Assembly (NCBI RefSeq): GCF_002159915.1
Contig: NZ_NFJP01000003.1
Location: forward strand, 1 to 64,000
Direction: 5' to 3'
Origin: Gordonibacter sp. An230
GTDB taxonomy: Bacteria; Actinomycetota; Coriobacteriia; Coriobacteriales; Eggerthellaceae
Length of the DNA stretch: 64,000 nucleotides
A model generated the notes under the pieces. That model worked only from the letters and a program-made list of their open reading frames with translations, did not search any database and was not told the origin of the DNA. The position numbers were made by a program, and so were the translations under genes. Shown piece by piece: positions 1-64,000 of the stretch. The stretch's first letter is position 1. Each line of letters starts with the position of its first letter.

Positions 1-118
1 TCCCCCGCGCGTCGGCCCCACCCCCAGCTCCCTCCCGCTCCCGCGCCGCACCGCGTCGCCGCGTCGCCGCGTCGCACCCCGCTCCCGCAAATCGCTGAAA
101 ATATTTTCAAAAAAGTCC

Positions 119-146
119 TTGACCCTCGACGCGCTTCCGCTATACT
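119..146 (+). promoter_or_regulatory. Promoter of tRNA-Ala
   Basis: TTGACC at 119-124 and TATACT at 141-146 are separated by 16 bp, a good housekeeping-sigma promoter. It would start transcription near 153, about ten bases before the mature tRNA. The 118 bases to the left are C/G-rich and show nothing else. Confidence 0.8.
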
Positions 147-163
147 GAATCTCGCACTTTTTC

Positions 164-239
164 GGGGCCTTAGCTCAGCTGGGAGAGCGCATGGCTGGCA
201 GCCATGAGGTCAGGGGTTCGATCCCCCTAGGCTCCACCA
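164..239 (+). tRNA. tRNA-Ala (anticodon GGC)
   Basis: A 76-nt cloverleaf. The acceptor arm GGGGCCT pairs with AGGCTCC (one G-T pair) and the CCA end is encoded at 237-239. The anticodon stem CATGG/CCATG encloses a seven-base loop with anticodon GGC at 197-199, which reads the alanine codon GCC. The D arm and T arm (GGTTCGATCC) are canonical. It stands alone between its own promoter and a terminator. Confidence 0.97.
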
Positions 240-247
240 CTTGTCAT

Positions 248-277
248 CGAGCCGGATCGCAGATCCGGCTCGTTTTG
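248..277 (+). terminator. Rho-independent terminator of tRNA-Ala
   Basis: A perfect 11-bp stem (CGAGCCGGATC / GATCCGGCTCG) with a three-base loop, followed by TTTT, starts nine bases after the CCA end of the tRNA. Confidence 0.9.
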
Positions 278-615
278 CGTTCTGGCCAACAGAAGCACCT
301 GCCACCGATCTTTCCACCACGGCGCAAAGCCAGCCCGCAAAGTCGGCCCATCCGGCCGTCCCCCCCTGCCGCGCTTCGCACGCAACACGTTCCCCTGCCC
401 CACCGCCCCACCAACACGCACGCCGCACCTCAGAGAGCAACGCCCAATCGTGGATAGCGAACACGGGGTGGCGAATCGCGCAACGCCTAGCGCGCGCCCA
501 AATGCGCGGACGAAGGCAGCGCGCCAAACCCTGCCGTCAGCGCCCTGCGGCCCCGAAGCACGACCGTCGTCCACGCGCCAGCACCCGCCACCCAGGCAGA
601 CCCCTCGAAACGACC
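278..615. other. Gene-free stretch
   Basis: About 340 bp of C-rich sequence between the tRNA terminator and the terminator of the next minus-strand gene. Open frames exist on both strands because the DNA is GC-rich, but their translations are Arg/Pro/Ser-rich low-complexity and none has a convincing start. Nothing recognised. Confidence 0.5.
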
Positions 616-644
616 GGGGGCGGCTGCTTTCAGCAGCCGCCCCC
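616..644 (-). terminator. Terminator hairpin after the 99-aa gene
   Basis: A 13-bp perfect G/C stem (616-628 with 632-644) and a three-base loop lie just past the stop codon of the minus-strand gene ending at 652. The T-tract on the minus side is weak (GGTCGTTTCG). Confidence 0.7.
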
Positions 645-651
645 GTATCCG

Positions 652-951
652 TCACTCCGCTTTCTCGGATGCGTAGAACGTGGCCTTGTCGAACACGTCG
701 GCGATCGACTTCCCATCCGCGAACGGCAGGGTCAAAAACTCGCTCAGCGTCGGCACCAGCTCGCTCGCATCGACGTAGTGGCCCTTCTCGTTGAGCTTCG
801 TCGTGTCCTGCGCCCGCCAGTACTGGTCGTTCACATCGGTGAGGTAGTACGTCGCGCCGTCGACCTCCATGTACACGGAATGCTTCGCGTGCAGATAGGT
901 CGGCAGCTCGTCGAAGGACACGTCGAGCGCCTCGGCTGCTTTCGTTCCCAT
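652..951 (-). CDS. Conserved-looking small protein of unknown function
   Basis: Encodes 99 residues with balanced composition and no signal peptide or membrane segment. The ATG is preceded by AAAGGGG at good spacing. The sequence is rich in aromatic residues (a VDGATYYLTDVNDQYWRAQD stretch) and acidic, which suggests a compact soluble cytosolic domain, perhaps made of beta strands around residues 25-50. I do not recognise a family. It is monocistronic: a terminator follows it, and upstream lies the 3' end of metH with about 90 bp between. Confidence 0.75.
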   Translation of the reverse strand: MGTKAAEALDVSFDELPTYLHAKHSVYMEVDGATYYLTDVNDQYWRAQDTTKLNEKGHYVDASELVPTLSEFLTLPFADGKSIADVFDKATFYASEKAE

Positions 952-1042
952 AGCGACCCCTTTCGTCCGGGAATACCTTGCCCTTCATCATAGCAAGAAC
1001 GCCGACCGAATGCATCGAGAAAAACCGATTCGGACGGCAGAT

Positions 1043-3640
1043 TCAGACATCGTCTCCGTCACCTCTGCCGTCTTCGCGCTTTGCGAAGAAGCGCTCGGCG
1101 ATGCGAGCAGCCTCGGCGGCGTCCTTGCCGTAGAAGTCGGCTCCGATCTGCGCGGCGTACTCGGGCGTGAGCACCGCCCCGCCCACGAACACCCGCGCTT
1201 CGGGCGCTCGCTCGTGCACGAGGCGCACCGTCTCCTCCATGGCCCGCACCGTGGTGGTCATGAGGGCCGACAGCCCCACGAGGCGCGCGCCCGTGCGCTC
1301 CACGGCGCGCACCACTTCCTCGGGATCGACATCGCGCCCGAGGTCCACCACGCGAAAGCCGTAGTTCTCCAGCAGCATCTTCACGATGTTCTTGCCGATG
1401 TCGTGGATGTCGCCTTTCACCGTGGCCACCACGATGGTCTTCGCGTCGTCAACCTCGGGCGCGGCGCCTTGGCGGGCGCGCACCACGTCGAAGCCGGCTT
1501 TCACGGCTTCGGCCGACGCCATGAGCTGCGGCAGGAAGAACGAGCCGCGCTCGAAGCGCGCGCCCACCTCGTCGAGCGCGGGAATGAACACGCCGTTCAC
1601 CACGTCGAGCGGATCATGGTCGGAAAGAAGGCGCTCGGCAGCCTGCGCCATGGGGCCCTTGCGGCCCGTGAGGATGAGATGCGCCATCGCGCGCACGTCC
1701 TCGGCAGCGTCGGCAAGGGCGGGCGGGACGGGAAAGGAGTCGGCACCCTGCACCCGGGGAGAGCCCGCATCGGCGCCCTGAGCCCCCGGCACCCCCGCGA
1801 GAGCCGCGCCCGCGCCAGCTGCGGGCACCGTCTTCTCAGCGCTCGCCAGCGCATACGGGTCGAGCGCGCCCGCATAGCCCTCGATGAACGCACGCGCGCC
1901 CGCATCTTGGCCGTTCAGCACCTTGAAGGCCGCCACGGTGTCGCGATAGCGCGCCGAGAGCGGGTTCAAGATGGGCAGGTCGAGCCCCGCTCCGAAGGCC
2001 GCCGCCAGAAACGTCGCGTTCACCAGGCCGCGCTGCGGCAGGCCGAAGCTCACGTTCGACACGCCGAGCACCGTGCGCACGCCGAGGCGCTCCTTCACGA
2101 GCGCGACGGCGCGCACGATCTCGCGCGCCTCGTCCTGGTTCGTGGCGGCCGCCATGACGAGGCAGTCCACCGCCACGTCTTCGCGCGGGATGCCGCGACG
2201 CTCGGCCTCGGCCACGATGCGCTCCGCCACGCGCAGACGCCCCTCGGCCGTGGGCGGGATGCCGTCTTCGTCGAGCGTGAGGGCCACCACGGCGCAGCCG
2301 TACTTCTTGACCAGGGGAAGCACGGCGTCCATGCTCTCGCGCGTGCCGTTCACGGAGTTCACGAGCGGCTTTCCGGCGTAACCGCGCACAGCGGCCTCCA
2401 CGGCGACCGGATCGCTCGAGTCCACCACCAAAGGCAGCGTGACCGTAGCTTGCAACTTCTCCACGGCGGCACGCAGCACGGCCGGCTCGTCAAGCTCGGG
2501 CAGACCCACGTTCACGTCGAGCACGTCGGCGCCGGCCTCCTGCTGGGCCACGGCCTCTCCCACGAGGTGGTCGAGGTCGCCCGCGCGCAAGGCCTCCTTG
2601 AGCTTCGGCTTGCCCGTGGGGTTGATGCGCTCGCCGATGACGGCGATCCGCGCCGCGCCGCGCGGCAGCACGACGGCCTCTTGCGCGCTCGTCACCACGA
2701 ACGCCTCCTCGCGCGCAGGGGGCGCGGGCACCGCGCGGGCGTCGACGAGCGCGCGCAAACGCGCGATGAACTCGGGCGACGTGCCGCAGCAGCCTCCCAC
2801 GAGGCTCGCCCCGGCCTCCACGACGGCCTCCATCGAGCGCGCGAAGGCGTCGGAGTCCACGTCGTACACCGTGCGCCCGCCCTCGACGCGCGGTAGGCCG
2901 GCGTTGGGCTGCACGAGCAGCGGGCAGCGGGCGAAGCGCGCCATCTCGCGCACCGACGGCAGCACTTCGTCCGGCCCGAGCGAACAGTTCAGGCCCACGG
3001 CGTGCGCGCCCATCGCCGAGAGCGCGGCCGCGGCCACGCCCGGAGGCGTGCCGAGGAACGTGCGGCCGTCCTCGCCGAAGGTCATCGTCGCGATCACGGG
3101 CAGATCGCAGCGCTCCTTCGCAGCCAGAAGGGCCGCCTTCGCCTCGCGCAGATCGGCCATCGTCTCGATGAGCACGAGGTCGCACCCCGCCGCGACGACC
3201 GCGTCCACCTGCTCGGCGAACAGATCGTACGCCTCCTCGAACGAGCAGGTGCCCAAAGGCTCCAGAAGCAATCCCGACGGCCCGACGTCGCCCGCCACGT
3301 AGCGCGCCCCCGCCGCCCGGGCGCACGCCGCGGCCGCGCGGTACGTCTCGGCCACGCTCGCCGCGCCCGCCAGCTTGCAAGCGTTCGCGCCGAACGTGTT
3401 GGTGGTGACGACCTCGGCTCCGGCGGCCACGTAGTCGGCATGGATGGCGGCGATCTCGTCTGCGTGCGTGAAGTTCAAAAGCTCCGGCAGCGCGCCCGCC
3501 TCGGCCAGGCCGCGCACCTGAAGCTGCGTGCCCATCGCGCCGTCGAACACGAGGAACCCCTCGCCGCGCAGGGCGCGCCCCAAACGCTCGTCCTTGACGG
3601 CGACGTCGGCAAGCGGGTCGCGAAGCGTCGTCTCAGCCAT
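1043..3640 (-). CDS. metH: Cobalamin-dependent methionine synthase, lacking the reactivation domain
   Basis: Transfers the methyl group of 5-methyltetrahydrofolate to homocysteine through methylcobalamin. The 865 residues run in MetH order. An N-terminal homocysteine-binding barrel has zinc-ligand cysteines in GLNCSLGP (near 220) and GGCCGTSP (near 285). A pterin-binding domain follows, starting at VIGERINPTGKPKLKEAL (near 335). A linker and cap lead to a B12-binding Rossmann domain with the cobalt-ligand motif GDIHDIGKN (near 735). The fourth, AdoMet-binding reactivation domain of E. coli MetH (about 1,227 aa) is absent; it is encoded separately by the gene directly upstream, whose end overlaps this start by 8 bp. 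An Ala/Gly/Pro-rich linker lies near 610-640. The start has AAGGACG upstream. Confidence 0.95.
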   Translation of the reverse strand: MAETTLRDPLADVAVKDERLGRALRGEGFLVFDGAMGTQLQVRGLAEAGALPELLNFTHADEIAAIHADYVAAGAEVVTTNTFGANACKLAGAASVAETYRAAAACARAAGARYVAGDVGPSGLLLEPLGTCSFEEAYDLFAEQVDAVVAAGCDLVLIETMADLREAKAALLAAKERCDLPVIATMTFGEDGRTFLGTPPGVAAAALSAMGAHAVGLNCSLGPDEVLPSVREMARFARCPLLVQPNAGLPRVEGGRTVYDVDSDAFARSMEAVVEAGASLVGGCCGTSPEFIARLRALVDARAVPAPPAREEAFVVTSAQEAVVLPRGAARIAVIGERINPTGKPKLKEALRAGDLDHLVGEAVAQQEAGADVLDVNVGLPELDEPAVLRAAVEKLQATVTLPLVVDSSDPVAVEAAVRGYAGKPLVNSVNGTRESMDAVLPLVKKYGCAVVALTLDEDGIPPTAEGRLRVAERIVAEAERRGIPREDVAVDCLVMAAATNQDEAREIVRAVALVKERLGVRTVLGVSNVSFGLPQRGLVNATFLAAAFGAGLDLPILNPLSARYRDTVAAFKVLNGQDAGARAFIEGYAGALDPYALASAEKTVPAAGAGAALAGVPGAQGADAGSPRVQGADSFPVPPALADAAEDVRAMAHLILTGRKGPMAQAAERLLSDHDPLDVVNGVFIPALDEVGARFERGSFFLPQLMASAEAVKAGFDVVRARQGAAPEVDDAKTIVVATVKGDIHDIGKNIVKMLLENYGFRVVDLGRDVDPEEVVRAVERTGARLVGLSALMTTTVRAMEETVRLVHERAPEARVFVGGAVLTPEYAAQIGADFYGKDAAEAARIAERFFAKREDGRGDGDDV

Positions 3641-4523
3641 GGCAGGTCCGTCCTTTCCCTTTGAGCAGGCACCCCTCGCGCGCAGGGCACGTCGCGCAGT
3701 CGGCGTGGGCGCGCACGGGCGCTCGGCCCGAGGCTCCGTCCCGCGCGCCGCCCCGGTTCGCGTCCCGCGCGCCGTCTGATCCCCCGCCGTCCGCGCGAGC
3801 CTCGTCGAACAGGCCGATCACGGCCGTCACGCTCTTCGTGGGCACGAGCAGGTTGCCCGCCGTCACCGAAAGCCCGATGCGGCGCGTCGCGTCGAGCGCC
3901 TTGAGGAACGCCGGCTGCACGGACAGCGGCAAGTCGCCGTAACCGGGGCTGTAGCGGGCGCTCGCGCGCAGACCGCGCGCGGCGGCCTGCGACGCCACGG
4001 CGGCGTCGCAGGCGTCTGCAGCCGCTTCGACGAGCGCGGAGGCAGCCGCCCCGTACAAAAGCGCGTCGGTCGGGCTGATCGCCGCGTGCTTGCGCAGCTC
4101 GCGCTCGCAGGCCGCGCCGAGCGTGCACGCCAGAAGCGCCACCTCGCGCGCGCCGCGCAGATGCCGCGCGATGTCGCGGCCCGGCAGCACGAGGCCGCAA
4201 CCGGCGAGGACCACCTGCGGGCCCTCGCCGTCCTCGCCGTCCCAGCGGGTGAGCGCCTCGTCCACGGGAAACGACGCGCTCGCGCACGCCGGTCGCAGCT
4301 CGCGCTCGCATGCGCTCGCAAGCTCCTCGAAGCGCGCAAGCAGCTGCGCGTCCAGCTTCTGACCGGCATAGCCCAGATAGCGCAGCGCCTCGTCGCGATC
4401 AAGCGACAAGACGGCCCCGCCCGCGCCCGATCGGGAGGGCAACGCGCCATCCGACGGCGCGCCGCCGCCCTCGCGGCCCGCGGCCCCGCGCTCTACGGCG
4501 CGAACCGAGCCTACGCCCGCCAT
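3633..4523 (-). CDS. Stand-alone methionine synthase reactivation-domain protein
   Basis: Encodes 296 residues. The central part matches the AdoMet-binding activation domain of MetH, including RYSPGYGDLPLSVQPAFLKA (the R-x-x-x-G-Y signature) followed by RIGLSVTAGNLLVPTKSVTA. It should help return oxidised cob(II)alamin on MetH to methylcobalamin using AdoMet and an electron donor. The C-terminus is linker-like and then Cys-rich (CATCPAREGC...C), which might bind a metal or Fe-S centre; that is inference. The chosen ATG at 4523 lies inside the last codons of metF (13-bp overlap) behind GAGGGCGG. Its stop overlaps the metH start. The three genes are therefore translationally coupled, and MetH function is split over two polypeptides. 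Confidence 0.88.
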   Translation of the reverse strand: MAGVGSVRAVERGAAGREGGGAPSDGALPSRSGAGGAVLSLDRDEALRYLGYAGQKLDAQLLARFEELASACERELRPACASASFPVDEALTRWDGEDGEGPQVVLAGCGLVLPGRDIARHLRGAREVALLACTLGAACERELRKHAAISPTDALLYGAAASALVEAAADACDAAVASQAAARGLRASARYSPGYGDLPLSVQPAFLKALDATRRIGLSVTAGNLLVPTKSVTAVIGLFDEARADGGGSDGARDANRGGARDGASGRAPVRAHADCATCPAREGCLLKGKGRTCHG

Positions 4524-5386
4524 GCCGCCCTCAGCGCCGCCATGCTCGCCCGCGCGATGTCGGGCTGGTTCATCGTGTAGACGTGCAGCCCGTCCACCCC
4601 GTGCGCGTCCAAGTCGACGAGCTGGGCGCACGCGTACTCGACGCCCGCGCGGCGCAGGTCGTCCGGTCTGTCCTCGAAGCGCGCGAGCAGCTTGACGACA
4701 GGCGACGGCAGCGACGCGCCGCACATGAACACCATGCGCTGGATTTGGGCCTTCCCCAGAAACGGCATGATGCCGCACGCGATGGGCGCCGTGACGCCCG
4801 CGTTTCGCGCTGCCTCCCAGAACCGGTAGAAGAACTCGTTGTCGAAGAACAGCTGCGTGACGAAGAAGCTCGCGCCCGCGTCCTGCTTCTGCTTGAGGTG
4901 CTCGATGTTCGCGCGCGCGTCGTCGCAAGCGATGTGCCCCTCGGGATACGCCGCCGCGCCCACGCAGAACCCCTCTTCGGCCAAACGCGAGATCAAGTCG
5001 CGGGCATAGCGGTACGTCCCCGGCTCGTCGGCGCCCGCCGCGTCTCCGCGCAGGGCGAGCACGTTGTCGATGCCATGGGCTCGCAGGTCGTCCACGGCGC
5101 GCGCGATCGTCTCCTCCGTGGCCCCGACGCAGGTGAGGTGCGCCACGGCGGGCACGTCGAAATCCCGTTGGATCATCTGCGCAACGTCGGCGGTGGCCCG
5201 CTTGTTGCCGCTGCCGCCCGCCGAATACGTCACGCTGATGAAGTCGGGGGCGAGCTCGGCAAGCTCTCCGGCCACGTCATGGGCCGTCTCAAGCGTGAGA
5301 TCGCCCTTCGGCGGGAATATCTCGAACGAGACGGGGCGGCGCCCGCAAGCGCGCGCCGTGCGGTATATGCTTCGTATCGTGGTCAT
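4511..5386 (-). CDS. metF: 5,10-methylenetetrahydrofolate reductase
   Basis: A 291-residue TIM-barrel enzyme that reduces methylene-THF to 5-methyl-THF, the methyl donor for MetH downstream. Family motifs include VSFEIFPPKGD at the N-terminus (catalytic Glu), ISVTYSAGGSG, VAHLTCVG, FFVTQLFFDNEFFYRF, and PIACGIMPFLGK near the C-terminus. An open frame continues about 90 codons upstream but is Arg/Ala/Gly-rich noise. MTTIRSIYRTA is the natural start. There is no Shine-Dalgarno. Instead TATAAT ends 7 bases before the ATG, so the message may be leaderless. It is first in the metF / reactivation / metH operon. Confidence 0.95.
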   Translation of the reverse strand: MTTIRSIYRTARACGRRPVSFEIFPPKGDLTLETAHDVAGELAELAPDFISVTYSAGGSGNKRATADVAQMIQRDFDVPAVAHLTCVGATEETIARAVDDLRAHGIDNVLALRGDAAGADEPGTYRYARDLISRLAEEGFCVGAAAYPEGHIACDDARANIEHLKQKQDAGASFFVTQLFFDNEFFYRFWEAARNAGVTAPIACGIMPFLGKAQIQRMVFMCGASLPSPVVKLLARFEDRPDDLRRAGVEYACAQLVDLDAHGVDGLHVYTMNQPDIARASMAALRAAWRA

Positions 5387-5392
5387 GGAGCC

Positions 5393-5398
5393 ATTATA
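5393..5398 (-). promoter_or_regulatory. -10 box giving a probably leaderless metF mRNA
   Basis: The minus strand reads TATAAT with its last base 7 nt before the A of the metF ATG, so the expected start site is the start codon itself. No clear -35 is seen 16-18 bp further upstream (GC-rich), so promoter strength is uncertain. Confidence 0.55.
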
Positions 5399-5659
5399 CG
5401 AAAGCCCGGACGCCCGCCGCGCCGAAGCCCTCCAGGCCGCAAAATCGCCACGAGCCCCCCGGCACGCCGGGGCTCCGGCTGACGCCGCCGGGATGCGCGG
5501 GCGAGCAGCGGGCGGGCGCGTACGCATGCGGACGGCGGCTGCGCCCGGTGCGGGACAGGGTGCCATCGCTCCGCCCGCGCACCCCGCACGCACGCCTATC
5601 CCGCCCGCACGCCCGCCTCGCATGCGCGTTTCACCCGCGCGCCCCGCACGCACGCCGCG

Positions 5660-6493
5660 CTACCTGCGCAGGCCGCGCAGCGCGCCCGTCGGCAGAAACG
5701 TGAGGATGCCGCCCACCGCGCACAGCAGAAGCACGACAGCCGCCGTGAATCCCGACACCGGAGCCACGTTCACGCCCACGCCCACGAGCGCCCACAGGAA
5801 CACCACGGGAAACACCCAGTCGTCGTAGCTCTTCTTCATGAGGTAGCCGAGCGCCAGCACGCCTGCCGAGAGCGCGATGGCCGACAGCCCGTTGAAGAAC
5901 GGCAGCCCGCCGTCGAGCGCGCGCGTGATGAGGATGGCCATGTTCGCGATGGTGGCCACCGTCACCCACGCGGTGTACAGGGAGATGGGCATCCACTCCG
6001 CGCCGCGCCGCGCCGTTTTCCGCACGTTCAGGTACAGCGCGGCGAGCACCACCCATTCGGCCAAGATCACGACGAACGACACGCCCACGGCCTCGAAGTG
6101 CCACAACGCCAGCCACAGCACGTTGAGCACGCAGCTCGCGATGAACAGCGCCGAGGTGGCGGTGAACGCCTTCGGGCGGGTCGCGGCGTTTCGCGTGTAG
6201 GCCACGAGCCACACGATGAGGGCCACGTAGATGACCGACCAGATGGCGAACACGTAGCCGGCGGGCGTGAACCACGTGAACACGCCGTACGCCACCGTGG
6301 CCGAGGTGTTGCCGCCCACCTGCCCTCCCTCGATCACGGCGTTGCCCACGAGCGTGAGCGCGTAGACGATCCACATGGTGACGGTCTCCACCGTCAGGTA
6401 GCCGCCGCGTTCGAGCCTACGACCCGTCTTCGTGTTGCGGGCGCGCTGGACGACGCCCGGTGCCGACGCGGCACGATACGCATGATTCGACAT
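5660..6493 (-). CDS. TspO/MBR-like (tryptophan-rich sensory protein-like) membrane protein
   Basis: Encodes 277 residues with about seven hydrophobic segments. The middle resembles TspO: TPAGYVFAIWSVIYVALIVW corresponds to the family's WTPPGWVFxxVWxxLY, and NVLWLALWHFEAVG to its NxLWxPLFF. Family members bind porphyrins or tetrapyrroles and usually have five helices in about 160 residues. This one has an N-terminal helix and extra C-terminal helices. The start has AAAGCGAGG upstream. It is apparently monocistronic; the 270 bp separating it from metF hold only GC-rich, Arg-coding noise with short CCCGCACGCACGC repeats. Substrate and role are unknown. Confidence 0.7.
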   Translation of the reverse strand: MSNHAYRAASAPGVVQRARNTKTGRRLERGGYLTVETVTMWIVYALTLVGNAVIEGGQVGGNTSATVAYGVFTWFTPAGYVFAIWSVIYVALIVWLVAYTRNAATRPKAFTATSALFIASCVLNVLWLALWHFEAVGVSFVVILAEWVVLAALYLNVRKTARRGAEWMPISLYTAWVTVATIANMAILITRALDGGLPFFNGLSAIALSAGVLALGYLMKKSYDDWVFPVVFLWALVGVGVNVAPVSGFTAAVVLLLCAVGGILTFLPTGALRGLRR

Positions 6494-6630
6494 GATGCAC
6501 CTCGCTTTCCTTCAAAGGTCGGTGCTTTAGTGTAGCGCCGCGCACGCGCGAAGGCCGTTACGGGAGCTTCGCAGTCCCTCATCGCTTCGGCGCAGATCAG
6601 AAGCGTGTTTATCAGCGATGAGAAGGCGCG

Positions 6631-7860
6631 TCAGCCCACGCGGGCGCGCAGGTAGTCGCCGGGCGCGAGCGCGGCGTGAACCTCGAAGGAGTAGCGCTCG
6701 GCCGAACGGTTCGCCACGGCGACGGGCACGGGCGCGGCGTCACTCGGATCGTCCGGCGCGGGCGCGGGAAGCCATGCCAGGTTGCGCACCCGCACGCGCG
6801 CGACGGGACGGCGCGGCGAGAGCACCTCGAGCTCGTCGCCCTCGCGAAAGCGGTTGTGGCACACGACGACCACGCGCGCGCCCGCCCGTTCCACCGTGGC
6901 CGCGTGCACGCACTCCCTCACGTAGCCGTCGCGCTCGGGCGACTGTTCGGCGCGCCCGTAGTAGAACCCGGTCGAGTACGGCCGGTGCGAGATGGCGTCC
7001 AGCTCGGCAGCCGCCTCGGACACGTCCGCGCCGTCGAGCACCGAACGGTAGGCGTGCACCGCCGTGGCCACGTAGAACGCCTTCTTGTTGCGCCCCTCTA
7101 TCTTGAGCGAATCGACGCCGGCCTCAATCAGGTCGTCCAAGTGGGCGATCATGTTGAGGTCGCGCGCGTTCATGACGTAGGCGCCGCGCACATCCTCCTC
7201 CACCGGATAGAACTCCCCGGGCCGCCTCTCCTCCACAAGCGCGTAGCTCCAACGGCACGGCTGGGCGCAGTGCCCCTTGTTGCCCGAGCGCCCCGTCATG
7301 ACGGAGCTGATCAGGCACCGCCCCGACACGGCCATGCACATGGCGCCGTGCACGAACGCCTCGATCTCCAGATCGCGCGGCGCGTCGGCACGCAGACGAG
7401 CGATGTCGGCCACGCTCATCTCTCGGGCGCACACCACGCGGCTCGCCCCCAACTCGTACCACATGCGCGCGGCCTCGGCGTTCATCACGCCCGCCTGCGT
7501 GCTCACATGCAGCTCCAGGGAAGGCGCGTGCTTGCGCGCGAGCGAGAGCGCGCCGAGGTCGCTCACGATGAGCGCGTCCGCGCCAGCCGCGTCGAGCGCC
7601 TCCAGGTAGGCGGGCAGCGCCGCCACGTCGTCGGCGTCCATGAGCGTGTTGAGCGCCACGTACGCCCGCGCTCCGGACGCGTGCGCGCACGCCACAGCCG
7701 ACGGCACCTCGTCAAGCGCGAAGTTCTCCGCGCGCTGGCGCAGCCCGAAGCGGTCGCACGCGAAGTACACCGCGTCCGCGCCGAAGCGCACCGCGGCCTC
7801 AAGCTGCGCCCGCCCGCCGGCGGGCGCAAGAAGCTCGGGAGTGTGGTTTCGTTCGAACAT
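6631..7860 (-). CDS. U32 family peptidase-like protein (YegQ/TrhP type)
   Basis: Encodes 409 residues beginning MFERNHTPELLAPAGG, the typical U32 opening. The family signature is visible as EAFVHGAMCMAVSGRCLISS, followed by GNKGHCAQPCRWSY, whose cysteines probably bind an Fe-S cluster. A motif with SLKIEGRNKKAFYVATAVHAYR follows. Characterised relatives act in prephenate-dependent 5-hydroxyuridine formation at the wobble base of tRNAs (TrhP); other U32 members were once called collagenases. The C-terminal part (330-409) is a beta domain. The frame is open for about 130 codons upstream but is low-complexity. The ribosome site is weak (GGGCATCC). It lies 163 bp after cysS and may be cotranscribed. 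Confidence 0.88.
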   Translation of the reverse strand: MFERNHTPELLAPAGGRAQLEAAVRFGADAVYFACDRFGLRQRAENFALDEVPSAVACAHASGARAYVALNTLMDADDVAALPAYLEALDAAGADALIVSDLGALSLARKHAPSLELHVSTQAGVMNAEAARMWYELGASRVVCAREMSVADIARLRADAPRDLEIEAFVHGAMCMAVSGRCLISSVMTGRSGNKGHCAQPCRWSYALVEERRPGEFYPVEEDVRGAYVMNARDLNMIAHLDDLIEAGVDSLKIEGRNKKAFYVATAVHAYRSVLDGADVSEAAAELDAISHRPYSTGFYYGRAEQSPERDGYVRECVHAATVERAGARVVVVCHNRFREGDELEVLSPRRPVARVRVRNLAWLPAPAPDDPSDAAPVPVAVANRSAERYSFEVHAALAPGDYLRARVG

Positions 7861-8023
7861 GGTTGGATGCCCTGTCTGCCCTGCCGTTCGCGATGCCAGC
7901 GAGAAGCGCAGGGGCGCCGCCCGCCGAAAGCCCTCCGAAGCGCGCTTTCCCGCACGCGAGGAGGGCTTGAGGCGGCAAGGCAGAACGCCTCCGCGCTTCG
8001 CGGCGTCGATCCGACGCGCCGTC

Positions 8024-9541
8024 TCAGGCCCGCACGACCCTCGGGCCCTGCGGAGTGTCCTCGACGGCGAGGCCCAGGCCCGAAAGGCCGTCGCGCACGG
8101 CGTCGGCGCGGGGCCAGTCCTTCGCCGCGCGGGCTTCCGAACGGGCCGCGAGCAGCGCGTCCACAGCCTCCGCAGCGTTTTCGCCCTCGTACCCGGCCAT
8201 TTCGGCGGCCAATCCCACAACCTCGGCGGGATACGCGCCGTCCGCACCCTCGGCCTCCTGCGCCGCAGCCTCCACGTCGACCCCGAGCACGCCGAGCAGA
8301 TCGACCACGAGCACGCGCGCGTCGCGCACGAAGGGCACGTCGGTGAGCGCGAGGGTCTTGCCCGTCGTCCGCGCGTTCACGTCGGCGACGAAGTCGAAGA
8401 TCTCCCCGAGGGCCTTGCACGTGTTGAAGTCGTCGTCCATGGCGAGGATGAAGCCCATCTTCGCCTCGCGGGTGCGCTCCATGAGCGCGCGCACATCGAG
8501 CGGCGAGGGGATGTCCTCGGCGTTGGCCAGGAGCCAATCGAGGTTCTTCACAGCGTTTCTGATGCGCCCGAGCGCCGCGCCGGCCTCGGCCAGACGCTCG
8601 TCGGAGAAGTCGAGCGGGCTGCGGTAGTGCGTCTGCAGCATGAGGAAGCGCAGCACGGCGGGATCGGTCGTCTCGAGCACGTCGTGCAGCAGCTTGAAGT
8701 TGCCAAGCGACTTGCTCATCTTCTCAGAATTGATCTGCAGCATGCCGCCGTGCATCCAGTGGTTCGCGAACGTGCAACCGCACGCGGCCTCGCTCTGCGC
8801 GCGCTCGTTCTCGTGGTGCGGGAACACGAGGTCGGCGCCGCCGCCGTGGATGTCGAACGGCAGGCCCAGGTACTTGCGCGACATGGCCGAGCACTCGATG
8901 TGCCAACCGGGCCGGCCCATCCCCCACGGCGACTCCCACGCGGGCTCTCCGGGCTTGGCCGCCTTCCACAGCGCGAAGTCGAGCGGATCGCGCTTGCGGT
9001 CGGCCACGTGCCCCGCGCCGTCGATCTCGGCGCGCAGCTCGCGATGCCCGCTCTCCATCTCGTCGACGTTGCGGCCGGACAGCTCGCCGTACGCCGGATA
9101 CGAGCGCACGGCGAAGTACACGTCTCCGTCCACCTCGTAGGCGTGCCCTCCGTCGATGAGCTCTTGGACGAGCTCGATCATGGCGGGGATTTCCTCGGTT
9201 GCCTTCGGGCGCACGTCGGGATCGAGCACGTTTGCGGCACGCATGTCCTCGATGAACGCCTCGGTGTACTCGGCGGCCACCTCGGCGGCGTCGCGCCCCT
9301 CCTCGGCGGCCTTCGCGATGATCTTGTCATCCACGTCGGTGACGTTCTGCACGAACGTCACGTCGAAGCCGCGCCACATGAGATAGCGGCGGATGACGTC
9401 GAAGCTGATGAACGTGCGCGCGTTGCCGATATGGATGCGGTTGTACACGGTGGGGCCGCACACGTACATGCCCACCTTGCCGCGCTCAAGCGTCTCAAAG
9501 TTCTGCTTGCTGCGCGTCTTCGTGTCGTAAAGCCTGATCAT
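8024..9541 (-). CDS. cysS: Cysteinyl-tRNA synthetase
   Basis: A class I synthetase of 505 residues, close to the family length (about 460-500). The first catalytic signature is HIGNAR (near residue 37), with the zinc-ligand CGPTVYN just before it. The IECSAMSRKYLG and HHENERAQSEA motifs bind zinc and cysteine, and KMSKSLGN is the second signature. The C-terminal DALR-like helical domain recognises the tRNA; its last 60 residues are Ala/Glu-rich. The ATG has AAGGAAC upstream. An extended -10 (TGCTACGAT, box at 9589-9594) precedes it. It lies downstream of ispD-ispF but is separated from them by a terminator. Confidence 0.97.
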   Translation of the reverse strand: MIRLYDTKTRSKQNFETLERGKVGMYVCGPTVYNRIHIGNARTFISFDVIRRYLMWRGFDVTFVQNVTDVDDKIIAKAAEEGRDAAEVAAEYTEAFIEDMRAANVLDPDVRPKATEEIPAMIELVQELIDGGHAYEVDGDVYFAVRSYPAYGELSGRNVDEMESGHRELRAEIDGAGHVADRKRDPLDFALWKAAKPGEPAWESPWGMGRPGWHIECSAMSRKYLGLPFDIHGGGADLVFPHHENERAQSEAACGCTFANHWMHGGMLQINSEKMSKSLGNFKLLHDVLETTDPAVLRFLMLQTHYRSPLDFSDERLAEAGAALGRIRNAVKNLDWLLANAEDIPSPLDVRALMERTREAKMGFILAMDDDFNTCKALGEIFDFVADVNARTTGKTLALTDVPFVRDARVLVVDLLGVLGVDVEAAAQEAEGADGAYPAEVVGLAAEMAGYEGENAAEAVDALLAARSEARAAKDWPRADAVRDGLSGLGLAVEDTPQGPRVVRA

Positions 9542-9588
9542 AGAAACGTTCCTTCGCTCGTTGGAAACGTGTCGGATACGGTGCGCCT

Positions 9589-9597
9589 ATCGTAGCA
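9589..9597 (-). promoter_or_regulatory. Possible extended -10 promoter for cysS
   Basis: The minus strand reads TGCTACGAT (TGn plus TACGAT), with 41 nt from the end of the box to the cysS start codon. No good -35 is visible. Confidence 0.4.
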
Positions 9598-9601
9598 CAA
9601 C

Positions 9602-9632
9602 AAGGCCCCGCGCCGGTCGAGATGCGCGGGGC
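9602..9632 (-). terminator. Terminator of the ispD-ispF operon
   Basis: A perfect 9-bp stem GCCCCGCGC/GCGCGGGGC with a ten-base loop is followed on the minus strand by CTTGTTG. It lies 70 bp after the ispF stop and just before the cysS promoter. Confidence 0.65.
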
Positions 9633-9704
9633 AATCGACGCGGCAACGGCGTCGGAAAAGGCGCGGCGAAGCGGCAGCCACCCGCGATCCACGGCGGCCG
9701 ACCC

Positions 9705-10220
9705 CTACGAGCACCGGCAGAGCAAGCACACGGCGCTCGCGGAGATGCCCTCCTCGCGGCCCTCGAATCCCAACCGCTCGGTGGTGGTGGCCTTCACGCC
9801 CACGTTCTCCACGGGAACGCCCATGGCGCGGGCAAGGTTCTCGCGCATGGCGTCGCGGTACGGCGAGAGCTTCGGCGCCTGCGCGGCGATGACGGAGTCC
9901 ACGTCAAGGATGTCGTAGCCCTCGGCGCGCACCTTGTCGGCCACGGCGGCCAAGAGCTTGAGCGAGTCGGCCCCTTCATAGGCGGGGTCGGTGTCGGGGA
10001 ACAGCTTGCCGATGTCGCCGCCGCGGATGCCACCCAGAAGCGCATCGGCAACAGCGTGCGCGAGCACGTCGGCGTCGGAGTGGCCCAAGAGCCCCCGCGT
10101 GTGCGGGACGTCCACGCCGCCCAGGATGAGCTTGCGGCCCTCAGCGAACGCATGCACGTCGAAGCCCTGCCCGATGCGCAAGGACGCAGGATCGAACGCG
10201 TGACTCGGCGACGGTCCCAT
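9705..10220 (-). CDS. ispF: 2-C-methyl-D-erythritol 2,4-cyclodiphosphate synthase
   Basis: Makes the cyclic diphosphate intermediate of the MEP isoprenoid pathway. 171 residues. Family motifs are GQGFDVHAF (metal-binding Asp and His), LGHSDADVLAHAVADALLG, DIGKLFPDTDPAYEGADS, and the C-terminal VKATTTERLGFEGREEG. The first ATG overlaps the ispD stop in the arrangement TGATG, so translation is coupled. A GTG one codon earlier is also possible. It ends with CLLCRCS, a short cysteine-rich tail beyond the usual end. Confidence 0.96.
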   Translation of the reverse strand: MGPSPSHAFDPASLRIGQGFDVHAFAEGRKLILGGVDVPHTRGLLGHSDADVLAHAVADALLGGIRGGDIGKLFPDTDPAYEGADSLKLLAAVADKVRAEGYDILDVDSVIAAQAPKLSPYRDAMRENLARAMGVPVENVGVKATTTERLGFEGREEGISASAVCLLCRCS

Positions 10221-11062
10221 CACTCCTCGACCCCCTTCATATACATCGTGCGCACGGCGGCGGCCAGCATGAGGTAGTCCTCCGGCACCGTCAGCTTGAT
10301 GTTGTCGCGCTTGCCCTCCACCACGAGCACGCGCCCGCCCAGCCGCTCGATGAGCGACGAGTCGTCGGTGCCCATGAAGCCGTCGGAGAGCGCCGAGGCG
10401 TGCGCGCGGCGGTAGATGCCGGCGCGGAACACCTGCGGCGTCTGCGCGTTCCAGAACACACGGCGGTCGGGCGTGCCCACGATCACGCCGTTCTCCACTA
10501 CCTTGAGCGTGTCGACGGCCGGATGCGCCACCACGGCCCCATCGCAGTCAATGTTGCCCTTGAGCGTGGCGATGGTGTGCGCAATGAGATCGGGCGTGAT
10601 GAGCGGGCGAGCGCCGTCGTGCAAGACGACGTAGTCGTAATCGTCCGGCACGTATTCCAGGCCCGAGAACGCCGACTCCTGACGGCTCGGTCCCGCAGGC
10701 GCCACCACGATGGGCGTGACGAACGGGAACGGGTCGATGGCGCGCTTAAGGTACTCGTCGCAGCGCTCCTCGGGGCACACGATGACGATGAGGCCGATGT
10801 CGCCCACCGCATCGAACGCCTCGGCCGACCAGGTGAGGATGGGCTTGCCCGCGATCTCCACGAGCTGCTTGCCGCCCTCCTTGCCGAAGCGCTCCCCCGT
10901 GCCCCCGGCCAGGATGATGGCCGCCGTCTGCGGGTTTTTGTCCACCTCGCCCTTGAGGCCGACGAGCGATTGCGCAAGCGTGTCGATGTCGAGATCGTCG
11001 CACGCCAGCTCGGGCGCGCGCAGCACCTCGGACGAGAACACGGGGTCGATTGTCTGGGTCAT
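10220..11062 (-). CDS. ispD: 2-C-methyl-D-erythritol 4-phosphate cytidylyltransferase
   Basis: Transfers CMP from CTP to MEP, two steps before IspF. 280 residues. The nucleotidyltransferase fold begins at AAIILAGGTGERFGKEGGKQ (near 47-66). Later landmarks are VLHDGARPL and TDDSSLIERLGGRVLVVEG. An unusual 45-residue N-terminal extension precedes the catalytic core. The ATG at 11062 is chosen because GGAGAGGAAGG sits just upstream and the 35 residues before it look random. It is coupled to ispF by a one-base overlap. The 177 bp between this gene and cysE show no other gene. Confidence 0.95.
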   Translation of the reverse strand: MTQTIDPVFSSEVLRAPELACDDLDIDTLAQSLVGLKGEVDKNPQTAAIILAGGTGERFGKEGGKQLVEIAGKPILTWSAEAFDAVGDIGLIVIVCPEERCDEYLKRAIDPFPFVTPIVVAPAGPSRQESAFSGLEYVPDDYDYVVLHDGARPLITPDLIAHTIATLKGNIDCDGAVVAHPAVDTLKVVENGVIVGTPDRRVFWNAQTPQVFRAGIYRRAHASALSDGFMGTDDSSLIERLGGRVLVVEGKRDNIKLTVPEDYLMLAAAVRTMYMKGVEE

Positions 11063-11239
11063 AAAGCCTTCCTCTCCGCCTTGCGCATTCCTTCTCCGCC
11101 CGTCTGCGTCGCTGCGGACAGCGACGACTCCGTGCGATGCCTGCAAGCATCGCCCGCCGCCCACCACGCCGCGCCCGCCGTCCGCAGCATCGGCGAAGAA
11201 CGCCGTCGACTTCGCACGGGCGATCGCATGCGCGCCAGC

Positions 11240-12184
11240 CTAGTCTCGCTCGTCCGGCCGGCGAACGGTGATCTCCTGCGCCTTCAGCGTCACGCGGGAA
11301 TGGGGTGGAACCGACGAGGTGACGAACGCGGAGCCGGCGATGACCGACCCTTTCCCGATCACCGTCTCGCCGCCGAGCACCGAGGCGTTGGAGTAGATGG
11401 TCACGTCGTCTTCGATGGTGGGATGGCGCTTCACCCCGGCCAGCCGCTGCCCGCCGCGCGTAGACAGTGCGCCGAGCGTGACGCCCTGGTACAGCTTCAC
11501 ATGGTCGCCGATGACGGTGGTCTCGCCGATCACCACGCCCGTGCCGTGGTCGATGAAGAAGTACTCGCCTATCTCGGCGCCGGCGCCGATGTCGATGCCC
11601 GTGCCGCTGTGCGCCAGCTCGGTCATGATGCGCGGAATGATGGGCACGTTCTGCTGGTAGAGCACGTGCGCGACGCGGTACACGTAGATGGCGTACAGGC
11701 CGGGATACGAGAAGATGACCTCCTCTTTCGAGCCTGCCGCCGGATCGCCGTCGTAGAGGGCCTGCACGTCGGTGAGCAGCACCTGCTGGATGCGGGGAAG
11801 CTCGTCGAAGAACACCGTGCACACCTCGGAGGCGCGCTTGCAGATATGCTCGGGCGTTCCCCCGCCGCACAGATGGCGGGCCGGGTCGGCCTCCGCGGCA
11901 TCGCGGTCGTCGGAGGTGTAGGAGAGGGCGAGGACGATCTGCTCGCGCAGCACGCGCTCGATCTGGATGAGCGTCTCGCCGATGAAGTACTCCGGGCTCG
12001 TGGAGGGCGTGAGCATCTCGTCGCCGAAGTAGCCTGGAAACAGCACCCGGCGCAGATCCTTGATAACCCACTTCACAGCCGACCGGCTGGGAAACCTCCG
12101 CCCGGGCTTCGTGAAGAATATCTCGTCGGCCTCGTAGTTCTTCTCGATGCCCTTCACGATGCGGTCAAGGTTGTCTCCGAACAT
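11240..12184 (-). CDS. cysE: Serine O-acetyltransferase
   Basis: Makes O-acetylserine from serine and acetyl-CoA, the first committed step of cysteine synthesis. 314 residues. The C-terminal half is a left-handed beta helix with hexapeptide repeats (GTGIDIGAGAEIGEYFFIDH, VVIGETTVIGDHVKLYQGVT), including the catalytic His/Asp region DHGTGVVIGE. The N-terminal helical part is longer than in E. coli CysE, as in the actinobacterial/epsilon-type enzymes. An AGGAGG site precedes the ATG. A TATACT at 12239-12244 is a plausible -10, giving a 47-nt leader. It stands alone between ispD and clpC. Confidence 0.93.
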   Translation of the reverse strand: MFGDNLDRIVKGIEKNYEADEIFFTKPGRRFPSRSAVKWVIKDLRRVLFPGYFGDEMLTPSTSPEYFIGETLIQIERVLREQIVLALSYTSDDRDAAEADPARHLCGGGTPEHICKRASEVCTVFFDELPRIQQVLLTDVQALYDGDPAAGSKEEVIFSYPGLYAIYVYRVAHVLYQQNVPIIPRIMTELAHSGTGIDIGAGAEIGEYFFIDHGTGVVIGETTVIGDHVKLYQGVTLGALSTRGGQRLAGVKRHPTIEDDVTIYSNASVLGGETVIGKGSVIAGSAFVTSSVPPHSRVTLKAQEITVRRPDERD

Positions 12185-12273
12185 GGAACCTCCTGAGGTC
12201 GGCCGATCCGCTGCGCCTTCCGCAACAGCGACGTTTCCAGTATACGACAAATGCCGGCGCACGACGCAGGAAA

Positions 12274-12318
12274 CCCCTGCTCTTCGGGCTTCGGATTCCA
12301 CAACCCAAAGAACAGGGG
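12274..12318 (-). terminator. Probable terminator after clpC
   Basis: An 11-bp stem with one mismatch (CCCCTGCTCTT / AAGAACAGGGG on plus) and a 23-base loop lies 40 bp past the clpC stop and is followed on the minus strand by TTT only. Confidence 0.55.
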
Positions 12319-12357
12319 CCCCAACGAACCGCTCTGCGAAGCCAGTCCGTCGCGCCG

Positions 12358-14922
12358 CTAGTCTGCCGCGCCGCCCGACATCGAGCCGCCTCTGCGCACG
12401 CCGGCGTGGCCCAGGTCGTAGTTCGTCAGCAAAAGCTCGGCCTCGCGCGCGATGCTGTCGCGCTTGCGCGGCTCGGGCACGGCCCCCGAGCCTTGCGAGA
12501 ACACGAGCTCGCCGTCTGCCGCATCCACGTCGATGATGGATCCGGCAGTCCACTTGCCCTCCAAGATCTCCTCGGACAGCGGATCCTCCAGCAAGCGCTG
12601 GATGGCGCGGCGCAACGGGCGCGCCCCGTACGTGGCGTCGGTGCCCTCCTTGGCGATGAGCTTGCAGGCCGCCTCGGTCAGGTTGATGGACATGTTCTGC
12701 TCGATCAAGCGCTCGCGCAAATCGGCCACCATGAGCTTCACGATCTCGGCGATCTGCTCGGCGGTGAGGCTCTTGAACACGATGATCTCGTCGATGCGGT
12801 TCAAGAACTCGGGCCTGAACAGCTTCTTCATCTCGGCCATCACGCGGCTTTTAATCTCTTTGTCGGAAAGCCCCGCATGCTCCTCGGTGGAGAAGCCGAG
12901 CGTCGTGGGCTGGGCGATCTCGCGCGCACCCACGTTCGACGTCATGATGATCACCGTGTTGCGGAAGTCCACCGTGCGGCCTTGCGCGTCGGTCAGACGG
13001 CCCTCCTCCAGAATCTGGAGCAGGATGTTGAACACGTCGGGGTGCGCCTTCTCGATCTCGTCGAACAGAACCACCGAGTAGGGACGCTGGCGCACGGCCT
13101 TCGTGAGCTGGCCGCCCTCGTCGAAGCCCACGTAGCCCGGAGGCGAGCCCACGAGGCGCGACACGCTGTGCTTCTCCATGTACTCGGACATGTCGAACGA
13201 CAGCAGCGCGTCCTCGGAGTTGAACAGGAACTCGGCGAGCGCCTTCGAAAGCTCGGTCTTGCCCACGCCCGAGGGGCCAAGGAAGATGAACGATCCGGCG
13301 GGGCGCTTCGGATCCTTGAGGCCCGATCGCGAACGGCGAATGGCCTTCGACAGCGCCGTGACGGCCTCCTCCTGGCCGATCACGCGCTCATGCAGCACGG
13401 CCTCCATGCGCAGAAGCTTCTCCGTCTCGGCTTCGGTGAGGTTGCTCACGGGCACGCCGGTCGTCATGGACACCACGTCGGCGATATCCTCGACGGTGAC
13501 CTGGTGGATGGACTTCTGCGCGTCCTCCTCCCACTTCTTCTCGGCCTCTTCGCGCTTCTTCTTCAGCTCCGATTCCTGGTCGCGCAGCTGGGCGGCGCGC
13601 TCGAAGTCCTGCGCGGCGATGGCCCCGTCCTTCTCGCCGCGCAGACGACGCAGCTCGTCGTCGAGATCGCGCAACTCCTTCGGCAGCGTCATGTTGCGGA
13701 TGCGCATGCGGGCGCCGGCCTCGTCGAGCACGTCGATGGCCTTGTCGGGCAGAAAGCGGTCCTGGATGTAGCGGCTTGACAGCGCCACAGCCGCTTGCAG
13801 CGCGTCGTCGGTGAAATGCACCTGGTGATGGGCCTCGTAGCGGTCGCGCAAGCCCTCCATGATGCGCATGGCCTGCTCCTCGTTCGGCTCCCCCACGGTG
13901 ATGGGCTGGAAGCGCCGCTCGAGCGCCGAGTCCTTCTCGAGGTGCTTGCGGTACTCGTCGATGGTGGTGGCGCCGATCACTTGGATCTCGCCGCGCGACA
14001 GCGGCGGCTTCAGGATGGCGGCCGCGTCGATGGAGCCCTCGGCCGAGCCCGCGCCGATGAGCGTGTGCATCTCGTCGATGAACAGGATGATGTCGTCCGC
14101 GTCCATGACCTCCTTGATGCACTTCTTCAGGCGCTCCTCGAACTCGCCGCGGTACTTCGATCCGGCCACGAGCGCGCTCACGTCGAGCGTGAACAGGCGC
14201 TTGCCGCGCAGGATGTCGGGCACCTGGTTCGACACGATGAGCTGCGCCAAGCCTTCCACGACGGCGGTCTTGCCCACGCCAGGCTCGCCGATAAGGAGCG
14301 GGTTGTTCTTCTGGCGGCGCGAGAGCACCTGCATGACGCGCTCGATCTCGCCCGCACGGCCGATGACCGGGTCGAGCTTGCCGTCGCGCGCCTTGCTCGT
14401 GAGGTCGGTGCCGAACTCCTTGAGCACGCTGTCGGAGCCTTGGCCCTGCGCGTCGAACGCGTTGCGGCCGGCGTACACGGGACTTTGGCCCACGAGGTCG
14501 TTGAGCGCTCCGCGCACGTCGTCGCCGGACACGCCAAGGCGCGTGAGCACCTCGAGCGCGGTGCCGTCGCCCTCGCGCACGATGCCGAGCAGCAAGTGCT
14601 CGGTGGAGATGTAGGATTGGCCCATCTGCATGGCCTCGCGCAGGCTGTTCTCAAGCACGCGCTTGACGCGGGGCGTGAAGGACAGGTGCCCGGACACGTC
14701 GGTGTCCTCGTCGATGGCGACCACCTGGCGAATGGCTTGCACCACGCCGTCGTACTTGACGTTCAAGCGGTCGAGGGCTTGGGCGGCCAGGCCGTCCTTC
14801 TCTTGTATGAGGCCGAGCAGGATGTGCTCGGTGCCCACGTAGGGCTGATGCAGCGAGCGGGCCTCATCCTGCGCGAGGACGAGCACCTTGCGCGCCTTGT
14901 CCGTGAACTTCTCAAATGACAT
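12358..14922 (-). CDS. clpC: ATP-dependent Clp protease ATP-binding subunit ClpC
   Basis: A hexameric AAA+ unfoldase of 854 residues that feeds proteins to ClpP. Domains in order: a double Clp-N repeat (residues 1-150); AAA1 with Walker A GEPGVGKT (near 215) and Walker [10 protein letters not shown]; a UVR/coiled middle region around 420-470 ([19 protein letters not shown]), typical of ClpC rather than ClpB; and AAA2 with Walker [10 protein letters not shown] (near 550) and [20 protein letters not shown]. No mcsAB or ctsR gene is adjacent, unlike Firmicutes operons. A CIRCE operator lies directly on the promoter, so HrcA control is expected. Confidence 0.97.
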
Positions 14923-14966
14923 GTCAGCCTCGATTCTCGCGGCGGTACTTCGGTGTTACCCGCACT

Positions 14967-14996
14967 ATGCTAGCACTCACACGCAAAGAGTGCCAA
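14967..14996 (-). promoter_or_regulatory. CIRCE operator overlapping the clpC promoter
   Basis: On plus, CTAGCACTC (14970-14978), nine bases, then GAGTGCCAA (14988-14996) match the HrcA-binding CIRCE consensus TTAGCACTC-N9-GAGTGCTAA at 16 of 18 positions. Its arms coincide with a minus-strand promoter: TTGGCA as -35 (14991-14996), an 18-bp spacer, and TAGCAT as -10 (14967-14972). HrcA binding would block polymerase. Confidence 0.9.
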
Positions 14997-15298
14997 CGCG
15001 GCTCATGCCGCACACGCCCGCTCCATAACTTGCGGCGCGCGAGGCGGCGCGGCAAGCGGCGTGATCGGGCACGGCGGCTCGATAATGCAGCGTGATCAGG
15101 CAACGCGATCGAGCGTGGCGGCTTGACCGGGCGCGGCGGCGCGACAATCCTACCATGGCGGGCCTCGATGCGCGGCGGAGGCCCCGGTTGCCTCCGAACG
15201 TGCTCGCATCTGAGACGATTCTGAAACGTGCCGCGCGCTGAAGGGCGAACGGGGCGAACAGCGGCGGTCGCTCAGCAGAGCGCGCGAAACCGCGTGCG
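14997..15298. other. Gene-free spacer between clpC and the IS element
   Basis: About 300 bp of GC-rich sequence. It contains loosely repeated GCGTGATC-GGCA-CGGCGG units around 15050-15150 but no credible gene. It may contain the old flank of the REPIN-like element that the IS interrupts. Confidence 0.45.
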
Positions 15299-15314
15299 TA
15301 GTGGCGGGTTTTGA
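15299..15314. repeat. Left arm of interrupted REPIN-like repeat A
   Basis: The sequence TAGTGGCGGGTTTTGA matches the outer arm of repeat B (18694-18710) except at its first bases. The rest of repeat A resumes at 16863, after the IS110 element. Joining the two flanks restores the repeat, so this is one target site split by insertion. Confidence 0.85.
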
Positions 15315-15336
15315 GGCTCCTATTTCCCGTCAAGCC

Positions 15337-16587
15337 CTATTCTGGGTTTCCCCATCTTTCTCCGGCGGACAGGCTCTCGAGCCAGCTCCGGTGCCTTTGG
15401 AGAAGGGGCGCGTCCACGAGGCGCCCCCTTTCCATCTCGCTTATCCGCGCGCTCGCCACGCCGAGGGCGCGGGAGGCCTGGGCCTGCGTGGCCCCGGCTC
15501 TCAGGCGCTCCGACTTGGCCGCCCTCGCCGACGCCCTGTAGGGCTCGCAAGCCGCGTCCGTCGGGCGCACGAGGGCGCCGTACACCTCCCGCGCGATGTA
15601 GCGAACGAGGATGCGCTCGATCTCGCGCCTGCTCTTGCCCTCCTTCGTGCGCTTGTCGACGTACAGCTTCGTGCGGGAGTCCCGCCTCATGCGCTGGCGG
15701 GCGATGGTGTGCAGCGCCCGGTTCGCCTGCCGGTCGCCGCCGCGGTTCAGGCGATGCCGCTTGGCCTTGCCGCTGGAGGCCTCGACGGGGGAGGCTCCGC
15801 AAAGGGAGGCGAACGCCGACTCGCCGCTCACCCTCTCGGGGTTGTCCCCGGCGGTCACGGCGAGCCTCGCGGCGCTTATCGTGCCGCAGCAGTGGATGCC
15901 GGGCAGGGCGGGCGCGTTGGCGAGCAGTATCTCCCTCATGGCCTCCTCGTGGGCCGCGGCCGCCTTCTTCGCGCCGATCCACGACAGCGACAGGGACCGG
16001 AGGGACTCCCAGAGCGACGACTCGACGACGTCGCGGGCCCTGCGCCTGCGGGAGAGCGCCTTCATCAGGGCGGGGGTCTTCATGCCGCCGAGCTCCCCGC
16101 GGATCGGCGCCGGCGCGGTCACGATGAGCGCGTGCGCGGAGTTCGCCGCCCTGGTCGACTCGCTGACGGCGGCGTCGCGCGCGACCATGCGGAACCTGAG
16201 GGCCTCCGCCCAGCCGCCGCCGGCCTTCGGGGTGCCGGACGCCTTGCCGGCCAGGGCGTCCCGCGCGGCCCTCTCCGCGTCGGCCGGGTCGTTCTTGTCC
16301 CGGCCCGCCATCCTCCTCTCGCGCTTGGGCCTCACCGCCTCGACGACGTCGTAGCCCAGCTCTGCGAGCCTCCTGGAGATCCCGGCCCCGTACGAGCCGG
16401 TCCCCTCCACCCCGACCACGACGCAGTCGCGCGGGTCGCCGATCGCCGCGGCGATCCGGTCGTACCCCTCGCCGTCGGCGGCGTACGAGCCGGTCGCCAC
16501 GACGCGGCCGACGAGGTCGATCACGCACAGCGCGTGCGTGTCCTTGTGGGTGTCTATCCCGGCGGCGACCGTCCCTCTCTCGTTCAT
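15337..16587 (-). CDS. IS110-family transposase with C-terminal HTH
   Basis: A 416-residue RNA-guided recombinase. The N-terminal DEDD/RuvC-like domain has GIDTHKDTHALCVID (Asp12), GVEGTGSYG (Glu61) and RDKNDPADAE (Asp100/Asp103). The C-terminal Transposase_20 domain spans about 225-300 with SLCGASPVEASSGKAKRHRL, which carries the candidate catalytic serine (Ser271/Ser272), then NRGGDRQANRAL. Residues about 362-389 form an XRE/Cro-type helix-turn-helix (AGATQAQASRALGVASARIS) beyond the usual end of the family. The start at 16587 has GGAGAGGAGAAGG just upstream. Codon use is as GC-rich as the neighbours. Confidence 0.93.
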   Translation of the reverse strand: MNERGTVAAGIDTHKDTHALCVIDLVGRVVATGSYAADGEGYDRIAAAIGDPRDCVVVGVEGTGSYGAGISRRLAELGYDVVEAVRPKRERRMAGRDKNDPADAERAARDALAGKASGTPKAGGGWAEALRFRMVARDAAVSESTRAANSAHALIVTAPAPIRGELGGMKTPALMKALSRRRRARDVVESSLWESLRSLSLSWIGAKKAAAAHEEAMREILLANAPALPGIHCCGTISAARLAVTAGDNPERVSGESAFASLCGASPVEASSGKAKRHRLNRGGDRQANRALHTIARQRMRRDSRTKLYVDKRTKEGKSRREIERILVRYIAREVYGALVRPTDAACEPYRASARAAKSERLRAGATQAQASRALGVASARISEMERGRLVDAPLLQRHRSWLESLSAGERWGNPE

Positions 16588-16610
16588 CCTTCTCCTCTCC
16601 TCGGGTGCTC

Positions 16611-16850
16611 GGCGACCCTCGGGCGGGCAGACGCGTCACTGGCGGGAGCGCTATAATGCAGATGCTGCTCTGCGGCCGCGCCCATGCTCCTATCAAGTCA
16701 TGGCCGGTCCTCGGGTCGCCGGGACGGCGCGGGGCGACTCAAACCAAAGACAGCCCTCGGGCGTCGGACGGAAAACGAGCCACCGCGCCGTCCCTGCAAC
16801 GCAGGTTACCCTTCTCTGGCCAGAAGAAAAAAAGAAGGGCGAACCCATTG
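16611..16850 (-). ncRNA. Candidate IS110 bridge RNA with target and donor guides
   Basis: Read on the minus strand. A 5' hairpin (CCCTTC/GAAGGG, 16809-16839) is followed by a small hairpin (CCTGC/GCAGG). A target loop is closed by a perfect 12-bp stem (16783-16794 with 16721-16732). A donor loop is closed by GGCGACCC/GGGTCGCC (16713-16720 with 16611-16618). In the target loop, GTTTTCCGTC (16767-16776) equals the left half of the insertion site including core TC, and TTTGA (16739-16743) is complementary to the right half TCAAA. In the donor loop, ATAGGAGC (16686-16693) equals the element's 3' end, and CAGTGA (16636-16641) is complementary to its 5' end TCACTG. The two transcript ends are estimates. 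The guide roles follow the IS621 model. Confidence 0.85.
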
Positions 16851-16862
16851 ACGATTATCAGT

Positions 16863-17007
16863 GACGGAAAACCGCGGTCGAAGGGGGCCGCCGAGGGCGG
16901 CGCCTTCCCGCTGTTTCGTGAAACGCCTGGTCGCGCCCGCGCCCGCGCACCCGCCCATCGCGAGCGCATACGAGCGACCGCGGTTTTCCGTCAAAACCCG
17001 CCACGAA
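16863..17007. repeat. REPIN-like repeat A, main part
   Basis: Begins GACGGAAAACCGCGGTC and ends GACCGCGGTTTTCCGTC followed by AAAACCCGCCACGAA. The two ends are inverted repeats of about 25-30 bp around a G/C-rich core. With the left arm at 15299-15314 restored, the unit is about 160 bp. It is an inverted copy of repeat B at 18694-18853: the A half reading GAAGGGGGCCGCCGAGGGCG is the reverse complement of the right half of B. The architecture, two inverted palindromic REPs with a spacer, is that of a REPIN or MITE. Confidence 0.85.
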
Positions 17008-17173
17008 CCCCCGGTCTCATGGCTCCAAGGTGCAACTCTCGGCATCCGACTCCCTGCCTTAAGCGCCCCGTGCACCCATCGCAATCGCAAGCGCCTCCTC
17101 CGCCAAAGTTCTGGAACGAGTGCGGTTTCGTGCGCAGCTTGGACGCGCCGCCGCAGATCTACGACAAGCCGAG

Positions 17174-17205
17174 GCTTTCGATGCGCCGATCCGCGCATCG
17201 AAAGC
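17174..17205. repeat. 13-bp perfect inverted repeat
   Basis: Arms 17174-17186 and 17193-17205 with a six-base loop and no T-tract, so not an obvious terminator. It lies in a gene-free stretch between two REPIN-like repeats. Confidence 0.7.
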
Positions 17206-17557
17206 GCACAAGGCCCGCCAACGAAGCCTCGCGGCTGTTTTGACATGCCGCCGCACGCGTGCGTTGCAAGCGCGCGCCCGTCAACTCCTGCGCATCGCCG
17301 CGCATCGTCGCGAGAGCACGCGGCTCGGCAACTCTCAAGTACCGCCCCAAGCGCACGCGATCCGGCAACCCCCGCACGCCGTCGCGAATGCACGCGGCAC
17401 GAACACACGCAGCTTGTCGGCTCCTGCGCGACGAGCCTTGGGCGACCTCGGATCGCCCTCCTCTCCGCGCAAGCCGCGTTCGGCAAGCCCCGCGTGAACC
17501 CTCGATCGGCAATCCCGCTTCGGGGCTCGCTCGGAAAACCATGCGGAAACCTTGCGC

Positions 17558-17625
17558 GAATCCAGCGCGAATCCAGTGCGGATCCGATGCGGATCTTGCA
17601 CAGATCAAGCGCGGATCAAGCGAAA
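17558..17625. repeat. Degenerate 11-12-bp tandem repeat
   Basis: About six imperfect units built on GCGCGAATCCA / GCGCGGATCAA follow each other, ending about 35 bp before the -35 of the next gene. Confidence 0.6.
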
Positions 17626-17659
17626 ACCCCACGCGGCTCCAACGTGGGAAAATAGACGG

Positions 17660-17687
17660 TTCACCTGGCCATACACCGTGCTACACT
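17660..17687 (+). promoter_or_regulatory. Promoter giving a leaderless mRNA for the DUF559-like gene
   Basis: TTCACC at 17660-17665, a 16-bp spacer and TACACT at 17682-17687. The ATG is at 17694, seven bases past the -10, so transcription should start at the start codon. No Shine-Dalgarno is present. Confidence 0.65.
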
Positions 17688-17693
17688 CACAAC

Positions 17694-18710
17694 ATGAGAA
17701 CCATCCTCTCCCATACATCGGCCTTGGAGCTCTGGCGGTCGGAGTGGGGCGACTCCGAATCGGCCCGCGCGCGATGCCGTGCGCACGAAGTGCCCCGAAG
17801 CGCGCCGCCATCCCGCGATATGCGCGTCAATCCGTTCGTCCTGGACGGAACCCTGACCCTCCCCGTACACGTGCTTGCGCTCGAAGGCCGCCAAAAAAGC
17901 GCCGCTCTCTCAGCTCATCGGACAGGTCCTTTGCCGGAGGGCTCGCTGCGCGCGCTCGCCCTTCCGGGATGCGACGAACCCCTCTTCGTCACAAGCCCCG
18001 AGCTCACCTTCGTCCACATGGCATCGCTTTTGGGATTCGCGCTCACGGTCCACCTCGGATACGAGCTCTGCGGAACGTACGCGCCCGACGAATCCCAACC
18101 GTTCGGGCTGAGGTCCCGAAAACCCCTCTCCGCTCCGGAGAAACTCGGCTCCTACCTGGACAGGGCGACGGGCATGCGCGGCGCGAAGAAAGCCCGAGTC
18201 GCCCTTCCCCACGTCATAAGGGGGTCGGCCTCACCGCGAGAATCGACGCTCGCCGAGCTCGTCACGCTTCCCTATCTGCGCGGAGGAAGCAGCATCGAGC
18301 ATCCGGTCATGAACGAGGTCCTTCCCATCCCCGCGAGAAATCGCTGGGCGACCGACCGCTCATCGCTGCGCTGCGACCTCCTCTGGCCCGAGAAACGCGT
18401 GGCCGTGGAGTACGACAGCACGCTTTGCCACACCGGAGCCGAGCGCATAGCCGAAGACGCCTCCCGCAAAAACGCGCTCGAAGCCCTCGGCTTCATCGTG
18501 GTGACCGCGACATGGAAGCAGGTGGAGAACTACCGCGAGTACAACCGCTTCGCGAAGGCGCTGGCCAAGCACCTTGGCGGAAGGATCAGGCCAGCTTGCT
18601 CCGACTTTCCCGCTCGCCAGTTCGCGCTCCGCAGGGAGCTGCTCGAACCAATCCGGCCCTCTTTCCCGAGCGCCCAGGCAAGCCGAATGCCCATTCGTGG
18701 CGGGTTTTGA
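17694..18710 (+). CDS. DUF559-like PD-(D/E)XK nuclease-fold protein
   Basis: Encodes 338 residues. The C-terminal region (about 220-285) has SLRCDLLWPEKRVAVEYDS, with Asp near 227 and Glu near 239 in the D-(x)n-ExY arrangement of DUF559/VSR-like PD-(D/E)XK folds, followed by a helix and the strand GFIVVTATW. The N-terminal 200 residues look like the regulator-type domains found with such folds (AbiEi-like), but I cannot assign them firmly. No signal peptide. It lies between two inverted REPIN-like repeats. The last codons and the TGA stop are part of repeat B, so the native C-terminus was probably replaced. Function is unknown; a host-defence or toxin-antitoxin link is only inference. Confidence 0.75.
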   Translation: MRTILSHTSALELWRSEWGDSESARARCRAHEVPRSAPPSRDMRVNPFVLDGTLTLPVHVLALEGRQKSAALSAHRTGPLPEGSLRALALPGCDEPLFVTSPELTFVHMASLLGFALTVHLGYELCGTYAPDESQPFGLRSRKPLSAPEKLGSYLDRATGMRGAKKARVALPHVIRGSASPRESTLAELVTLPYLRGGSSIEHPVMNEVLPIPARNRWATDRSSLRCDLLWPEKRVAVEYDSTLCHTGAERIAEDASRKNALEALGFIVVTATWKQVENYREYNRFAKALAKHLGGRIRPACSDFPARQFALRRELLEPIRPSFPSAQASRMPIRGGF

Positions 18711-18853
18711 CGGAAAACCGTGGTAGCCCGCACGCCCTTGCGGCGTGCGGACGCACGGGCACCGGTGCGACCAGGCATTTCCCGAAGCAGGGAAGAGGCG
18801 CCGCCCTCGGCGGCCCCCTTCGACCGCGGTTTTCCGTCAAAACCCGCCACGAA
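18694..18853. repeat. REPIN-like repeat B (intact)
   Basis: A 160-bp unit bounded by TTCGTGGCGGGTTTTGACGG at the left and its inverted copy at the right, ending at 18853. It is inverted relative to repeat A. It overlaps the last 17 bases of the DUF559-like gene, giving that gene the codons for Arg-Gly-Gly-Phe and the stop. The internal spacer contains further small palindromes (CCGCACGCC.../GGCGTGCGG). Confidence 0.85.
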
Positions 18854-19197
18854 GCAAGGGCATCTCTGTCAAACCAGGATTGACATAGGCCAGATCGGCC
18901 CCGCCGCGCGCGGATCGCCCAGATGCCTCGGAAGCCCCCGATCCGTCAGGCGGGAACCTTGCGGGGCGCCCGACCAGAGGGGTCTAGCTCGGATCTAGAG
19001 GAACATGGGTTCGTATCGATCCTGATTTAACAGAGACGAAAGGTTGAGCGCGCGAACGCCGACAAATGGAACCTCCCGCTCGGTTGCGAGGCCAAGAGCA
19101 CCGCGCCCGCGCCAAGCGGTCTGCACGCCAAAACGCCCCGAAGCGCAAAACACCGTCGAACCATCGCCCCTTCTGCACCGACGAAGCGCAAACGTCC
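18854..19197. other. Gene-free stretch downstream of repeat B
   Basis: About 340 bp. One TTGACA occurs at 18880-18885 without a matching -10. No credible coding frame and no RNA gene recognised. Confidence 0.5.
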
Positions 19198-19230
19198 GAA
19201 GGCCGCCCGGCGGAGAGCCGGGCGGCCTTC
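19198..19230 (-). terminator. Terminator of lysS
   Basis: A 14-bp perfect stem (GAAGGCCGCCCGGC / GCCGGGCGGCCTTC) with a five-base loop sits 22 bp after the lysS stop; the minus strand then reads GGACGTTTG. Confidence 0.85.
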
Positions 19231-19252
19231 TCGAAGATCGTGCGCGGCAGCG

Positions 19253-21283
19253 CTAGTACAGCTTCGCGCCGGCGGGGATGCGGTCGTCCACCATGAGCAG
19301 ATTCAGGCGCTCCTCGCCCTCCTCCTCGTGGACGGCGCTGATGATCATGCCGCACGAATCGATGCCCATCATCTTGCGCGGCGGCAGGTTCGTGATGGCG
19401 ACGAGCGTCTTGCCCAGCAAATCCTCCGGTTCGTAGTAGGCGTGGATGCCGGAGAGGATGATGCGGTCTGCATCTGTGCCGTCATCGAGCGTGAACTTGA
19501 GCAGCTTCTTGCTCTTGGGCACCGCGACGCACTCCTTCACCTTGACCGCGCGGAAGTCCGACTTGCTGAACGTCTCGAAGTCCACCTGCTCTTCGAACAA
19601 AGGCTCGATGACCACCTTCGAGAAGTCGAAGGCGGCGGGGGCGGGGGCGTCGGAAGCGGCGGCGTCGGCGGCCGCTTCCGCAGCGCGCTCCCGCCCGCCA
19701 TCCGGAGTTTCGTCCCGCATGTGCGGGATCGAACGGTCCAGTGGACTGCTCGAAGACATACTTCCCGCCCGAGCGGGCGCGTGCTGCTCGTCCCTCATGT
19801 GAGGGAACAGCAGCACATCCCTGATGGACGGCGCGTCGGCGAGCAACATGACCAAACGGTCGATGCCCACGCCCACGCCGCCCGCCGGCGGCATGCCGTA
19901 CTCGAGCGCGCGCACGTAGTCCTCGTCGTAGCCCATGGCCTCGTCGTCGCCCATGTCCTTCGCCTCAACCTGCGCGCGGAAACGCTCGGCCTGGTCGACC
20001 GGGTCGTTCAGCTCGCCGAAGGCGTTGGCGTACTCGTGCCCGCAGATGAACAGCTCGAAACGCTCAGTGAGGTTGGGGTCGCCGGCCTTCTTCTTGGCCA
20101 GCGGCGACACCTCGAGCGGATGGTCGATCACGAACGTGGGCTGGATGAGCTTCTCCTCGGCCACGGCCTCGAAGATCTCGGCGATGAGCTTGCCTTTGCC
20201 CCACGCGCTGTCCGCATGCCCGCCGTTCTTCTCAAGGATGGCCGCCAGCTCGTCGCGCGTGCGTGCGAAGCTCACGTCCTCGCCCGCGCCCGCGCTCGCC
20301 AGCTCGATCATCGACTTGCGCGGCCACTCGCCCGACAGGTCCACTTCCTGGCCCTGGTAGGTGATCTGCAGCGTGCCGCATGCGGCCATCGCCGCCGCCT
20401 GGATGTAGCCCTGGGTGAGCTCCATCATGCCCTCGAGGTCGGAGAACGCCTGATAGGCCTCCATCGTGGTGAACTCGGGGTTGTGGTAGGGATCCATGCC
20501 CTCGTTGCGGAACTGGCGGCCGATCTCGAACACCTTCTCGAACCCGCCCACCAAAAGGCGCTTGAGCGGCAGTTCCGTGGCGATGCGCAGGTAGTAGTCG
20601 CGATCGAGCGCGTTGAAGTGCGTGACGAAGGGCTTCGCGTTCGCGCCGCCCAGGATGGGATGCAGAAACGGAGTCTCAACCTCGTAGAAGCCCTGCTCCT
20701 CCATGTAGCGGCGAATGGCCGCCACGATCTTGAAGCGCTTCTCGAACACCTGCTTGACCTCGGGGTTCATCACCAAGTCCACGTAGCGCTGGCGGTAGCG
20801 CGTCTCCTTGTCGGCCAAGCCGTGGAACTTCTCCGGCAGCGGGCGCAAGCTCTTGCTCAGAAGCTCGAACGACGCCACGGCAACGGACAGCTGCCCGCGC
20901 TTCGTGCGCATCATGGTGCCGCGCACGCCGATCCAGTCGCCCACGTCGAGATCCTTCAGCTGGCGATAAGCCTCCTCGCCCAGCGCGTTGACGCGGCAGA
21001 ACAGCTGCATGTCGCCCGACGAGTCACGCAGCTCGAGAAACGCCAGCTTGCCCTGGTCGCGCTTGGCCATGACGCGGCCCGCCACCTGCACCTCGTCTTC
21101 AGTGGACGCGCCGTCCTCGAGATCAGCGTAGCGCTCGTTCAACTCGGCCAGATGGTGCGAGTGCTTGAACGCATGCCCGTACGGGTCCTTTCCCGCAGCG
21201 ATGAGCGCCTCGCGCTTGGCGCGGCGCACCGCGATGGGATCGTCTTCGATGATCTGCTGGGTCTGGTCGGGAGTTTCGCTCAT
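19253..21283 (-). CDS. lysS: Lysyl-tRNA synthetase fused to a C-terminal tRNA-binding (Trbp111-like) domain
   Basis: A class II synthetase of 676 residues, against about 500 for the family. The N-terminal OB fold (about 60-160) and catalytic core are normal: RRYMEEQGFYEVETPFLHP (motif 1), FEIGRQFRNEGMDPYHNPEFTT-type motif 2, and GVGIDRLVMLLADAPSIRDV (motif 3). The core ends at LLFPHMR near 490. An Ala/Ser/Asp-rich linker of about 60 residues follows, in which PHMRDE occurs a second time. Then residues about 567-676 form an OB-fold tRNA-binding domain (SDFRAVKVKECVAVPKSKKL, NLPPRKMMGIDSCGMI) like Trbp111 or the C-terminus of MetRS. The ATG at 21283 has GAGGACAACC before it. A structured leader of about 190 nt separates it from greA. 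Confidence 0.95.
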   Translation of the reverse strand: MSETPDQTQQIIEDDPIAVRRAKREALIAAGKDPYGHAFKHSHHLAELNERYADLEDGASTEDEVQVAGRVMAKRDQGKLAFLELRDSSGDMQLFCRVNALGEEAYRQLKDLDVGDWIGVRGTMMRTKRGQLSVAVASFELLSKSLRPLPEKFHGLADKETRYRQRYVDLVMNPEVKQVFEKRFKIVAAIRRYMEEQGFYEVETPFLHPILGGANAKPFVTHFNALDRDYYLRIATELPLKRLLVGGFEKVFEIGRQFRNEGMDPYHNPEFTTMEAYQAFSDLEGMMELTQGYIQAAAMAACGTLQITYQGQEVDLSGEWPRKSMIELASAGAGEDVSFARTRDELAAILEKNGGHADSAWGKGKLIAEIFEAVAEEKLIQPTFVIDHPLEVSPLAKKKAGDPNLTERFELFICGHEYANAFGELNDPVDQAERFRAQVEAKDMGDDEAMGYDEDYVRALEYGMPPAGGVGVGIDRLVMLLADAPSIRDVLLFPHMRDEQHAPARAGSMSSSSPLDRSIPHMRDETPDGGRERAAEAAADAAASDAPAPAAFDFSKVVIEPLFEEQVDFETFSKSDFRAVKVKECVAVPKSKKLLKFTLDDGTDADRIILSGIHAYYEPEDLLGKTLVAITNLPPRKMMGIDSCGMIISAVHEEEGEERLNLLMVDDRIPAGAKLY

Positions 21284-21353
21284 AGGTTGTCCTCGAACTC
21301 GCAGGTTGGCGTGGTAAGTCAGCAAGGGCGGCTGGGGTGCTCGAGATTCGCGG

Positions 21354-21399
21354 GGCGACGGAGGGCGAAGCGTACTTCGGTACGCGAACCCGCGTCGCC
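21354..21399. repeat. Nested palindrome in the lysS leader
   Basis: An outer stem GGCGACG/CGTCGCC (21354-21360 with 21393-21399) encloses GCGTAC-TTCG-GTACGC (21370-21385), a stem capped by a TTCG tetraloop on plus. It lies about 70-115 bp upstream of the lysS start. It could be a leader RNA structure or a dispersed palindromic repeat. Confidence 0.6.
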
Positions 21400-21440
21400 G
21401 TGCGAAGATTGGGCGCGCCAGCCGTCCGCAGCGTCGGCAG

Positions 21441-21468
21441 GCTCCGGCGCTCTGCCGAACGCCGGAGC
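21441..21468 (-). terminator. Hairpin after greA
   Basis: A 9-bp perfect stem GCTCCGGCG/CGCCGGAGC with a ten-base loop starts nine bases after the greA stop. No T-tract follows, so it may be an mRNA-stabilising hairpin or a weak terminator between greA and lysS. Confidence 0.5.
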
Positions 21469-21476
21469 CCAAATCC

Positions 21477-21947
21477 TTAGTGCTCGATCTTGACGATGGT
21501 CATGGAGATGGCGCGGCCGGTCGGGCCGGTCGTCTCCACCTTGTCCCCCTTCTTGCGGCCCAGAAGCGCCGAACCCACCGGCGACTCGTTGGATATCTTG
21601 CCAGCCGCAGCGTCGCTTTCCGCACCGCCCACGATGGTGAACACGCGCTCGCGACCACCCATGTCCACCGTCACCGTCGAGCCGATGTGCACGTTGTTCG
21701 AACGCTTCGGCGTGTTGACCACGGTGGCCTCGGAGAGGATGCGGCTGATCTCGGCGATGCGCGCCTCCATCATGCCCTGCTCGTTTTTCGCGTCGTCGTA
21801 CTCCGAGTTCTCGGAGATATCGCCAAACTCCCGCGCCACCTTGATGCGCTCGCCGATCTCGGCGCGCTTCTCCGTCTCGAGATAGTGCAGCTCGGCCTCG
21901 AGGTTCTCCTTGCCTTCCGGCGTGAGGATAAAGTTGTTGTCAGCCAT
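21477..21947 (-). CDS. greA: Transcription elongation factor GreA
   Basis: Rescues backtracked RNA polymerase by stimulating transcript cleavage. 156 residues, the normal length. The N-terminal coiled coil carries the two acidic tip residues in FGDISENSEYDDAKNEQ. The C-terminal FKBP-like domain ends with GRAISMTIVKIEH. The ATG at 21947 follows the strong site GGTGGAGGAAC; an open frame eight codons longer has no ribosome site. It is preceded by a terminator-like hairpin only 25 bp from the start and followed by lysS in the same direction. Confidence 0.97.
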   Translation of the reverse strand: MADNNFILTPEGKENLEAELHYLETEKRAEIGERIKVAREFGDISENSEYDDAKNEQGMMEARIAEISRILSEATVVNTPKRSNNVHIGSTVTVDMGGRERVFTIVGGAESDAAAGKISNESPVGSALLGRKKGDKVETTGPTGRAISMTIVKIEH

Positions 21948-21971
21948 GTTCCTCCACCTGTCCACTTGCAT

Positions 21972-21999
21972 AAAACAGGCACGCTTTCCACAAGCGTGC
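21972..21999 (-). terminator. Terminator-like hairpin in the greA leader
   Basis: An 8-bp perfect stem GCACGCTT/AAGCGTGC with a short loop, then CTGTTTTATG on the minus strand, ends about 25 nt before the greA ATG. It lies after the main tatA terminator, so it would act as an attenuator on greA transcripts rather than as the end of tatA. Confidence 0.55.
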
Positions 22000-22046
22000 G
22001 ATCCGGCTCTTCTTGCGATGGAAGCGCGAGTGCATCGCGCCGATAT

Positions 22047-22091
22047 GAAAAAAGCGGTATGTGCGAGGCGTGGGCCGTCTGCACATACCGC
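22047..22091 (-). terminator. Terminator of tatA
   Basis: An 11-bp perfect stem GCGGTATGTGC/GCACATACCGC with a 16-base loop, followed on the minus strand by TTTTTT, 22 bp after the tatA stop. Confidence 0.92.
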
Positions 22092-22112
22092 GCTCGAACG
22101 AAAATCAGAGGG

Positions 22113-22370
22113 TTACTCGGCCTTCTTCCTGACCGTCGTCTTCTTCGCCGTCGTCTTCTTGACAGGCTGCTCCTCAACCTCCTCGACGACCTCTTCCTCG
22201 TCATCGGCGTCTTCGATGGCCTTCTCGCCGCCACCGATGCCCTCGCGGAGGTTCTTGACGGTCTTGCCAAGAGCGCTGCCGAGCTTCGGAAGGTTCTTCG
22301 GGCCGAAGATGAGCAGAATCACCACAAGGATGATGAGAAGCTCCGGCATTCCCATTCCAAGGATCTTCAT
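22113..22370 (-). CDS. tatA: Sec-independent protein translocase TatA
   Basis: An 85-residue pore-forming Tat subunit. A single N-terminal membrane helix ([23 protein letters not shown] hinge) is followed by an amphipathic helix ([16 protein letters not shown]) and an acidic, then Lys/Thr-rich tail ([15 protein letters not shown]). The start [10 protein letters not shown] has GGAGGAACGT upstream; a TTG four codons earlier lies in the ribosome site. No tatC or tatB gene is in this window. Tat export is needed by the RR-signal reductase at 61020-63539. It follows tRNA-Pro and has its own terminator. Confidence 0.95.
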
Positions 22371-22454
22371 ACGTTCCTCCAAGTTGCTCGCGCGGATCCG
22401 CCCGCTGCGGTTCCACCCCGCCCCATCGTCTTCGACAAAGCGGCTCTCCGATGC

Positions 22455-22488
22455 AAAAAAGGGATGTTCGCTTTGATGGAAACATCCC
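22455..22488 (-). terminator. Terminator of tRNA-Pro
   Basis: An 8-bp stem GGGATGTT/AACATCCC with TTTTTTGC following on the minus strand, 12 bp beyond the tRNA CCA end. Confidence 0.88.
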
Positions 22489-22499
22489 CTTTAGCTCCA

Positions 22500-22576
22500 T
22501 GGTCGGGATGACAGGATTTGAACCTGCGGCCTCTGCGTCCCGAACGCAGCGCTCTACCAAGCTGAGCCACATCCCG
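22500..22576 (-). tRNA. tRNA-Pro (anticodon CGG)
   Basis: A 77-nt cloverleaf with acceptor arm CGGGATG/CATCCCG, discriminator A and encoded CCA (22500-22502). The anticodon stem CTGCG/CGCAG holds the loop TTCGGGA with anticodon CGG at 22540-22542, reading CCG. The T loop GGTTCGAATCC is canonical. Confidence 0.97.
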
Positions 22577-22597
22577 ATGGCTGCTCACGCAGCGACG

Positions 22598-22627
22598 GTT
22601 ATAATAGCACAACGAATTGAAAAGCAA
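22598..22627 (-). promoter_or_regulatory. Probable promoter of tRNA-Pro
   Basis: Minus strand TTGCTT (22622-22627), an 18-bp spacer and TATAAC (22598-22603), with a start expected near 22591, about 15 nt before the tRNA. The region is AT-rich compared with its surroundings. Confidence 0.6.
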
Positions 22628-22855
22628 AAGCAATAACGCCGACAATTTCGCATCCATCGCTTCTCCACCGAAGCCGTCACCAAAGCCCCCTCGCCGAAGT
22701 CGGTAACTTTCGGCATCTTTTCAATTCCCGCTTTCCGCCCCAGGCCATCATGGCAGATTGAAACCAACCGGGGTTCGCTATCGACGTTTTACGCTGCGAT
22801 GCTGGAAAAGGCTACCAATACTCGCAGCTCGACCTCGCACGGCCAGGGTTTTGCC

Positions 22856-23181
22856 TTAGAAGTCTTCAAGCCTCGACTCGCCGATGCCGCGAAACCGGTT
22901 CGCCGGATTTCGCCGCCGATCGAGCAGGGCGAACACCTTCACGATGCCCGAGGCGGCATCCAGCGTGTAGCAGATCGTCTTGGTGGTGCCGGGCAGATGG
23001 TACTCCCTGCAAGTAGATGGCAACTCGTCTTCGCCGGGCTCGGCCTCGTGCCCATGGCCGATCTCGGGGAAGCGCTGCAAGAGATCGACCGCGTTGAAGA
23101 ACCGGTTTTGACCCGGCCCGTCATCGACGCCAAGTCCTCGATCGCGGGCCGGGCGATCAGCACCCTGCAAGCGCTACTCAT
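22856..23181 (-). pseudogene. Frameshifted RelE/ParE-type toxin
   Basis: The first 20 codons (MSSACRVLIARPAIEDLASM, from ATG 23181) are the start of a RelE/ParE toxin. The continuation (FFNAVDLLQRFPEIG..., LPSTCREY, ICYTLDAASGIVKVFALLDRR) is in another frame, so there is a frameshift near 23115-23125, probably with loss of some residues of the first helices. The ATG overlaps the antitoxin end, the usual arrangement in such operons. The reading frame ends at 22856. As it stands the toxin should be inactive; programmed frameshifting is not suggested by any slippery site. Confidence 0.75.
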
Positions 23182-23464
23182 CGCCCGCCCGCTCCATGCC
23201 GAGCGCCTGCTTCGCCTGCTCGACGGCGAGCATGTCGCCGCTTTCCATGGCGGCGACCCCGCGCCGGAACTGGCGGGCTTTGCAGCCGGCCCGATCCCGC
23301 TCGTTCGACGTGCGAAGCGTCACGGGGAAGGGCAGCCCTCGCTCCCTGATGACGGAGCGGGCGAAAAGGTTGACGGCCGTGGTCGCGTTCATGCCCAGCT
23401 CGCCGACGATCTTGGTGAACTCCTGCTTGACCGCATCGTCCATGTTCACGGAAAGACTCTGCAC
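23174..23464 (-). CDS. RelB/DinJ-family antitoxin
   Basis: Encodes 96 residues. The N-terminal SLSVNMDDAVKQEFTKIVGE, followed by LGMNATTAVNLFARSVIRERGLPF, matches the ribbon-helix-helix of DinJ/RelB antitoxins, which bind their own operator and neutralise the partner toxin through the C-terminal part. The GTG at 23464 is kept because the residues before MDD form the DNA-binding strand in relatives. An AGGAGG overlaps that codon, so GTG 23449 or ATG 23443 remain possible. Its stop overlaps the start of a broken toxin gene, so the antitoxin is probably an orphan. Confidence 0.8.
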   Translation of the reverse strand: MQSLSVNMDDAVKQEFTKIVGELGMNATTAVNLFARSVIRERGLPFPVTLRTSNERDRAGCKARQFRRGVAAMESGDMLAVEQAKQALGMERAGDE

Positions 23465-23799
23465 CTCCTAGCACGCCTTTTCGACACGGTGAAGCGGGAT
23501 GCGCTCTATTGCCCCCAATTGGTCCGGACTTCGTTTTACGACAATTTCGGAGTCGACATAAGCACGAACGAAGTATTGGGAACGATTATTCATCCGCCGG
23601 AGATCATAAATTCCGAAGAATGCGTTCTCATGTACCTGCAGCAAAACGATTAGCAGTTGCGAGCATCTTCGAGTCGGTTATGTGCCCGTCAACGCTTTAG
23701 CCTGCGAAATGTGCTTTGATGTGCAAGGATCAGTTTTGGCAAGGCGCAGACGACGCGCTCCGCATGCCGCCTGCGCCTGCCGCGACCAGAGGATTGACG
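23465..23799. other. Spacer with a possible gene remnant
   Basis: About 335 bp. The plus frame ending at 23653 reads sensibly over its last 55 codons (YDNFGVDISTNEVLGTIIHP, then a stretch ending YLQQND) and has AT-richer codons than the surroundings. It has no start codon of its own and is open only by running through the antisense of the antitoxin. It may be the tail of a lost gene. Low certainty. Confidence 0.3.
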
Positions 23800-24855
23800 A
23801 TGAAACGAACCATTGCCCGCCTTCTAACCGGCGCGACGCTCTTCATGGCGGCGACCTGCTTTTGCGGCTGCGCCTCGGACGAAGGGCCGACCGCCCCGGT
23901 CGACGCCGCCATCGGCGTCATCGAAACGCGATCAGCGGAAGAGACGAGCAGGATCGTCTTCTACGACAGGGAGATGAACGAGGTGGCGCAGCTCCCCCTC
24001 GGCTGCGCAACGCTGGGGAACATCTTTTACGACCCGCTGGTCTACGAAGGTAGCCTGTTCGCCATCCCCCAAGGAAACTTCAAGACCAAAGACGGCGAGG
24101 CCGTCCTGCAAGTCGATCTGGACTCCCTCGCCACCGAAACGCACACCATCCGGCAGCCGGCCATGAACGACGTGGCCGCAAGCGACGCGTACGTCTTCAC
24201 TTGCAACACGCTGAATTACGCGTCTTACATAAACCGTTGCCGAACCGACGACGGAGAGGTGTCGAGCGTGTCCATCGAGGGGGTCTACGTGTCGAAGATC
24301 ATCTGGCACGAAGGCAGCCTGTACGCTTTCGGACTGGACCTCGACGACAATTCTCCGATGATCCTGCGCTACGACGAGAACCTGACCCTCAGGAAATCGA
24401 TCGATTGCGGCGGCTGCGTCTACGCTTCGAGCGTCTACAGGGCGGTTGCGGACGAGAGCCGCATCTATTTCTGCAGCTTCGACGTCGCATCGAGAGGCCA
24501 GATCGGCGTCCTGGAAACGAAAAGCGACACGCTGAGCTCCATCCAGCTGAACGAGAGGGGCGCTTCGAGCATAGCCTTGGCGGACGGCAAGCTCTACGTC
24601 GCCCATTGCGACATCATGCAAGAGCAAGGCGACAGCGTGCTGAGCGTCGTGGATCTGGAGACGGGGTCCGTCGAGGAGCGCGCCCTTGAGCACGGGACGG
24701 ACCAGATGACCGTAACCGACGGGTCGATATACATGCTCGACAATTGGTCGATACACCGATACGACGCCGAAAGCATGGAGCCCGCGGGAAGCAAGCCGAT
24801 CGAGAAGATGCCCGGCAGCTACAGCTATCTTTCAGGATTGTTCCCGGTGAAGTAG
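23800..24855 (+). CDS. Putative lipoprotein with beta-propeller-like repeats
   Basis: Encodes 351 residues. The N-terminus MKRTIARLLTGATLFMAATC, with FCGCAS after it, is a lipoprotein-type signal, so the mature protein is probably lipidated at Cys25 or Cys27. The rest is beta-rich with recurring blocks of the type G-x-L-Y/F-A-x-x (YEGSLFAIPQGN, HEGSLYAFGLDL, ADGKLYVAHCD, TDGSIYMLDN). This suggests a blade-repeat (propeller) domain outside the membrane. Several cysteines are present. The ATG is preceded by AGAGGA. I recognise no named family. It is apparently a single gene, with no clear promoter found. Confidence 0.8.
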   Translation: MKRTIARLLTGATLFMAATCFCGCASDEGPTAPVDAAIGVIETRSAEETSRIVFYDREMNEVAQLPLGCATLGNIFYDPLVYEGSLFAIPQGNFKTKDGEAVLQVDLDSLATETHTIRQPAMNDVAASDAYVFTCNTLNYASYINRCRTDDGEVSSVSIEGVYVSKIIWHEGSLYAFGLDLDDNSPMILRYDENLTLRKSIDCGGCVYASSVYRAVADESRIYFCSFDVASRGQIGVLETKSDTLSSIQLNERGASSIALADGKLYVAHCDIMQEQGDSVLSVVDLETGSVEERALEHGTDQMTVTDGSIYMLDNWSIHRYDAESMEPAGSKPIEKMPGSYSYLSGLFPVK

Positions 24856-25829
24856 CCCTCAAACTATCACGATTTCGGCACCCAACAGGAGAAGGGCGCA
24901 TTCCGCCGGAGGCCCAATGCGAAACAAAGCGCTGCGGCCACCTGCGCTCCTCAAAACCGAACATACGCACGGGCGTGACGGATGCTAACGTTTTTGAGTT
25001 TGCAGCGCGAGCCGCAAACTCCTTTGACCGGATCGGCAAACGCGCCGAAAAGCGCGCCCGCTTCATCAGCCGGCATCGGCCAGCGAAATCCCTTCGGAAA
25101 AGAAGGCGTCTCGAAACCCGCATACCACCTCTGGGCTGCCCATAAGCTCGAAGGCGTCAAACGCTCGACGAGATTATGCATACTCGTCACAGCTAACCGG
25201 CATCGTTTCAAGAACAAAAAAGCGATGCTGCGGCTAATTCTTGCTCTGAAATGGCCTAACATTTACGAGAGGCGCGCTGCAAGCTTTTCCTGTTGCAAAA
25301 GCTCAAGAAAGCAAGAAGCCAGCACCCCTCCCCCGACCCTGAATCACCCTCTTCTTTAACCGGAACGAGAACGGCGTTTCCAGCCATGCGAGCATATCAG
25401 AGCTCTGCAGCAAATCGACAGCATTCACCATCGAAAGCGATTCCGACAGCGCACGTCGCTTAATAATTACGGCATCAAAATACGCCGATCATGGGCTATG
25501 ACCTTTTTGTCCCGAATCAGCTAAGGCAAAACTGCACCTAGCATATCTCGCTTGCGACATCAACGATTGCGAGCAGGGCCCTTCGGTGGGAAACCATCCC
25601 GAAAGCAACTTCTCCACCGAAGCCCCGCCGTCGACGGCGGGCAATGCCCGCCCGCGCTTCGTCCACCACCGCCCGAAGCGCGACGGCCTTGCCATGCCCG
25701 CCGCCCAACGACTGCCAGCTGGGGACGGACGCCGCCGAGTGTCCGGTGCCGACGCGCACGCGCTCGGGTATACTGATGCACGAGAACCGCGAAGCCCGCC
25801 TCCGCACGGGCACGTTGAAGGAGATGCCC
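24856..25829. other. Nearly 1 kb without a convincing gene
   Basis: The GC content is visibly lower between about 25150 and 25560 than elsewhere. Short open frames on both strands (for example the one containing NIRTGVTDANVFEFAARAAN at 24960-25020) lack ribosome sites and have mixed composition; I do not call them genes. A TATACT at 25769-25774 is a candidate -10 for the thioesterase that follows, with a poor -35. The phrase CTTCTCCACCGAAGCC occurs both here (25610) and near 22660, hinting at a dispersed repeat. Confidence 0.5.
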
Positions 25830-26267
25830 ATGGCCCTAGTAGACACGCTGCGCATCACGACGGTATCCGTTGCGAAGGACCGCGTGGAGGCGACGATGCC
25901 CATCACGCCCGATCTGTTCCAACCCTTCGGGTTTTTGCACGGAGGCGCCACCATCGCGCTGCTCGAGACGGTGGCGAGCATCGGAACGGAGCAGAGCACC
26001 GACTTCGACGTCGAGCGCCCGTTCGGCATCGACGTGCACGTGCGCCATCGCAAAAGCGGCACAGCCGGCCTTCTGCGCGGCGTGGCCGAGCTCGAGCGCG
26101 AAGAGCCCGCGCGCTCGGGCGGAATCAAGCAGTTCTGGCGCGTCACTGCCTTCGACGACGAGGGCGACGTCGTCTCCGACGGCACCGTCATGACGAAGAT
26201 CGTGCCCCTCGCGCGCCTGGAGGAGAAGGCCCGCGAACGCGCCGCGAGCCGCGAGCAGGTCCTTTAG
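25830..26267 (+). CDS. PaaI-type hotdog-fold thioesterase
   Basis: A 145-residue single hotdog domain. The signature DLFQPFGFLHGGATIALLE holds the HGG motif of the PaaI/YdiI family, which hydrolyses acyl-CoA thioesters such as hydroxybenzoyl-CoA or DHNA-CoA. The second half (GIDVHVRHRKSGTAG) is normal. ATG 25830 is chosen because GAAGGAG ends six bases upstream; ATG 25824 abuts that site. It converges with the next minus-strand gene, overlapping it by four bases at the stops. Substrate unknown; a menaquinone role is possible but not shown. Confidence 0.85.
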   Translation: MALVDTLRITTVSVAKDRVEATMPITPDLFQPFGFLHGGATIALLETVASIGTEQSTDFDVERPFGIDVHVRHRKSGTAGLLRGVAELEREEPARSGGIKQFWRVTAFDDEGDVVSDGTVMTKIVPLARLEEKARERAASREQVL

Positions 26268-27580
26268 CGCTCGCCGCCCGTCGAATCCGACCGCGCATCC
26301 GCACGCTGCGGAACCGCCGTCTGCGAGGCGTCTGCGACCCTGAACGCCTCCTCCGCCCTCGAAGCGCGATCTGTCTGCGCGCGGTCCTCAGTCTGCGGAT
26401 GCGCTGCCCGGGCACGCGCCCCAGTCTGCGAATGCGTCGCTCGCCCAGCCGCCTCTGCCCGCGGATGCACCTCCGGCCGAGGCGCACGCAAAGCCTCCTC
26501 GTCGAGGCGCTTCGCCACATGGGCCGTGCCGCCGATGCGGCCCTTGCCCTTCTCCTGATCGCGCGCGACGCGCTTCGCCTCGCGCTTGAACGTCTTGGTG
26601 GTTTGGATGAGCACCGCGCCCACGAGGAACGGGAACCAGAACACGATGCCGCGGTACACGAGCGCGATGGACAGGCCCGCCGCACCCGACGCGCCGAACG
26701 AGGTGAACGCCACCACGACGGCCGCCTCCACGACCCCCACGCCCTGCGGCGTGATCGAGATCATGGCGAACAGGGTGGCGACCACATAGCCGCAGATGAG
26801 CGCTTCGGGATGCGTGACGCCGAAACCGACGCCCACCAGGCTGAAGCACGCGAGCTCGCACGTGCTGGCGAATATGGAGCAAGCGAACGCCTTCGCGGTG
26901 GTCTTGGGGTTGTGCCCGATGAGGCCCGCCGCATCCGAGAACGAGGCCACGGCGCGCTCCACCCACGGATCGAGCGCGGGCTTCTTGAAGCGCGCGAGGA
27001 TGCGGTTCACCAGCCGCTCGACAGGGCGCAGCAGCCTGAGCACGAGCGCCGGCCGCTTGCGTCCGAGCACGAGCACGAGCACCATCCCGCCCACGAGCAC
27101 GATGACGAGCAGCCCCAGCAGAAACCACAGAGGCGACAGCCCCACCGTGAACGCGAGGATGGCGAATCCCACGAGCATGATGGTGGCGAAGCCCGAGTCG
27201 ATGGTGATCTGCATGAGCAGCGCCGCGCTCGTGGCCTTGCCGGGAGCGATGCCGCGACGGCGCGCGTCGTCCACCACGAGCGTCGTGCCCGCCAAGTTGA
27301 GCGAGGGCGCGATGGTGTTCATGAAGAACGTGCCGAACACGAGCGGCAGCGTCTCGCGCGGGCCCATGCGCTCGTCGACGGCCTCGAAGGCGTAGGAGTA
27401 CGCGAAGCTCTGTGCGAAGTACTTGCCCAGCTGCGTGAGCAGCGCCGCGACAAGCGGGACGACGGAGCCCTTCCTGATGGTGTCCGCCAGCTCCACCAGC
27501 TGGTCTCCGCGCAAAAGCACCACCGCGAGCACGATGACGATGATCAGCCCCACAAGCAGGTTTCTGATGCTGAATTTCAC
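26264..27580 (-). CDS. Lysylphosphatidylglycerol synthase TM-domain (flippase-like) membrane protein
   Basis: Encodes 438 residues: about eight membrane helices in residues 1-330, then a 110-residue hydrophilic Arg/Ala/Glu tail inside the cell. The core matches the UPF0104/AglD family (SLNLAGTTLVVDDARRRGI, ITIDSGFATIMLVGF, SITPQGVGVVEAAVVVAFT, and a YRGIVFWFPFLVGA ending). Members move or help make lipid-linked molecules. No aminoacyl-transferase domain is attached. The start is a GTG at 27580, 29 bp after the upstream ATP-grasp gene, so the two probably form an operon. The ribosome site is modest (GGAGG further upstream). Confidence 0.85.
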   Translation of the reverse strand: MKFSIRNLLVGLIIVIVLAVVLLRGDQLVELADTIRKGSVVPLVAALLTQLGKYFAQSFAYSYAFEAVDERMGPRETLPLVFGTFFMNTIAPSLNLAGTTLVVDDARRRGIAPGKATSAALLMQITIDSGFATIMLVGFAILAFTVGLSPLWFLLGLLVIVLVGGMVLVLVLGRKRPALVLRLLRPVERLVNRILARFKKPALDPWVERAVASFSDAAGLIGHNPKTTAKAFACSIFASTCELACFSLVGVGFGVTHPEALICGYVVATLFAMISITPQGVGVVEAAVVVAFTSFGASGAAGLSIALVYRGIVFWFPFLVGAVLIQTTKTFKREAKRVARDQEKGKGRIGGTAHVAKRLDEEALRAPRPEVHPRAEAAGRATHSQTGARARAAHPQTEDRAQTDRASRAEEAFRVADASQTAVPQRADARSDSTGGER

Positions 27581-27609
27581 GATGGCGCCCCGATTTCCTC
27601 CCCCCGCGC

Positions 27610-28755
27610 CTAGCGGAGGAACTCCTTGAGGTCGGAGCACATGAGGAAGTCCAGTTCGTCTGCCGAATCCGCATCCGTCTCGAGGAAGAGGAAGCCGTAG
27701 CTGCCCACGCGATCCGCATCGAAGCGCCGCAGCTCGAGCACGTTCGAGAAGCGGGCGGCGAACGCGTCGTAGTCGAACGCCTCCTCACCCGTGGCGTCGG
27801 CCGGCGGGTTCAGAAGCGACATCGTGTACACCTTGCCGTCCTTGCCGGAGAACGCGGCGTCGAAATCGGGATCGCGCCCTTCGAGGAACGCCTCGTACGT
27901 GCGGTAGCCGTACGCGTGGAAGCTCACGTCGGTGCCGCCGAGGCCCGCGAAGCGCAGCGGGTTGAACTCGATGGGCGTGAAGTGCCCGTCCTTCACGCGC
28001 ACCTCCACGTGCACGGGAACGCTGCGCGCGCCCACGAGCGCGTTCACACGATCGAGCCATGTGGCGAACAGGGGCGCCGTCTCGCGCACGAGAGGCGCGC
28101 TCGTCACGTACATGCGGTCGGACGTGTCCGCAGCCGATGCGAAATCGTGGCGCAGCACGTTGAGCAGATGCGCGCGGCCCTCCTCGTCGAAGTAGGCGTC
28201 GAGGGCGTACTCGGTGCCCTCGACGTAGCCCTCGAGGATGAACGAGCCCGAGCCGACGACGCTTTCCGGATACCTGCTCCGCCAGACCGAGGAGTTCTTC
28301 CGTATGTCGGCGAGCGCGCGCTCCCAATCGTCGCGGTTTCGAATCACGTGGACGCCCATGCTGCAGAAGCCCACGGAGGGCTTGAGCACGAACGGAGGCT
28401 CGAGCCGGGAGAAATCGAGCTCGAACAGCTCGTCGGCCGAACACGTCTTGAAGAGCAGGCCGGGGTCGAGCTGCGCAAGGGCGGCGCGCATGGCCGCCTT
28501 GTCCTTGAACAGGCTGATGGCGCGCACGAGGTCGTCGTTGCGCACGTTGTCCGCGATCCAAGCGAGCGCGTTCTCCGAGTTCGTGTAGACGCGCTCGCCG
28601 CCTTCGAGGCGCGAGACGGCCTCTTCGCGCGGCACGAGGTTGAGGCGCGCGGGCGCGAGCGAGCGGGCGAAGCCGTTGTCGAGCACGGGATGCTGCGACT
28701 CCTCGAGCCAAGAGACGAGAAGCTCGGATGCGTACGGCTCGTCGAGCACTATCAC
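27610..28755 (-). CDS. ATP-grasp domain protein of unknown substrate
   Basis: Encodes 381 residues. The ATP-grasp fold is seen as [15 protein letters not shown] (N-terminal lid), [20 protein letters not shown] (nucleotide-binding Lys and loop), [20 protein letters not shown], and [20 protein letters not shown] (metal-binding Glu/Asn near 280-300). Such enzymes join a carboxylate to an amine through an acyl-phosphate. The GTG at 28755 follows AGGAGG at ideal spacing; the long open frame upstream is low-complexity. The downstream partner is a flippase-like membrane protein, so a lipid or cell-envelope modification is possible, but that is inference only. Confidence 0.85.
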
Positions 28756-29283
28756 GGCAGATCCTCCTTCGGTGCGATCGCGACGCCCGCAAGCACGAAC
28801 GGAGGGCGTCCGTGCGAACAAGGGCGGCACAGGGCAGCATACCCGCCCGCGCCGTCGCGCGGGCGGTCTGCGCGCTTTCTTCAGCCTGTCGTTTTCAAGT
28901 CGTTTTCCGTTGCACCCTTCGCGCGAGGGCGCGGTTGCGCGCTCGATCCGGCCATCCCGCGAACGTCGACCCGGAAGGCCCCAGTATAGCACGAGCCCCG
29001 GCCCGCCTCGGCGCACGAAAACGCCCCGAATCGGCACCTGTCGCCCCGCCGCTCCGAAAGGAGGGCGAACCGACCGGGCGCTTCTCTCAAACGCGTCTCC
29101 CCCGTCCGCCGACAGGCGTTCGAAGCAACGATGATTCGGATCCTTTTCGCCCACGGCTCGAAAAGCCGCGGATGCGGGCAGACCGGCGGAGCAGAGGCAG
29201 CAGACGAAGAGGCGGGGCGCGTCCGGTAGACGGACGGAAGGCGAGCAGCGGGCAAACGTCGCGCGGACCAGCGGCAACCGTCC
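28756..29283. other. Gene-free spacer upstream of the ATP-grasp gene
   Basis: About 530 bp between the purH terminator and the ATP-grasp start. A minus-strand TATACT at 28983-28988 is a candidate -10 (about 225 nt leader, weak -35), and a G/C hairpin CCGCCCGCG/CGCGGGCGG lies in the putative leader near 28850-28870. No gene recognised. Confidence 0.5.
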
Positions 29284-29328
29284 AAAAACGCCGCCCCGCC
29301 TTCGAAGCCAGAGCAGAAGGCGGGGCGG
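29284..29328 (-). terminator. Terminator of purH
   Basis: A 13-bp perfect stem CCGCCCCGCCTTC/GAAGGCGGGGCGG with a 12-base loop, then GTTTTTGG on the minus strand, 17 bp after the purH stop. Confidence 0.93.
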
Positions 29329-29344
29329 CATCAGCGAGAGCCGA

Positions 29345-30937
29345 TCAGTGGCGGAAGTGGCGGTGGCCGGTGAACACCATCGCGATGCCCTGCTCGTCGG
29401 CAGCAGCGATGACCTCCTCGTCGCGGATGGAGCCGCCCGGCTGGATGACGGCCGTCACGCCGGCCTGCGCCAGCACATCGAAGCCGTCACGGAACGGGAA
29501 GAACGCGTCCGAAGCCGCCACGGCACCCTGGGCCTTTTCGCCCGCTTGCTCCACGGCGATGCGCGCGGAGTTCACGCGGTTCGGCTGACCGCCGCCCACG
29601 CCCACCGTGGCGTGGTCCTTCGAGATAAGGATGGCGTTGCTCTTCACCGACTTGCACGCCTTCCACGCGAACAGAAGCTCGGTCAGCTCCTCGTCGCTGG
29701 GCTGGCGCTTCGTGGGCACCGTGAAGCTGGCGGGGTCCTCATGCACGGCGTCGCTGTCCTGGCACAGAAGGCCGCCCTCCACCGAGCGGTACTCCACTTC
29801 CCCGCCGGCGGGGTTCACGCCGCCCGTGGACAGCAGGCGCGCGTTCTTCTTCGCGGCGTACATCTCCAGCGCGTCGGCCGCGAACTCGGGCGCGATGATG
29901 GCCTCCACGAACTGCTTGTTCTCGAAGATCGCCACCACGACGTCGCTTGTGACCGGGCGGTTGAACGCCATCACTCCGCCGTAAGCGCTCACCGGGTCGC
30001 ACGCGTGCGCGCGCTGGTAGGCGACCACGAGGTCGCTGTCCTCGCACACGCCGCAGGGCGTGAGGTGCTTCACGATCACGCACGCCGGGTTGTCGTACTC
30101 GCGCACGGCCGCCCACGCGGCGTCCACGTCGAGGTAGTTGTTGTACGACATCTCCTTGCCCTGATGCTGCGTGGCGTGGGCCAGGCTGTGCGCCGCGCCC
30201 GCGTAGTCGTCGCGGCGGTAGAACGCGGCGGACTGGTGCGGGTTCTCGCCGTAGCGCAGGTCCTGCGCCTTTGAGAGCCCGAGCGCGCGGGCGGCGGGGA
30301 ACTTGTCGTCCTGCGAGGCATCGGCGGCGGCCGCCTCGCCCAGCTGCACGCCCATCCACGCGGCGATGGCCCCGTCGTAGGCGTTCGTGGTCTGGAACAC
30401 GCGCAGCGCCAGCTTCGCGCGCGTCTCGCGCGTGGTGGCGCCGTTGTTGGCGCGCATCTCAGCCAAGATAGCGTCGTAGCTGGCCGGGTCGGTGACCACG
30501 GCCACGCTCTCGAAGTTCTTCGCAGCGCTGCGCAGCATGGACGGCCCGCCGATGTCGATGTTCTCGATGCACGTGGCGAAGCCCGCGCCGCCCGCCACCG
30601 TCTTCTCGAACGCGTAGAGGTTCACCACCACCATGTCGATCATGCCGATGCCGTGCTCGGCCGCCTGCGCCATGTGGTCGGCGTTGTCGCGCTTCGCCAG
30701 CAGGCCGCCGTGGACCATCGGGTGCAGCGTCTTCACGCGGCCATCCATCATCTCGGGGAAGTTCGTCACCTCGTCGATGGGCGTGACCGGCACCCCGGCC
30801 TCGGCGATGACGCGCGCCGTGCCGCCCGTCGAGATGATCTCCGCGCCGAACTCCTCAGACAGGGCGCGAGCGAACTCCACCACCCCCGTCTTGTCCGTCA
30901 CCGACATCAAAACCCGCTTGATCTGAGGATCGCTCAT
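29345..30937 (-). CDS. purH: Bifunctional AICAR formyltransferase / IMP cyclohydrolase
   Basis: Catalyses the last two steps of IMP synthesis. 530 residues, the normal length. The N-terminal cyclohydrolase (MGS-like) domain has [27 protein letters not shown] and [15 protein letters not shown]. The C-terminal transformylase has [39 protein letters not shown] (catalytic Lys-His), [11 protein letters not shown] and [20 protein letters not shown]. The ATG has GAAAGGATG upstream. It is apart from purF/M/N, alone on its transcript, and divergent from the MFS gene. Confidence 0.97.
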
Positions 30938-31227
30938 ATGGCCTTACATCCTTTCTTTCGGCGACGGCGCCTGAAACGCGCTGCCGCATTCCCGTGCTGG
31001 CTGCGCCAACCCACAACGTTTCCATTATGAACCCGCACAGCTGCCCGGACTCCCGCGCATAGGCCGCCCCCTCCCACAACTCGGCAGACGGCGGAAATAG
31101 GGCAAGAACCGGAGGCGTCGGAGCGGCGCACGAGAACCGTCATTGGAGGTGCGCGAGAGCCGCCATGGCGGCGCGAAGATCGAACGGCCGCCGAATTCAA
31201 AAGCTTTACCCGCCCTTTGCACGGGTC

Positions 31228-31236
31228 TGCTACAAT
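31228..31236 (+). promoter_or_regulatory. Extended -10 promoter of the MFS gene
   Basis: TGCTACAAT (TGn plus TACAAT at 31231-31236) lies 36 bp before the start codon. No strong -35, as is usual for extended -10 promoters. Confidence 0.55.
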
Positions 31237-31272
31237 CGCACCCGCTGTTTTCAAGAAAGGAGAAGCGAGATC

Positions 31273-32448
31273 ATGTCCCGTGCGCACTGGATGGCCCTCA
31301 TCGGGCTGGCGTTTTCCGCATTCGTGATGAACACGTCGGAGTTCATGCCCATCGGGCTTCTGATCGACATAGCGGAAAGCTTCTCCTTGACCGAGGCCGA
31401 GGCAGGGCTCATCATCTCGCTGTACGCATGGGCGGTCGCGCTCTTGTCGATCCCCCTCATGGTGCTCGCCTCGCGGTTCAACCTCAAGGCCGTGCTGCTG
31501 GCCTCCATCGCCCTGTTTGCCGCAGGGCAGGTCGCCTCGGCGCTGGCTCCCTCGTTTTCCCTGCTCGCAGGCGCGCGCCTCATGGTGGCGGCGGCCCATG
31601 CGGTGTTCTGGTCCATCGCTTCGCCGTTGGCGGTGCGCGTGGTGGGCGAGAAGCACAGCAGCGTCGCGGTGGGCGTCATCGTCACGGGATCGTCCGTCGC
31701 CATGGTGTGCGGGCTACCGCTCGGCCGCGCCATCGGGCTGCTCCTCGGCTGGCGCATGACGTTCGCCTGCGTGGGCGCGGTGGCGCTGGGCATCCTGGCC
31801 TACCTCGCCGCGGCCACCCCTCGCCTCGCCGCGGGAAAACCCTTCTCGCCCCGCGAGCTTCCGACGCTCTTCGCCGCGCCCGCGCTGCGCAACATCTACG
31901 TGGTCACCGCGCTGTTCGCCACCGCACACTTCACCTGCTACAGCTACATCGAGCCGTTCTTGCAGCAGGTGGCTCATTTCCCCGACGGACTGATCACCTT
32001 CACGCTGGTGCTCTACGGTGCGGCGGGCATGGCGGGCAGCGCCCTGCTCTCGCGCGCCTACGGCCGCATGCGTTTCCCGCTCATGCGAGCCGTCGTCATC
32101 GGCGTGGCGGCGTCGATGGCCCTGCTTTTGGCGACGGCGGCAAGCGCGGCCGCGACGGTGGCCGTATGCGCGCTGTGGGGCGCATGCTACACCGCCTACA
32201 ACGTGGCGTTCCAGTCGGAAGTGCTGGCCAATTCGACAGAGGATGCCTCGGCGGTGGCCATGTCGGCGTACTCGGGCATCTTCAACTTGGGGATAGGAAG
32301 CGGCACGTGGATCGGCGGGGCCGTGGCGCAAGCAGCGGGCATCGCCGACGTGGGATTGGCAGGCGCGCTCGTAGGGTTGGCGGCGTTCGCCGTGTGCTCT
32401 GTGCACCTCGTGCGCTCCATCAAGCGCGCGGAGGCGCGCGCGGCGTAA
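31273..32448 (+). CDS. MFS efflux transporter (SotB/SetA-like)
   Basis: Encodes 391 residues with twelve predicted membrane helices. FVMNTSEFMPIGLLIDIAES in helix 1 is typical of the DHA1 subgroup that includes the sugar and arabinose exporter SotB and chloramphenicol/purine exporters. The loop LASRFNLKAVLL corresponds to MFS motif A, and ASPLAVRVVGEKHSSVAVGV follows. It should export a small molecule by proton antiport; the substrate cannot be told. ATG 31273 follows AAAGGAGAAGCGAG. It is divergent from purH and followed by a hairpin shared with the convergent xdhC gene. Confidence 0.88.
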   Translation: MSRAHWMALIGLAFSAFVMNTSEFMPIGLLIDIAESFSLTEAEAGLIISLYAWAVALLSIPLMVLASRFNLKAVLLASIALFAAGQVASALAPSFSLLAGARLMVAAAHAVFWSIASPLAVRVVGEKHSSVAVGVIVTGSSVAMVCGLPLGRAIGLLLGWRMTFACVGAVALGILAYLAAATPRLAAGKPFSPRELPTLFAAPALRNIYVVTALFATAHFTCYSYIEPFLQQVAHFPDGLITFTLVLYGAAGMAGSALLSRAYGRMRFPLMRAVVIGVAASMALLLATAASAAATVAVCALWGACYTAYNVAFQSEVLANSTEDASAVAMSAYSGIFNLGIGSGTWIGGAVAQAAGIADVGLAGALVGLAAFAVCSVHLVRSIKRAEARAA

Positions 32449-32566
32449 GACGGACGGGAGCGGGCCGACGGCGAGGCAAGGCGGCCGCCCCGTCCCCGGC
32501 GACCCCAGGGGCGTCGATAGGGAACGCAGGGTGACTCACCATCGCAAAATGAAACCCAAGCGGGTT

Positions 32567-32602
32567 GGGGTTGGCGACCCGGCATCCCGAACCGCCAACC
32601 CC
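32567..32602. terminator. Bidirectional hairpin between MFS gene and xdhC
   Basis: A 9-bp perfect stem GGGGTTGGC/GCCAACCCC with an 18-base loop in the convergent gap. The T-tract is poor on both sides. Confidence 0.6.
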
Positions 32603-32646
32603 ATCCTTGTCGCAGGAAGCGCGCGGGCGAATACTAACGCGCAGCC

Positions 32647-33639
32647 CTACTCCCGCCCGAGGCTCTTCTCGTGCTTGGCGCGGGCCTCCTCGCTGTAGCG
32701 TTGGCGGTAACGCACGTCCACCAGCTCGGCGACGATGGCGATGGCCAGCTCGGCGGGGGTCTTGGCGCCGAACTTCAGACCGATGGGGCGCTTGACGCGC
32801 TCCCAGTCGGCCTCGGTGGCGCCGGCGGCCAACACGAGGTCGTGGACGCGGTCGTTCTTGCCCGCGCACCCCATGAGCCCGACATAGTGCGCGCCGTGCC
32901 GCGTGGCCCACACGCAGCCCTCGGGGTCGAACATGTGGCCGCGCGTCAGCACGCACACGTAGTCCTGCGGCGCGCACGCAAGATCGGCCAGCCCATCGAA
33001 GCCGCCGCCCTCAAGCACGATGCGCCGCGCGCTCGGGAAACGCGCCTCGCTCACGTAGGCAGGATCATAATCCACCACCGTCACGTCGAAGCCCACGTGC
33101 GCGGCCAGCGCCGCCACCTCGCTCGCCGCGTCCGACGCACCCAGAAGCCATACGCGCACCGCCTCGAACAGCGGCACGGAAAGCCAGGTGAGGCCCTCGA
33201 ACTGCTCATTGTGCATGCTGGGGCCGCGCGTGACGTCCTTCATCTGGAACACGTCGCGCGGACTCGGCTCGCGCGACGCCACGATCTCCTTCGCGTCGTT
33301 GCAGAAGAACACGAGCGGCTCCCCGTCGGCCGAGCCTGTGTCGCCGTACTTCTTCGTCACCTCGTTGTCGGTGTTGCGCTGCGCCTCGTCCGCATCGTAG
33401 ACGACCTTGAAACCCAGCCACGCCAAGTCGCCCTCGTCGATGGCGCGCAGCGCACGCTCGAACGTGGGGATGTCGGCCGCCGTGAGGCGTTTCGCCAGCA
33501 TGTCCAAATACGCGGGCGACACATGCCCGTTGCCTTCCAGGGCCTCCGCCGAGAAGCAGGGGAAGTCCTCCGCGGAAAGCACGGGCGCGCGCCCGGCCCT
33601 CAGATCGGCGATGATGGTCTGCAATACGGCTTTTTCCAT
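32647..33639 (-). CDS. XdhC/CoxI family molybdoenzyme maturation protein
   Basis: Encodes 330 residues. Members load sulfurated molybdenum cofactor into xanthine-dehydrogenase-type enzymes. The N-terminal XdhC_CoxI part is divergent. The C-terminal Rossmann domain is clear: VWLLGASDAASEVAALAAHVG, then VVDYDPAYVSEARFP, DYVCVLTRGHMFDPEG, HYVGLMGCAGKNDRV, and IGLKFGAKTPAELAIAIVAE near the end. No xanthine dehydrogenase or other molybdenum hydroxylase is in this window. It follows purN by 34 bp and may be read from the purine operon, which fits a role in purine metabolism. Confidence 0.85.
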   Translation of the reverse strand: MEKAVLQTIIADLRAGRAPVLSAEDFPCFSAEALEGNGHVSPAYLDMLAKRLTAADIPTFERALRAIDEGDLAWLGFKVVYDADEAQRNTDNEVTKKYGDTGSADGEPLVFFCNDAKEIVASREPSPRDVFQMKDVTRGPSMHNEQFEGLTWLSVPLFEAVRVWLLGASDAASEVAALAAHVGFDVTVVDYDPAYVSEARFPSARRIVLEGGGFDGLADLACAPQDYVCVLTRGHMFDPEGCVWATRHGAHYVGLMGCAGKNDRVHDLVLAAGATEADWERVKRPIGLKFGAKTPAELAIAIVAELVDVRYRQRYSEEARAKHEKSLGRE

Positions 33640-33673
33640 GATGGGAACTCCTTCGCGCTATCGGGGACGGCTC

Positions 33674-34294
33674 TCACGACACGGCGTCGATGCGCACTGT
33701 CCTTTCAGGGGTGATGCTCACGCGGCCCTCCGCCACCCAGCGCAACACGCGCGGGTACAGCGCATGCTCCACCGCGTGGATAGCCGCCTCCAACTCGTCG
33801 AGCGACATGCCCTCCTCCACGCGCACCGGCTCCTGCGCCACGATGGGGCCCTTGTCGTAGTCCTCGTTCGCGAAATGCACGGTCACGCCCGTCACCTTCA
33901 CGCCCGCCTCGTAAGCGTCGCGGATGGCGTGCGCGCCCTTGAACGACGGCAGAAGCGCCGGGTGCAGGTTCAGCACGCGATCGGGGAAGGCGTCCAGCAT
34001 CACGGGCGTGAGCTTGCGCATGTAGCCCGCCATCGCCACGTACTCCGCGCCCGCCGCGCGCAGCTCCTCCACGATGCGCGCGTCGGCGGCCAGCGGGTCG
34101 GCGTACACGTCGCGGTTGAGCGCCACCGCGGGGATGCCCGCCGTCCGCGCGCGCTCGATGCCGTACGCGCCCGGCCGCGACGAGATCACCTTCACGATAT
34201 CCACCGGCAACCCCTCGCCCGCCACCGCGTCGATGATGGCCTGCAGGTTCGTCCCGCTGCCGGAAAGCAGCACCCCGATCTTCAACGGCTCCAT
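33674..34294 (-). CDS. purN: Phosphoribosylglycinamide formyltransferase
   Basis: Formyl transfer from 10-formyl-THF to GAR in purine synthesis. 206 residues, normal. Motifs: IGVLLSGSGTNLQAIID at the N-terminus, MAGYMRKLTPVMLDAF, and the catalytic segment NLHPALLPSFKGAHAIRDA (Asn-His) with GVTVHFANEDYDKGPIVAQ (Asp). The ATG at 34294 has GGAGGCGCG before it; 35 extra upstream codons are not credible. It is the fourth gene of the sortase-purF-purM-purN run; a 279-bp spacer without a gene separates it from purM. Confidence 0.96.
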   Translation of the reverse strand: MEPLKIGVLLSGSGTNLQAIIDAVAGEGLPVDIVKVISSRPGAYGIERARTAGIPAVALNRDVYADPLAADARIVEELRAAGAEYVAMAGYMRKLTPVMLDAFPDRVLNLHPALLPSFKGAHAIRDAYEAGVKVTGVTVHFANEDYDKGPIVAQEPVRVEEGMSLDELEAAIHAVEHALYPRVLRWVAEGRVSITPERTVRIDAVS

Positions 34295-34573
34295 CGCGCC
34301 TCCTTCCGATTCCCAACCTTCCATCTCTGCCCGTTTCACGCTGCAACGCGAAACGGCGCGCCTCCTCTTTGCAGAACCGCCCGCGCGCACACCGACCATC
34401 TCAAAGCTCCCGAGCGGTCACGCGCCGCCGGCTACCGCCTTCTTCCCCGATCGCACAGCGCCGTTCAAACCCATCGCAAACCGATGCCGATCAAAGCACC
34501 GCGCGCCGCAGCATGCGAGCGCGAACCGCAAACCCGCGGAACGCATCGCTCATCTGCAAGCCCGGCCCGACGC

Positions 34574-35719
34574 CTACCCCTCGTAGCCATACAGCGCGCC
34601 CTCGTTCGCGTAGCGCACCGCCTTCGAACCCGCGACGATGCGGCCCGCGCGGTAGGTCGTCTCGCCGGCGGCGCGCAAGGCGGCCTCCACCTCCTCGGCG
34701 CGGGCGGGATCCACGATGAGGATCATGCCCAAACCCATGTTGGACGTCTTGAGCGCCTCCCCCTCGTCAAGGTGCGCCGCGTCGCACACGAACTTCGCGA
34801 TGGGAGGAACGGGCCACGTGCCCAGATCGACTTCGGCGTCGCACGCTTCGGGCAGCGCGCGGTCGAGGTTCTCCGTGATGCCGCCGCCCGTGATGTGCGC
34901 GAGCGCGCGCACGGCACCGGGGCATGCCTTAAGTGCGGACAGCACCGGCTTCACGTAGATGCGCGTGGGGGTCAAAAGCGCCTCCTCGACGCTGGCGCCG
35001 CCAAGCTCTTCGCGCGCAAGGCGCAGCTCGTAGTGCGTCTTCCCCTCCACGCACACCTTGCGCGCGAGCGAGTAGCCGTTGGAGTGCAAGCCGCTCGACG
35101 CGAGGCCGACGAGCACGTCGCCCTCGCGCACGCTCTCGGGATCGAGCATGCGCGACCGATCCACCACGCCCACGCAGAAGCCGGACAAGTCGTAGTCGTC
35201 CGCCTCCATCACGCCGGGATGCTCGGCCATCTCGCCGCCGATGAGCGCGCAGCCCGCCTGCTTGCACCCCTCGCCGATGCCCTTCACGATCTCGGCCACA
35301 TTCTCGGCCTTCAACTTGCCGATGGCCACGTAGTCCAAGAAGAACAAAGGCTCGGCCCCGCACGCTAGGATGTCGTTTACGCACATGGCCACCAAATCGA
35401 TGCCCACCGTGTCGTGCTTGCCGGCCAGCTGTGCCACCTTGAGCTTCGTGCCCACGCCGTCGGTGCCGCTCACTAGAAGCGGATCCTCCATGCCCTTGGC
35501 CGCCGCGATAGAGAACAGGCCGCCGAAGCCGCCGATGTCGCCCACCACCTCGGGACGGTACGTGGCGTGCACCACGTCCTTGATGGCCTCGACGGCGCGC
35601 GCGCCCTCGGCGGTGTCGACGCCCGCCTGGGCGTAGGTCACAGCCTCCTCGCCCATCCAGCTGGGCAGAGAGGGGGCGTCGCTATTCTGGGCCGGGTTGA
35701 CGGTGATTCTGTCGGTCAT
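34574..35719 (-). CDS. purM: Phosphoribosylformylglycinamidine cyclo-ligase (AIR synthetase)
   Basis: Closes the imidazole ring in purine synthesis, using ATP. 381 residues, slightly longer than usual (about 345). Motifs: YAQAGVDTAEGARAVEAIK (N-terminal glycine strand region), GGFGGLFSI, LLVSGTDGVGTKLKVAQ, DLVAMCVNDILACGAEPLFF, ALIGGEMAEHPGVM, SSGLHSNGYSLARK, and AHITGGGITENLDRALP. The ATG at 35719 follows GGAGAGAGC, 24 bp after the purF stop. Confidence 0.97.
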   Translation of the reverse strand: MTDRITVNPAQNSDAPSLPSWMGEEAVTYAQAGVDTAEGARAVEAIKDVVHATYRPEVVGDIGGFGGLFSIAAAKGMEDPLLVSGTDGVGTKLKVAQLAGKHDTVGIDLVAMCVNDILACGAEPLFFLDYVAIGKLKAENVAEIVKGIGEGCKQAGCALIGGEMAEHPGVMEADDYDLSGFCVGVVDRSRMLDPESVREGDVLVGLASSGLHSNGYSLARKVCVEGKTHYELRLAREELGGASVEEALLTPTRIYVKPVLSALKACPGAVRALAHITGGGITENLDRALPEACDAEVDLGTWPVPPIAKFVCDAAHLDEGEALKTSNMGLGMILIVDPARAEEVEAALRAAGETTYRAGRIVAGSKAVRYANEGALYGYEG

Positions 35720-35743
35720 GCTCTCTCCTTGCACCTCTGGGTT

Positions 35744-37249
35744 CTATGCGTCGGCGCCCTTGGCGCCTTCGGCGTACACGTCCTCGAAATCCTTCTTGGT
35801 TGAAAAGCTTTTCGCTGCGAGCGCCTCAGGGATGGCCACCGGGTAGTCTCCCGTGAAGCAAGCATCGCAAAAGCCCTGGTGTCGTGCATCGGGCACAGCC
35901 GCCCGCAATCCTTCGAGCGAGATGAAGGCCAAAGAATCGGAACCGATCCACGCGTTCATCTCGTCTAGGCTCATGTTCGCCGCGATCAGTTGATCGCGCG
36001 TGTCGGTGTCGATGCCGTAGAAGCACGGCCACTTGACCTCGGGGCTCACGATGCGCAGATGCACCTCGGCCGCGCCCGCGTCGCGCAGCATCTGCACGAG
36101 CTTCTTCGAAGTGTTGCCGCGCACGATGCTGTCGTCGATGACGACGAGCCGCTTGCCGCGGATGACCGATGGAAGCGGGTTGAGTTTGAGGCGTATTCCC
36201 AGCTGGCGCATGGCCTGCGTCGGCTCGATGAACGTGCGGCCCACGTAGCGGTTCTTCACGATGCCGTCCGCATACGGGATGCCGCTCTCTGCCGCGAACC
36301 CGAGGGCCGAGGGCACGCCCGAGTCGGGCACGCCCAGCACGAGATCGGCCTCCGCGGGCGCCTCTTGCGCGAGGATGCGGCCCAAAGAGCGCCGGGCTTG
36401 GTAGACGCTCTGATGGTCGATCACGCTGTCGGGGCGGGCGAAGTAGACGTACTCGAAGATGCACGAAGCGCGCCGACCTGCGGGGACGCCCTGTTCGGAG
36501 TGCACGCCCTCGGCGTTGAACCGCACGATCTCGCCCGGCTCCACGTCGCGCACGTACGTCGCGCCCACGATGTCGAGCCCGCACGTCTCGGAGGACACGA
36601 CCCAGCCGCGCCCCTGCGGCAGCTCGCCGATGCACAGCGGACGGATGCCGTTCGGGTCGCGGAACGCGTAGAGCGCGTCAGGGCTGGCCAGCACCATGGC
36701 GTAGGCACCCTCGATCGCCTCCATCGCGTGCCGGATGCCGTTGCGCAAATGGTGCGTCTTCTGCGTCACCTGGCCGATGAGCTTCGCGGCTGCTTCGCTG
36801 TCGGTGCCGGCGCGCAGCTGCACGCCGTCGCGGACGAGCCGGGCGCGCAACGCCGCCGTGTTCACGAGCGTGCCGTTGTGCGCGAGCGCGATCAGCACGT
36901 CGTCGATGGCCGAGATGTGCGGCTGGGCCGCCTCCCACGAGGCCGCGCCGCCGCTCGTGGAGTAGCGCACGTGCCCCACGGCCACGAATCCCTCGAGCGC
37001 AGCCAGCGTGGCCTCGTCGAACACCTGCGTGACCAATCCCAGGTCCTTCGCCGCCATCATCGTCTCGCCGTCGCCCACGGCGATGCCCGCGCTCTCCTGG
37101 CCGCGATGCTGCAAGGCCTGCAAGCCGAAGCACGTCATGCGCGCGACGTCCTCGCCTGGAGCGAACACGCCGAAGACGGCGCACTCCTCCTCCAACCGGT
37201 CGGGACGCTCCGATCGGCCAAGGCGGGCGCGATGTCGAAGGACGCTCAC
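35744..37249 (-). CDS. purF: Amidophosphoribosyltransferase
   Basis: First committed step of purine synthesis. 501 residues. A propeptide of about 21 residues precedes the N-terminal nucleophile Cys in EEECAVFGVFAPGED. The glutaminase domain has LQALQHRGQESAGI and HVRYSTSGGA. The PRPP site has LVVIDDSIVRGNTSKKLVQ. Cysteines of the C-terminal region (DACFTGDYP) and earlier positions suit an Fe-S-cluster type enzyme like that of Bacillus. It starts with GTG overlapping the sortase stop (GTGA), so its translation is coupled to the sortase gene, an unusual pairing. Confidence 0.96.
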   Translation of the reverse strand: MSVLRHRARLGRSERPDRLEEECAVFGVFAPGEDVARMTCFGLQALQHRGQESAGIAVGDGETMMAAKDLGLVTQVFDEATLAALEGFVAVGHVRYSTSGGAASWEAAQPHISAIDDVLIALAHNGTLVNTAALRARLVRDGVQLRAGTDSEAAAKLIGQVTQKTHHLRNGIRHAMEAIEGAYAMVLASPDALYAFRDPNGIRPLCIGELPQGRGWVVSSETCGLDIVGATYVRDVEPGEIVRFNAEGVHSEQGVPAGRRASCIFEYVYFARPDSVIDHQSVYQARRSLGRILAQEAPAEADLVLGVPDSGVPSALGFAAESGIPYADGIVKNRYVGRTFIEPTQAMRQLGIRLKLNPLPSVIRGKRLVVIDDSIVRGNTSKKLVQMLRDAGAAEVHLRIVSPEVKWPCFYGIDTDTRDQLIAANMSLDEMNAWIGSDSLAFISLEGLRAAVPDARHQGFCDACFTGDYPVAIPEALAAKSFSTKKDFEDVYAEGAKGADA

Positions 37250-38592
37250 GCGGCGGCCTCCCCGGCATCGTCAGAGGACGCCTCGCCGACGGCCTCCCCC
37301 GTCGTCTCGGCGGCCGCCTCCCCCACCGCCTGGACGGCGTCGGGATCGGCCGAAGCGTCGGCCGTGCTCTCAGTCACGGAGGCGAACAGCACGTAGCGCT
37401 TGCTCGAAACGACGTTGTCGCACGTGGCGAACGCGAACGTGCGCCCCATGTCGGAGGCTGCGGCGATGCCGTCGGCCTTCACGACCGAGCGGTCGATCTT
37501 GTCCTGCACGTACTCCACGCGAGCGGCGTCGTCGGTGAACCTCGTCTGCGCGAGCGGATCGTTCTCGTCCACGTGCATGAGCGAGAACGTGGTCAGGCGG
37601 TAGTTGCCTTGGGGCGTGAGCAGGTAGATCGTCCGATGCTCGTCGAAGGTGGCCTGGTCGGCGAAATCCGCAAAGCACGCGAACATCGACCCGTTGTTCA
37701 AATGGTGGCCGTAGACGATGTTGTTCGGATCGGAGAAATCGCCCGTGTTCGCCGCCGACAGGAAGATGGTGCCGTACGTGGGCAGCCAGGACCCCCCCTC
37801 GTTGCCGTTGAAGTCGCGCGTGAGATAGGTGCTGTCGTCGTCGGTGTGCACGATGGGGTAGTTCACCACCGTGCCGGGAACGTAGATCCAGCCCACCACG
37901 TCGGGGTTGATGGCGCGCAGCGCATCCCAGTCCACCGAAAGGTCGGCAAGCGACGTGCCCTCGATGTCGGACGGAGCCGAGAACGCCTGCTCGGCGATGT
38001 CGTCGTAGGCGCGCTGGCCCTGCCAGTAGCTAAATCCGATCACGCCGAGGGCCGCGAGCGCGATGACGAACACGACGAGCGCGATCCAGAACACGACACG
38101 CCACGGGCCGCCCTTCTTCGGCGCTGCGGACGGTCCGCGACCGGCTGCGGGCTGCGCCGGACGGTAGCCTCCCGCAGGCTGCGCCGGACGGTACGTTCCG
38201 GAAGCGCCCTGGGGCCTTTGCGTCCCTGGCACGCCTTGCGGACGGCGCTGCCCCGTCTGCCACGCGGCGTCCTGCGGACGGTACGACCCCGCCTGCCGCG
38301 CGCCCTGGGGCCTTCCCTGCGCCGGCTGCGCAGCGTCGCCCTGGGGGCGAGCGCCCTGGTGCGGGTGCGGCGCGCTCTGGGACGCCGGCGCGGTGCCCGG
38401 TCGGCGGTACGCGTTCGCAGCGGGAGGGATCTGGCCGGGCCGAGGCTGCGCACCGGCCCGATCACCCGCCTGAGACGCGGGCCGACCCGCGCCGAAGCTG
38501 CGCTGCGGCTGCGATGCCGGATCCTGGGGCGCCGGCCCGCGCGCATGGCGACCGCGCGGGGGAACGTCGGGATGCTGTGGATATTCGGACAT
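37246..38592 (-). CDS. srtB: Class B sortase with long proline/glutamine-rich cytoplasmic region
   Basis: A 448-residue membrane transpeptidase that anchors proteins to the cell wall. Residues 1-160 are cytoplasmic, low in complexity (Pro/Gln/Arg/Ala, with RPAQPAGGYRPAQPA-type repeats). One membrane helix lies near 168-190 (VVFWIALVVFVIALAALGVI). The sortase barrel follows with the catalytic His in NIVYGHHLNNGSMF, Cys in FAFATCDNVVSSKR and Arg in KRYVLFA. The last 40 residues are an acidic Ala/Glu/Asp tail. A ribosome site, GAGGGCGAG, is present. No LPxTG- or NPxTG-type substrate gene or pilin is adjacent. The next gene, overlapping by four bases, is purF. Confidence 0.93.
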   Translation of the reverse strand: MSEYPQHPDVPPRGRHARGPAPQDPASQPQRSFGAGRPASQAGDRAGAQPRPGQIPPAANAYRRPGTAPASQSAPHPHQGARPQGDAAQPAQGRPQGARQAGSYRPQDAAWQTGQRRPQGVPGTQRPQGASGTYRPAQPAGGYRPAQPAAGRGPSAAPKKGGPWRVVFWIALVVFVIALAALGVIGFSYWQGQRAYDDIAEQAFSAPSDIEGTSLADLSVDWDALRAINPDVVGWIYVPGTVVNYPIVHTDDDSTYLTRDFNGNEGGSWLPTYGTIFLSAANTGDFSDPNNIVYGHHLNNGSMFACFADFADQATFDEHRTIYLLTPQGNYRLTTFSLMHVDENDPLAQTRFTDDAARVEYVQDKIDRSVVKADGIAAASDMGRTFAFATCDNVVSSKRYVLFASVTESTADASADPDAVQAVGEAAAETTGEAVGEASSDDAGEAAA

Positions 38593-38687
38593 ACTCGCCC
38601 TCCAAACGCCGTCGAACGGAGGCGCCGAACCCGCCGAACGCCGCCGCAGGACAGTCGCAACTTGCCGTCTCTCAACCGTTACATAAT

Positions 38688-38713
38688 AAACAAACGCCCC
38701 CGAGATGGGGGCG
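38688..38713 (-). terminator. Terminator after the 38-aa membrane peptide gene
   Basis: A 7-bp perfect stem CGCCCCC/GGGGGCG with a five-base loop, followed on the minus strand by TTTGTTT. It lies 48 bp past the stop of the small gene and upstream of the sortase gene. Confidence 0.85.
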
Positions 38714-38760
38714 CGTTCTGCGAAAAACGCACGTTTCCGACGGGAGCCGGAGACGGCGCC

Positions 38761-38877
38761 CTACTTCTTCATCTCGTCGATGAAGCCTTTCGCGATGAAC
38801 ACCACAATGATGAGCACGATGATGGCCACGATGATCCAGATGGCCTCCATGGGCACGGTGATTCCGAAAAGCGTCAT
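38761..38877 (-). CDS. 38-residue single-span membrane peptide
   Basis: A very short gene. It encodes [20 protein letters not shown], continuing with a hydrophobic run (VLIIVVFIA) and a charged end KGFIDEMKK. This is one membrane helix with a positive/negative amphipathic C-terminus. AAAAAGGGGTAATC precedes the ATG at good spacing and a terminator follows. Both support a real gene although it is too short for most gene finders. It sits between PPK2 (ending 78 bp upstream) and sortase, in the same direction. No family recognised; small single-span peptides of this kind often modulate larger membrane proteins. Confidence 0.75.
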
Positions 38878-38955
38878 GCTGATTACCCCTTTTTGCATTC
38901 AAGCGCGCAAGCGCGCACGGTCGCGTTCGATGTCGGCATCCATAGTAGCGCTATC

Positions 38956-40713
38956 TCAGGTTTCCCGCAAGCGCGCTTCGAGGGCGTCGTTGATGATTTT
39001 GAGCGCCTCGACGCGGGCGCGGCGCTTGTCGTCGCTCTCGAGCACTATCCAGGGGGCGATGGGCGTGGACGTGAGGCGCAGCATATCGTCCACCGCGGCT
39101 TGGTACTGGGGGCGCTTGTCGCGGTTGCGCCAGTCCTCGTCGGTGATCTTCCACCTTTTGGCGGGATCCTCCTCGCGGTCGCGAAAGCGGCGCAGCTGCT
39201 CTTCGGGGCTCACGTCCACCCAGAACTTCAGCAGGATGGCACCCCAACGCACCAACTCGCGCTCGAATTCGTTGATCTCGTCATAGGCGCGCGTCCATTC
39301 AGCCACCGACGCGAAGCCCTCCACGCGCTCCACGAGCACGCGTCCGTACCAGCTGCGGTCGTAGATGCCCACGTGGCCCGCTTTCGGCAACCGTGTCCAG
39401 TAGCGCCACAGGTGCGGGTGCAGAAGCTCGGGCTTGGTGGGGGCGGGGCTGGGGAAGATGGTGTAGGCGCGCGCGTCGAGCGCCTGGGCCACGCGCTTGA
39501 TGTTGCCACCCTTGCCGGCCGCGTCCCATCCTTCGTACATGAGCATGAGGGGGATGCGCTTTTGGTACATCTCCATCTCCAGCCGGTTGAGGCGTTTCTG
39601 CTGCTCCTTGAGCTCACGCTTGTAGACTTCCGGGTCGAGGGCGGGCGCGCTGTCCTTTCCATCGGCCTCCGGCGGGTCGGGCAGAAGACGGAAGCGCGAC
39701 GCGCGCGGGGCGCGGGCGCTTGCCTCGGCCGCGGCGCGCTCGGCCTCCTCGAGGACGCGCGCCGCCTCCTCGGGCGTGCGCTCTGCGCACGAAGCGCCCG
39801 CCAGCGCGCCGGCCGAGTTCGCCTGCGCCTTCGCTGCGGCTTGGGCGGCCTCGGCATCGGGCGCCGCCGCGAGCGCGGCTTCGAGCGCGTCGACAAGCGT
39901 TTTCGCTATCTCGAGGTTCGCACGGCGCTTGTCCTCTCCGTTGACCAGGTGCCACGGCGCATAGGAGAAATCGCTTCCTTCGAGCAGGTTGTCGTAGAGG
40001 CGGTAAGCCTCCTCGTAGGCGTCGACGCTCGCCAGCTTGCGCTCGTCCACACGCCAGCGCGTGGCGGGATCGTCGTGCAGACGGACGAGGCGCTTTCTCT
40101 GCGCCTCCTTCGTGACGTGCACGAAGAACTTCGTCACGAGATAGCCGTCGTCGACGAGCTGCCGCTCGAAGTCGGCCGCCGAGGTGAGCGCACGACGCAG
40201 CGAGTCGATGTGGCGCTCGTCGCGCGCCTCGGCGATGGCCTCGGCCATCGGCTTCCTCTCCCCCTTCGCGTTCTTGCTCCCCTCGGCGCTGCGACCGCCC
40301 AGCACAAGATCGCCGTACTCGGCATAGAGCATGCGCTGGGTGGCGACGGTGTACCAGCCGCGGTCGTAGAACGTGATGGTGCCGCGCATGCCGAGCGTCT
40401 GCCAGAACTGCTGCATGGCGGGATAGAAGCCGGTGACGCCGTACTCGGCCCCCGCAAAGGCGCGCGCGGCCTCCACGTCGAGGTTCTCGGTGACGTGCAC
40501 GCTCGTGGCGCGCGCGTCGAGATGGTACATCAGATCGGAGATGCGGCTTCCCTTGCCGGCGCCGTCCCACCCCTCGAACAGCACGACGAGGCCCACACCC
40601 CGTTCGCGCGCTTGCTGCTGCAGCACGACCAGGCGCTTCATGAGCGCATCGCGCTGCTGTCGGTACTCTTCTTTCGGCAGCGGCGCAAGCGAGAAGTCGA
40701 CGGTTTCCAGCAT
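38956..40713 (-). CDS. Double-domain PPK2, probable polyphosphate:AMP phosphotransferase
   Basis: Encodes 585 residues with two PPK2 P-loop kinase domains in tandem. The first (about 1-240) has LFEGWDGAGKGSRI as Walker A and TFYDRGWYTVATQ as Walker B/lid. The second (about 350-585) has MYEGWDAAGKGGNI and GIYDRSWYGRVLVERVEG. An Ala/Glu-rich linker joins them. Two-domain PPK2 proteins (class II, PAP) phosphorylate AMP to ADP with polyphosphate. The ATG at 40713 has GAAAGGACG upstream; the longer open frame upstream is noise. It is divergent from ppx-ppk1 across 760 bp, so the locus is devoted to polyphosphate turnover. Confidence 0.93.
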   Translation of the reverse strand: MLETVDFSLAPLPKEEYRQQRDALMKRLVVLQQQARERGVGLVVLFEGWDGAGKGSRISDLMYHLDARATSVHVTENLDVEAARAFAGAEYGVTGFYPAMQQFWQTLGMRGTITFYDRGWYTVATQRMLYAEYGDLVLGGRSAEGSKNAKGERKPMAEAIAEARDERHIDSLRRALTSAADFERQLVDDGYLVTKFFVHVTKEAQRKRLVRLHDDPATRWRVDERKLASVDAYEEAYRLYDNLLEGSDFSYAPWHLVNGEDKRRANLEIAKTLVDALEAALAAAPDAEAAQAAAKAQANSAGALAGASCAERTPEEAARVLEEAERAAAEASARAPRASRFRLLPDPPEADGKDSAPALDPEVYKRELKEQQKRLNRLEMEMYQKRIPLMLMYEGWDAAGKGGNIKRVAQALDARAYTIFPSPAPTKPELLHPHLWRYWTRLPKAGHVGIYDRSWYGRVLVERVEGFASVAEWTRAYDEINEFERELVRWGAILLKFWVDVSPEEQLRRFRDREEDPAKRWKITDEDWRNRDKRPQYQAAVDDMLRLTSTPIAPWIVLESDDKRRARVEALKIINDALEARLRET

Positions 40714-40919
40714 GGCTCGTCCTTTCTCCGGTAGCCCGGCCATCATACCACAGGGGCGGGCCGACCCCGACTCGCAGGGAAAGAGCCGGAAATGCGGAAA
40801 CGCAGGGAATCGCAAGCGCAACGTGAGAGCGGATGCGCGAGCGCAACTCAAGAACGCGGAGGAGCAAACGCCTGACCCCGCCGCGCGCATCCATCCCGTG
40901 CGGACTGTTCGTCGCGAAA

Positions 40920-41060
40920 TGGCCACGGATCGGTGTTCTGGCACGAAATGCACCCGCCCGGGCACGACCTCCAGTTCGCCACCTGGGGATTCGCCATCTT
41001 CTCTCCCCCTCTTCGCATGGAAAGCGCCGAAATCCGTGCCAGAACGCCGATCCGTGGCCA
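40920..41060. repeat. REPIN-like inverted repeat element, type 2
   Basis: The left arm TGGCCACGGATCGGTGTTCT continuing GGCACGAA (40920-40947) and the right arm 41033-41060 are inverted copies of each other with two or three mismatches over 28 bp, separated by 85 bp. Size (141 bp) and plan resemble repeats A and B, but the arm sequence is unrelated. Confidence 0.8.
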
Positions 41061-41165
41061 AAAAACCGCTCGCCCGCTGCACGCCAGAGGGCCACGCGCC
41101 CGCATCGCCCCCTCTCGCCTGGAAGACTCCACAATCCGACCTAACGGAAGAGAGCGGAGAACGCC

Positions 41166-41176
41166 GGGGGGGGGGG
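41166..41176. repeat. Homopolymer of 11 G
   Basis: Eleven consecutive G residues in non-coding DNA about 190 bp upstream of the ppx -35. Tracts of this length are prone to length change by slippage. Confidence 0.85.
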
Positions 41177-41361
41177 CGATCGGACGCATGTCGGCAGAAG
41201 CTCGGCGGAAGAAGACGCGTGCGCGAGCGCGAAAGGACAGCTGCAGCGAAGACTGGACCGCGACCGGGCAAGCTCCCCTCGTGCCCGCACCCTCAGCGCA
41301 CGGCCACCGACGCCTCTCCATCAAGCCCCGGTAAAATCTTGGCGGCAATCCGTCAGCGCGC

Positions 41362-41391
41362 TTTGCGCGACGGGCGCGGGTTCTTTAGAAT
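41362..41391 (+). promoter_or_regulatory. Possible ppx-ppk1 promoter
   Basis: TTTGCG (41362-41367), an 18-bp spacer and TAGAAT (41386-41391); start expected near 41398, 76 nt before the ppx ATG. Confidence 0.4.
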
Positions 41392-41473
41392 GGAATCGTT
41401 GAGCGAGCCGCGCAGCGTCCGAGGAGGCGACGCGCAGCCGCAGAACGCGAAGCGCAAGAGACAAGGAAGCACC

Positions 41474-42409
41474 ATGCCCAACTACGGAGTCGTCGACCTC
41501 GGATCGAACTCCATCCGCCTCGTCGTGTACGAGGTGAAAGACGACCGCCTGACCGCGTACACGAACCGCGACTTCAAAAGCCTCGCCAACGACAAGGTGA
41601 TGGCGGGGCTCGCGGCCTACGTGGAGAACGGAGCATTCACACAGGCCGGCATCGAGAAGGCCGCGAGCGTGCTCAAGGGCCACGCGAAGCGGGCGCGCTT
41701 CTACCGCTGCAAGCGCCTCGAGGTGTTCGCCACCGCCGTGCTGCGCAACGCGACGAACCGCGCCGAGGCCGTTGCCGCCATCGAGGACGCGAGCGGGCTG
41801 CCCATCAACCTGCTGTCCGCTCGCGACGAGGCGCACCTCGGCTTCGTCGGCGCCACGTGCGACCGCTCGGTGAAACGCGGCACGCTCGTGGACATCGGCG
41901 GCGGATCCACCGAGCTCACGCGCATCGAGAACGGGCGCGACTTCGACGACGCGAGCATAGGCCAAGGATCGCTCTCGTCGTTCGCCGCGCACGTGCGATC
42001 CATCCTGCCCACCGGACCCGAGATGGACGCCATCGCCGCCGAGCTGCTTGGACGTCTGGCCGAGCTACCACAGGCCGAGGCGTACCGCGCCGAAACGCTC
42101 TTCGGCATCGGGGGCAGCGTCCGCGCCGCCGCCAAGATGCTCGCACAGACCGCAGGCGGGGGCGCTCGCCCAAAAACCATGACGCCCGACGACGTTCGTG
42201 CCATACTGCACTGGTGCCGCGTCGACCCCGACGCGTTCGCGCATACGGCGCTCAAGGCCTCTGCCGAGCGTATCCACACGCTCGTGCCGGGCTGCGTCAT
42301 CCTCCTCGCGCTGTTCGAGGCCTTCGAAGCCAAGCGCCTGGAGATCTGCAAATACGGCGTGCGCGAGGGCTACCTCATCGAGCGCATGCTGTCGCCGTCG
42401 GCGCGTTGA
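41474..42409 (+). CDS. ppx: Exopolyphosphatase (Ppx/GppA family)
   Basis: Encodes 311 residues, the short two-domain actin-like form without the HD-type C-terminal domains of E. coli Ppx. Motifs: VVDLGSNSIRLVVYEV (phosphate 1 loop), VFATAVLRNATNR, GTLVDIGGGSTELTRIENG (phosphate 2 loop), and LFGIGGSVRAAAKML. It removes terminal phosphate from polyphosphate or acts on (p)ppGpp. AAGGAAGC precedes the ATG. The ppk1 gene starts 36 bp downstream in the same direction, so synthesis and breakdown enzymes share an operon. Confidence 0.95.
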   Translation: MPNYGVVDLGSNSIRLVVYEVKDDRLTAYTNRDFKSLANDKVMAGLAAYVENGAFTQAGIEKAASVLKGHAKRARFYRCKRLEVFATAVLRNATNRAEAVAAIEDASGLPINLLSARDEAHLGFVGATCDRSVKRGTLVDIGGGSTELTRIENGRDFDDASIGQGSLSSFAAHVRSILPTGPEMDAIAAELLGRLAELPQAEAYRAETLFGIGGSVRAAAKMLAQTAGGGARPKTMTPDDVRAILHWCRVDPDAFAHTALKASAERIHTLVPGCVILLALFEAFEAKRLEICKYGVREGYLIERMLSPSAR

Positions 42410-42444
42410 GCGCGCGGTCGGCAACGTACAGGAAGGGGACGTCT

Positions 42445-45210
42445 ATGAAAACGCCGAACAAGCCGTCGATCGACCTCGTCGAGAAGAAGCAGACCTCGCA
42501 GCCGAAGGCAGCGCCCGATGTCGCGCAAGCGGCTGCGAGGAAAGGCGACGCCCGCAGTGCAGACGCCGACCAAGCCTACGCCTCCCTGTCGGGCGGGCAG
42601 AGCGCCGCAGATGCCGAGAAGATCGCGCCGATCGCGCCCCCTTACCTGCAGAATCGCGAGCTTTCATGGCTCGCGTTCAACGAACGTGTGCTCGACCAAG
42701 GCGCCGACGAGACGGTGCCTTTGCTCGAACGCCTCAACTTCATCTCCATCTTCTGGAGCAACTTGCAGGAGTTCTTCATGGTGCGCGTGGGCAGTCTGAC
42801 CGACCTCGCGCTCGTGAAGAAGCACATCGTCGACTCGAAGTCGGGCCTCACGCCAGCCGAGCAGCTCGCCGCCATCTACGCGCGCTGCCACGAGCTCTAC
42901 CCCATCCAGGAGCGCACGTTCGAGGAGGTGCGCCGTCTGCTGCGCGAGCGCGGCGTGAGCCACCTGCGCCCCGAGGACTTAAACGACGAGCAGCGCGCGT
43001 TTCTGACCCGCCACGTGCACCAAAACGTCATGCCGTTCCTCTCGCCGCAGATCATCAACGCGCGCCATCCGTTCCCCCACCTGGAGAACGGCGCTTTGTA
43101 CGTGGTGGTGCGCCTCGACGAGGGTCACGATGCCGCCAAGAAGAAGGCTGCGAAGGCCAAAGGCACCGACAAGGCCGAGAAAGCCGACAAGGCGAAGAAC
43201 CTCGGCGCCGAGGGCGTGACGCTCGGCCTCGTACCCATGCCGCGCCAATGCGAGCGCGTGATCGAGCTGCCGGGCGAGGGCATGCAGTTCATCCTGCTCG
43301 AGCACGCCATCGAGATGGTGGCCGCCGAGATATTCAGCATGTACGCTGTGAAGCACACGAACGTCGTCTGCGTCACGCGCAACGCCGACCTCGATGCCAC
43401 CGAAGGGTCGGACGAGGCGGACGAGGACTACCGCGAGCACATGAAGCGCATCCTCAAAAAGCGCTCGCGCTTGGCCCCGGTGCGCTTGGAATGCGAGCGG
43501 CCGCTCTCGAGCACGCTCGAGAAGCTTCTGCTCAAGCGCCTCGGCCTGAAGGCGTACCAGGTGTACGCCACCGCGGTGCCGCTCGATATGGGCTACACGT
43601 GGGGCCTCGGCGCGCGTCTGCCCGAGAAGCTGCGCGCCGCGCTCACGAACCCGCCGTTCTCGCCCCAGTGGCCCGCATGCCTCGACCGCAACCGGCGCAT
43701 CATCGACCAGGTGGCCGAGCGCGAGGTGCTTCTGTCCTACCCCTACGAGAGCATGGACGCCTTCGTGCAGCTTCTGCGCGAGGCAGCGAACGATCCGTCG
43801 GTCATCTCCATCAAGATCACGCTGTACCGCCTGGCCAGCCAGTCACATCTCGCCGAAGCGCTCATCGCCGCAGCCGAGAACGGCAAGGAGGTCACGGCGC
43901 TGTTCGAGTTGCGCGCCCGCTTCGACGAAAGCAACAACATCGAGTGGTCTCAGCGCTTCGAACAGGCCGGCTGCAAGGTGATCTACGGCTTTCGCGACTT
44001 CAAGGTGCACTCGAAGATCTGCTGCATCACGCGCCAGACCGAGCACGGCCTGCAGCACATCACGCAGCTGGGCACCGGCAACTACAACGAGAAGACGGCG
44101 AAGCTCTACACCGACCTGTCGTTCATCACCGCCGATGAGACGATCGGCCGCGACGCCACCGAGTTCTTCCGCAACATGGGGCTTGAGAACACCTCCGACA
44201 ACTACGGCATCCTCTGGGTGGCTCCCCTGCAGATCAAACCGATGATCCTGGCGAACATCGACGCGCAGATCGAGCGGGCGCGCGCAGAGCAGCCGTGCGG
44301 CCTGTTCTTCAAAACGAACTCCGTCACCGACAAGGACGTGATCGAGAAGATCGTCGAGGCGTCGCAGGCCGGCGTGCCCGTGACCATGTTCGTGCGCGGC
44401 ATCTCGTGCATCGTGCCGGGAATCGAAGGGTTCACCGACAACGTGCGCGTGGTGTCCATCGTCGGACGGCTTCTGGAGCACAGCCGCATCTACGGTTTCG
44501 GCCCGCGCGAGGACATGAAAGTGCACCTGTCGAGCGCCGACCTCATGACGCGCAACATGGACAAACGCATCGAGATCGCCTGGCCCATCCTCGATGCCGA
44601 CCTGCGCGAGCAGATCCTCGGCTATCTGGACGCGTGCATGAGCGACACGGCGAAGCTGCGCGAGCTTCTGCCCGACAGAAGCTACACGCCTCTCGGAGCG
44701 TTCGCGAAGCGCGGCAGCGAAGGCGAGACGGAGCTGTTCGACTCGCAGGACTTCCTCATCAAGCGCGCCCAGCAGCGCAGACTCGAGGCGGCCGAGCGGG
44801 AGGCCTCTCGCGACGTGGCGCGGCGTCGGGCCGAGCAGCTGATGGCAACGAACGAGATGACCGAGCGCGAGGCCGGCAAAGGGAACGCGCGCCTGTCCGA
44901 TGCGCGCGCGAGCGCGCACGAGGCCGAAGTGATCGCCGCCGCAGCGAACACCGCCGCCGAACTGGCAGCGCAAGCCGCCGCGCGCGCCGTCGAGCAGGCG
45001 GCTCAGGCGGCCAAGACCGCCGAAGGCCGAACAGAGGACGGCGAACATGAGAAGACGGCGCTCGAAGCCGACGTCATCGAGGTTTCCGTCGCCGAGAGCA
45101 GTGCGCTACGCACAGCGGAAACGCAGCTGAGCCGCATGACCTCCGCCTCGGAACCTAATGTGCGCAAACCGAGCCTGCTCGTGCGCATCTTGAGCAAATT
45201 CGCGCGTTGA
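42445..45210 (+). CDS. ppk1: Polyphosphate kinase 1 with long C-terminal Ala/Glu-rich tail
   Basis: A 921-residue enzyme that makes polyphosphate reversibly from ATP; family members are usually 690-750 residues. The N domain begins at YLQNRELSWLAFNERVLDQG (near 66). A Lys/Ala insert lies near 230-255. Catalytic parts include SYPYESMDAFVQLLREAAND, KITLYRLAS, FKVHSKICCITRQ (first phosphohistidine region), GTGNYNEKTAKLYTD, and VKVHLSSADLMTRNMDKRIE-like motifs near the second histidine. About 180 extra residues after PDRSYTPLGAF form an Ala/Glu/Arg-rich, probably coiled-coil tail that ends in a basic segment LVRILSKFAR. The start has AGGAAGGGGACG. Confidence 0.95.
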   Translation: MKTPNKPSIDLVEKKQTSQPKAAPDVAQAAARKGDARSADADQAYASLSGGQSAADAEKIAPIAPPYLQNRELSWLAFNERVLDQGADETVPLLERLNFISIFWSNLQEFFMVRVGSLTDLALVKKHIVDSKSGLTPAEQLAAIYARCHELYPIQERTFEEVRRLLRERGVSHLRPEDLNDEQRAFLTRHVHQNVMPFLSPQIINARHPFPHLENGALYVVVRLDEGHDAAKKKAAKAKGTDKAEKADKAKNLGAEGVTLGLVPMPRQCERVIELPGEGMQFILLEHAIEMVAAEIFSMYAVKHTNVVCVTRNADLDATEGSDEADEDYREHMKRILKKRSRLAPVRLECERPLSSTLEKLLLKRLGLKAYQVYATAVPLDMGYTWGLGARLPEKLRAALTNPPFSPQWPACLDRNRRIIDQVAEREVLLSYPYESMDAFVQLLREAANDPSVISIKITLYRLASQSHLAEALIAAAENGKEVTALFELRARFDESNNIEWSQRFEQAGCKVIYGFRDFKVHSKICCITRQTEHGLQHITQLGTGNYNEKTAKLYTDLSFITADETIGRDATEFFRNMGLENTSDNYGILWVAPLQIKPMILANIDAQIERARAEQPCGLFFKTNSVTDKDVIEKIVEASQAGVPVTMFVRGISCIVPGIEGFTDNVRVVSIVGRLLEHSRIYGFGPREDMKVHLSSADLMTRNMDKRIEIAWPILDADLREQILGYLDACMSDTAKLRELLPDRSYTPLGAFAKRGSEGETELFDSQDFLIKRAQQRRLEAAEREASRDVARRRAEQLMATNEMTEREAGKGNARLSDARASAHEAEVIAAAANTAAELAAQAAARAVEQAAQAAKTAEGRTEDGEHEKTALEADVIEVSVAESSALRTAETQLSRMTSASEPNVRKPSLLVRILSKFAR

Positions 45211-45211
45211 G

Positions 45212-45240
45212 GCGTCTGCGCGCAGCGCAAGCGCAGACGC
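45212..45240 (+). terminator. Hairpin after ppk1
   Basis: A 10-bp perfect stem GCGTCTGCGC/GCGCAGACGC begins two bases after the stop. No T-tract follows. Confidence 0.55.
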
Positions 45241-45287
45241 GCTCCGCGAGAAGCACCCCACCCCGGGGCTTTAGGGTGCCAAGCACA

Positions 45288-45325
45288 CAGCCGCCCCTTG
45301 CGCAACGTGTCGCAAGGGGCGGCTG
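45288..45325. terminator. Bidirectional terminator between ppk1 and glmM
   Basis: A 15-bp perfect stem CAGCCGCCCCTTGCG/CGCAAGGGGCGGCTG with an eight-base loop in the convergent gap, 13 bp past the glmM stop. Confidence 0.8.
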
Positions 45326-45338
45326 GCTGTAGCTTTAC

Positions 45339-46673
45339 CTAGATTTCGCGCTCAACCACCTCGGCGATGGCGCGCGCATGGCGCTCGGCGTCTTCGGCGC
45401 ACGCGGCCTCCACCATGACGCGCACCACCGGCTCGGTTCCCGAAGGACGCAAAAGCACGCGTCCGGAATCCCCCAAAGCCGCCTCGGCGGCGGCCACGGC
45501 CTCCCGCACGGCGGCGTTGCCGCCCACGGCGTGCTTGTCGGCCACCTCCACGTTGATGAGCGTCTGGGGGAAGCGCGTCATCACGCGCGCAGCCTCTTCG
45601 ACCGACGCGCCCGCACGGCGGCACGCCACCAAGAACTGCAACGCCGTCACGAGGCCGTCGCCCGTTGAATTGTGCTCGAGGAAGATCATGTGGCCGCTCT
45701 GCTCGCCGCCGATGGCGAAACCGCCTTCGCGCATGGCCTCGAGCACGTAGCGGTCGCCCACCTTCGTCTGGACAAGCTCGATGCCCGCATCGCGCAGCGC
45801 ATGTGAGAGGCCCAGGTTGCACATGACCGTCGACACCGCCGTGTTGCCGGGCAACAGCCCGCGCTTCTTGAGGTCGATGGCGCACACGGCCTCCACCACG
45901 TCGCCGTCGATCTCGTTGCCCCGCGCGTCCACCATCATCACGCGGTCGGCGTCGCCGTCGTGCGCGATGCCCACGTCCGCCCCGATCTCGGCCACGAGCG
46001 CGCGCACGGGCTCGAGATGGGTCGAGCCGCACTGGACGTTGATGTCGGTGCCGTCGAAGTCCTCGTTGATCACCGTCACGTCGGCGCCCAGACGACGCAG
46101 CGCCTCGGCGCTCGTCATGCACGACGCCCCATGGCCCACGTCGAGCGCCACCTTGAGGCCCGCAAGATCGATTCCCTCATCAGCTACCGTGGACACAGCA
46201 TGGGCGATGTAGAGCTCGCACGCCTCCTCCACCGGCAGCGCCACGCCCACGGCATCGCCCGCCGGCAGATCCTCAGCCGCCGCGCCGCCCGCAGCCACGA
46301 ACGCCTCGATCTCGTCCTCCACCGCGTCGGGCAGCTTGAAGCCCTGGTTGTCGAACAGCTTGATGCCGTTGTACTCGGGCGGGTTGTGCGATGCCGAGAT
46401 CACGATGCCGCCGTCGCAGGCGAGCTCGCGCACCAGAAGCGCGATGGCCGGCGTGGGGATGATGCCCGCCAGAAGCGCCGTGCCGCCCATGGACATGACG
46501 CCAGCTGCTACAGCCGACTCCAGCATGTCGCCCGACAGGCGCGTGTCCTTGCCGATGAGAATGGTCTTTCCCTGAAACGCCACAGCCGCTTGACCGAGTT
46601 TGAACGCCAAATCGCACGTGAGCTGCGTGTTGGCCACGCCGCGCACGCCGTCGGTCCCGAAAAGTCGTGCCAT
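45339..46673 (-). CDS. glmM: Phosphoglucosamine mutase
   Basis: Converts glucosamine-6-phosphate to glucosamine-1-phosphate for peptidoglycan. 444 residues, the normal size. MARLFGTDGVRGVANTQLTC opens the protein. The phosphoserine loop is GIVISASHNPPEYNGIK (near 100). The metal loop is AHDGDADRVMMVDARGNEI. The sugar-binding loop is GGEQSGHMIFLEH. The phosphate-binding loop is LLRPSGTEPVVRVMVEA near the C-terminus. The ATG at 46673 follows GAGAGGGGTATC. Confidence 0.97.
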   Translation of the reverse strand: MARLFGTDGVRGVANTQLTCDLAFKLGQAAVAFQGKTILIGKDTRLSGDMLESAVAAGVMSMGGTALLAGIIPTPAIALLVRELACDGGIVISASHNPPEYNGIKLFDNQGFKLPDAVEDEIEAFVAAGGAAAEDLPAGDAVGVALPVEEACELYIAHAVSTVADEGIDLAGLKVALDVGHGASCMTSAEALRRLGADVTVINEDFDGTDINVQCGSTHLEPVRALVAEIGADVGIAHDGDADRVMMVDARGNEIDGDVVEAVCAIDLKKRGLLPGNTAVSTVMCNLGLSHALRDAGIELVQTKVGDRYVLEAMREGGFAIGGEQSGHMIFLEHNSTGDGLVTALQFLVACRRAGASVEEAARVMTRFPQTLINVEVADKHAVGGNAAVREAVAAAEAALGDSGRVLLRPSGTEPVVRVMVEAACAEDAERHARAIAEVVEREI

Positions 46674-46721
46674 GTTGATACCCCTCTCCAATCTAGTCGG
46701 TTCAGTAAACGTTAGCGGGGG

Positions 46722-46817
46722 CTTCAGCAGCACCCGAGATCGAGGGGATGGCGACGACGAAGCGCGCTATGGTACGCAGATCGTCGGCGCCGCCGCGAAG
46801 GTCGGGCGCTGCTGAAG
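46722..46817. repeat. 10-bp inverted repeat between hisE and glmM
   Basis: CTTCAGCAGC (46722-46731) and GCTGCTGAAG (46808-46817) could close an 76-base loop in the RNA upstream of glmM. Function unclear; no T-tract. Confidence 0.45.
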
Positions 46818-46862
46818 GTCGCAGCGTCGAGCGGTCCGACAGCCATAGGCCGCCGAAACCGC

Positions 46863-47351
46863 CTACTTTCCTCTCTTGATATGTTCTTCGCACAAGCGAA
46901 CGGCGCCCCGTGGGCGTTCGGCCTCGGTCATCCTCGCGTTCAACTCCGCAGCGAACTCGTCGAGATCGATGCCGTAACGCTCGAGCACGACGAGAAGATG
47001 ATACACCACATCGGCCGCCTCGTAGCGCAGGTGGTCGACGGCGGCGGCGTACTCGGGCGGCAACTCCACGGACAAGACGCCGCCCTCATCTGCGTCAGCC
47101 ACCGCAAGCGTGGCGGCAATCGACGAAGTGGCCCAGGACTCGACATCCTTCGCGGCCAGCGCCATCTCGCCAGACTCCTCCATGACCTTCTTCAGCACGT
47201 CGTCCGGCGAACCGAAGAGCAAGCGATGCGTGTAGCTCTCGTCGCCTGCGCCGCGTCGGGCGGCGATGGTGGCGGCAAGGGCCTCGAGCGTCGCCCCAAT
47301 CTGAGACGACGGCGAATCCTCGTTTTCCGGGAGATAGGTTTTGAGCGCCAT
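46863..47351 (-). CDS. hisE: Phosphoribosyl-ATP diphosphatase
   Basis: Hydrolyses PR-ATP to PR-AMP in histidine synthesis. 162 residues, longer than the usual 90-110. The MazG-like all-alpha fold is seen as GATLEALAATIAARR, SYTHRLLFGSPDDVLKKVMEESGEMALAA (metal-binding EExxE) and LRYEAADVVYHLLVVLERYG (ExxD). The extra length is a loop (about 75-110) rich in Ala/Asp between these helices. The ATG at 47351 has AAAGGGGC. No other his gene is nearby. It lies downstream of rpoC, after the rpoC terminator. Confidence 0.9.
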   Translation of the reverse strand: MALKTYLPENEDSPSSQIGATLEALAATIAARRGAGDESYTHRLLFGSPDDVLKKVMEESGEMALAAKDVESWATSSIAATLAVADADEGGVLSVELPPEYAAAVDHLRYEAADVVYHLLVVLERYGIDLDEFAAELNARMTEAERPRGAVRLCEEHIKRGK

Positions 47352-47533
47352 GAGAGCCCCTTTCAGGTCGCGGGAAAGGAAGAGGAACTGCAGAAGAGGG
47401 CTTTGCGCGAAAGCGGTCGACGCGCGCATCGCGCGACCATCCTGCCACCGCGAGCCTTTCGCTGCGGCAGAGAAGCGGCACGCTTGCTCCATCGCCTCCG
47501 CCACGGAAAAAGCAGGGCGCAATAACCCTTTCT

Positions 47534-47570
47534 TGAAAAGGAGGGGGCGCGCCGCAGCGCACCCCCTCCT
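47534..47570 (-). terminator. Terminator of the rpoBC operon
   Basis: A stem of about 13 bp (GGAGGGGG-GCGC with GCGC-CCCCCTCC) followed on the minus strand by TTTTCAAG, 12 bp after the rpoC stop. Confidence 0.9.
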
Positions 47571-47581
47571 GTTCGCGTGGC

Positions 47582-55531
<7,950 letters not shown>

Positions 55532-55587
55532 GAGGCGTTTCCTCCTTCATGAGCACCCGCACAAATGCGAAAAATTCGCAATTGATT

Positions 55588-55616
55588 AAAATACGATGCA
55601 CGTCAAGTGCTGTCAA
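55588..55616 (-). promoter_or_regulatory. rpoBC promoter
   Basis: Minus strand TTGACA (55611-55616), a 17-bp spacer and TATTTT (55588-55593), an almost ideal promoter in AT-rich DNA. The start is expected near 55581, giving a leader of about 50 nt. Confidence 0.8.
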
Positions 55617-55747
55617 GGAAAATTTTTACAAACTGTGGAAATTTACTGTTGATTTGGGCTTTTAACTGGGATGATGAGAGTATGTCAACCGAACGGCCCG
55701 CCCGACCGTCCTCGTCCACCCCGGCATCTCGACCACAGGGAGCTCCC

Positions 55748-56104
55748 ATGAAACTGCGCAAAGACTTCACCTGCCCGCTCGAACTCGTCCACGACATGAT
55801 GAGGGGCAAATGGAAATGCATCATAATTTGGAGGCTTCGCCTCGGTCCTACCTCGCCCTCCGATCTGCTGAGGGACATAGAGGGCATCACCGAGAAGATG
55901 CTGCGGCAGCATCTGCGAGAGATGATCGACTTCTCTTTGGTGGAGCGGCGCAGCTTCGACGGCTACCCCTTGAGAACGGAGTACCTGCTGACCGAAAACG
56001 GCAAGAAAGTGCTCGACGCCCTCAAGATCTACCAGCAGCTGGGCATCGAGTACCTCGTGAAGATGGGTCGGGAGGACGTGCTTCGAGAAAAGGGGCTGCT
56101 GTAA
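55748..56104 (+). CDS. HxlR-family winged-helix regulator
   Basis: 118 residues from ATG 55748, close to the family length. MKLRKDFTCPLELVHDMMRG, followed by KWKCIIIWRL, is the HxlR opening with its conserved Cys and GKW. LRDIEGITEKMLRQHLREM (recognition helix region) and LVERRSFDGYPLRTEYLLTENGK (wing) follow. Such proteins sense aldehydes, quinones or redox state and often control a neighbouring gene. GGGAG precedes this ATG; an ATG at 55682 would add 22 Ser/Pro-rich residues. It is divergent from rpoB across AT-rich DNA. The PEBP-like gene follows. Confidence 0.9.
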   Translation: MKLRKDFTCPLELVHDMMRGKWKCIIIWRLRLGPTSPSDLLRDIEGITEKMLRQHLREMIDFSLVERRSFDGYPLRTEYLLTENGKKVLDALKIYQQLGIEYLVKMGREDVLREKGLL

Positions 56105-56244
56105 AAGCGCCCGCAACCCCTTCCCTGGGCTTTGCGAAGGCGACGCTTGAGAGCCGAAGCCATACCGACGAAAAAGTGGGTAATGGACAGCGCCGACGCA
56201 TCCGACGAAGATGAGCTTGTCCGAAACGAGAAAGGAGAGCCATC

Positions 56245-56745
56245 ATGAAAGCGAAAAGCGAAGGGATCGTAAACGGCGTCATCGATGACCGCTACGGTAA
56301 ACGCGGAGAGGTCAACGGGTTCGGCATGCCCGTGCTGTCGCCGCCGCTCGAGTTCGTCGACGCCCCGGCGGAAACGCAGAGCTTCGCGGTTTTCATCGAG
56401 GACAAGGACGCTTACCCGGTGAGCGGCGGATTCTCCTGGGTCCATTGGATGGCCGCCAACATCGAGAGCCCGCTTCTGAGCGAGGACGCAAGCCGTAATC
56501 CCGGGAACATGGTGCAAGGGGCCAACAGCTGGATGAGCGCCCAAGGCGGCTCCAACCCACCCGAGCTCTGCTCGTGCTACGGCGGCATGGCGCCGCCCGA
56601 CAAAGAGCACCTGTACGAAATTCACGTCTACGCTCTCGACACCGTGCTCGACCTGAAGAACGGGTTCCACCTCAACGAGCTGTTCCGCGCGATGGAAGGG
56701 CACGTGCTCGACCAAACAACCTTGAAAGGCCGGTATTCGGCATGA
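56245..56745 (+). CDS. YbhB/YbcL-type phosphatidylethanolamine-binding-like protein
   Basis: Encodes 166 residues of the PEBP / Raf-kinase-inhibitor-like fold. Landmarks: SPPLEFVDAPAETQSFAVFI, EDKDAYPVSGGFSWVHWMAA (equivalent of the DPDAP...WxHW ligand site) and CYGGMAPPDKEHLYEIHVYALD (equivalent of YxGPxPPxGxHRYxF). The biochemical role of bacterial members is unclear. The ATG has AAAGGAGAG. It follows the HxlR gene by 140 bp and its stop overlaps the next gene (ATGA). Confidence 0.92.
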   Translation: MKAKSEGIVNGVIDDRYGKRGEVNGFGMPVLSPPLEFVDAPAETQSFAVFIEDKDAYPVSGGFSWVHWMAANIESPLLSEDASRNPGNMVQGANSWMSAQGGSNPPELCSCYGGMAPPDKEHLYEIHVYALDTVLDLKNGFHLNELFRAMEGHVLDQTTLKGRYSA

Positions 56746-57038
56746 GCCTTTTCGAGGCGTTCATGCTTCTCTGCTTCGGCGCCGCATGGCCGTTCTCCAT
56801 CTACCGCTCGCTGAAATCGCGATCCACCGGCGGAAAGAGCCTGATCTTCATGCTCGCGCTCATAGCCGGATATGCATCGGGCATCGTCAACAAGCTGATA
56901 AGCGGAATCGATGCCGTGCTGTGCCTGTACGTCTTGAACATCGTGATGGTTGGCATCGACGCAGCCCTTTGGCTGCGCAATCGCCGCCATGAGCTGCGAG
57001 AGCAAAAAGCACCCCGGTGCCCATCGATTCCCGGATAG
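56742..57038 (+). CDS. Small membrane protein, possibly PQ-loop/SemiSWEET-like
   Basis: Encodes 98 residues with three hydrophobic segments (about 5-20, 33-52, 56-78) and a positive C-terminus. FGAAWPFSIYRSLKSRSTGG is reminiscent of the PQ-loop pattern (P-Q-xx-K-xx-K-S-xx-G) of SemiSWEET transporters, with Trp-Pro in place of Pro-Gln. The match is suggestive only. It is translationally coupled to the PEBP gene by an ATGA overlap and followed by a strong terminator. Confidence 0.75.
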   Translation: MSLFEAFMLLCFGAAWPFSIYRSLKSRSTGGKSLIFMLALIAGYASGIVNKLISGIDAVLCLYVLNIVMVGIDAALWLRNRRHELREQKAPRCPSIPG

Positions 57039-57090
57039 CGCGCCCGGCGGTGCACGAGCCCCTCTGGCGAGCGCGCCGCGAGCGGATACG

Positions 57091-57147
57091 CAACGAAGGG
57101 GCGGAATGACGCCCTGAGGGCGCAGCGTCATCCCCGCCCCTTCGTTG
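57091..57147 (+). terminator. Large terminator hairpin of the PEBP operon
   Basis: A 14-bp perfect outer stem CAACGAAGGGGCGG/CCGCCCCTTCGTTG with a continuing inner stem AATGACGC/GCGTCAT. Little T follows, so it may also act as a bidirectional or Rho-assisted signal. Confidence 0.7.
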
Positions 57148-57262
57148 CCTCCGGACAAGAGCGGCGGAGCGGCGCATTGCGGGCGGCAGGGACGAGCGGG
57201 GAGGACGACCAACTCCCAAATCCCTCCCTCGTCACCAAGATCGCGCACGAACGGCGCGGAAC

Positions 57263-57271
57263 TGATATGAT
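57263..57271 (+). promoter_or_regulatory. Extended -10 promoter of the lipoprotein gene
   Basis: TGATATGAT (TGn plus TATGAT at 57266-57271) is about 105 bp upstream of the GTG start. The remaining spacer (57148-57374) shows no gene. Confidence 0.5.
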
Positions 57272-57374
57272 ATGCCGGAACGAAAAAGCCGCACGCCTCA
57301 TCGACGGCGTGCTCGCACTGCGACGGCGCATCGACGGCCCGTCGCCCCGCGATAGGACCGAGAAAGGGTTCGCA

Positions 57375-58199
57375 GTGAACGCAAAGACCGCCCTCGCATC
57401 CGCCGCCCTCGCAGCGGCCATGTCCTGCACGATGCTCGGTTGCAGCTCCGACGCCGAGATCCCGGTCGCCCCGGGCGACTCCAATGCCGGTGCGACTTCG
57501 AGCGACAGCTACACGCTCACCGACGAGGACAAGCTCTCGGCCCTCGCAGTCGGCGAGACGGCCGTGTGGAAGGACTATGAGGTGACGGTGAGCTCCATCG
57601 ACCGCACCGGAGGCCAGCTGGTCGCACACGTGCAGGTGAAAAGCCACGGACGGCCGCTTACGCTCGAAACCGGATGCCTGCTATCGTTCGGCATGCCGCC
57701 GACAAGCTCGTCATTCACCGAGGGGATGATCGAAGTGGCAGCCGGAGAGGTCGCTGAAGGCACGCTCTCCTTCGACGACCAGTACGGATCCGAGCGACTG
57801 TTCTGGAACGATGGCGCCACAGAGGCGGCGTGGGACCTCACGCTGCCGAGCGTACAGGACGCACCTGAGCAGCAAGGCGGCGACACGCAGGAGGAAACCG
57901 TCTCCGAACAACCCGAACAGAACGAGGCCAGCGAGGCAGACGAGGCCCAAAAGAGCGCCATCGCCACGCTCGAAGCCGAGCTCCCCTCCCTGTTCGCGAA
58001 CAACACGTTCTACGTCTACCAAGGCGTCGACTCGTCAACGGCCACCGTGACGCCCCTAGATAGCGGCGGCTACGAGTACGTCAACAACGTCAGCATCCTC
58101 GATGGTGCCGGCTACCCGGCCACGGCGAACGTCCGGCTCGTCTGCGAGCCCAACGGCAACTGCATCTCGATGACGATCGACGGGATGCTTTTGTTCTGA
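57375..58199 (+). CDS. Putative lipoprotein with C-terminal beta domain
   Basis: Encodes 274 residues from GTG 57375, chosen because MNAKTALASAALAAAMSCTM, then LGCSS, is a complete lipoprotein signal (cleavage before the Cys of LGC) and AGAAAGGG lies upstream. The mature part has a beta-rich domain (about 45-155; YTLTDEDKLSALAVGETAVW begins it), a Gln/Glu/Asp linker (about 165-195), and a second small domain with two cysteines (LVCEPNGNCISMTIDG). No family recognised. Its stop faces the DUF4405 gene across a shared hairpin. Confidence 0.8.
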   Translation: MNAKTALASAALAAAMSCTMLGCSSDAEIPVAPGDSNAGATSSDSYTLTDEDKLSALAVGETAVWKDYEVTVSSIDRTGGQLVAHVQVKSHGRPLTLETGCLLSFGMPPTSSSFTEGMIEVAAGEVAEGTLSFDDQYGSERLFWNDGATEAAWDLTLPSVQDAPEQQGGDTQEETVSEQPEQNEASEADEAQKSAIATLEAELPSLFANNTFYVYQGVDSSTATVTPLDSGGYEYVNNVSILDGAGYPATANVRLVCEPNGNCISMTIDGMLLF

Positions 58200-58249
58200 A
58201 GCTCAAAGAAGGCGAGCCGCAAAGAATCGGACGCCTCAGAAACGTTTTT

Positions 58250-58287
58250 GCGGACGGAAGCGCGCACCCCCATGCGATTCCGTCCGC
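58250..58287. terminator. Bidirectional terminator
   Basis: A 9-bp perfect stem GCGGACGGA/TCCGTCCGC between convergent genes. On plus it is followed at short distance by ATTTTTC. On minus it is the end of the reductase operon. Confidence 0.75.
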
Positions 58288-58291
58288 AGCC

Positions 58292-58741
58292 TCATTTTTC
58301 GCGACGCCCTTGTTTCCGGCCTCCGAAGAGGTCGGCCAGCCACCTCCAATGGACGACCACATGCACGAGCAGCAACGCCAACAGCGCCTTCGCCGCGATC
58401 GCGTGCAGCGGATCCCAGAAGTAGTAGCCGTTCGCATACAAGCCCAGCGAGGGCAGCACCGCGCCCGACACCATGACGCCCGACACCGTCACCGTCATGA
58501 ACGCGACGATGACGAGCGCATCGAGCACCAGATTCCCCGTTCTTTCCCACGAAGGCCTCGAGAAGGCCGATTTGACGACCTTGATGGCCCAGTCGGCATG
58601 CATCGCGGCATGGGCGAGAAACGCAACTAGCGCGCCAAGTCCCAGCCATTCATGGACGCCGATGCCCGTAACGGCAGGGTTTGCGGCCGCCAGGTAGATC
58701 AGCAGGCACGCCGCATCGACAGCGAGGGTCTTCCCATCCAT
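58292..58741 (-). CDS. DUF4405 / cytochrome-b-like membrane protein
   Basis: Encodes 149 residues with four membrane helices. Histidines are placed to bind b-type haem: GIGVHEWLG and LAHAAMHADW in helices 1-2, DPLHAIAAKALLALLLVHVVVHWRW in helix 4. DUF4405 proteins resemble the haem b subunits that pass electrons between the quinone pool and partners. It is the last gene of the reductase operon, six bases after the CX4CX4CH protein, with which it probably works. Confidence 0.8.
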   Translation of the reverse strand: MDGKTLAVDAACLLIYLAAANPAVTGIGVHEWLGLGALVAFLAHAAMHADWAIKVVKSAFSRPSWERTGNLVLDALVIVAFMTVTVSGVMVSGAVLPSLGLYANGYYFWDPLHAIAAKALLALLLVHVVVHWRWLADLFGGRKQGRREK

Positions 58742-58747
58742 AGCGCG

Positions 58748-59104
58748 TCATCCCACCTTCCGCACGATCAGCACGAGCCCCACGACCAAAGCCACAGGCG
58801 CAAGGATCCACACGTTCAGGCTCGCGTCGGACGCCTGATGATAGCGGCCCGAAAGCGCATCCCACGCATGGCACTCGGTCGAAGAGCACGACGCCTCCGG
58901 GCACGCCATCTCATGCACGCCGTCTGGTACGGGAACGTCGTCGAAGCCATGGCACTCGCCCGAAGCGCATCCCGCGACCGGACACGGGGAGTCGGCCTCG
59001 ATGCGCGAGACGCCCGACGACGGCTCGACGAGCGAGCCCGCCGCGAACACGCACGCGCCAACCAGCAGAAACGCAACAAGGGCCACAAGCAATCTCTTGG
59101 TCAT
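58748..59104 (-). CDS. Membrane-anchored small protein with two CX4CX4CH repeats
   Basis: Encodes 118 residues: an N-terminal signal/anchor helix (5-25), an external segment, and a C-terminal membrane helix (97-114). The external part holds a duplicated motif: CPVAGCASGECHGFD at 41-55 and CPEASCSSTECHAWD at 68-82. Each reads C-x4-C-x4-C-H. The CX4CH part is a known though rare haem c attachment site; alternatively each unit could bind a metal or Fe-S cluster. Its place between the NrfD subunit and a cytochrome-b-like protein supports electron transfer. No family name recognised. Confidence 0.8.
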   Translation of the reverse strand: MTKRLLVALVAFLLVGACVFAAGSLVEPSSGVSRIEADSPCPVAGCASGECHGFDDVPVPDGVHEMACPEASCSSTECHAWDALSGRYHQASDASLNVWILAPVALVVGLVLIVRKVG

Positions 59105-59165
59105 GATTCCACCTCGTCAATCAAGAAAGGGGCGCGGAAAACGCGCGCGCCTTTCGCAAGCGCCC

Positions 59166-60377
59166 TTATCGGCGAACCTGATCGACCGGCCTGAGCGGCA
59201 GGAACTTAAGACCCAGCAGCAGAAGCAGCGCCCCGAGGCCGATCACGCCCAGCGCGACGCCAAACTCAAGAGGCGTCGGCCAATACACCATGCCCTGATA
59301 AGCTCCTGCCATCCCCGATGCCCAGTCGGTGACGGTGTAGCGATTCACCAGCCCGGGATAATCCAGGTTCGGCAGTTGGAAACCGCCCACGAGCAGCTGG
59401 ACGCGCTTGCAGAAAATGCCGATGATCGCCAGCAGCGAAGCCACTACAACCAGCGGATTCGTGCGAAGCTTCGGAACGAAGCACACCACGGCGCACAGAA
59501 CGCACCCCACAACCTCAACCCAGAAAAACGGGGCGAGCGGACCGGAAACGAGCATGGACACGACCTCGGCGCCCGAACCGCCAGGAAAGCCGGAGGTCAA
59601 AAGATCGCAGCCGAAAAAGTACAGATCAACCGTTACGAACGCGCCCAGCATTTTCGCAAGCTTGACGACATGCGCTTGATCGAGCCTCAGATAGCCAACC
59701 TTGCGCAGCGCGATGACCACGACGAGCACGAGCGCGGTTCCGCACACAAGCGCGCTCGACACGAACCATGGGGCCAGAAGGGCGGTGTGCCAAAACTCGT
59801 GGGCCTGCTGCAGTCCGAAGATCCACGCCGTCACCGAATGCACGAGCACAGCCGTGATCAGCGCGATAACCGAGATCACGCGCAGCGCTTTCCCAGACAC
59901 TTTGCCCGTTTCGGCACGCAGCGTCGCCCACAGGTACACGATGGACAAGATGAGGTAGATCGAGATGACCGCGATATCCCACATGAGCGGGCTGCCCAGG
60001 TTCGAGTATGCGAACAGCTCCCACAGGCGCAAGGGCTGGCCGAGATCGACCACCACGAAGCCCACGGCAAGCACCGTACAGCACACCGACGTCCACACGG
60101 CGATCTTAGAAATGCCCCCGAAACCCTTCATGCCGAAGGCGCGCGGCACCGAGCTAATAATCAAGCCGCCAGCCGACAGGCCCACCAAGAACATGAACAT
60201 GGTGATGTAGAGGCCCCACGAATCCAGGTTGCGCATGCCGGTCTGCACAAGGCCGCCGGATAGCTGCACGCCCCAGAGCGCCAGGCCCGCAACGGTCACG
60301 GCAGCCGCCACGACAATGGCGATGTTGAGGCCCCGGCCCCCGAACTTGGCGACAGAGGCTTTGTTCGTATCAGACAT
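59166..60377 (-). CDS. NrfD/PsrC-type membrane quinol-oxidising subunit
   Basis: Encodes 403 residues with nine to ten membrane helices. SWGLYITMFMFLVGLSAGGL is the family's first-helix signature and VVVDLGQPLRLWELF follows (the DLG-x-P motif). ARNP-type loops are replaced by NLGSPLMWDIAVISIYL, also typical. It should take electrons from menaquinol (or give them) and pass them to the ferredoxin subunit encoded 16 bp upstream. A GA-rich hairpin lies in the 61 bp before the next gene. Confidence 0.93.
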   Translation of the reverse strand: MSDTNKASVAKFGGRGLNIAIVVAAAVTVAGLALWGVQLSGGLVQTGMRNLDSWGLYITMFMFLVGLSAGGLIISSVPRAFGMKGFGGISKIAVWTSVCCTVLAVGFVVVDLGQPLRLWELFAYSNLGSPLMWDIAVISIYLILSIVYLWATLRAETGKVSGKALRVISVIALITAVLVHSVTAWIFGLQQAHEFWHTALLAPWFVSSALVCGTALVLVVVIALRKVGYLRLDQAHVVKLAKMLGAFVTVDLYFFGCDLLTSGFPGGSGAEVVSMLVSGPLAPFFWVEVVGCVLCAVVCFVPKLRTNPLVVVASLLAIIGIFCKRVQLLVGGFQLPNLDYPGLVNRYTVTDWASGMAGAYQGMVYWPTPLEFGVALGVIGLGALLLLLGLKFLPLRPVDQVRR

Positions 60378-60393
60378 GACGTTCTCCTATCGC

Positions 60394-61020
60394 TTACACG
60401 AGGTAGTACACGGAAGGATTCGTTCCCTCCGACGGCAGCAGCTGTTTGCACTCCCGCTCCCTGATCAGCTGCGAGACCTCGGAATCAGGATCGTTCAAAT
60501 CGCCGAAGTAGCGCACGCGTGCAGGGCACACCTCCACGCACGCAGGCTGCAGTCCCTTCGCCAGCCTGTGCCAGCACATCGTGCACTTCTCCACCACGTG
60601 CTTCTGGTGCGCGGGGACGTCCGCGTCTCCGAGAGCGTGGCCCACCACGTGCCTTGGCTCCTCCCAGTTGAAGCTGCGCACGCCCGTGTAGGGGCACGCC
60701 GACATGCACATGCGGCAGCCGATGCACTTGTCGTAGTCCTGGCGCACGACCCCCGTCTCCGAGTCCTTGTAGGTCGCCCCCACCGGGCACACCTTCACAC
60801 AGGCGGGGTTCTCGCAATGCTGGCAGGCCACAACGAGATTAGACATCGTCAGATCGGGATAAACGCCCGCTGGAGTGTCGGGATTCTCCCCTCCGTCCGT
60901 AAGCACGCGATTCCACCACACTTCGTCAGGAAGATTGTTCTCCACCTTGCACGCCACCGCGCACGAAGCGCAAGCTATGCACGCCTTCATATCGATGACC
61001 ATGCCGAGCCTCTCAGCCAT
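60394..61020 (-). CDS. Four-cluster 4Fe-4S ferredoxin subunit (DmsB/NrfC-like)
   Basis: A 208-residue electron-transfer subunit. Cysteine groups for four [4Fe-4S] clusters are visible: CIACASCAVAC (near 14-24), CQHCENPACVKVCP, CIGCRMCMSACP, and CTMCWHRLAKGLQPACVEVCP. It has no Tat signal, so it probably travels with the catalytic subunit. Its ATG overlaps the stop of that gene (TAATG). It links the molybdopterin subunit to the NrfD protein. Confidence 0.96.
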   Translation of the reverse strand: MAERLGMVIDMKACIACASCAVACKVENNLPDEVWWNRVLTDGGENPDTPAGVYPDLTMSNLVVACQHCENPACVKVCPVGATYKDSETGVVRQDYDKCIGCRMCMSACPYTGVRSFNWEEPRHVVGHALGDADVPAHQKHVVEKCTMCWHRLAKGLQPACVEVCPARVRYFGDLNDPDSEVSQLIRERECKQLLPSEGTNPSVYYLV

Positions 61021-63539
61021 TACCGGCCACCCCCTTCATTCCACACGCGAACCTCGCACAGCACGTCCATGAAATTGTTGTTCACGGCAAACGCGTCGAA
61101 TTCTGTCGAACTGAGCTCCGACCAGCCTCCGGCTTTGTGCTGAGTCATCTGCCAGCCTTTCGGGTACACGAGCACGCCCGGACGGATAGCGTTCGAGAAG
61201 ACCGCCTTCGCCACGGCGGATCCGCGATCGTTGTAGCACTCGACGTAATCGCCGTCCGAAATGCCGCGCGCTTCGGCATCGACCGGGTTGATCTTCACGT
61301 AAGGCTCGGGATCGAGCTCGCGCAAAACCGGAACGCTAAACCACTGGGAGTGCACGCGAAAACGCGGCCGCTCGCTCATGAGCACGAGGGGGTACTTCTT
61401 GTACAGTTCGTTTTCCGGCCATGCCTCAAGCGGGGGGAACCAGTGCGGCATGCGCTCGCGCTCGATCTCCTCGGGCGTGGGCGCCTTCGTAGTGAGCGCC
61501 CGCACCGTCGGCGCCTCCCGATAGAATTCGAAGCGCCCTGACGCCGTGCCGAACGCGCCGTCTTTGTACGCGATGTGCGGGTCGGTTTCGGCATCTCCGG
61601 GAATGAAGCGGATCTGCTTTTTCTCGCGCAGGTCGTCCATGGTTATGCCGAGCGCTTTCCCCATGTCGGTGTTGTACATCTCCTCGAGGATCTCCTCGTT
61701 GTTGAGCGTGAAGTACTCGCCCAGGCCAAGTTTCTGGGCCAATTCGGAGACAATCTGAGTGTCGGGTTTGCTCTCGTACAACGGTTCGATGGCCTTCTCG
61801 TTGTGATGCAGGGAAGAGCATTGCCCCGCATTCGCAACCTCTTCCAATTCGAACCACTGCGCTATCGGCAAAACCATGTCGGCGTAACGCGCGGAGTCGG
61901 TCATAACGGAGTCGGCCACGACGACGTAGTCCATCGCGGGAATGATGACATCGGTCCAGGCATGCGTGTCGGTGTGCGTGTTGAGAGGATTGGCCGAGTA
62001 CATCCACAACATTTTGATGTCGGCTTTTTGACCCGCGAACTGGCCTGTCTCCACCACGTTCTTCAAATCGACGCTGGGAATGGAAAATCCCTTGCTCGGT
62101 CCGTTGGGCGCAGTGTATACCGAATTGACCCCCATGTGGACGCCCCAGAACGCTCCGTACGAAGCACCCGGCTTGCCCAGGTTCCCAAGCAGTGCGCAAA
62201 GCGTCAACCCGGCCATGGTGGCATGCGCCCCATTGTTGTACGCCTGCGGGCCATAGCCTTCGTAATGGTACACCGGAGTATCCATGCACATATCCGCCAA
62301 CTCGTAGATGTCCTCGACCGAGACCTCGGTGATCTTCGACACTTCCTCGGGCGTATGCTTGAGGATCTCCTCTTTCAAAAGCTCGTAGGCCGTACGACAC
62401 GGAACGCCCCCGAGATCGTACGAACCCTCGATCTCAGGCTCGGAGGCCTCTGAGACCGGAACGAGCGCACCGCCCGAAAGCACCATGTACGGGTCGTCTA
62501 CGATCTCCCTGCCCGTCGCAGCGTCGACGTCCCCAGTCGGCACCGGCTCGATCCCCATGTCGCTGCGGCGGACGAACATGCCTGTGTCTTCGCGAACGAG
62601 AAAGGGCGCCACGGTATGCTGCCGCAGATAGTCGACATCTTGAGCGCCTTTCTCCAAGACGACGTTCATGATCGCGTACTTCAATAGAGTGTCGCTGCCA
62701 GGGCGAATCGACACCCATTTATCAGCCTTGGAAGCAACCTGCGTGAATACAGGATCGACGACGACAAGCTTTGTCCCGCCCTGCATCGCCTCCTTGATGA
62801 GATGCCAGTTCTGCACCTGGGCATCGGTGATGTTCGCTCCCCACACCACGATGCTTTTCGCGTTCTTCGCGTCCGTTGGCTCGTTGCCCTCCCACATCTG
62901 CAAGCCCATGAGAGGGCTGATGTAAAGACCTGCAACCGCCTGCATGCCGTAATAGCTGCCCATATCGAGGCAAGCGCTGACGCTGCTGGCGTTCAGCAAT
63001 GCGATGAGCCGACTGTACGCGCTCGTGATCCCCGCAGACTGGTTGCCCGATGCGGTGAGAAACGCCACAGCGCCCTCGCCATAGTGCGCCTGAATCGACT
63101 GTATCTTCTCGGCGATTTCCGAGAGCGCCTCATCCCAGCTTACACGCTCCCACTCTCCCGCCCCCCGTTCGGTCCCCTCCGCGCGGCGCAAGGGATGCTG
63201 CAACCGTTCGGGATCGTAGATGCGGTAAACATGAGAAAGCCCTCGTTGGCAAATGCGGGTGTAGCAGTCCTCGTTGTACGGAGCACGCGAGGTCTTCACT
63301 ACTTTGCCATCACGCACATGAACGTTCAGATGGCAAAAACCGAAGCAGTTGGGACGGCACACGCCCCTGAATACCTGCTCACCGTCGCCTTCTTTCTGAC
63401 CCGGCTCGTATGCGGCTGCGAGAGCTTGCAGTGCAGGGCCGCCGGCCCCCGCCACTGCACCGACCCCCGCCACGGCGCCGGTGGTTTTCAGAAAGCCCCT
63501 ACGCGTCAACCCAACGCATGAGCCCTTGGTTTCCGACAT
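61020..63539 (-). CDS. Molybdopterin oxidoreductase catalytic subunit, DMSO-reductase family
   Basis: 839 residues. The twin-arginine signal is LTRRGFLKTTGAVAGVGAV (Arg13-Arg14), with cleavage near 43. A [4Fe-4S] site follows: Cys61, Cys65, Cys69 and Cys97 (CRPNCFGFC...ICQRG). Molybdopterin-binding landmarks include WERVSWDEALSEIAEKI, VVWGANITDAQVQNWHLIKE and MLWMYSANPLNTHTDTHAW, and the C-terminal dinucleotide-binding domain with VHSQWFSVPVLREL and VLVYPKGWQMTQH. Relatives in this bacterial group reduce sulfoxides, N-oxides or catechols and similar compounds; the substrate cannot be told from sequence. The ATG at 63539 has GGAGGAGAC. It is first in a five-gene operon. Confidence 0.93.
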   Translation of the reverse strand: MSETKGSCVGLTRRGFLKTTGAVAGVGAVAGAGGPALQALAAAYEPGQKEGDGEQVFRGVCRPNCFGFCHLNVHVRDGKVVKTSRAPYNEDCYTRICQRGLSHVYRIYDPERLQHPLRRAEGTERGAGEWERVSWDEALSEIAEKIQSIQAHYGEGAVAFLTASGNQSAGITSAYSRLIALLNASSVSACLDMGSYYGMQAVAGLYISPLMGLQMWEGNEPTDAKNAKSIVVWGANITDAQVQNWHLIKEAMQGGTKLVVVDPVFTQVASKADKWVSIRPGSDTLLKYAIMNVVLEKGAQDVDYLRQHTVAPFLVREDTGMFVRRSDMGIEPVPTGDVDAATGREIVDDPYMVLSGGALVPVSEASEPEIEGSYDLGGVPCRTAYELLKEEILKHTPEEVSKITEVSVEDIYELADMCMDTPVYHYEGYGPQAYNNGAHATMAGLTLCALLGNLGKPGASYGAFWGVHMGVNSVYTAPNGPSKGFSIPSVDLKNVVETGQFAGQKADIKMLWMYSANPLNTHTDTHAWTDVIIPAMDYVVVADSVMTDSARYADMVLPIAQWFELEEVANAGQCSSLHHNEKAIEPLYESKPDTQIVSELAQKLGLGEYFTLNNEEILEEMYNTDMGKALGITMDDLREKKQIRFIPGDAETDPHIAYKDGAFGTASGRFEFYREAPTVRALTTKAPTPEEIERERMPHWFPPLEAWPENELYKKYPLVLMSERPRFRVHSQWFSVPVLRELDPEPYVKINPVDAEARGISDGDYVECYNDRGSAVAKAVFSNAIRPGVLVYPKGWQMTQHKAGGWSELSSTEFDAFAVNNNFMDVLCEVRVWNEGGGR

Positions 63540-63727
63540 GTCTCCTCCTCCATTCTTGAGCCAAGAATGCCTTGGGGCTTTCCGGACGAAGGTGAACGTT
63601 TCACGAGCGACGTTCCCCTTCTTGCGCAGCGCATGGCGCACAGCTCCGTCTGTCCCCCTGTCAGAAATCGGCCGATTCCCTCTGCCTTGCAGTCTGCCAT
63701 ACGTCACTATGATTATCAAGATTAATG

Positions 63728-63744
63728 TATGACAGAATATGACA
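63728..63744. promoter_or_regulatory. Helically phased direct repeat upstream of the reductase operon
   Basis: TATGACA occurs at 63728-63734 and again at 63738-63744, exactly one helical turn apart, in the only strongly AT-rich part of the region, about 190 bp before the reductase ATG. It is a candidate regulator site; the promoter itself is not clear (minus-strand TTGTCA and GATAAT or TACATT boxes are poorly spaced). Confidence 0.5.
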
Positions 63745-63787
63745 AGATATTATGCTATTTTAAGAATAATGCTTTTGAACTGGTCTT

Positions 63788-64000
63788 TTACAAGATGACC
63801 GCGCGAGTGATGGAATGCTGCACCATTCCGGACAGCATCACTGAAACCGAGATGCCAACCTCGCACTCGCGCCCGCACCCGGCGCACTGCATCCTTGCCG
63901 CTTTCATCCGCGCGAAACCCGCCGACATCGCTTCGCCCGGCGACGCCCGGCGTCTCGCACGCATCGCGCCCAGCGTCGAACGAGAGCGCTTTCGGGCCGA
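63788..64000 (-). CDS. Possible 3' end of a gene running in from the right edge
   Basis: The minus frame is open from the window edge to a TAA at 63788-63790 (70 codons). Its last part contains MQCAGCGRECEVGISVSVML, a CxxCxxxC cluster, and GC-rich third positions; the part nearer the edge is Arg-rich. The start is outside the window or at one of the internal ATGs (63928 or 63964). Nested palindromes lie within the frame, so it may instead be non-coding. Confidence 0.3.
   Translation of the reverse strand, partial: SARKRSRSTLGAMRARRRASPGEAMSAGFARMKAARMQCAGCGRECEVGISVSVMLSGMVQHSITRAVIL
63801..63872. repeat. Nested inverted repeats
   Basis: An outer perfect 9-bp repeat GCGCGAGTG/CACTCGCGC (63801-63809 with 63864-63872), an alternative TGATG/CATCA (63808-63812 with 63836-63840) and an inner GGAATG/CATTCC (63812-63817 with 63824-63829). 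It could be a leader RNA structure or an operator region of the reductase operon. Confidence 0.55.

Follow-up and report, generated by a model that had tools for sequence, protein, structure and literature searches.

Dispersed inverted repeats with a common core and helically quantised lengths in Rubneribacter badeniensis and its relatives

The inverted repeat upstream of ppx in the window (the whole stretch of DNA analysed, 64 kb in length) is one copy of a family whose members have an oriented core and outer boxes in common, come in lengths quantised in helical turns and, in some paralogues, carry an inverted interior; among the Rubneribacter copies, the two arms also agree mainly at a central block. 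In kind, it belongs with the dispersed palindromic intergenic repeats, which are common and mostly unexplained; the phasing, the common core with exchangeable arms, the arm agreement and the inverted interiors set it apart. The best explanation, to which a probability of roughly 40% is given, is that each copy is a dispersed, invertible and helically phased nucleoprotein module with paired tyrosine-type recombinase sites. Helical spacing and arm-matched variants preserved in the sequence point to a DNA-protein synapse, and the mechanism is directly testable. If this reading is true, the chromosomes of these gut bacteria hold dozens of potential inversion sites.

The ppx-upstream element, its copies and their common core

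The element occupies positions 40920-41060 (141 bp), and its inverted-repeat arms end at exactly the coordinates given in the first-pass annotation (Table 1). The best arms are 26 nt each, 96% complementary (one mismatch) and 89 nt apart; the 28-bp arms and 85-bp core described earlier give the same overall extent and correspond to longer, less perfect arms. The pair ranks third among the 30 inverted-repeat pairs listed for the window, and the predicted fold of its DNA reaches -41 kcal/mol, as compared with -22.9 ± 2.8 in 200 shuffles (z = -6.5). The conserved unit of this copy extends beyond the 141 bp to about 187 bp including the outer boxes, with conservation ending near -24. The element lies between ppx and a divergent gene for a PPK2-type polyphosphate kinase, a gene context that confirms its placement upstream of ppx. 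Over 40700-41500, neither an Rfam match at E ≤ 1 nor a sigma-70-like promoter was found, and no terminator-like site falls on the element, the two that were found lying at 41357-41380.

Table 1. Coordinates of the window element and of repeats A and B in the 64-kb window.
Feature	Position	Strand	Remarks
Left outer box, CGTGC	40897-40901		Family consensus CRTGC, -23 to -19 from the arm; profile of 124 half-elements
AT-rich patch beside the arm, GAAA in this copy	40916-40919		Family WWWW at -4 to -1
Left arm, 26 nt, TGGCCACGGATCGGTGTTCTGGCACG	40920-40945	-	Inverted-repeat pair
Left-arm positions 8-13, GATCGG	40928-40933		Block where variants tend to agree between the arms of an element
Oriented core GCCACCTGGGGATTCGCC	40978-40995	+	Core match begins 60 nt after the left-arm start
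Right arm, 26 nt, CGTGCCAGAACGCCGATCCGTGGCCA	41035-41060	+	Inverted-repeat pair
Right-arm positions 8-13, CCGATC	41047-41052		Reverse complement of 40928-40933
Right outer box, GCACG	41079-41083		Profile of 124 half-elements
Repeat A	16862-16993	-	Arms of a different type, core shared (16932, minus strand); an IS110-type element appears to interrupt the left arm
Repeat B	18694-18853	+	Other arms, same core (18769)

A similarity search with the 141 bp returned many more arms in the same genome, which pair into elements of 140-162 bp (three loci from this search, L024, L026 and L027, contain no arm). A covariance model built from 15 elements recovered 23 distinct loci at E ≤ 1e-6, with weaker ones beyond; 19 of these carry window-type arms, the 15 model members included, and the other four carry another arm type. 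This genome-wide count of 19 disposes of a single occurrence, the outcome that would have told against a repeat family, and agrees with the earlier proposal of a dispersed family built like repeats A and B with different arms. Among 21 genomes, the model matched eight at E ≤ 0.001, the genome of origin counted, the closest being that of Rubneribacter badeniensis, whose ppx is 96% identical to that of the window; these two results together indicate that the window genome is probably that of a Rubneribacter-like species. The ppx-upstream copy has a counterpart at the corresponding site in R. badeniensis, position 5 being changed in both arms of the window element relative to this orthologue, and of the 37 ppx loci examined this R. 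badeniensis locus alone gave a model match.

In total, 63 elements with these arms were parsed, 15 in this genome (G000) and 48 in R. badeniensis ResAG-85 (G001), 36 of them non-redundant; C45:99 kb, C26, C19 and C11 of this genome and L147 of R. badeniensis fell outside the arm filter. In a genome of another genus (G006), 44 distinct loci were examined (49 entries less 5 duplicates), of which 19 form family i and 15 family ii, the rest having other arms, and in genome G002 an arm pair was obtained for 28 of 29 loci. Viral contigs scanned with the arm gave nothing. The copies constitute a dispersed family of palindromic intergenic repeats, and open-licence PMC text yielded no paper that describes it.

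A profile of 124 half-elements, centred on the arm TGGCCACGAAACCGCGTTCTGGCACG, places CRTGC at -23 to -19, an A-rich stretch at -14 to -12 and an AT-rich one at -4 to -1 on the outward side, and AT-rich and T-rich positions at +27/28 and +37/38, respectively, on the inward side, with AT patches returning about every 10 bp, roughly symmetrically around each arm. In the middle of the element, 57 aligned cores yield an oriented consensus of roughly CGACCTGGGNTTTY. The core pattern SRCCWGGSNWWW is present in 56 of the 63 window-arm elements, in all 19 elements of G006 family i, all 15 of family ii and 24 of the 28 in G002, as against 3 of 120 flanking segments used as controls. It has seven matches on the two strands of the 64 kb, three of them within repeat A, repeat B and the window element, where its distance from the arm is comparable, and the same core occurs with at least six more arm types in this genome and its relatives. 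The covariance model of the window family does not detect repeats A and B, and therefore their relation to the window element rests on core and layout. Since the oriented core is shared and its distance from the arm is comparable, the description of the window element as unrelated to them cannot be upheld, although the arms do differ.

Several other arm families whose core is identical or similar to this one were noted in this genome (L053:693-844, L059:988-1107, L060:1026-1160, L065:1031-1208 and others), some of them with perfect arms of 27-30 nt. A palindromic repeat of approximately TGTYAAACCNNNRTTGACA adjoins repeat B at 18867-18885 and is met again beside numerous G002 elements, in their flanks (L315, L316, L324 and others), possibly as a component of a larger composite repeat.

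Lengths, arm agreement and orientation of the interior

The first copies were picked by arm similarity, without selection for length. The 63 elements nevertheless measure 138-143 bp (32 elements), 150-152 bp (27) or 162 bp (4), and their core starts at 59/60, 70 or 81. Lengths of 152/153, 162-164 and 174 bp were found in G006 family i (n = 19), and of 154 and 164/165 bp in family ii (n = 15), whereas all 28 elements of G002 are 159 bp long and show no length classes. Row L291 (212 bp) was excluded from family i as false in the length-phase, orientation and arm-agreement tests. Not one of 3,000 simulations that drew lengths uniformly attained the phase concentration of the sets of 36 Rubneribacter and 19 and 15 G006 elements, which are non-redundant or nearly so. 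This concentration peaks at periods of 10.5-11 bp, the peak being broad because each set holds only two or three length classes. By eye, the close paralogues L082 and L094 are one exact 10-bp duplication apart. Whole-turn spacing is a mark of proteins on double-stranded DNA that need to face each other, whereas single-strand hairpins would not need such phasing.

Tyrosine recombinases need a short central block that matches between their two sites. Among the 36 non-redundant Rubneribacter elements, left and right arm agree at position 11 in 35 cases (24.8 expected), at position 13 in 34 (24.7 expected), at position 8 in 30 (22.3 expected) and at position 6 in 32 (27.8 expected; p 0.001), more weakly at positions 10, 12 and 15 (p about 0.08), and without excess at the variable positions 7, 14, 16, 18 and 25. 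In the redundant set of 63, positions 5, 10, 12 and 15 also pass 0.05. If selection acted on arm pairing, agreement would be expected at every variable arm position, and the omission of 14, 16, 18 and 25 speaks against whole-arm hairpin pairing or palindrome correction. The agreement at the central block in the Rubneribacter family would fit the requirement of a tyrosine-recombinase site.

The other families depart from this pattern in part. Agreement in G006 family i (18 elements) takes in positions 5-7, 9, 10, 12, 14 and 15, a block 11 positions wide, and leaves out 25 and 26. In family ii (13 elements), positions 11 and 13 agree, as does the outermost position 0 (11 of 13, p 0.002), and in the 28 closely related elements of G002 the agreement is found at positions 0 and 2 (p 0.002 and 0.008, respectively), the arm centre being weak (p 0.007 at position 13, 0.09 at 14 and 0.05 at 15). 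A central block would explain neither the wider block of family i, nor the outer positions of family ii and G002, nor position 6 in Rubneribacter. The outer positions weaken the argument from the central block, a loss that is partly offset by the xerD neighbourhood described below.

The orientation of the interior relative to the flanks was compared over 24 nt on either side, for which the highest background score was 34 among 1,838 pairs. The flanks of L094 match those of L012/L082 at the maximum score, 48 of 48, with the interior reversed, and the same is seen for L110 against L012/L082 (flank score 40) and for L112 against L113 (38). Altogether 19 pairs have similar interiors and unambiguous flanks: 13 are concordant, comprising 8 orthologous pairs between this genome and R. 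badeniensis and 5 others, and 6 are reversed, which corresponds to approximately three events (L012/L082 against L094 and L110; L112 against L113; and L109 against L142, the weakest, with a flank score of 25). Of the 40 unambiguous pairs in G002, 32 are concordant and 8 are reversed. With 75-nt flanks, 8 of its 28 elements were assigned as reversed relative to composite flanks, by margins that have no null distribution and that are clear for L313 (16.1) and L309 (14.7), less strong for L312 (9.7) and L096 (8.8), and between 1.1 and 5.9 for the remaining four. The single unambiguous pair in G006 is concordant, and no unambiguous reversed pair was seen there.

Between this genome and R. badeniensis, all eight orthologous pairs with alignable interiors keep their orientation, and a ninth locus does so by eye. 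Five more orthologous loci have matching flanks and interiors too diverged for orientation to be judged by sequence; of these, L022/L140 may have the opposite orientation, though as a candidate it is weak (score 28 versus 13, one flank aligned). Active flipping would give about half discordant orthologues, and the eight of eight that are concordant therefore argue against a fast phase switch. Inversion has thus occurred in the history of the family, yet is rare at any given locus. In the paralogue pairs L109/L131 and L139/L143, shared sequence stops inside one arm, as judged by eye.

Explanations and candidate enzymes

In the preferred explanation, a module of about 190-210 bp would consist of two inverted 26-bp arms that enclose an oriented core and are each accompanied by a box on the outside, whole-turn spacing allowing the proteins on arms, core and boxes to meet on one face of the DNA. 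We infer from the sequences that a recombinase, probably of the tyrosine type, would act on the arms, each of which would be a crossover site made up of two conserved half-sites flanking a central block, about 6 bp long, that matches the block of its partner. Recombination of arm with arm would flip the intervening segment, the synapse being shaped by bending or accessory proteins bound to the core and the outer boxes; at any one locus such events would have to be rare. An extension of this reading, possible but doubtful, is an Eggerthellaceae superfamily with one core and one phased layout, in which many interchangeable arm families would each have their own recombinase and a common core-bending partner, and dozens of sites would form defined synapses, invert locally and swap arms.

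No recombinase was found, among the tyrosine recombinases searched, that tracks the family or could be named as its enzyme; nor did the analysis find a route by which copies reach new loci or a regulatory effect on ppx. Of the 15 tyrosine-recombinase matches in this genome, 14 loci were scanned, and only xerD, an XerC/D-type gene, has a window-type element beside it; both here and in R. badeniensis, an element is located downstream of this xerD-like gene (loci L206 and L207). At the xerD loci of six other genomes, the covariance model detected no element. XerD-like genes are present in all eight genomes searched, with and without window-type arms, and these distributions would neither support nor exclude XerD as the enzyme. 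A XerA-like enzyme (L069) was also considered as the recombinase of the family and set aside: it is 94% identical in R. badeniensis, yet occurs at 54-66% identity in relatives that lack window-type arms.

The strongest of the alternatives, less likely than the preferred explanation yet a serious rival to it, is a passively mobilised palindrome of the REPIN or MITE type, copied in trans by a transposase, with template switching between the arms occasionally inverting the interior. The high copy number, intergenic sites and palindromic build are what such a process would leave behind, as are lineage expansions of near-identical copies (L111 and L116, for example, have interiors that are 100% identical) and the single homologous 159-bp body common to the 28 G002 copies; agreement at the outer arm positions in G006 family ii and G002 would likewise fit general arm-to-arm copying. 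This genome also encodes one RAYT (NF047646; L010:3233-4051, on contig C72), a narrow pass at 83.7 bits against a cut-off of 80, the gene upstream of which is presumably ffh-like. However, no window-arm element was found in the 3.2 kb and 3.9 kb scanned to its two sides, and in the 96%-complete draft of R. badeniensis, in which most copies were parsed, no RAYT was found; the sole Y1 transposase found there is an IS200/IS605 enzyme, scoring 147 bits with that model (cut-off 55) and 31 bits with the RAYT model (cut-off 80). A RAYT is thus disfavoured as the mobiliser, and of the earlier label 'REPIN-like' the shape is retained and the association with a RAYT is given up. Other observations that sit badly with passive mobilisation are the core common to otherwise unrelated arm families, the several variable Rubneribacter arm positions that lack agreement, and the helical phasing, which is unexpected for mobility through single-strand hairpins. 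Nor was a target-site duplication seen by eye in the flanks of 13 copies from this genome and 28 from G002.

Insertion sequences were examined in the same connection. This genome has two IS110-type matches, one of which is the gene at 15337-16587 of the window (minus strand), located between the A-type arm halves GTGGCGGGTTTTG at 15301 and TGACGGAAAACCG at 16862. The element appears to have inserted into repeat A, splitting its arm, an arrangement that would fit the idea of A-type arms as IS110 targets. Neither match is in or beside a window-arm element, the second having only a chance-level upstream hit (E = 1.2). The suggestion that the two kinds of arm serve as targets for two IS types is thus compatible with the data for the A-type arm and not supported for the window-type arm.

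An architectural site, in which phased arms, core and boxes would be wrapped by a nucleoid protein or gyrase and no recombination would occur, is considered less probable again, though still a serious rival. Enterobacterial BIMEs offer an analogue for such wrapped sites. The quantised lengths, the AT patches about 10 bp apart and an overall length near 140-200 bp are all compatible with wrapping, and so are the preservation of place and orientation in orthologous copies and the varied gene neighbourhoods: by rough gene calling at 36 loci, 13 are tandem, 4 convergent and 2 divergent, 15 are unresolved and 2, the window copy among them, were wrongly called inside an open frame. Wrapping leaves unexplained, however, the agreement of arm variants within elements, the inverted interiors and the strong divergence of arms between families. 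A hairpin of RNA or DNA carrying a conserved motif in its loop (a terminator, processing site or structured RNA) has the strong predicted fold and the covarying arm positions in its favour and is very improbable, since positions 7, 14, 16, 18 and 25 vary without covariation in the Rubneribacter family, the lengths follow the helical turns of DNA, and the element has neither an Rfam family at E ≤ 1 nor a terminator-like site.

Relation to known repeats and local turnover

Among known systems, dif/pdif modules are XerC/XerD sites in inverse orientation, and the present element resembles them in having short, inversely oriented candidate recombination sites around a segment. Xer sites have a 6-bp central block. 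Those modules differ in carrying genes, and the link to Xer consists here of the position of a single element, downstream of xerD, in the two Rubneribacter genomes; we take the window-type arms to be unlike the dif consensus.

Invertons, as presented in PMC11892184, are invertible segments between inverted repeats of 10-40 nt, with a median of 14 per Actinobacteriota genome. The element likewise has inverted repeats, of 26 nt, flanking a short segment that is found in both orientations relative to the flanks among paralogues. It differs from invertons in that the eight clear orthologues all have the same orientation, the copies are many and dispersed, the window copy has no promoter-like site, and no dedicated invertase was found among the tyrosine recombinases, apart from the position downstream of xerD. 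The main text of PMC11892184 contains no occurrence of Eggerthella or Gordonibacter.

A REPIN is, according to Bertels and Rainey (2011, PMC3116915), a pair of inverted REPs. Two inverted palindromic repeats able to form a hairpin are present in the element, and the likeness extends to the spacer between them, the many intergenic copies and the compensatory changes described in that text. A RAYT flanked by the repeats was found neither in the 3.2-3.9 kb flanks of the gene in this genome nor in the R. badeniensis draft, and the core common to several arm families, the quantised lengths and the non-covarying arm positions are further differences. The GTAG/CGTC-tagged REP dimers and TIR repeats of PMC3733652, some of which lack a dedicated transposase according to that article, are similarly short intergenic palindromic dimers. 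Neither tag, as defined there, appears in the arm and flank profile of the 124 half-elements, and 'Actinobacteri' has no occurrence in the main text of that article.

Comparison of R. badeniensis regions L235 and L236 with this genome yielded no clean empty site. Region L236 contains one locus where the orthologous element is still in place and a second where other repeats have taken over the intergenic DNA; L235 has little DNA orthologous with this genome. Turnover of orthologous intergenic DNA was noted between G000:C45:90980-91991 and G001:C88:9842-10251, where R. badeniensis has an element and this genome has other sequence, approximately 1 kb long, in which further inverted repeats occur. 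Nine R. badeniensis copies start no more than about 300 bp from a contig start (contigs 12, 19, 32, 39, 45, 48, 79, 83 and 138), as would be expected if the repeats break the assembly.
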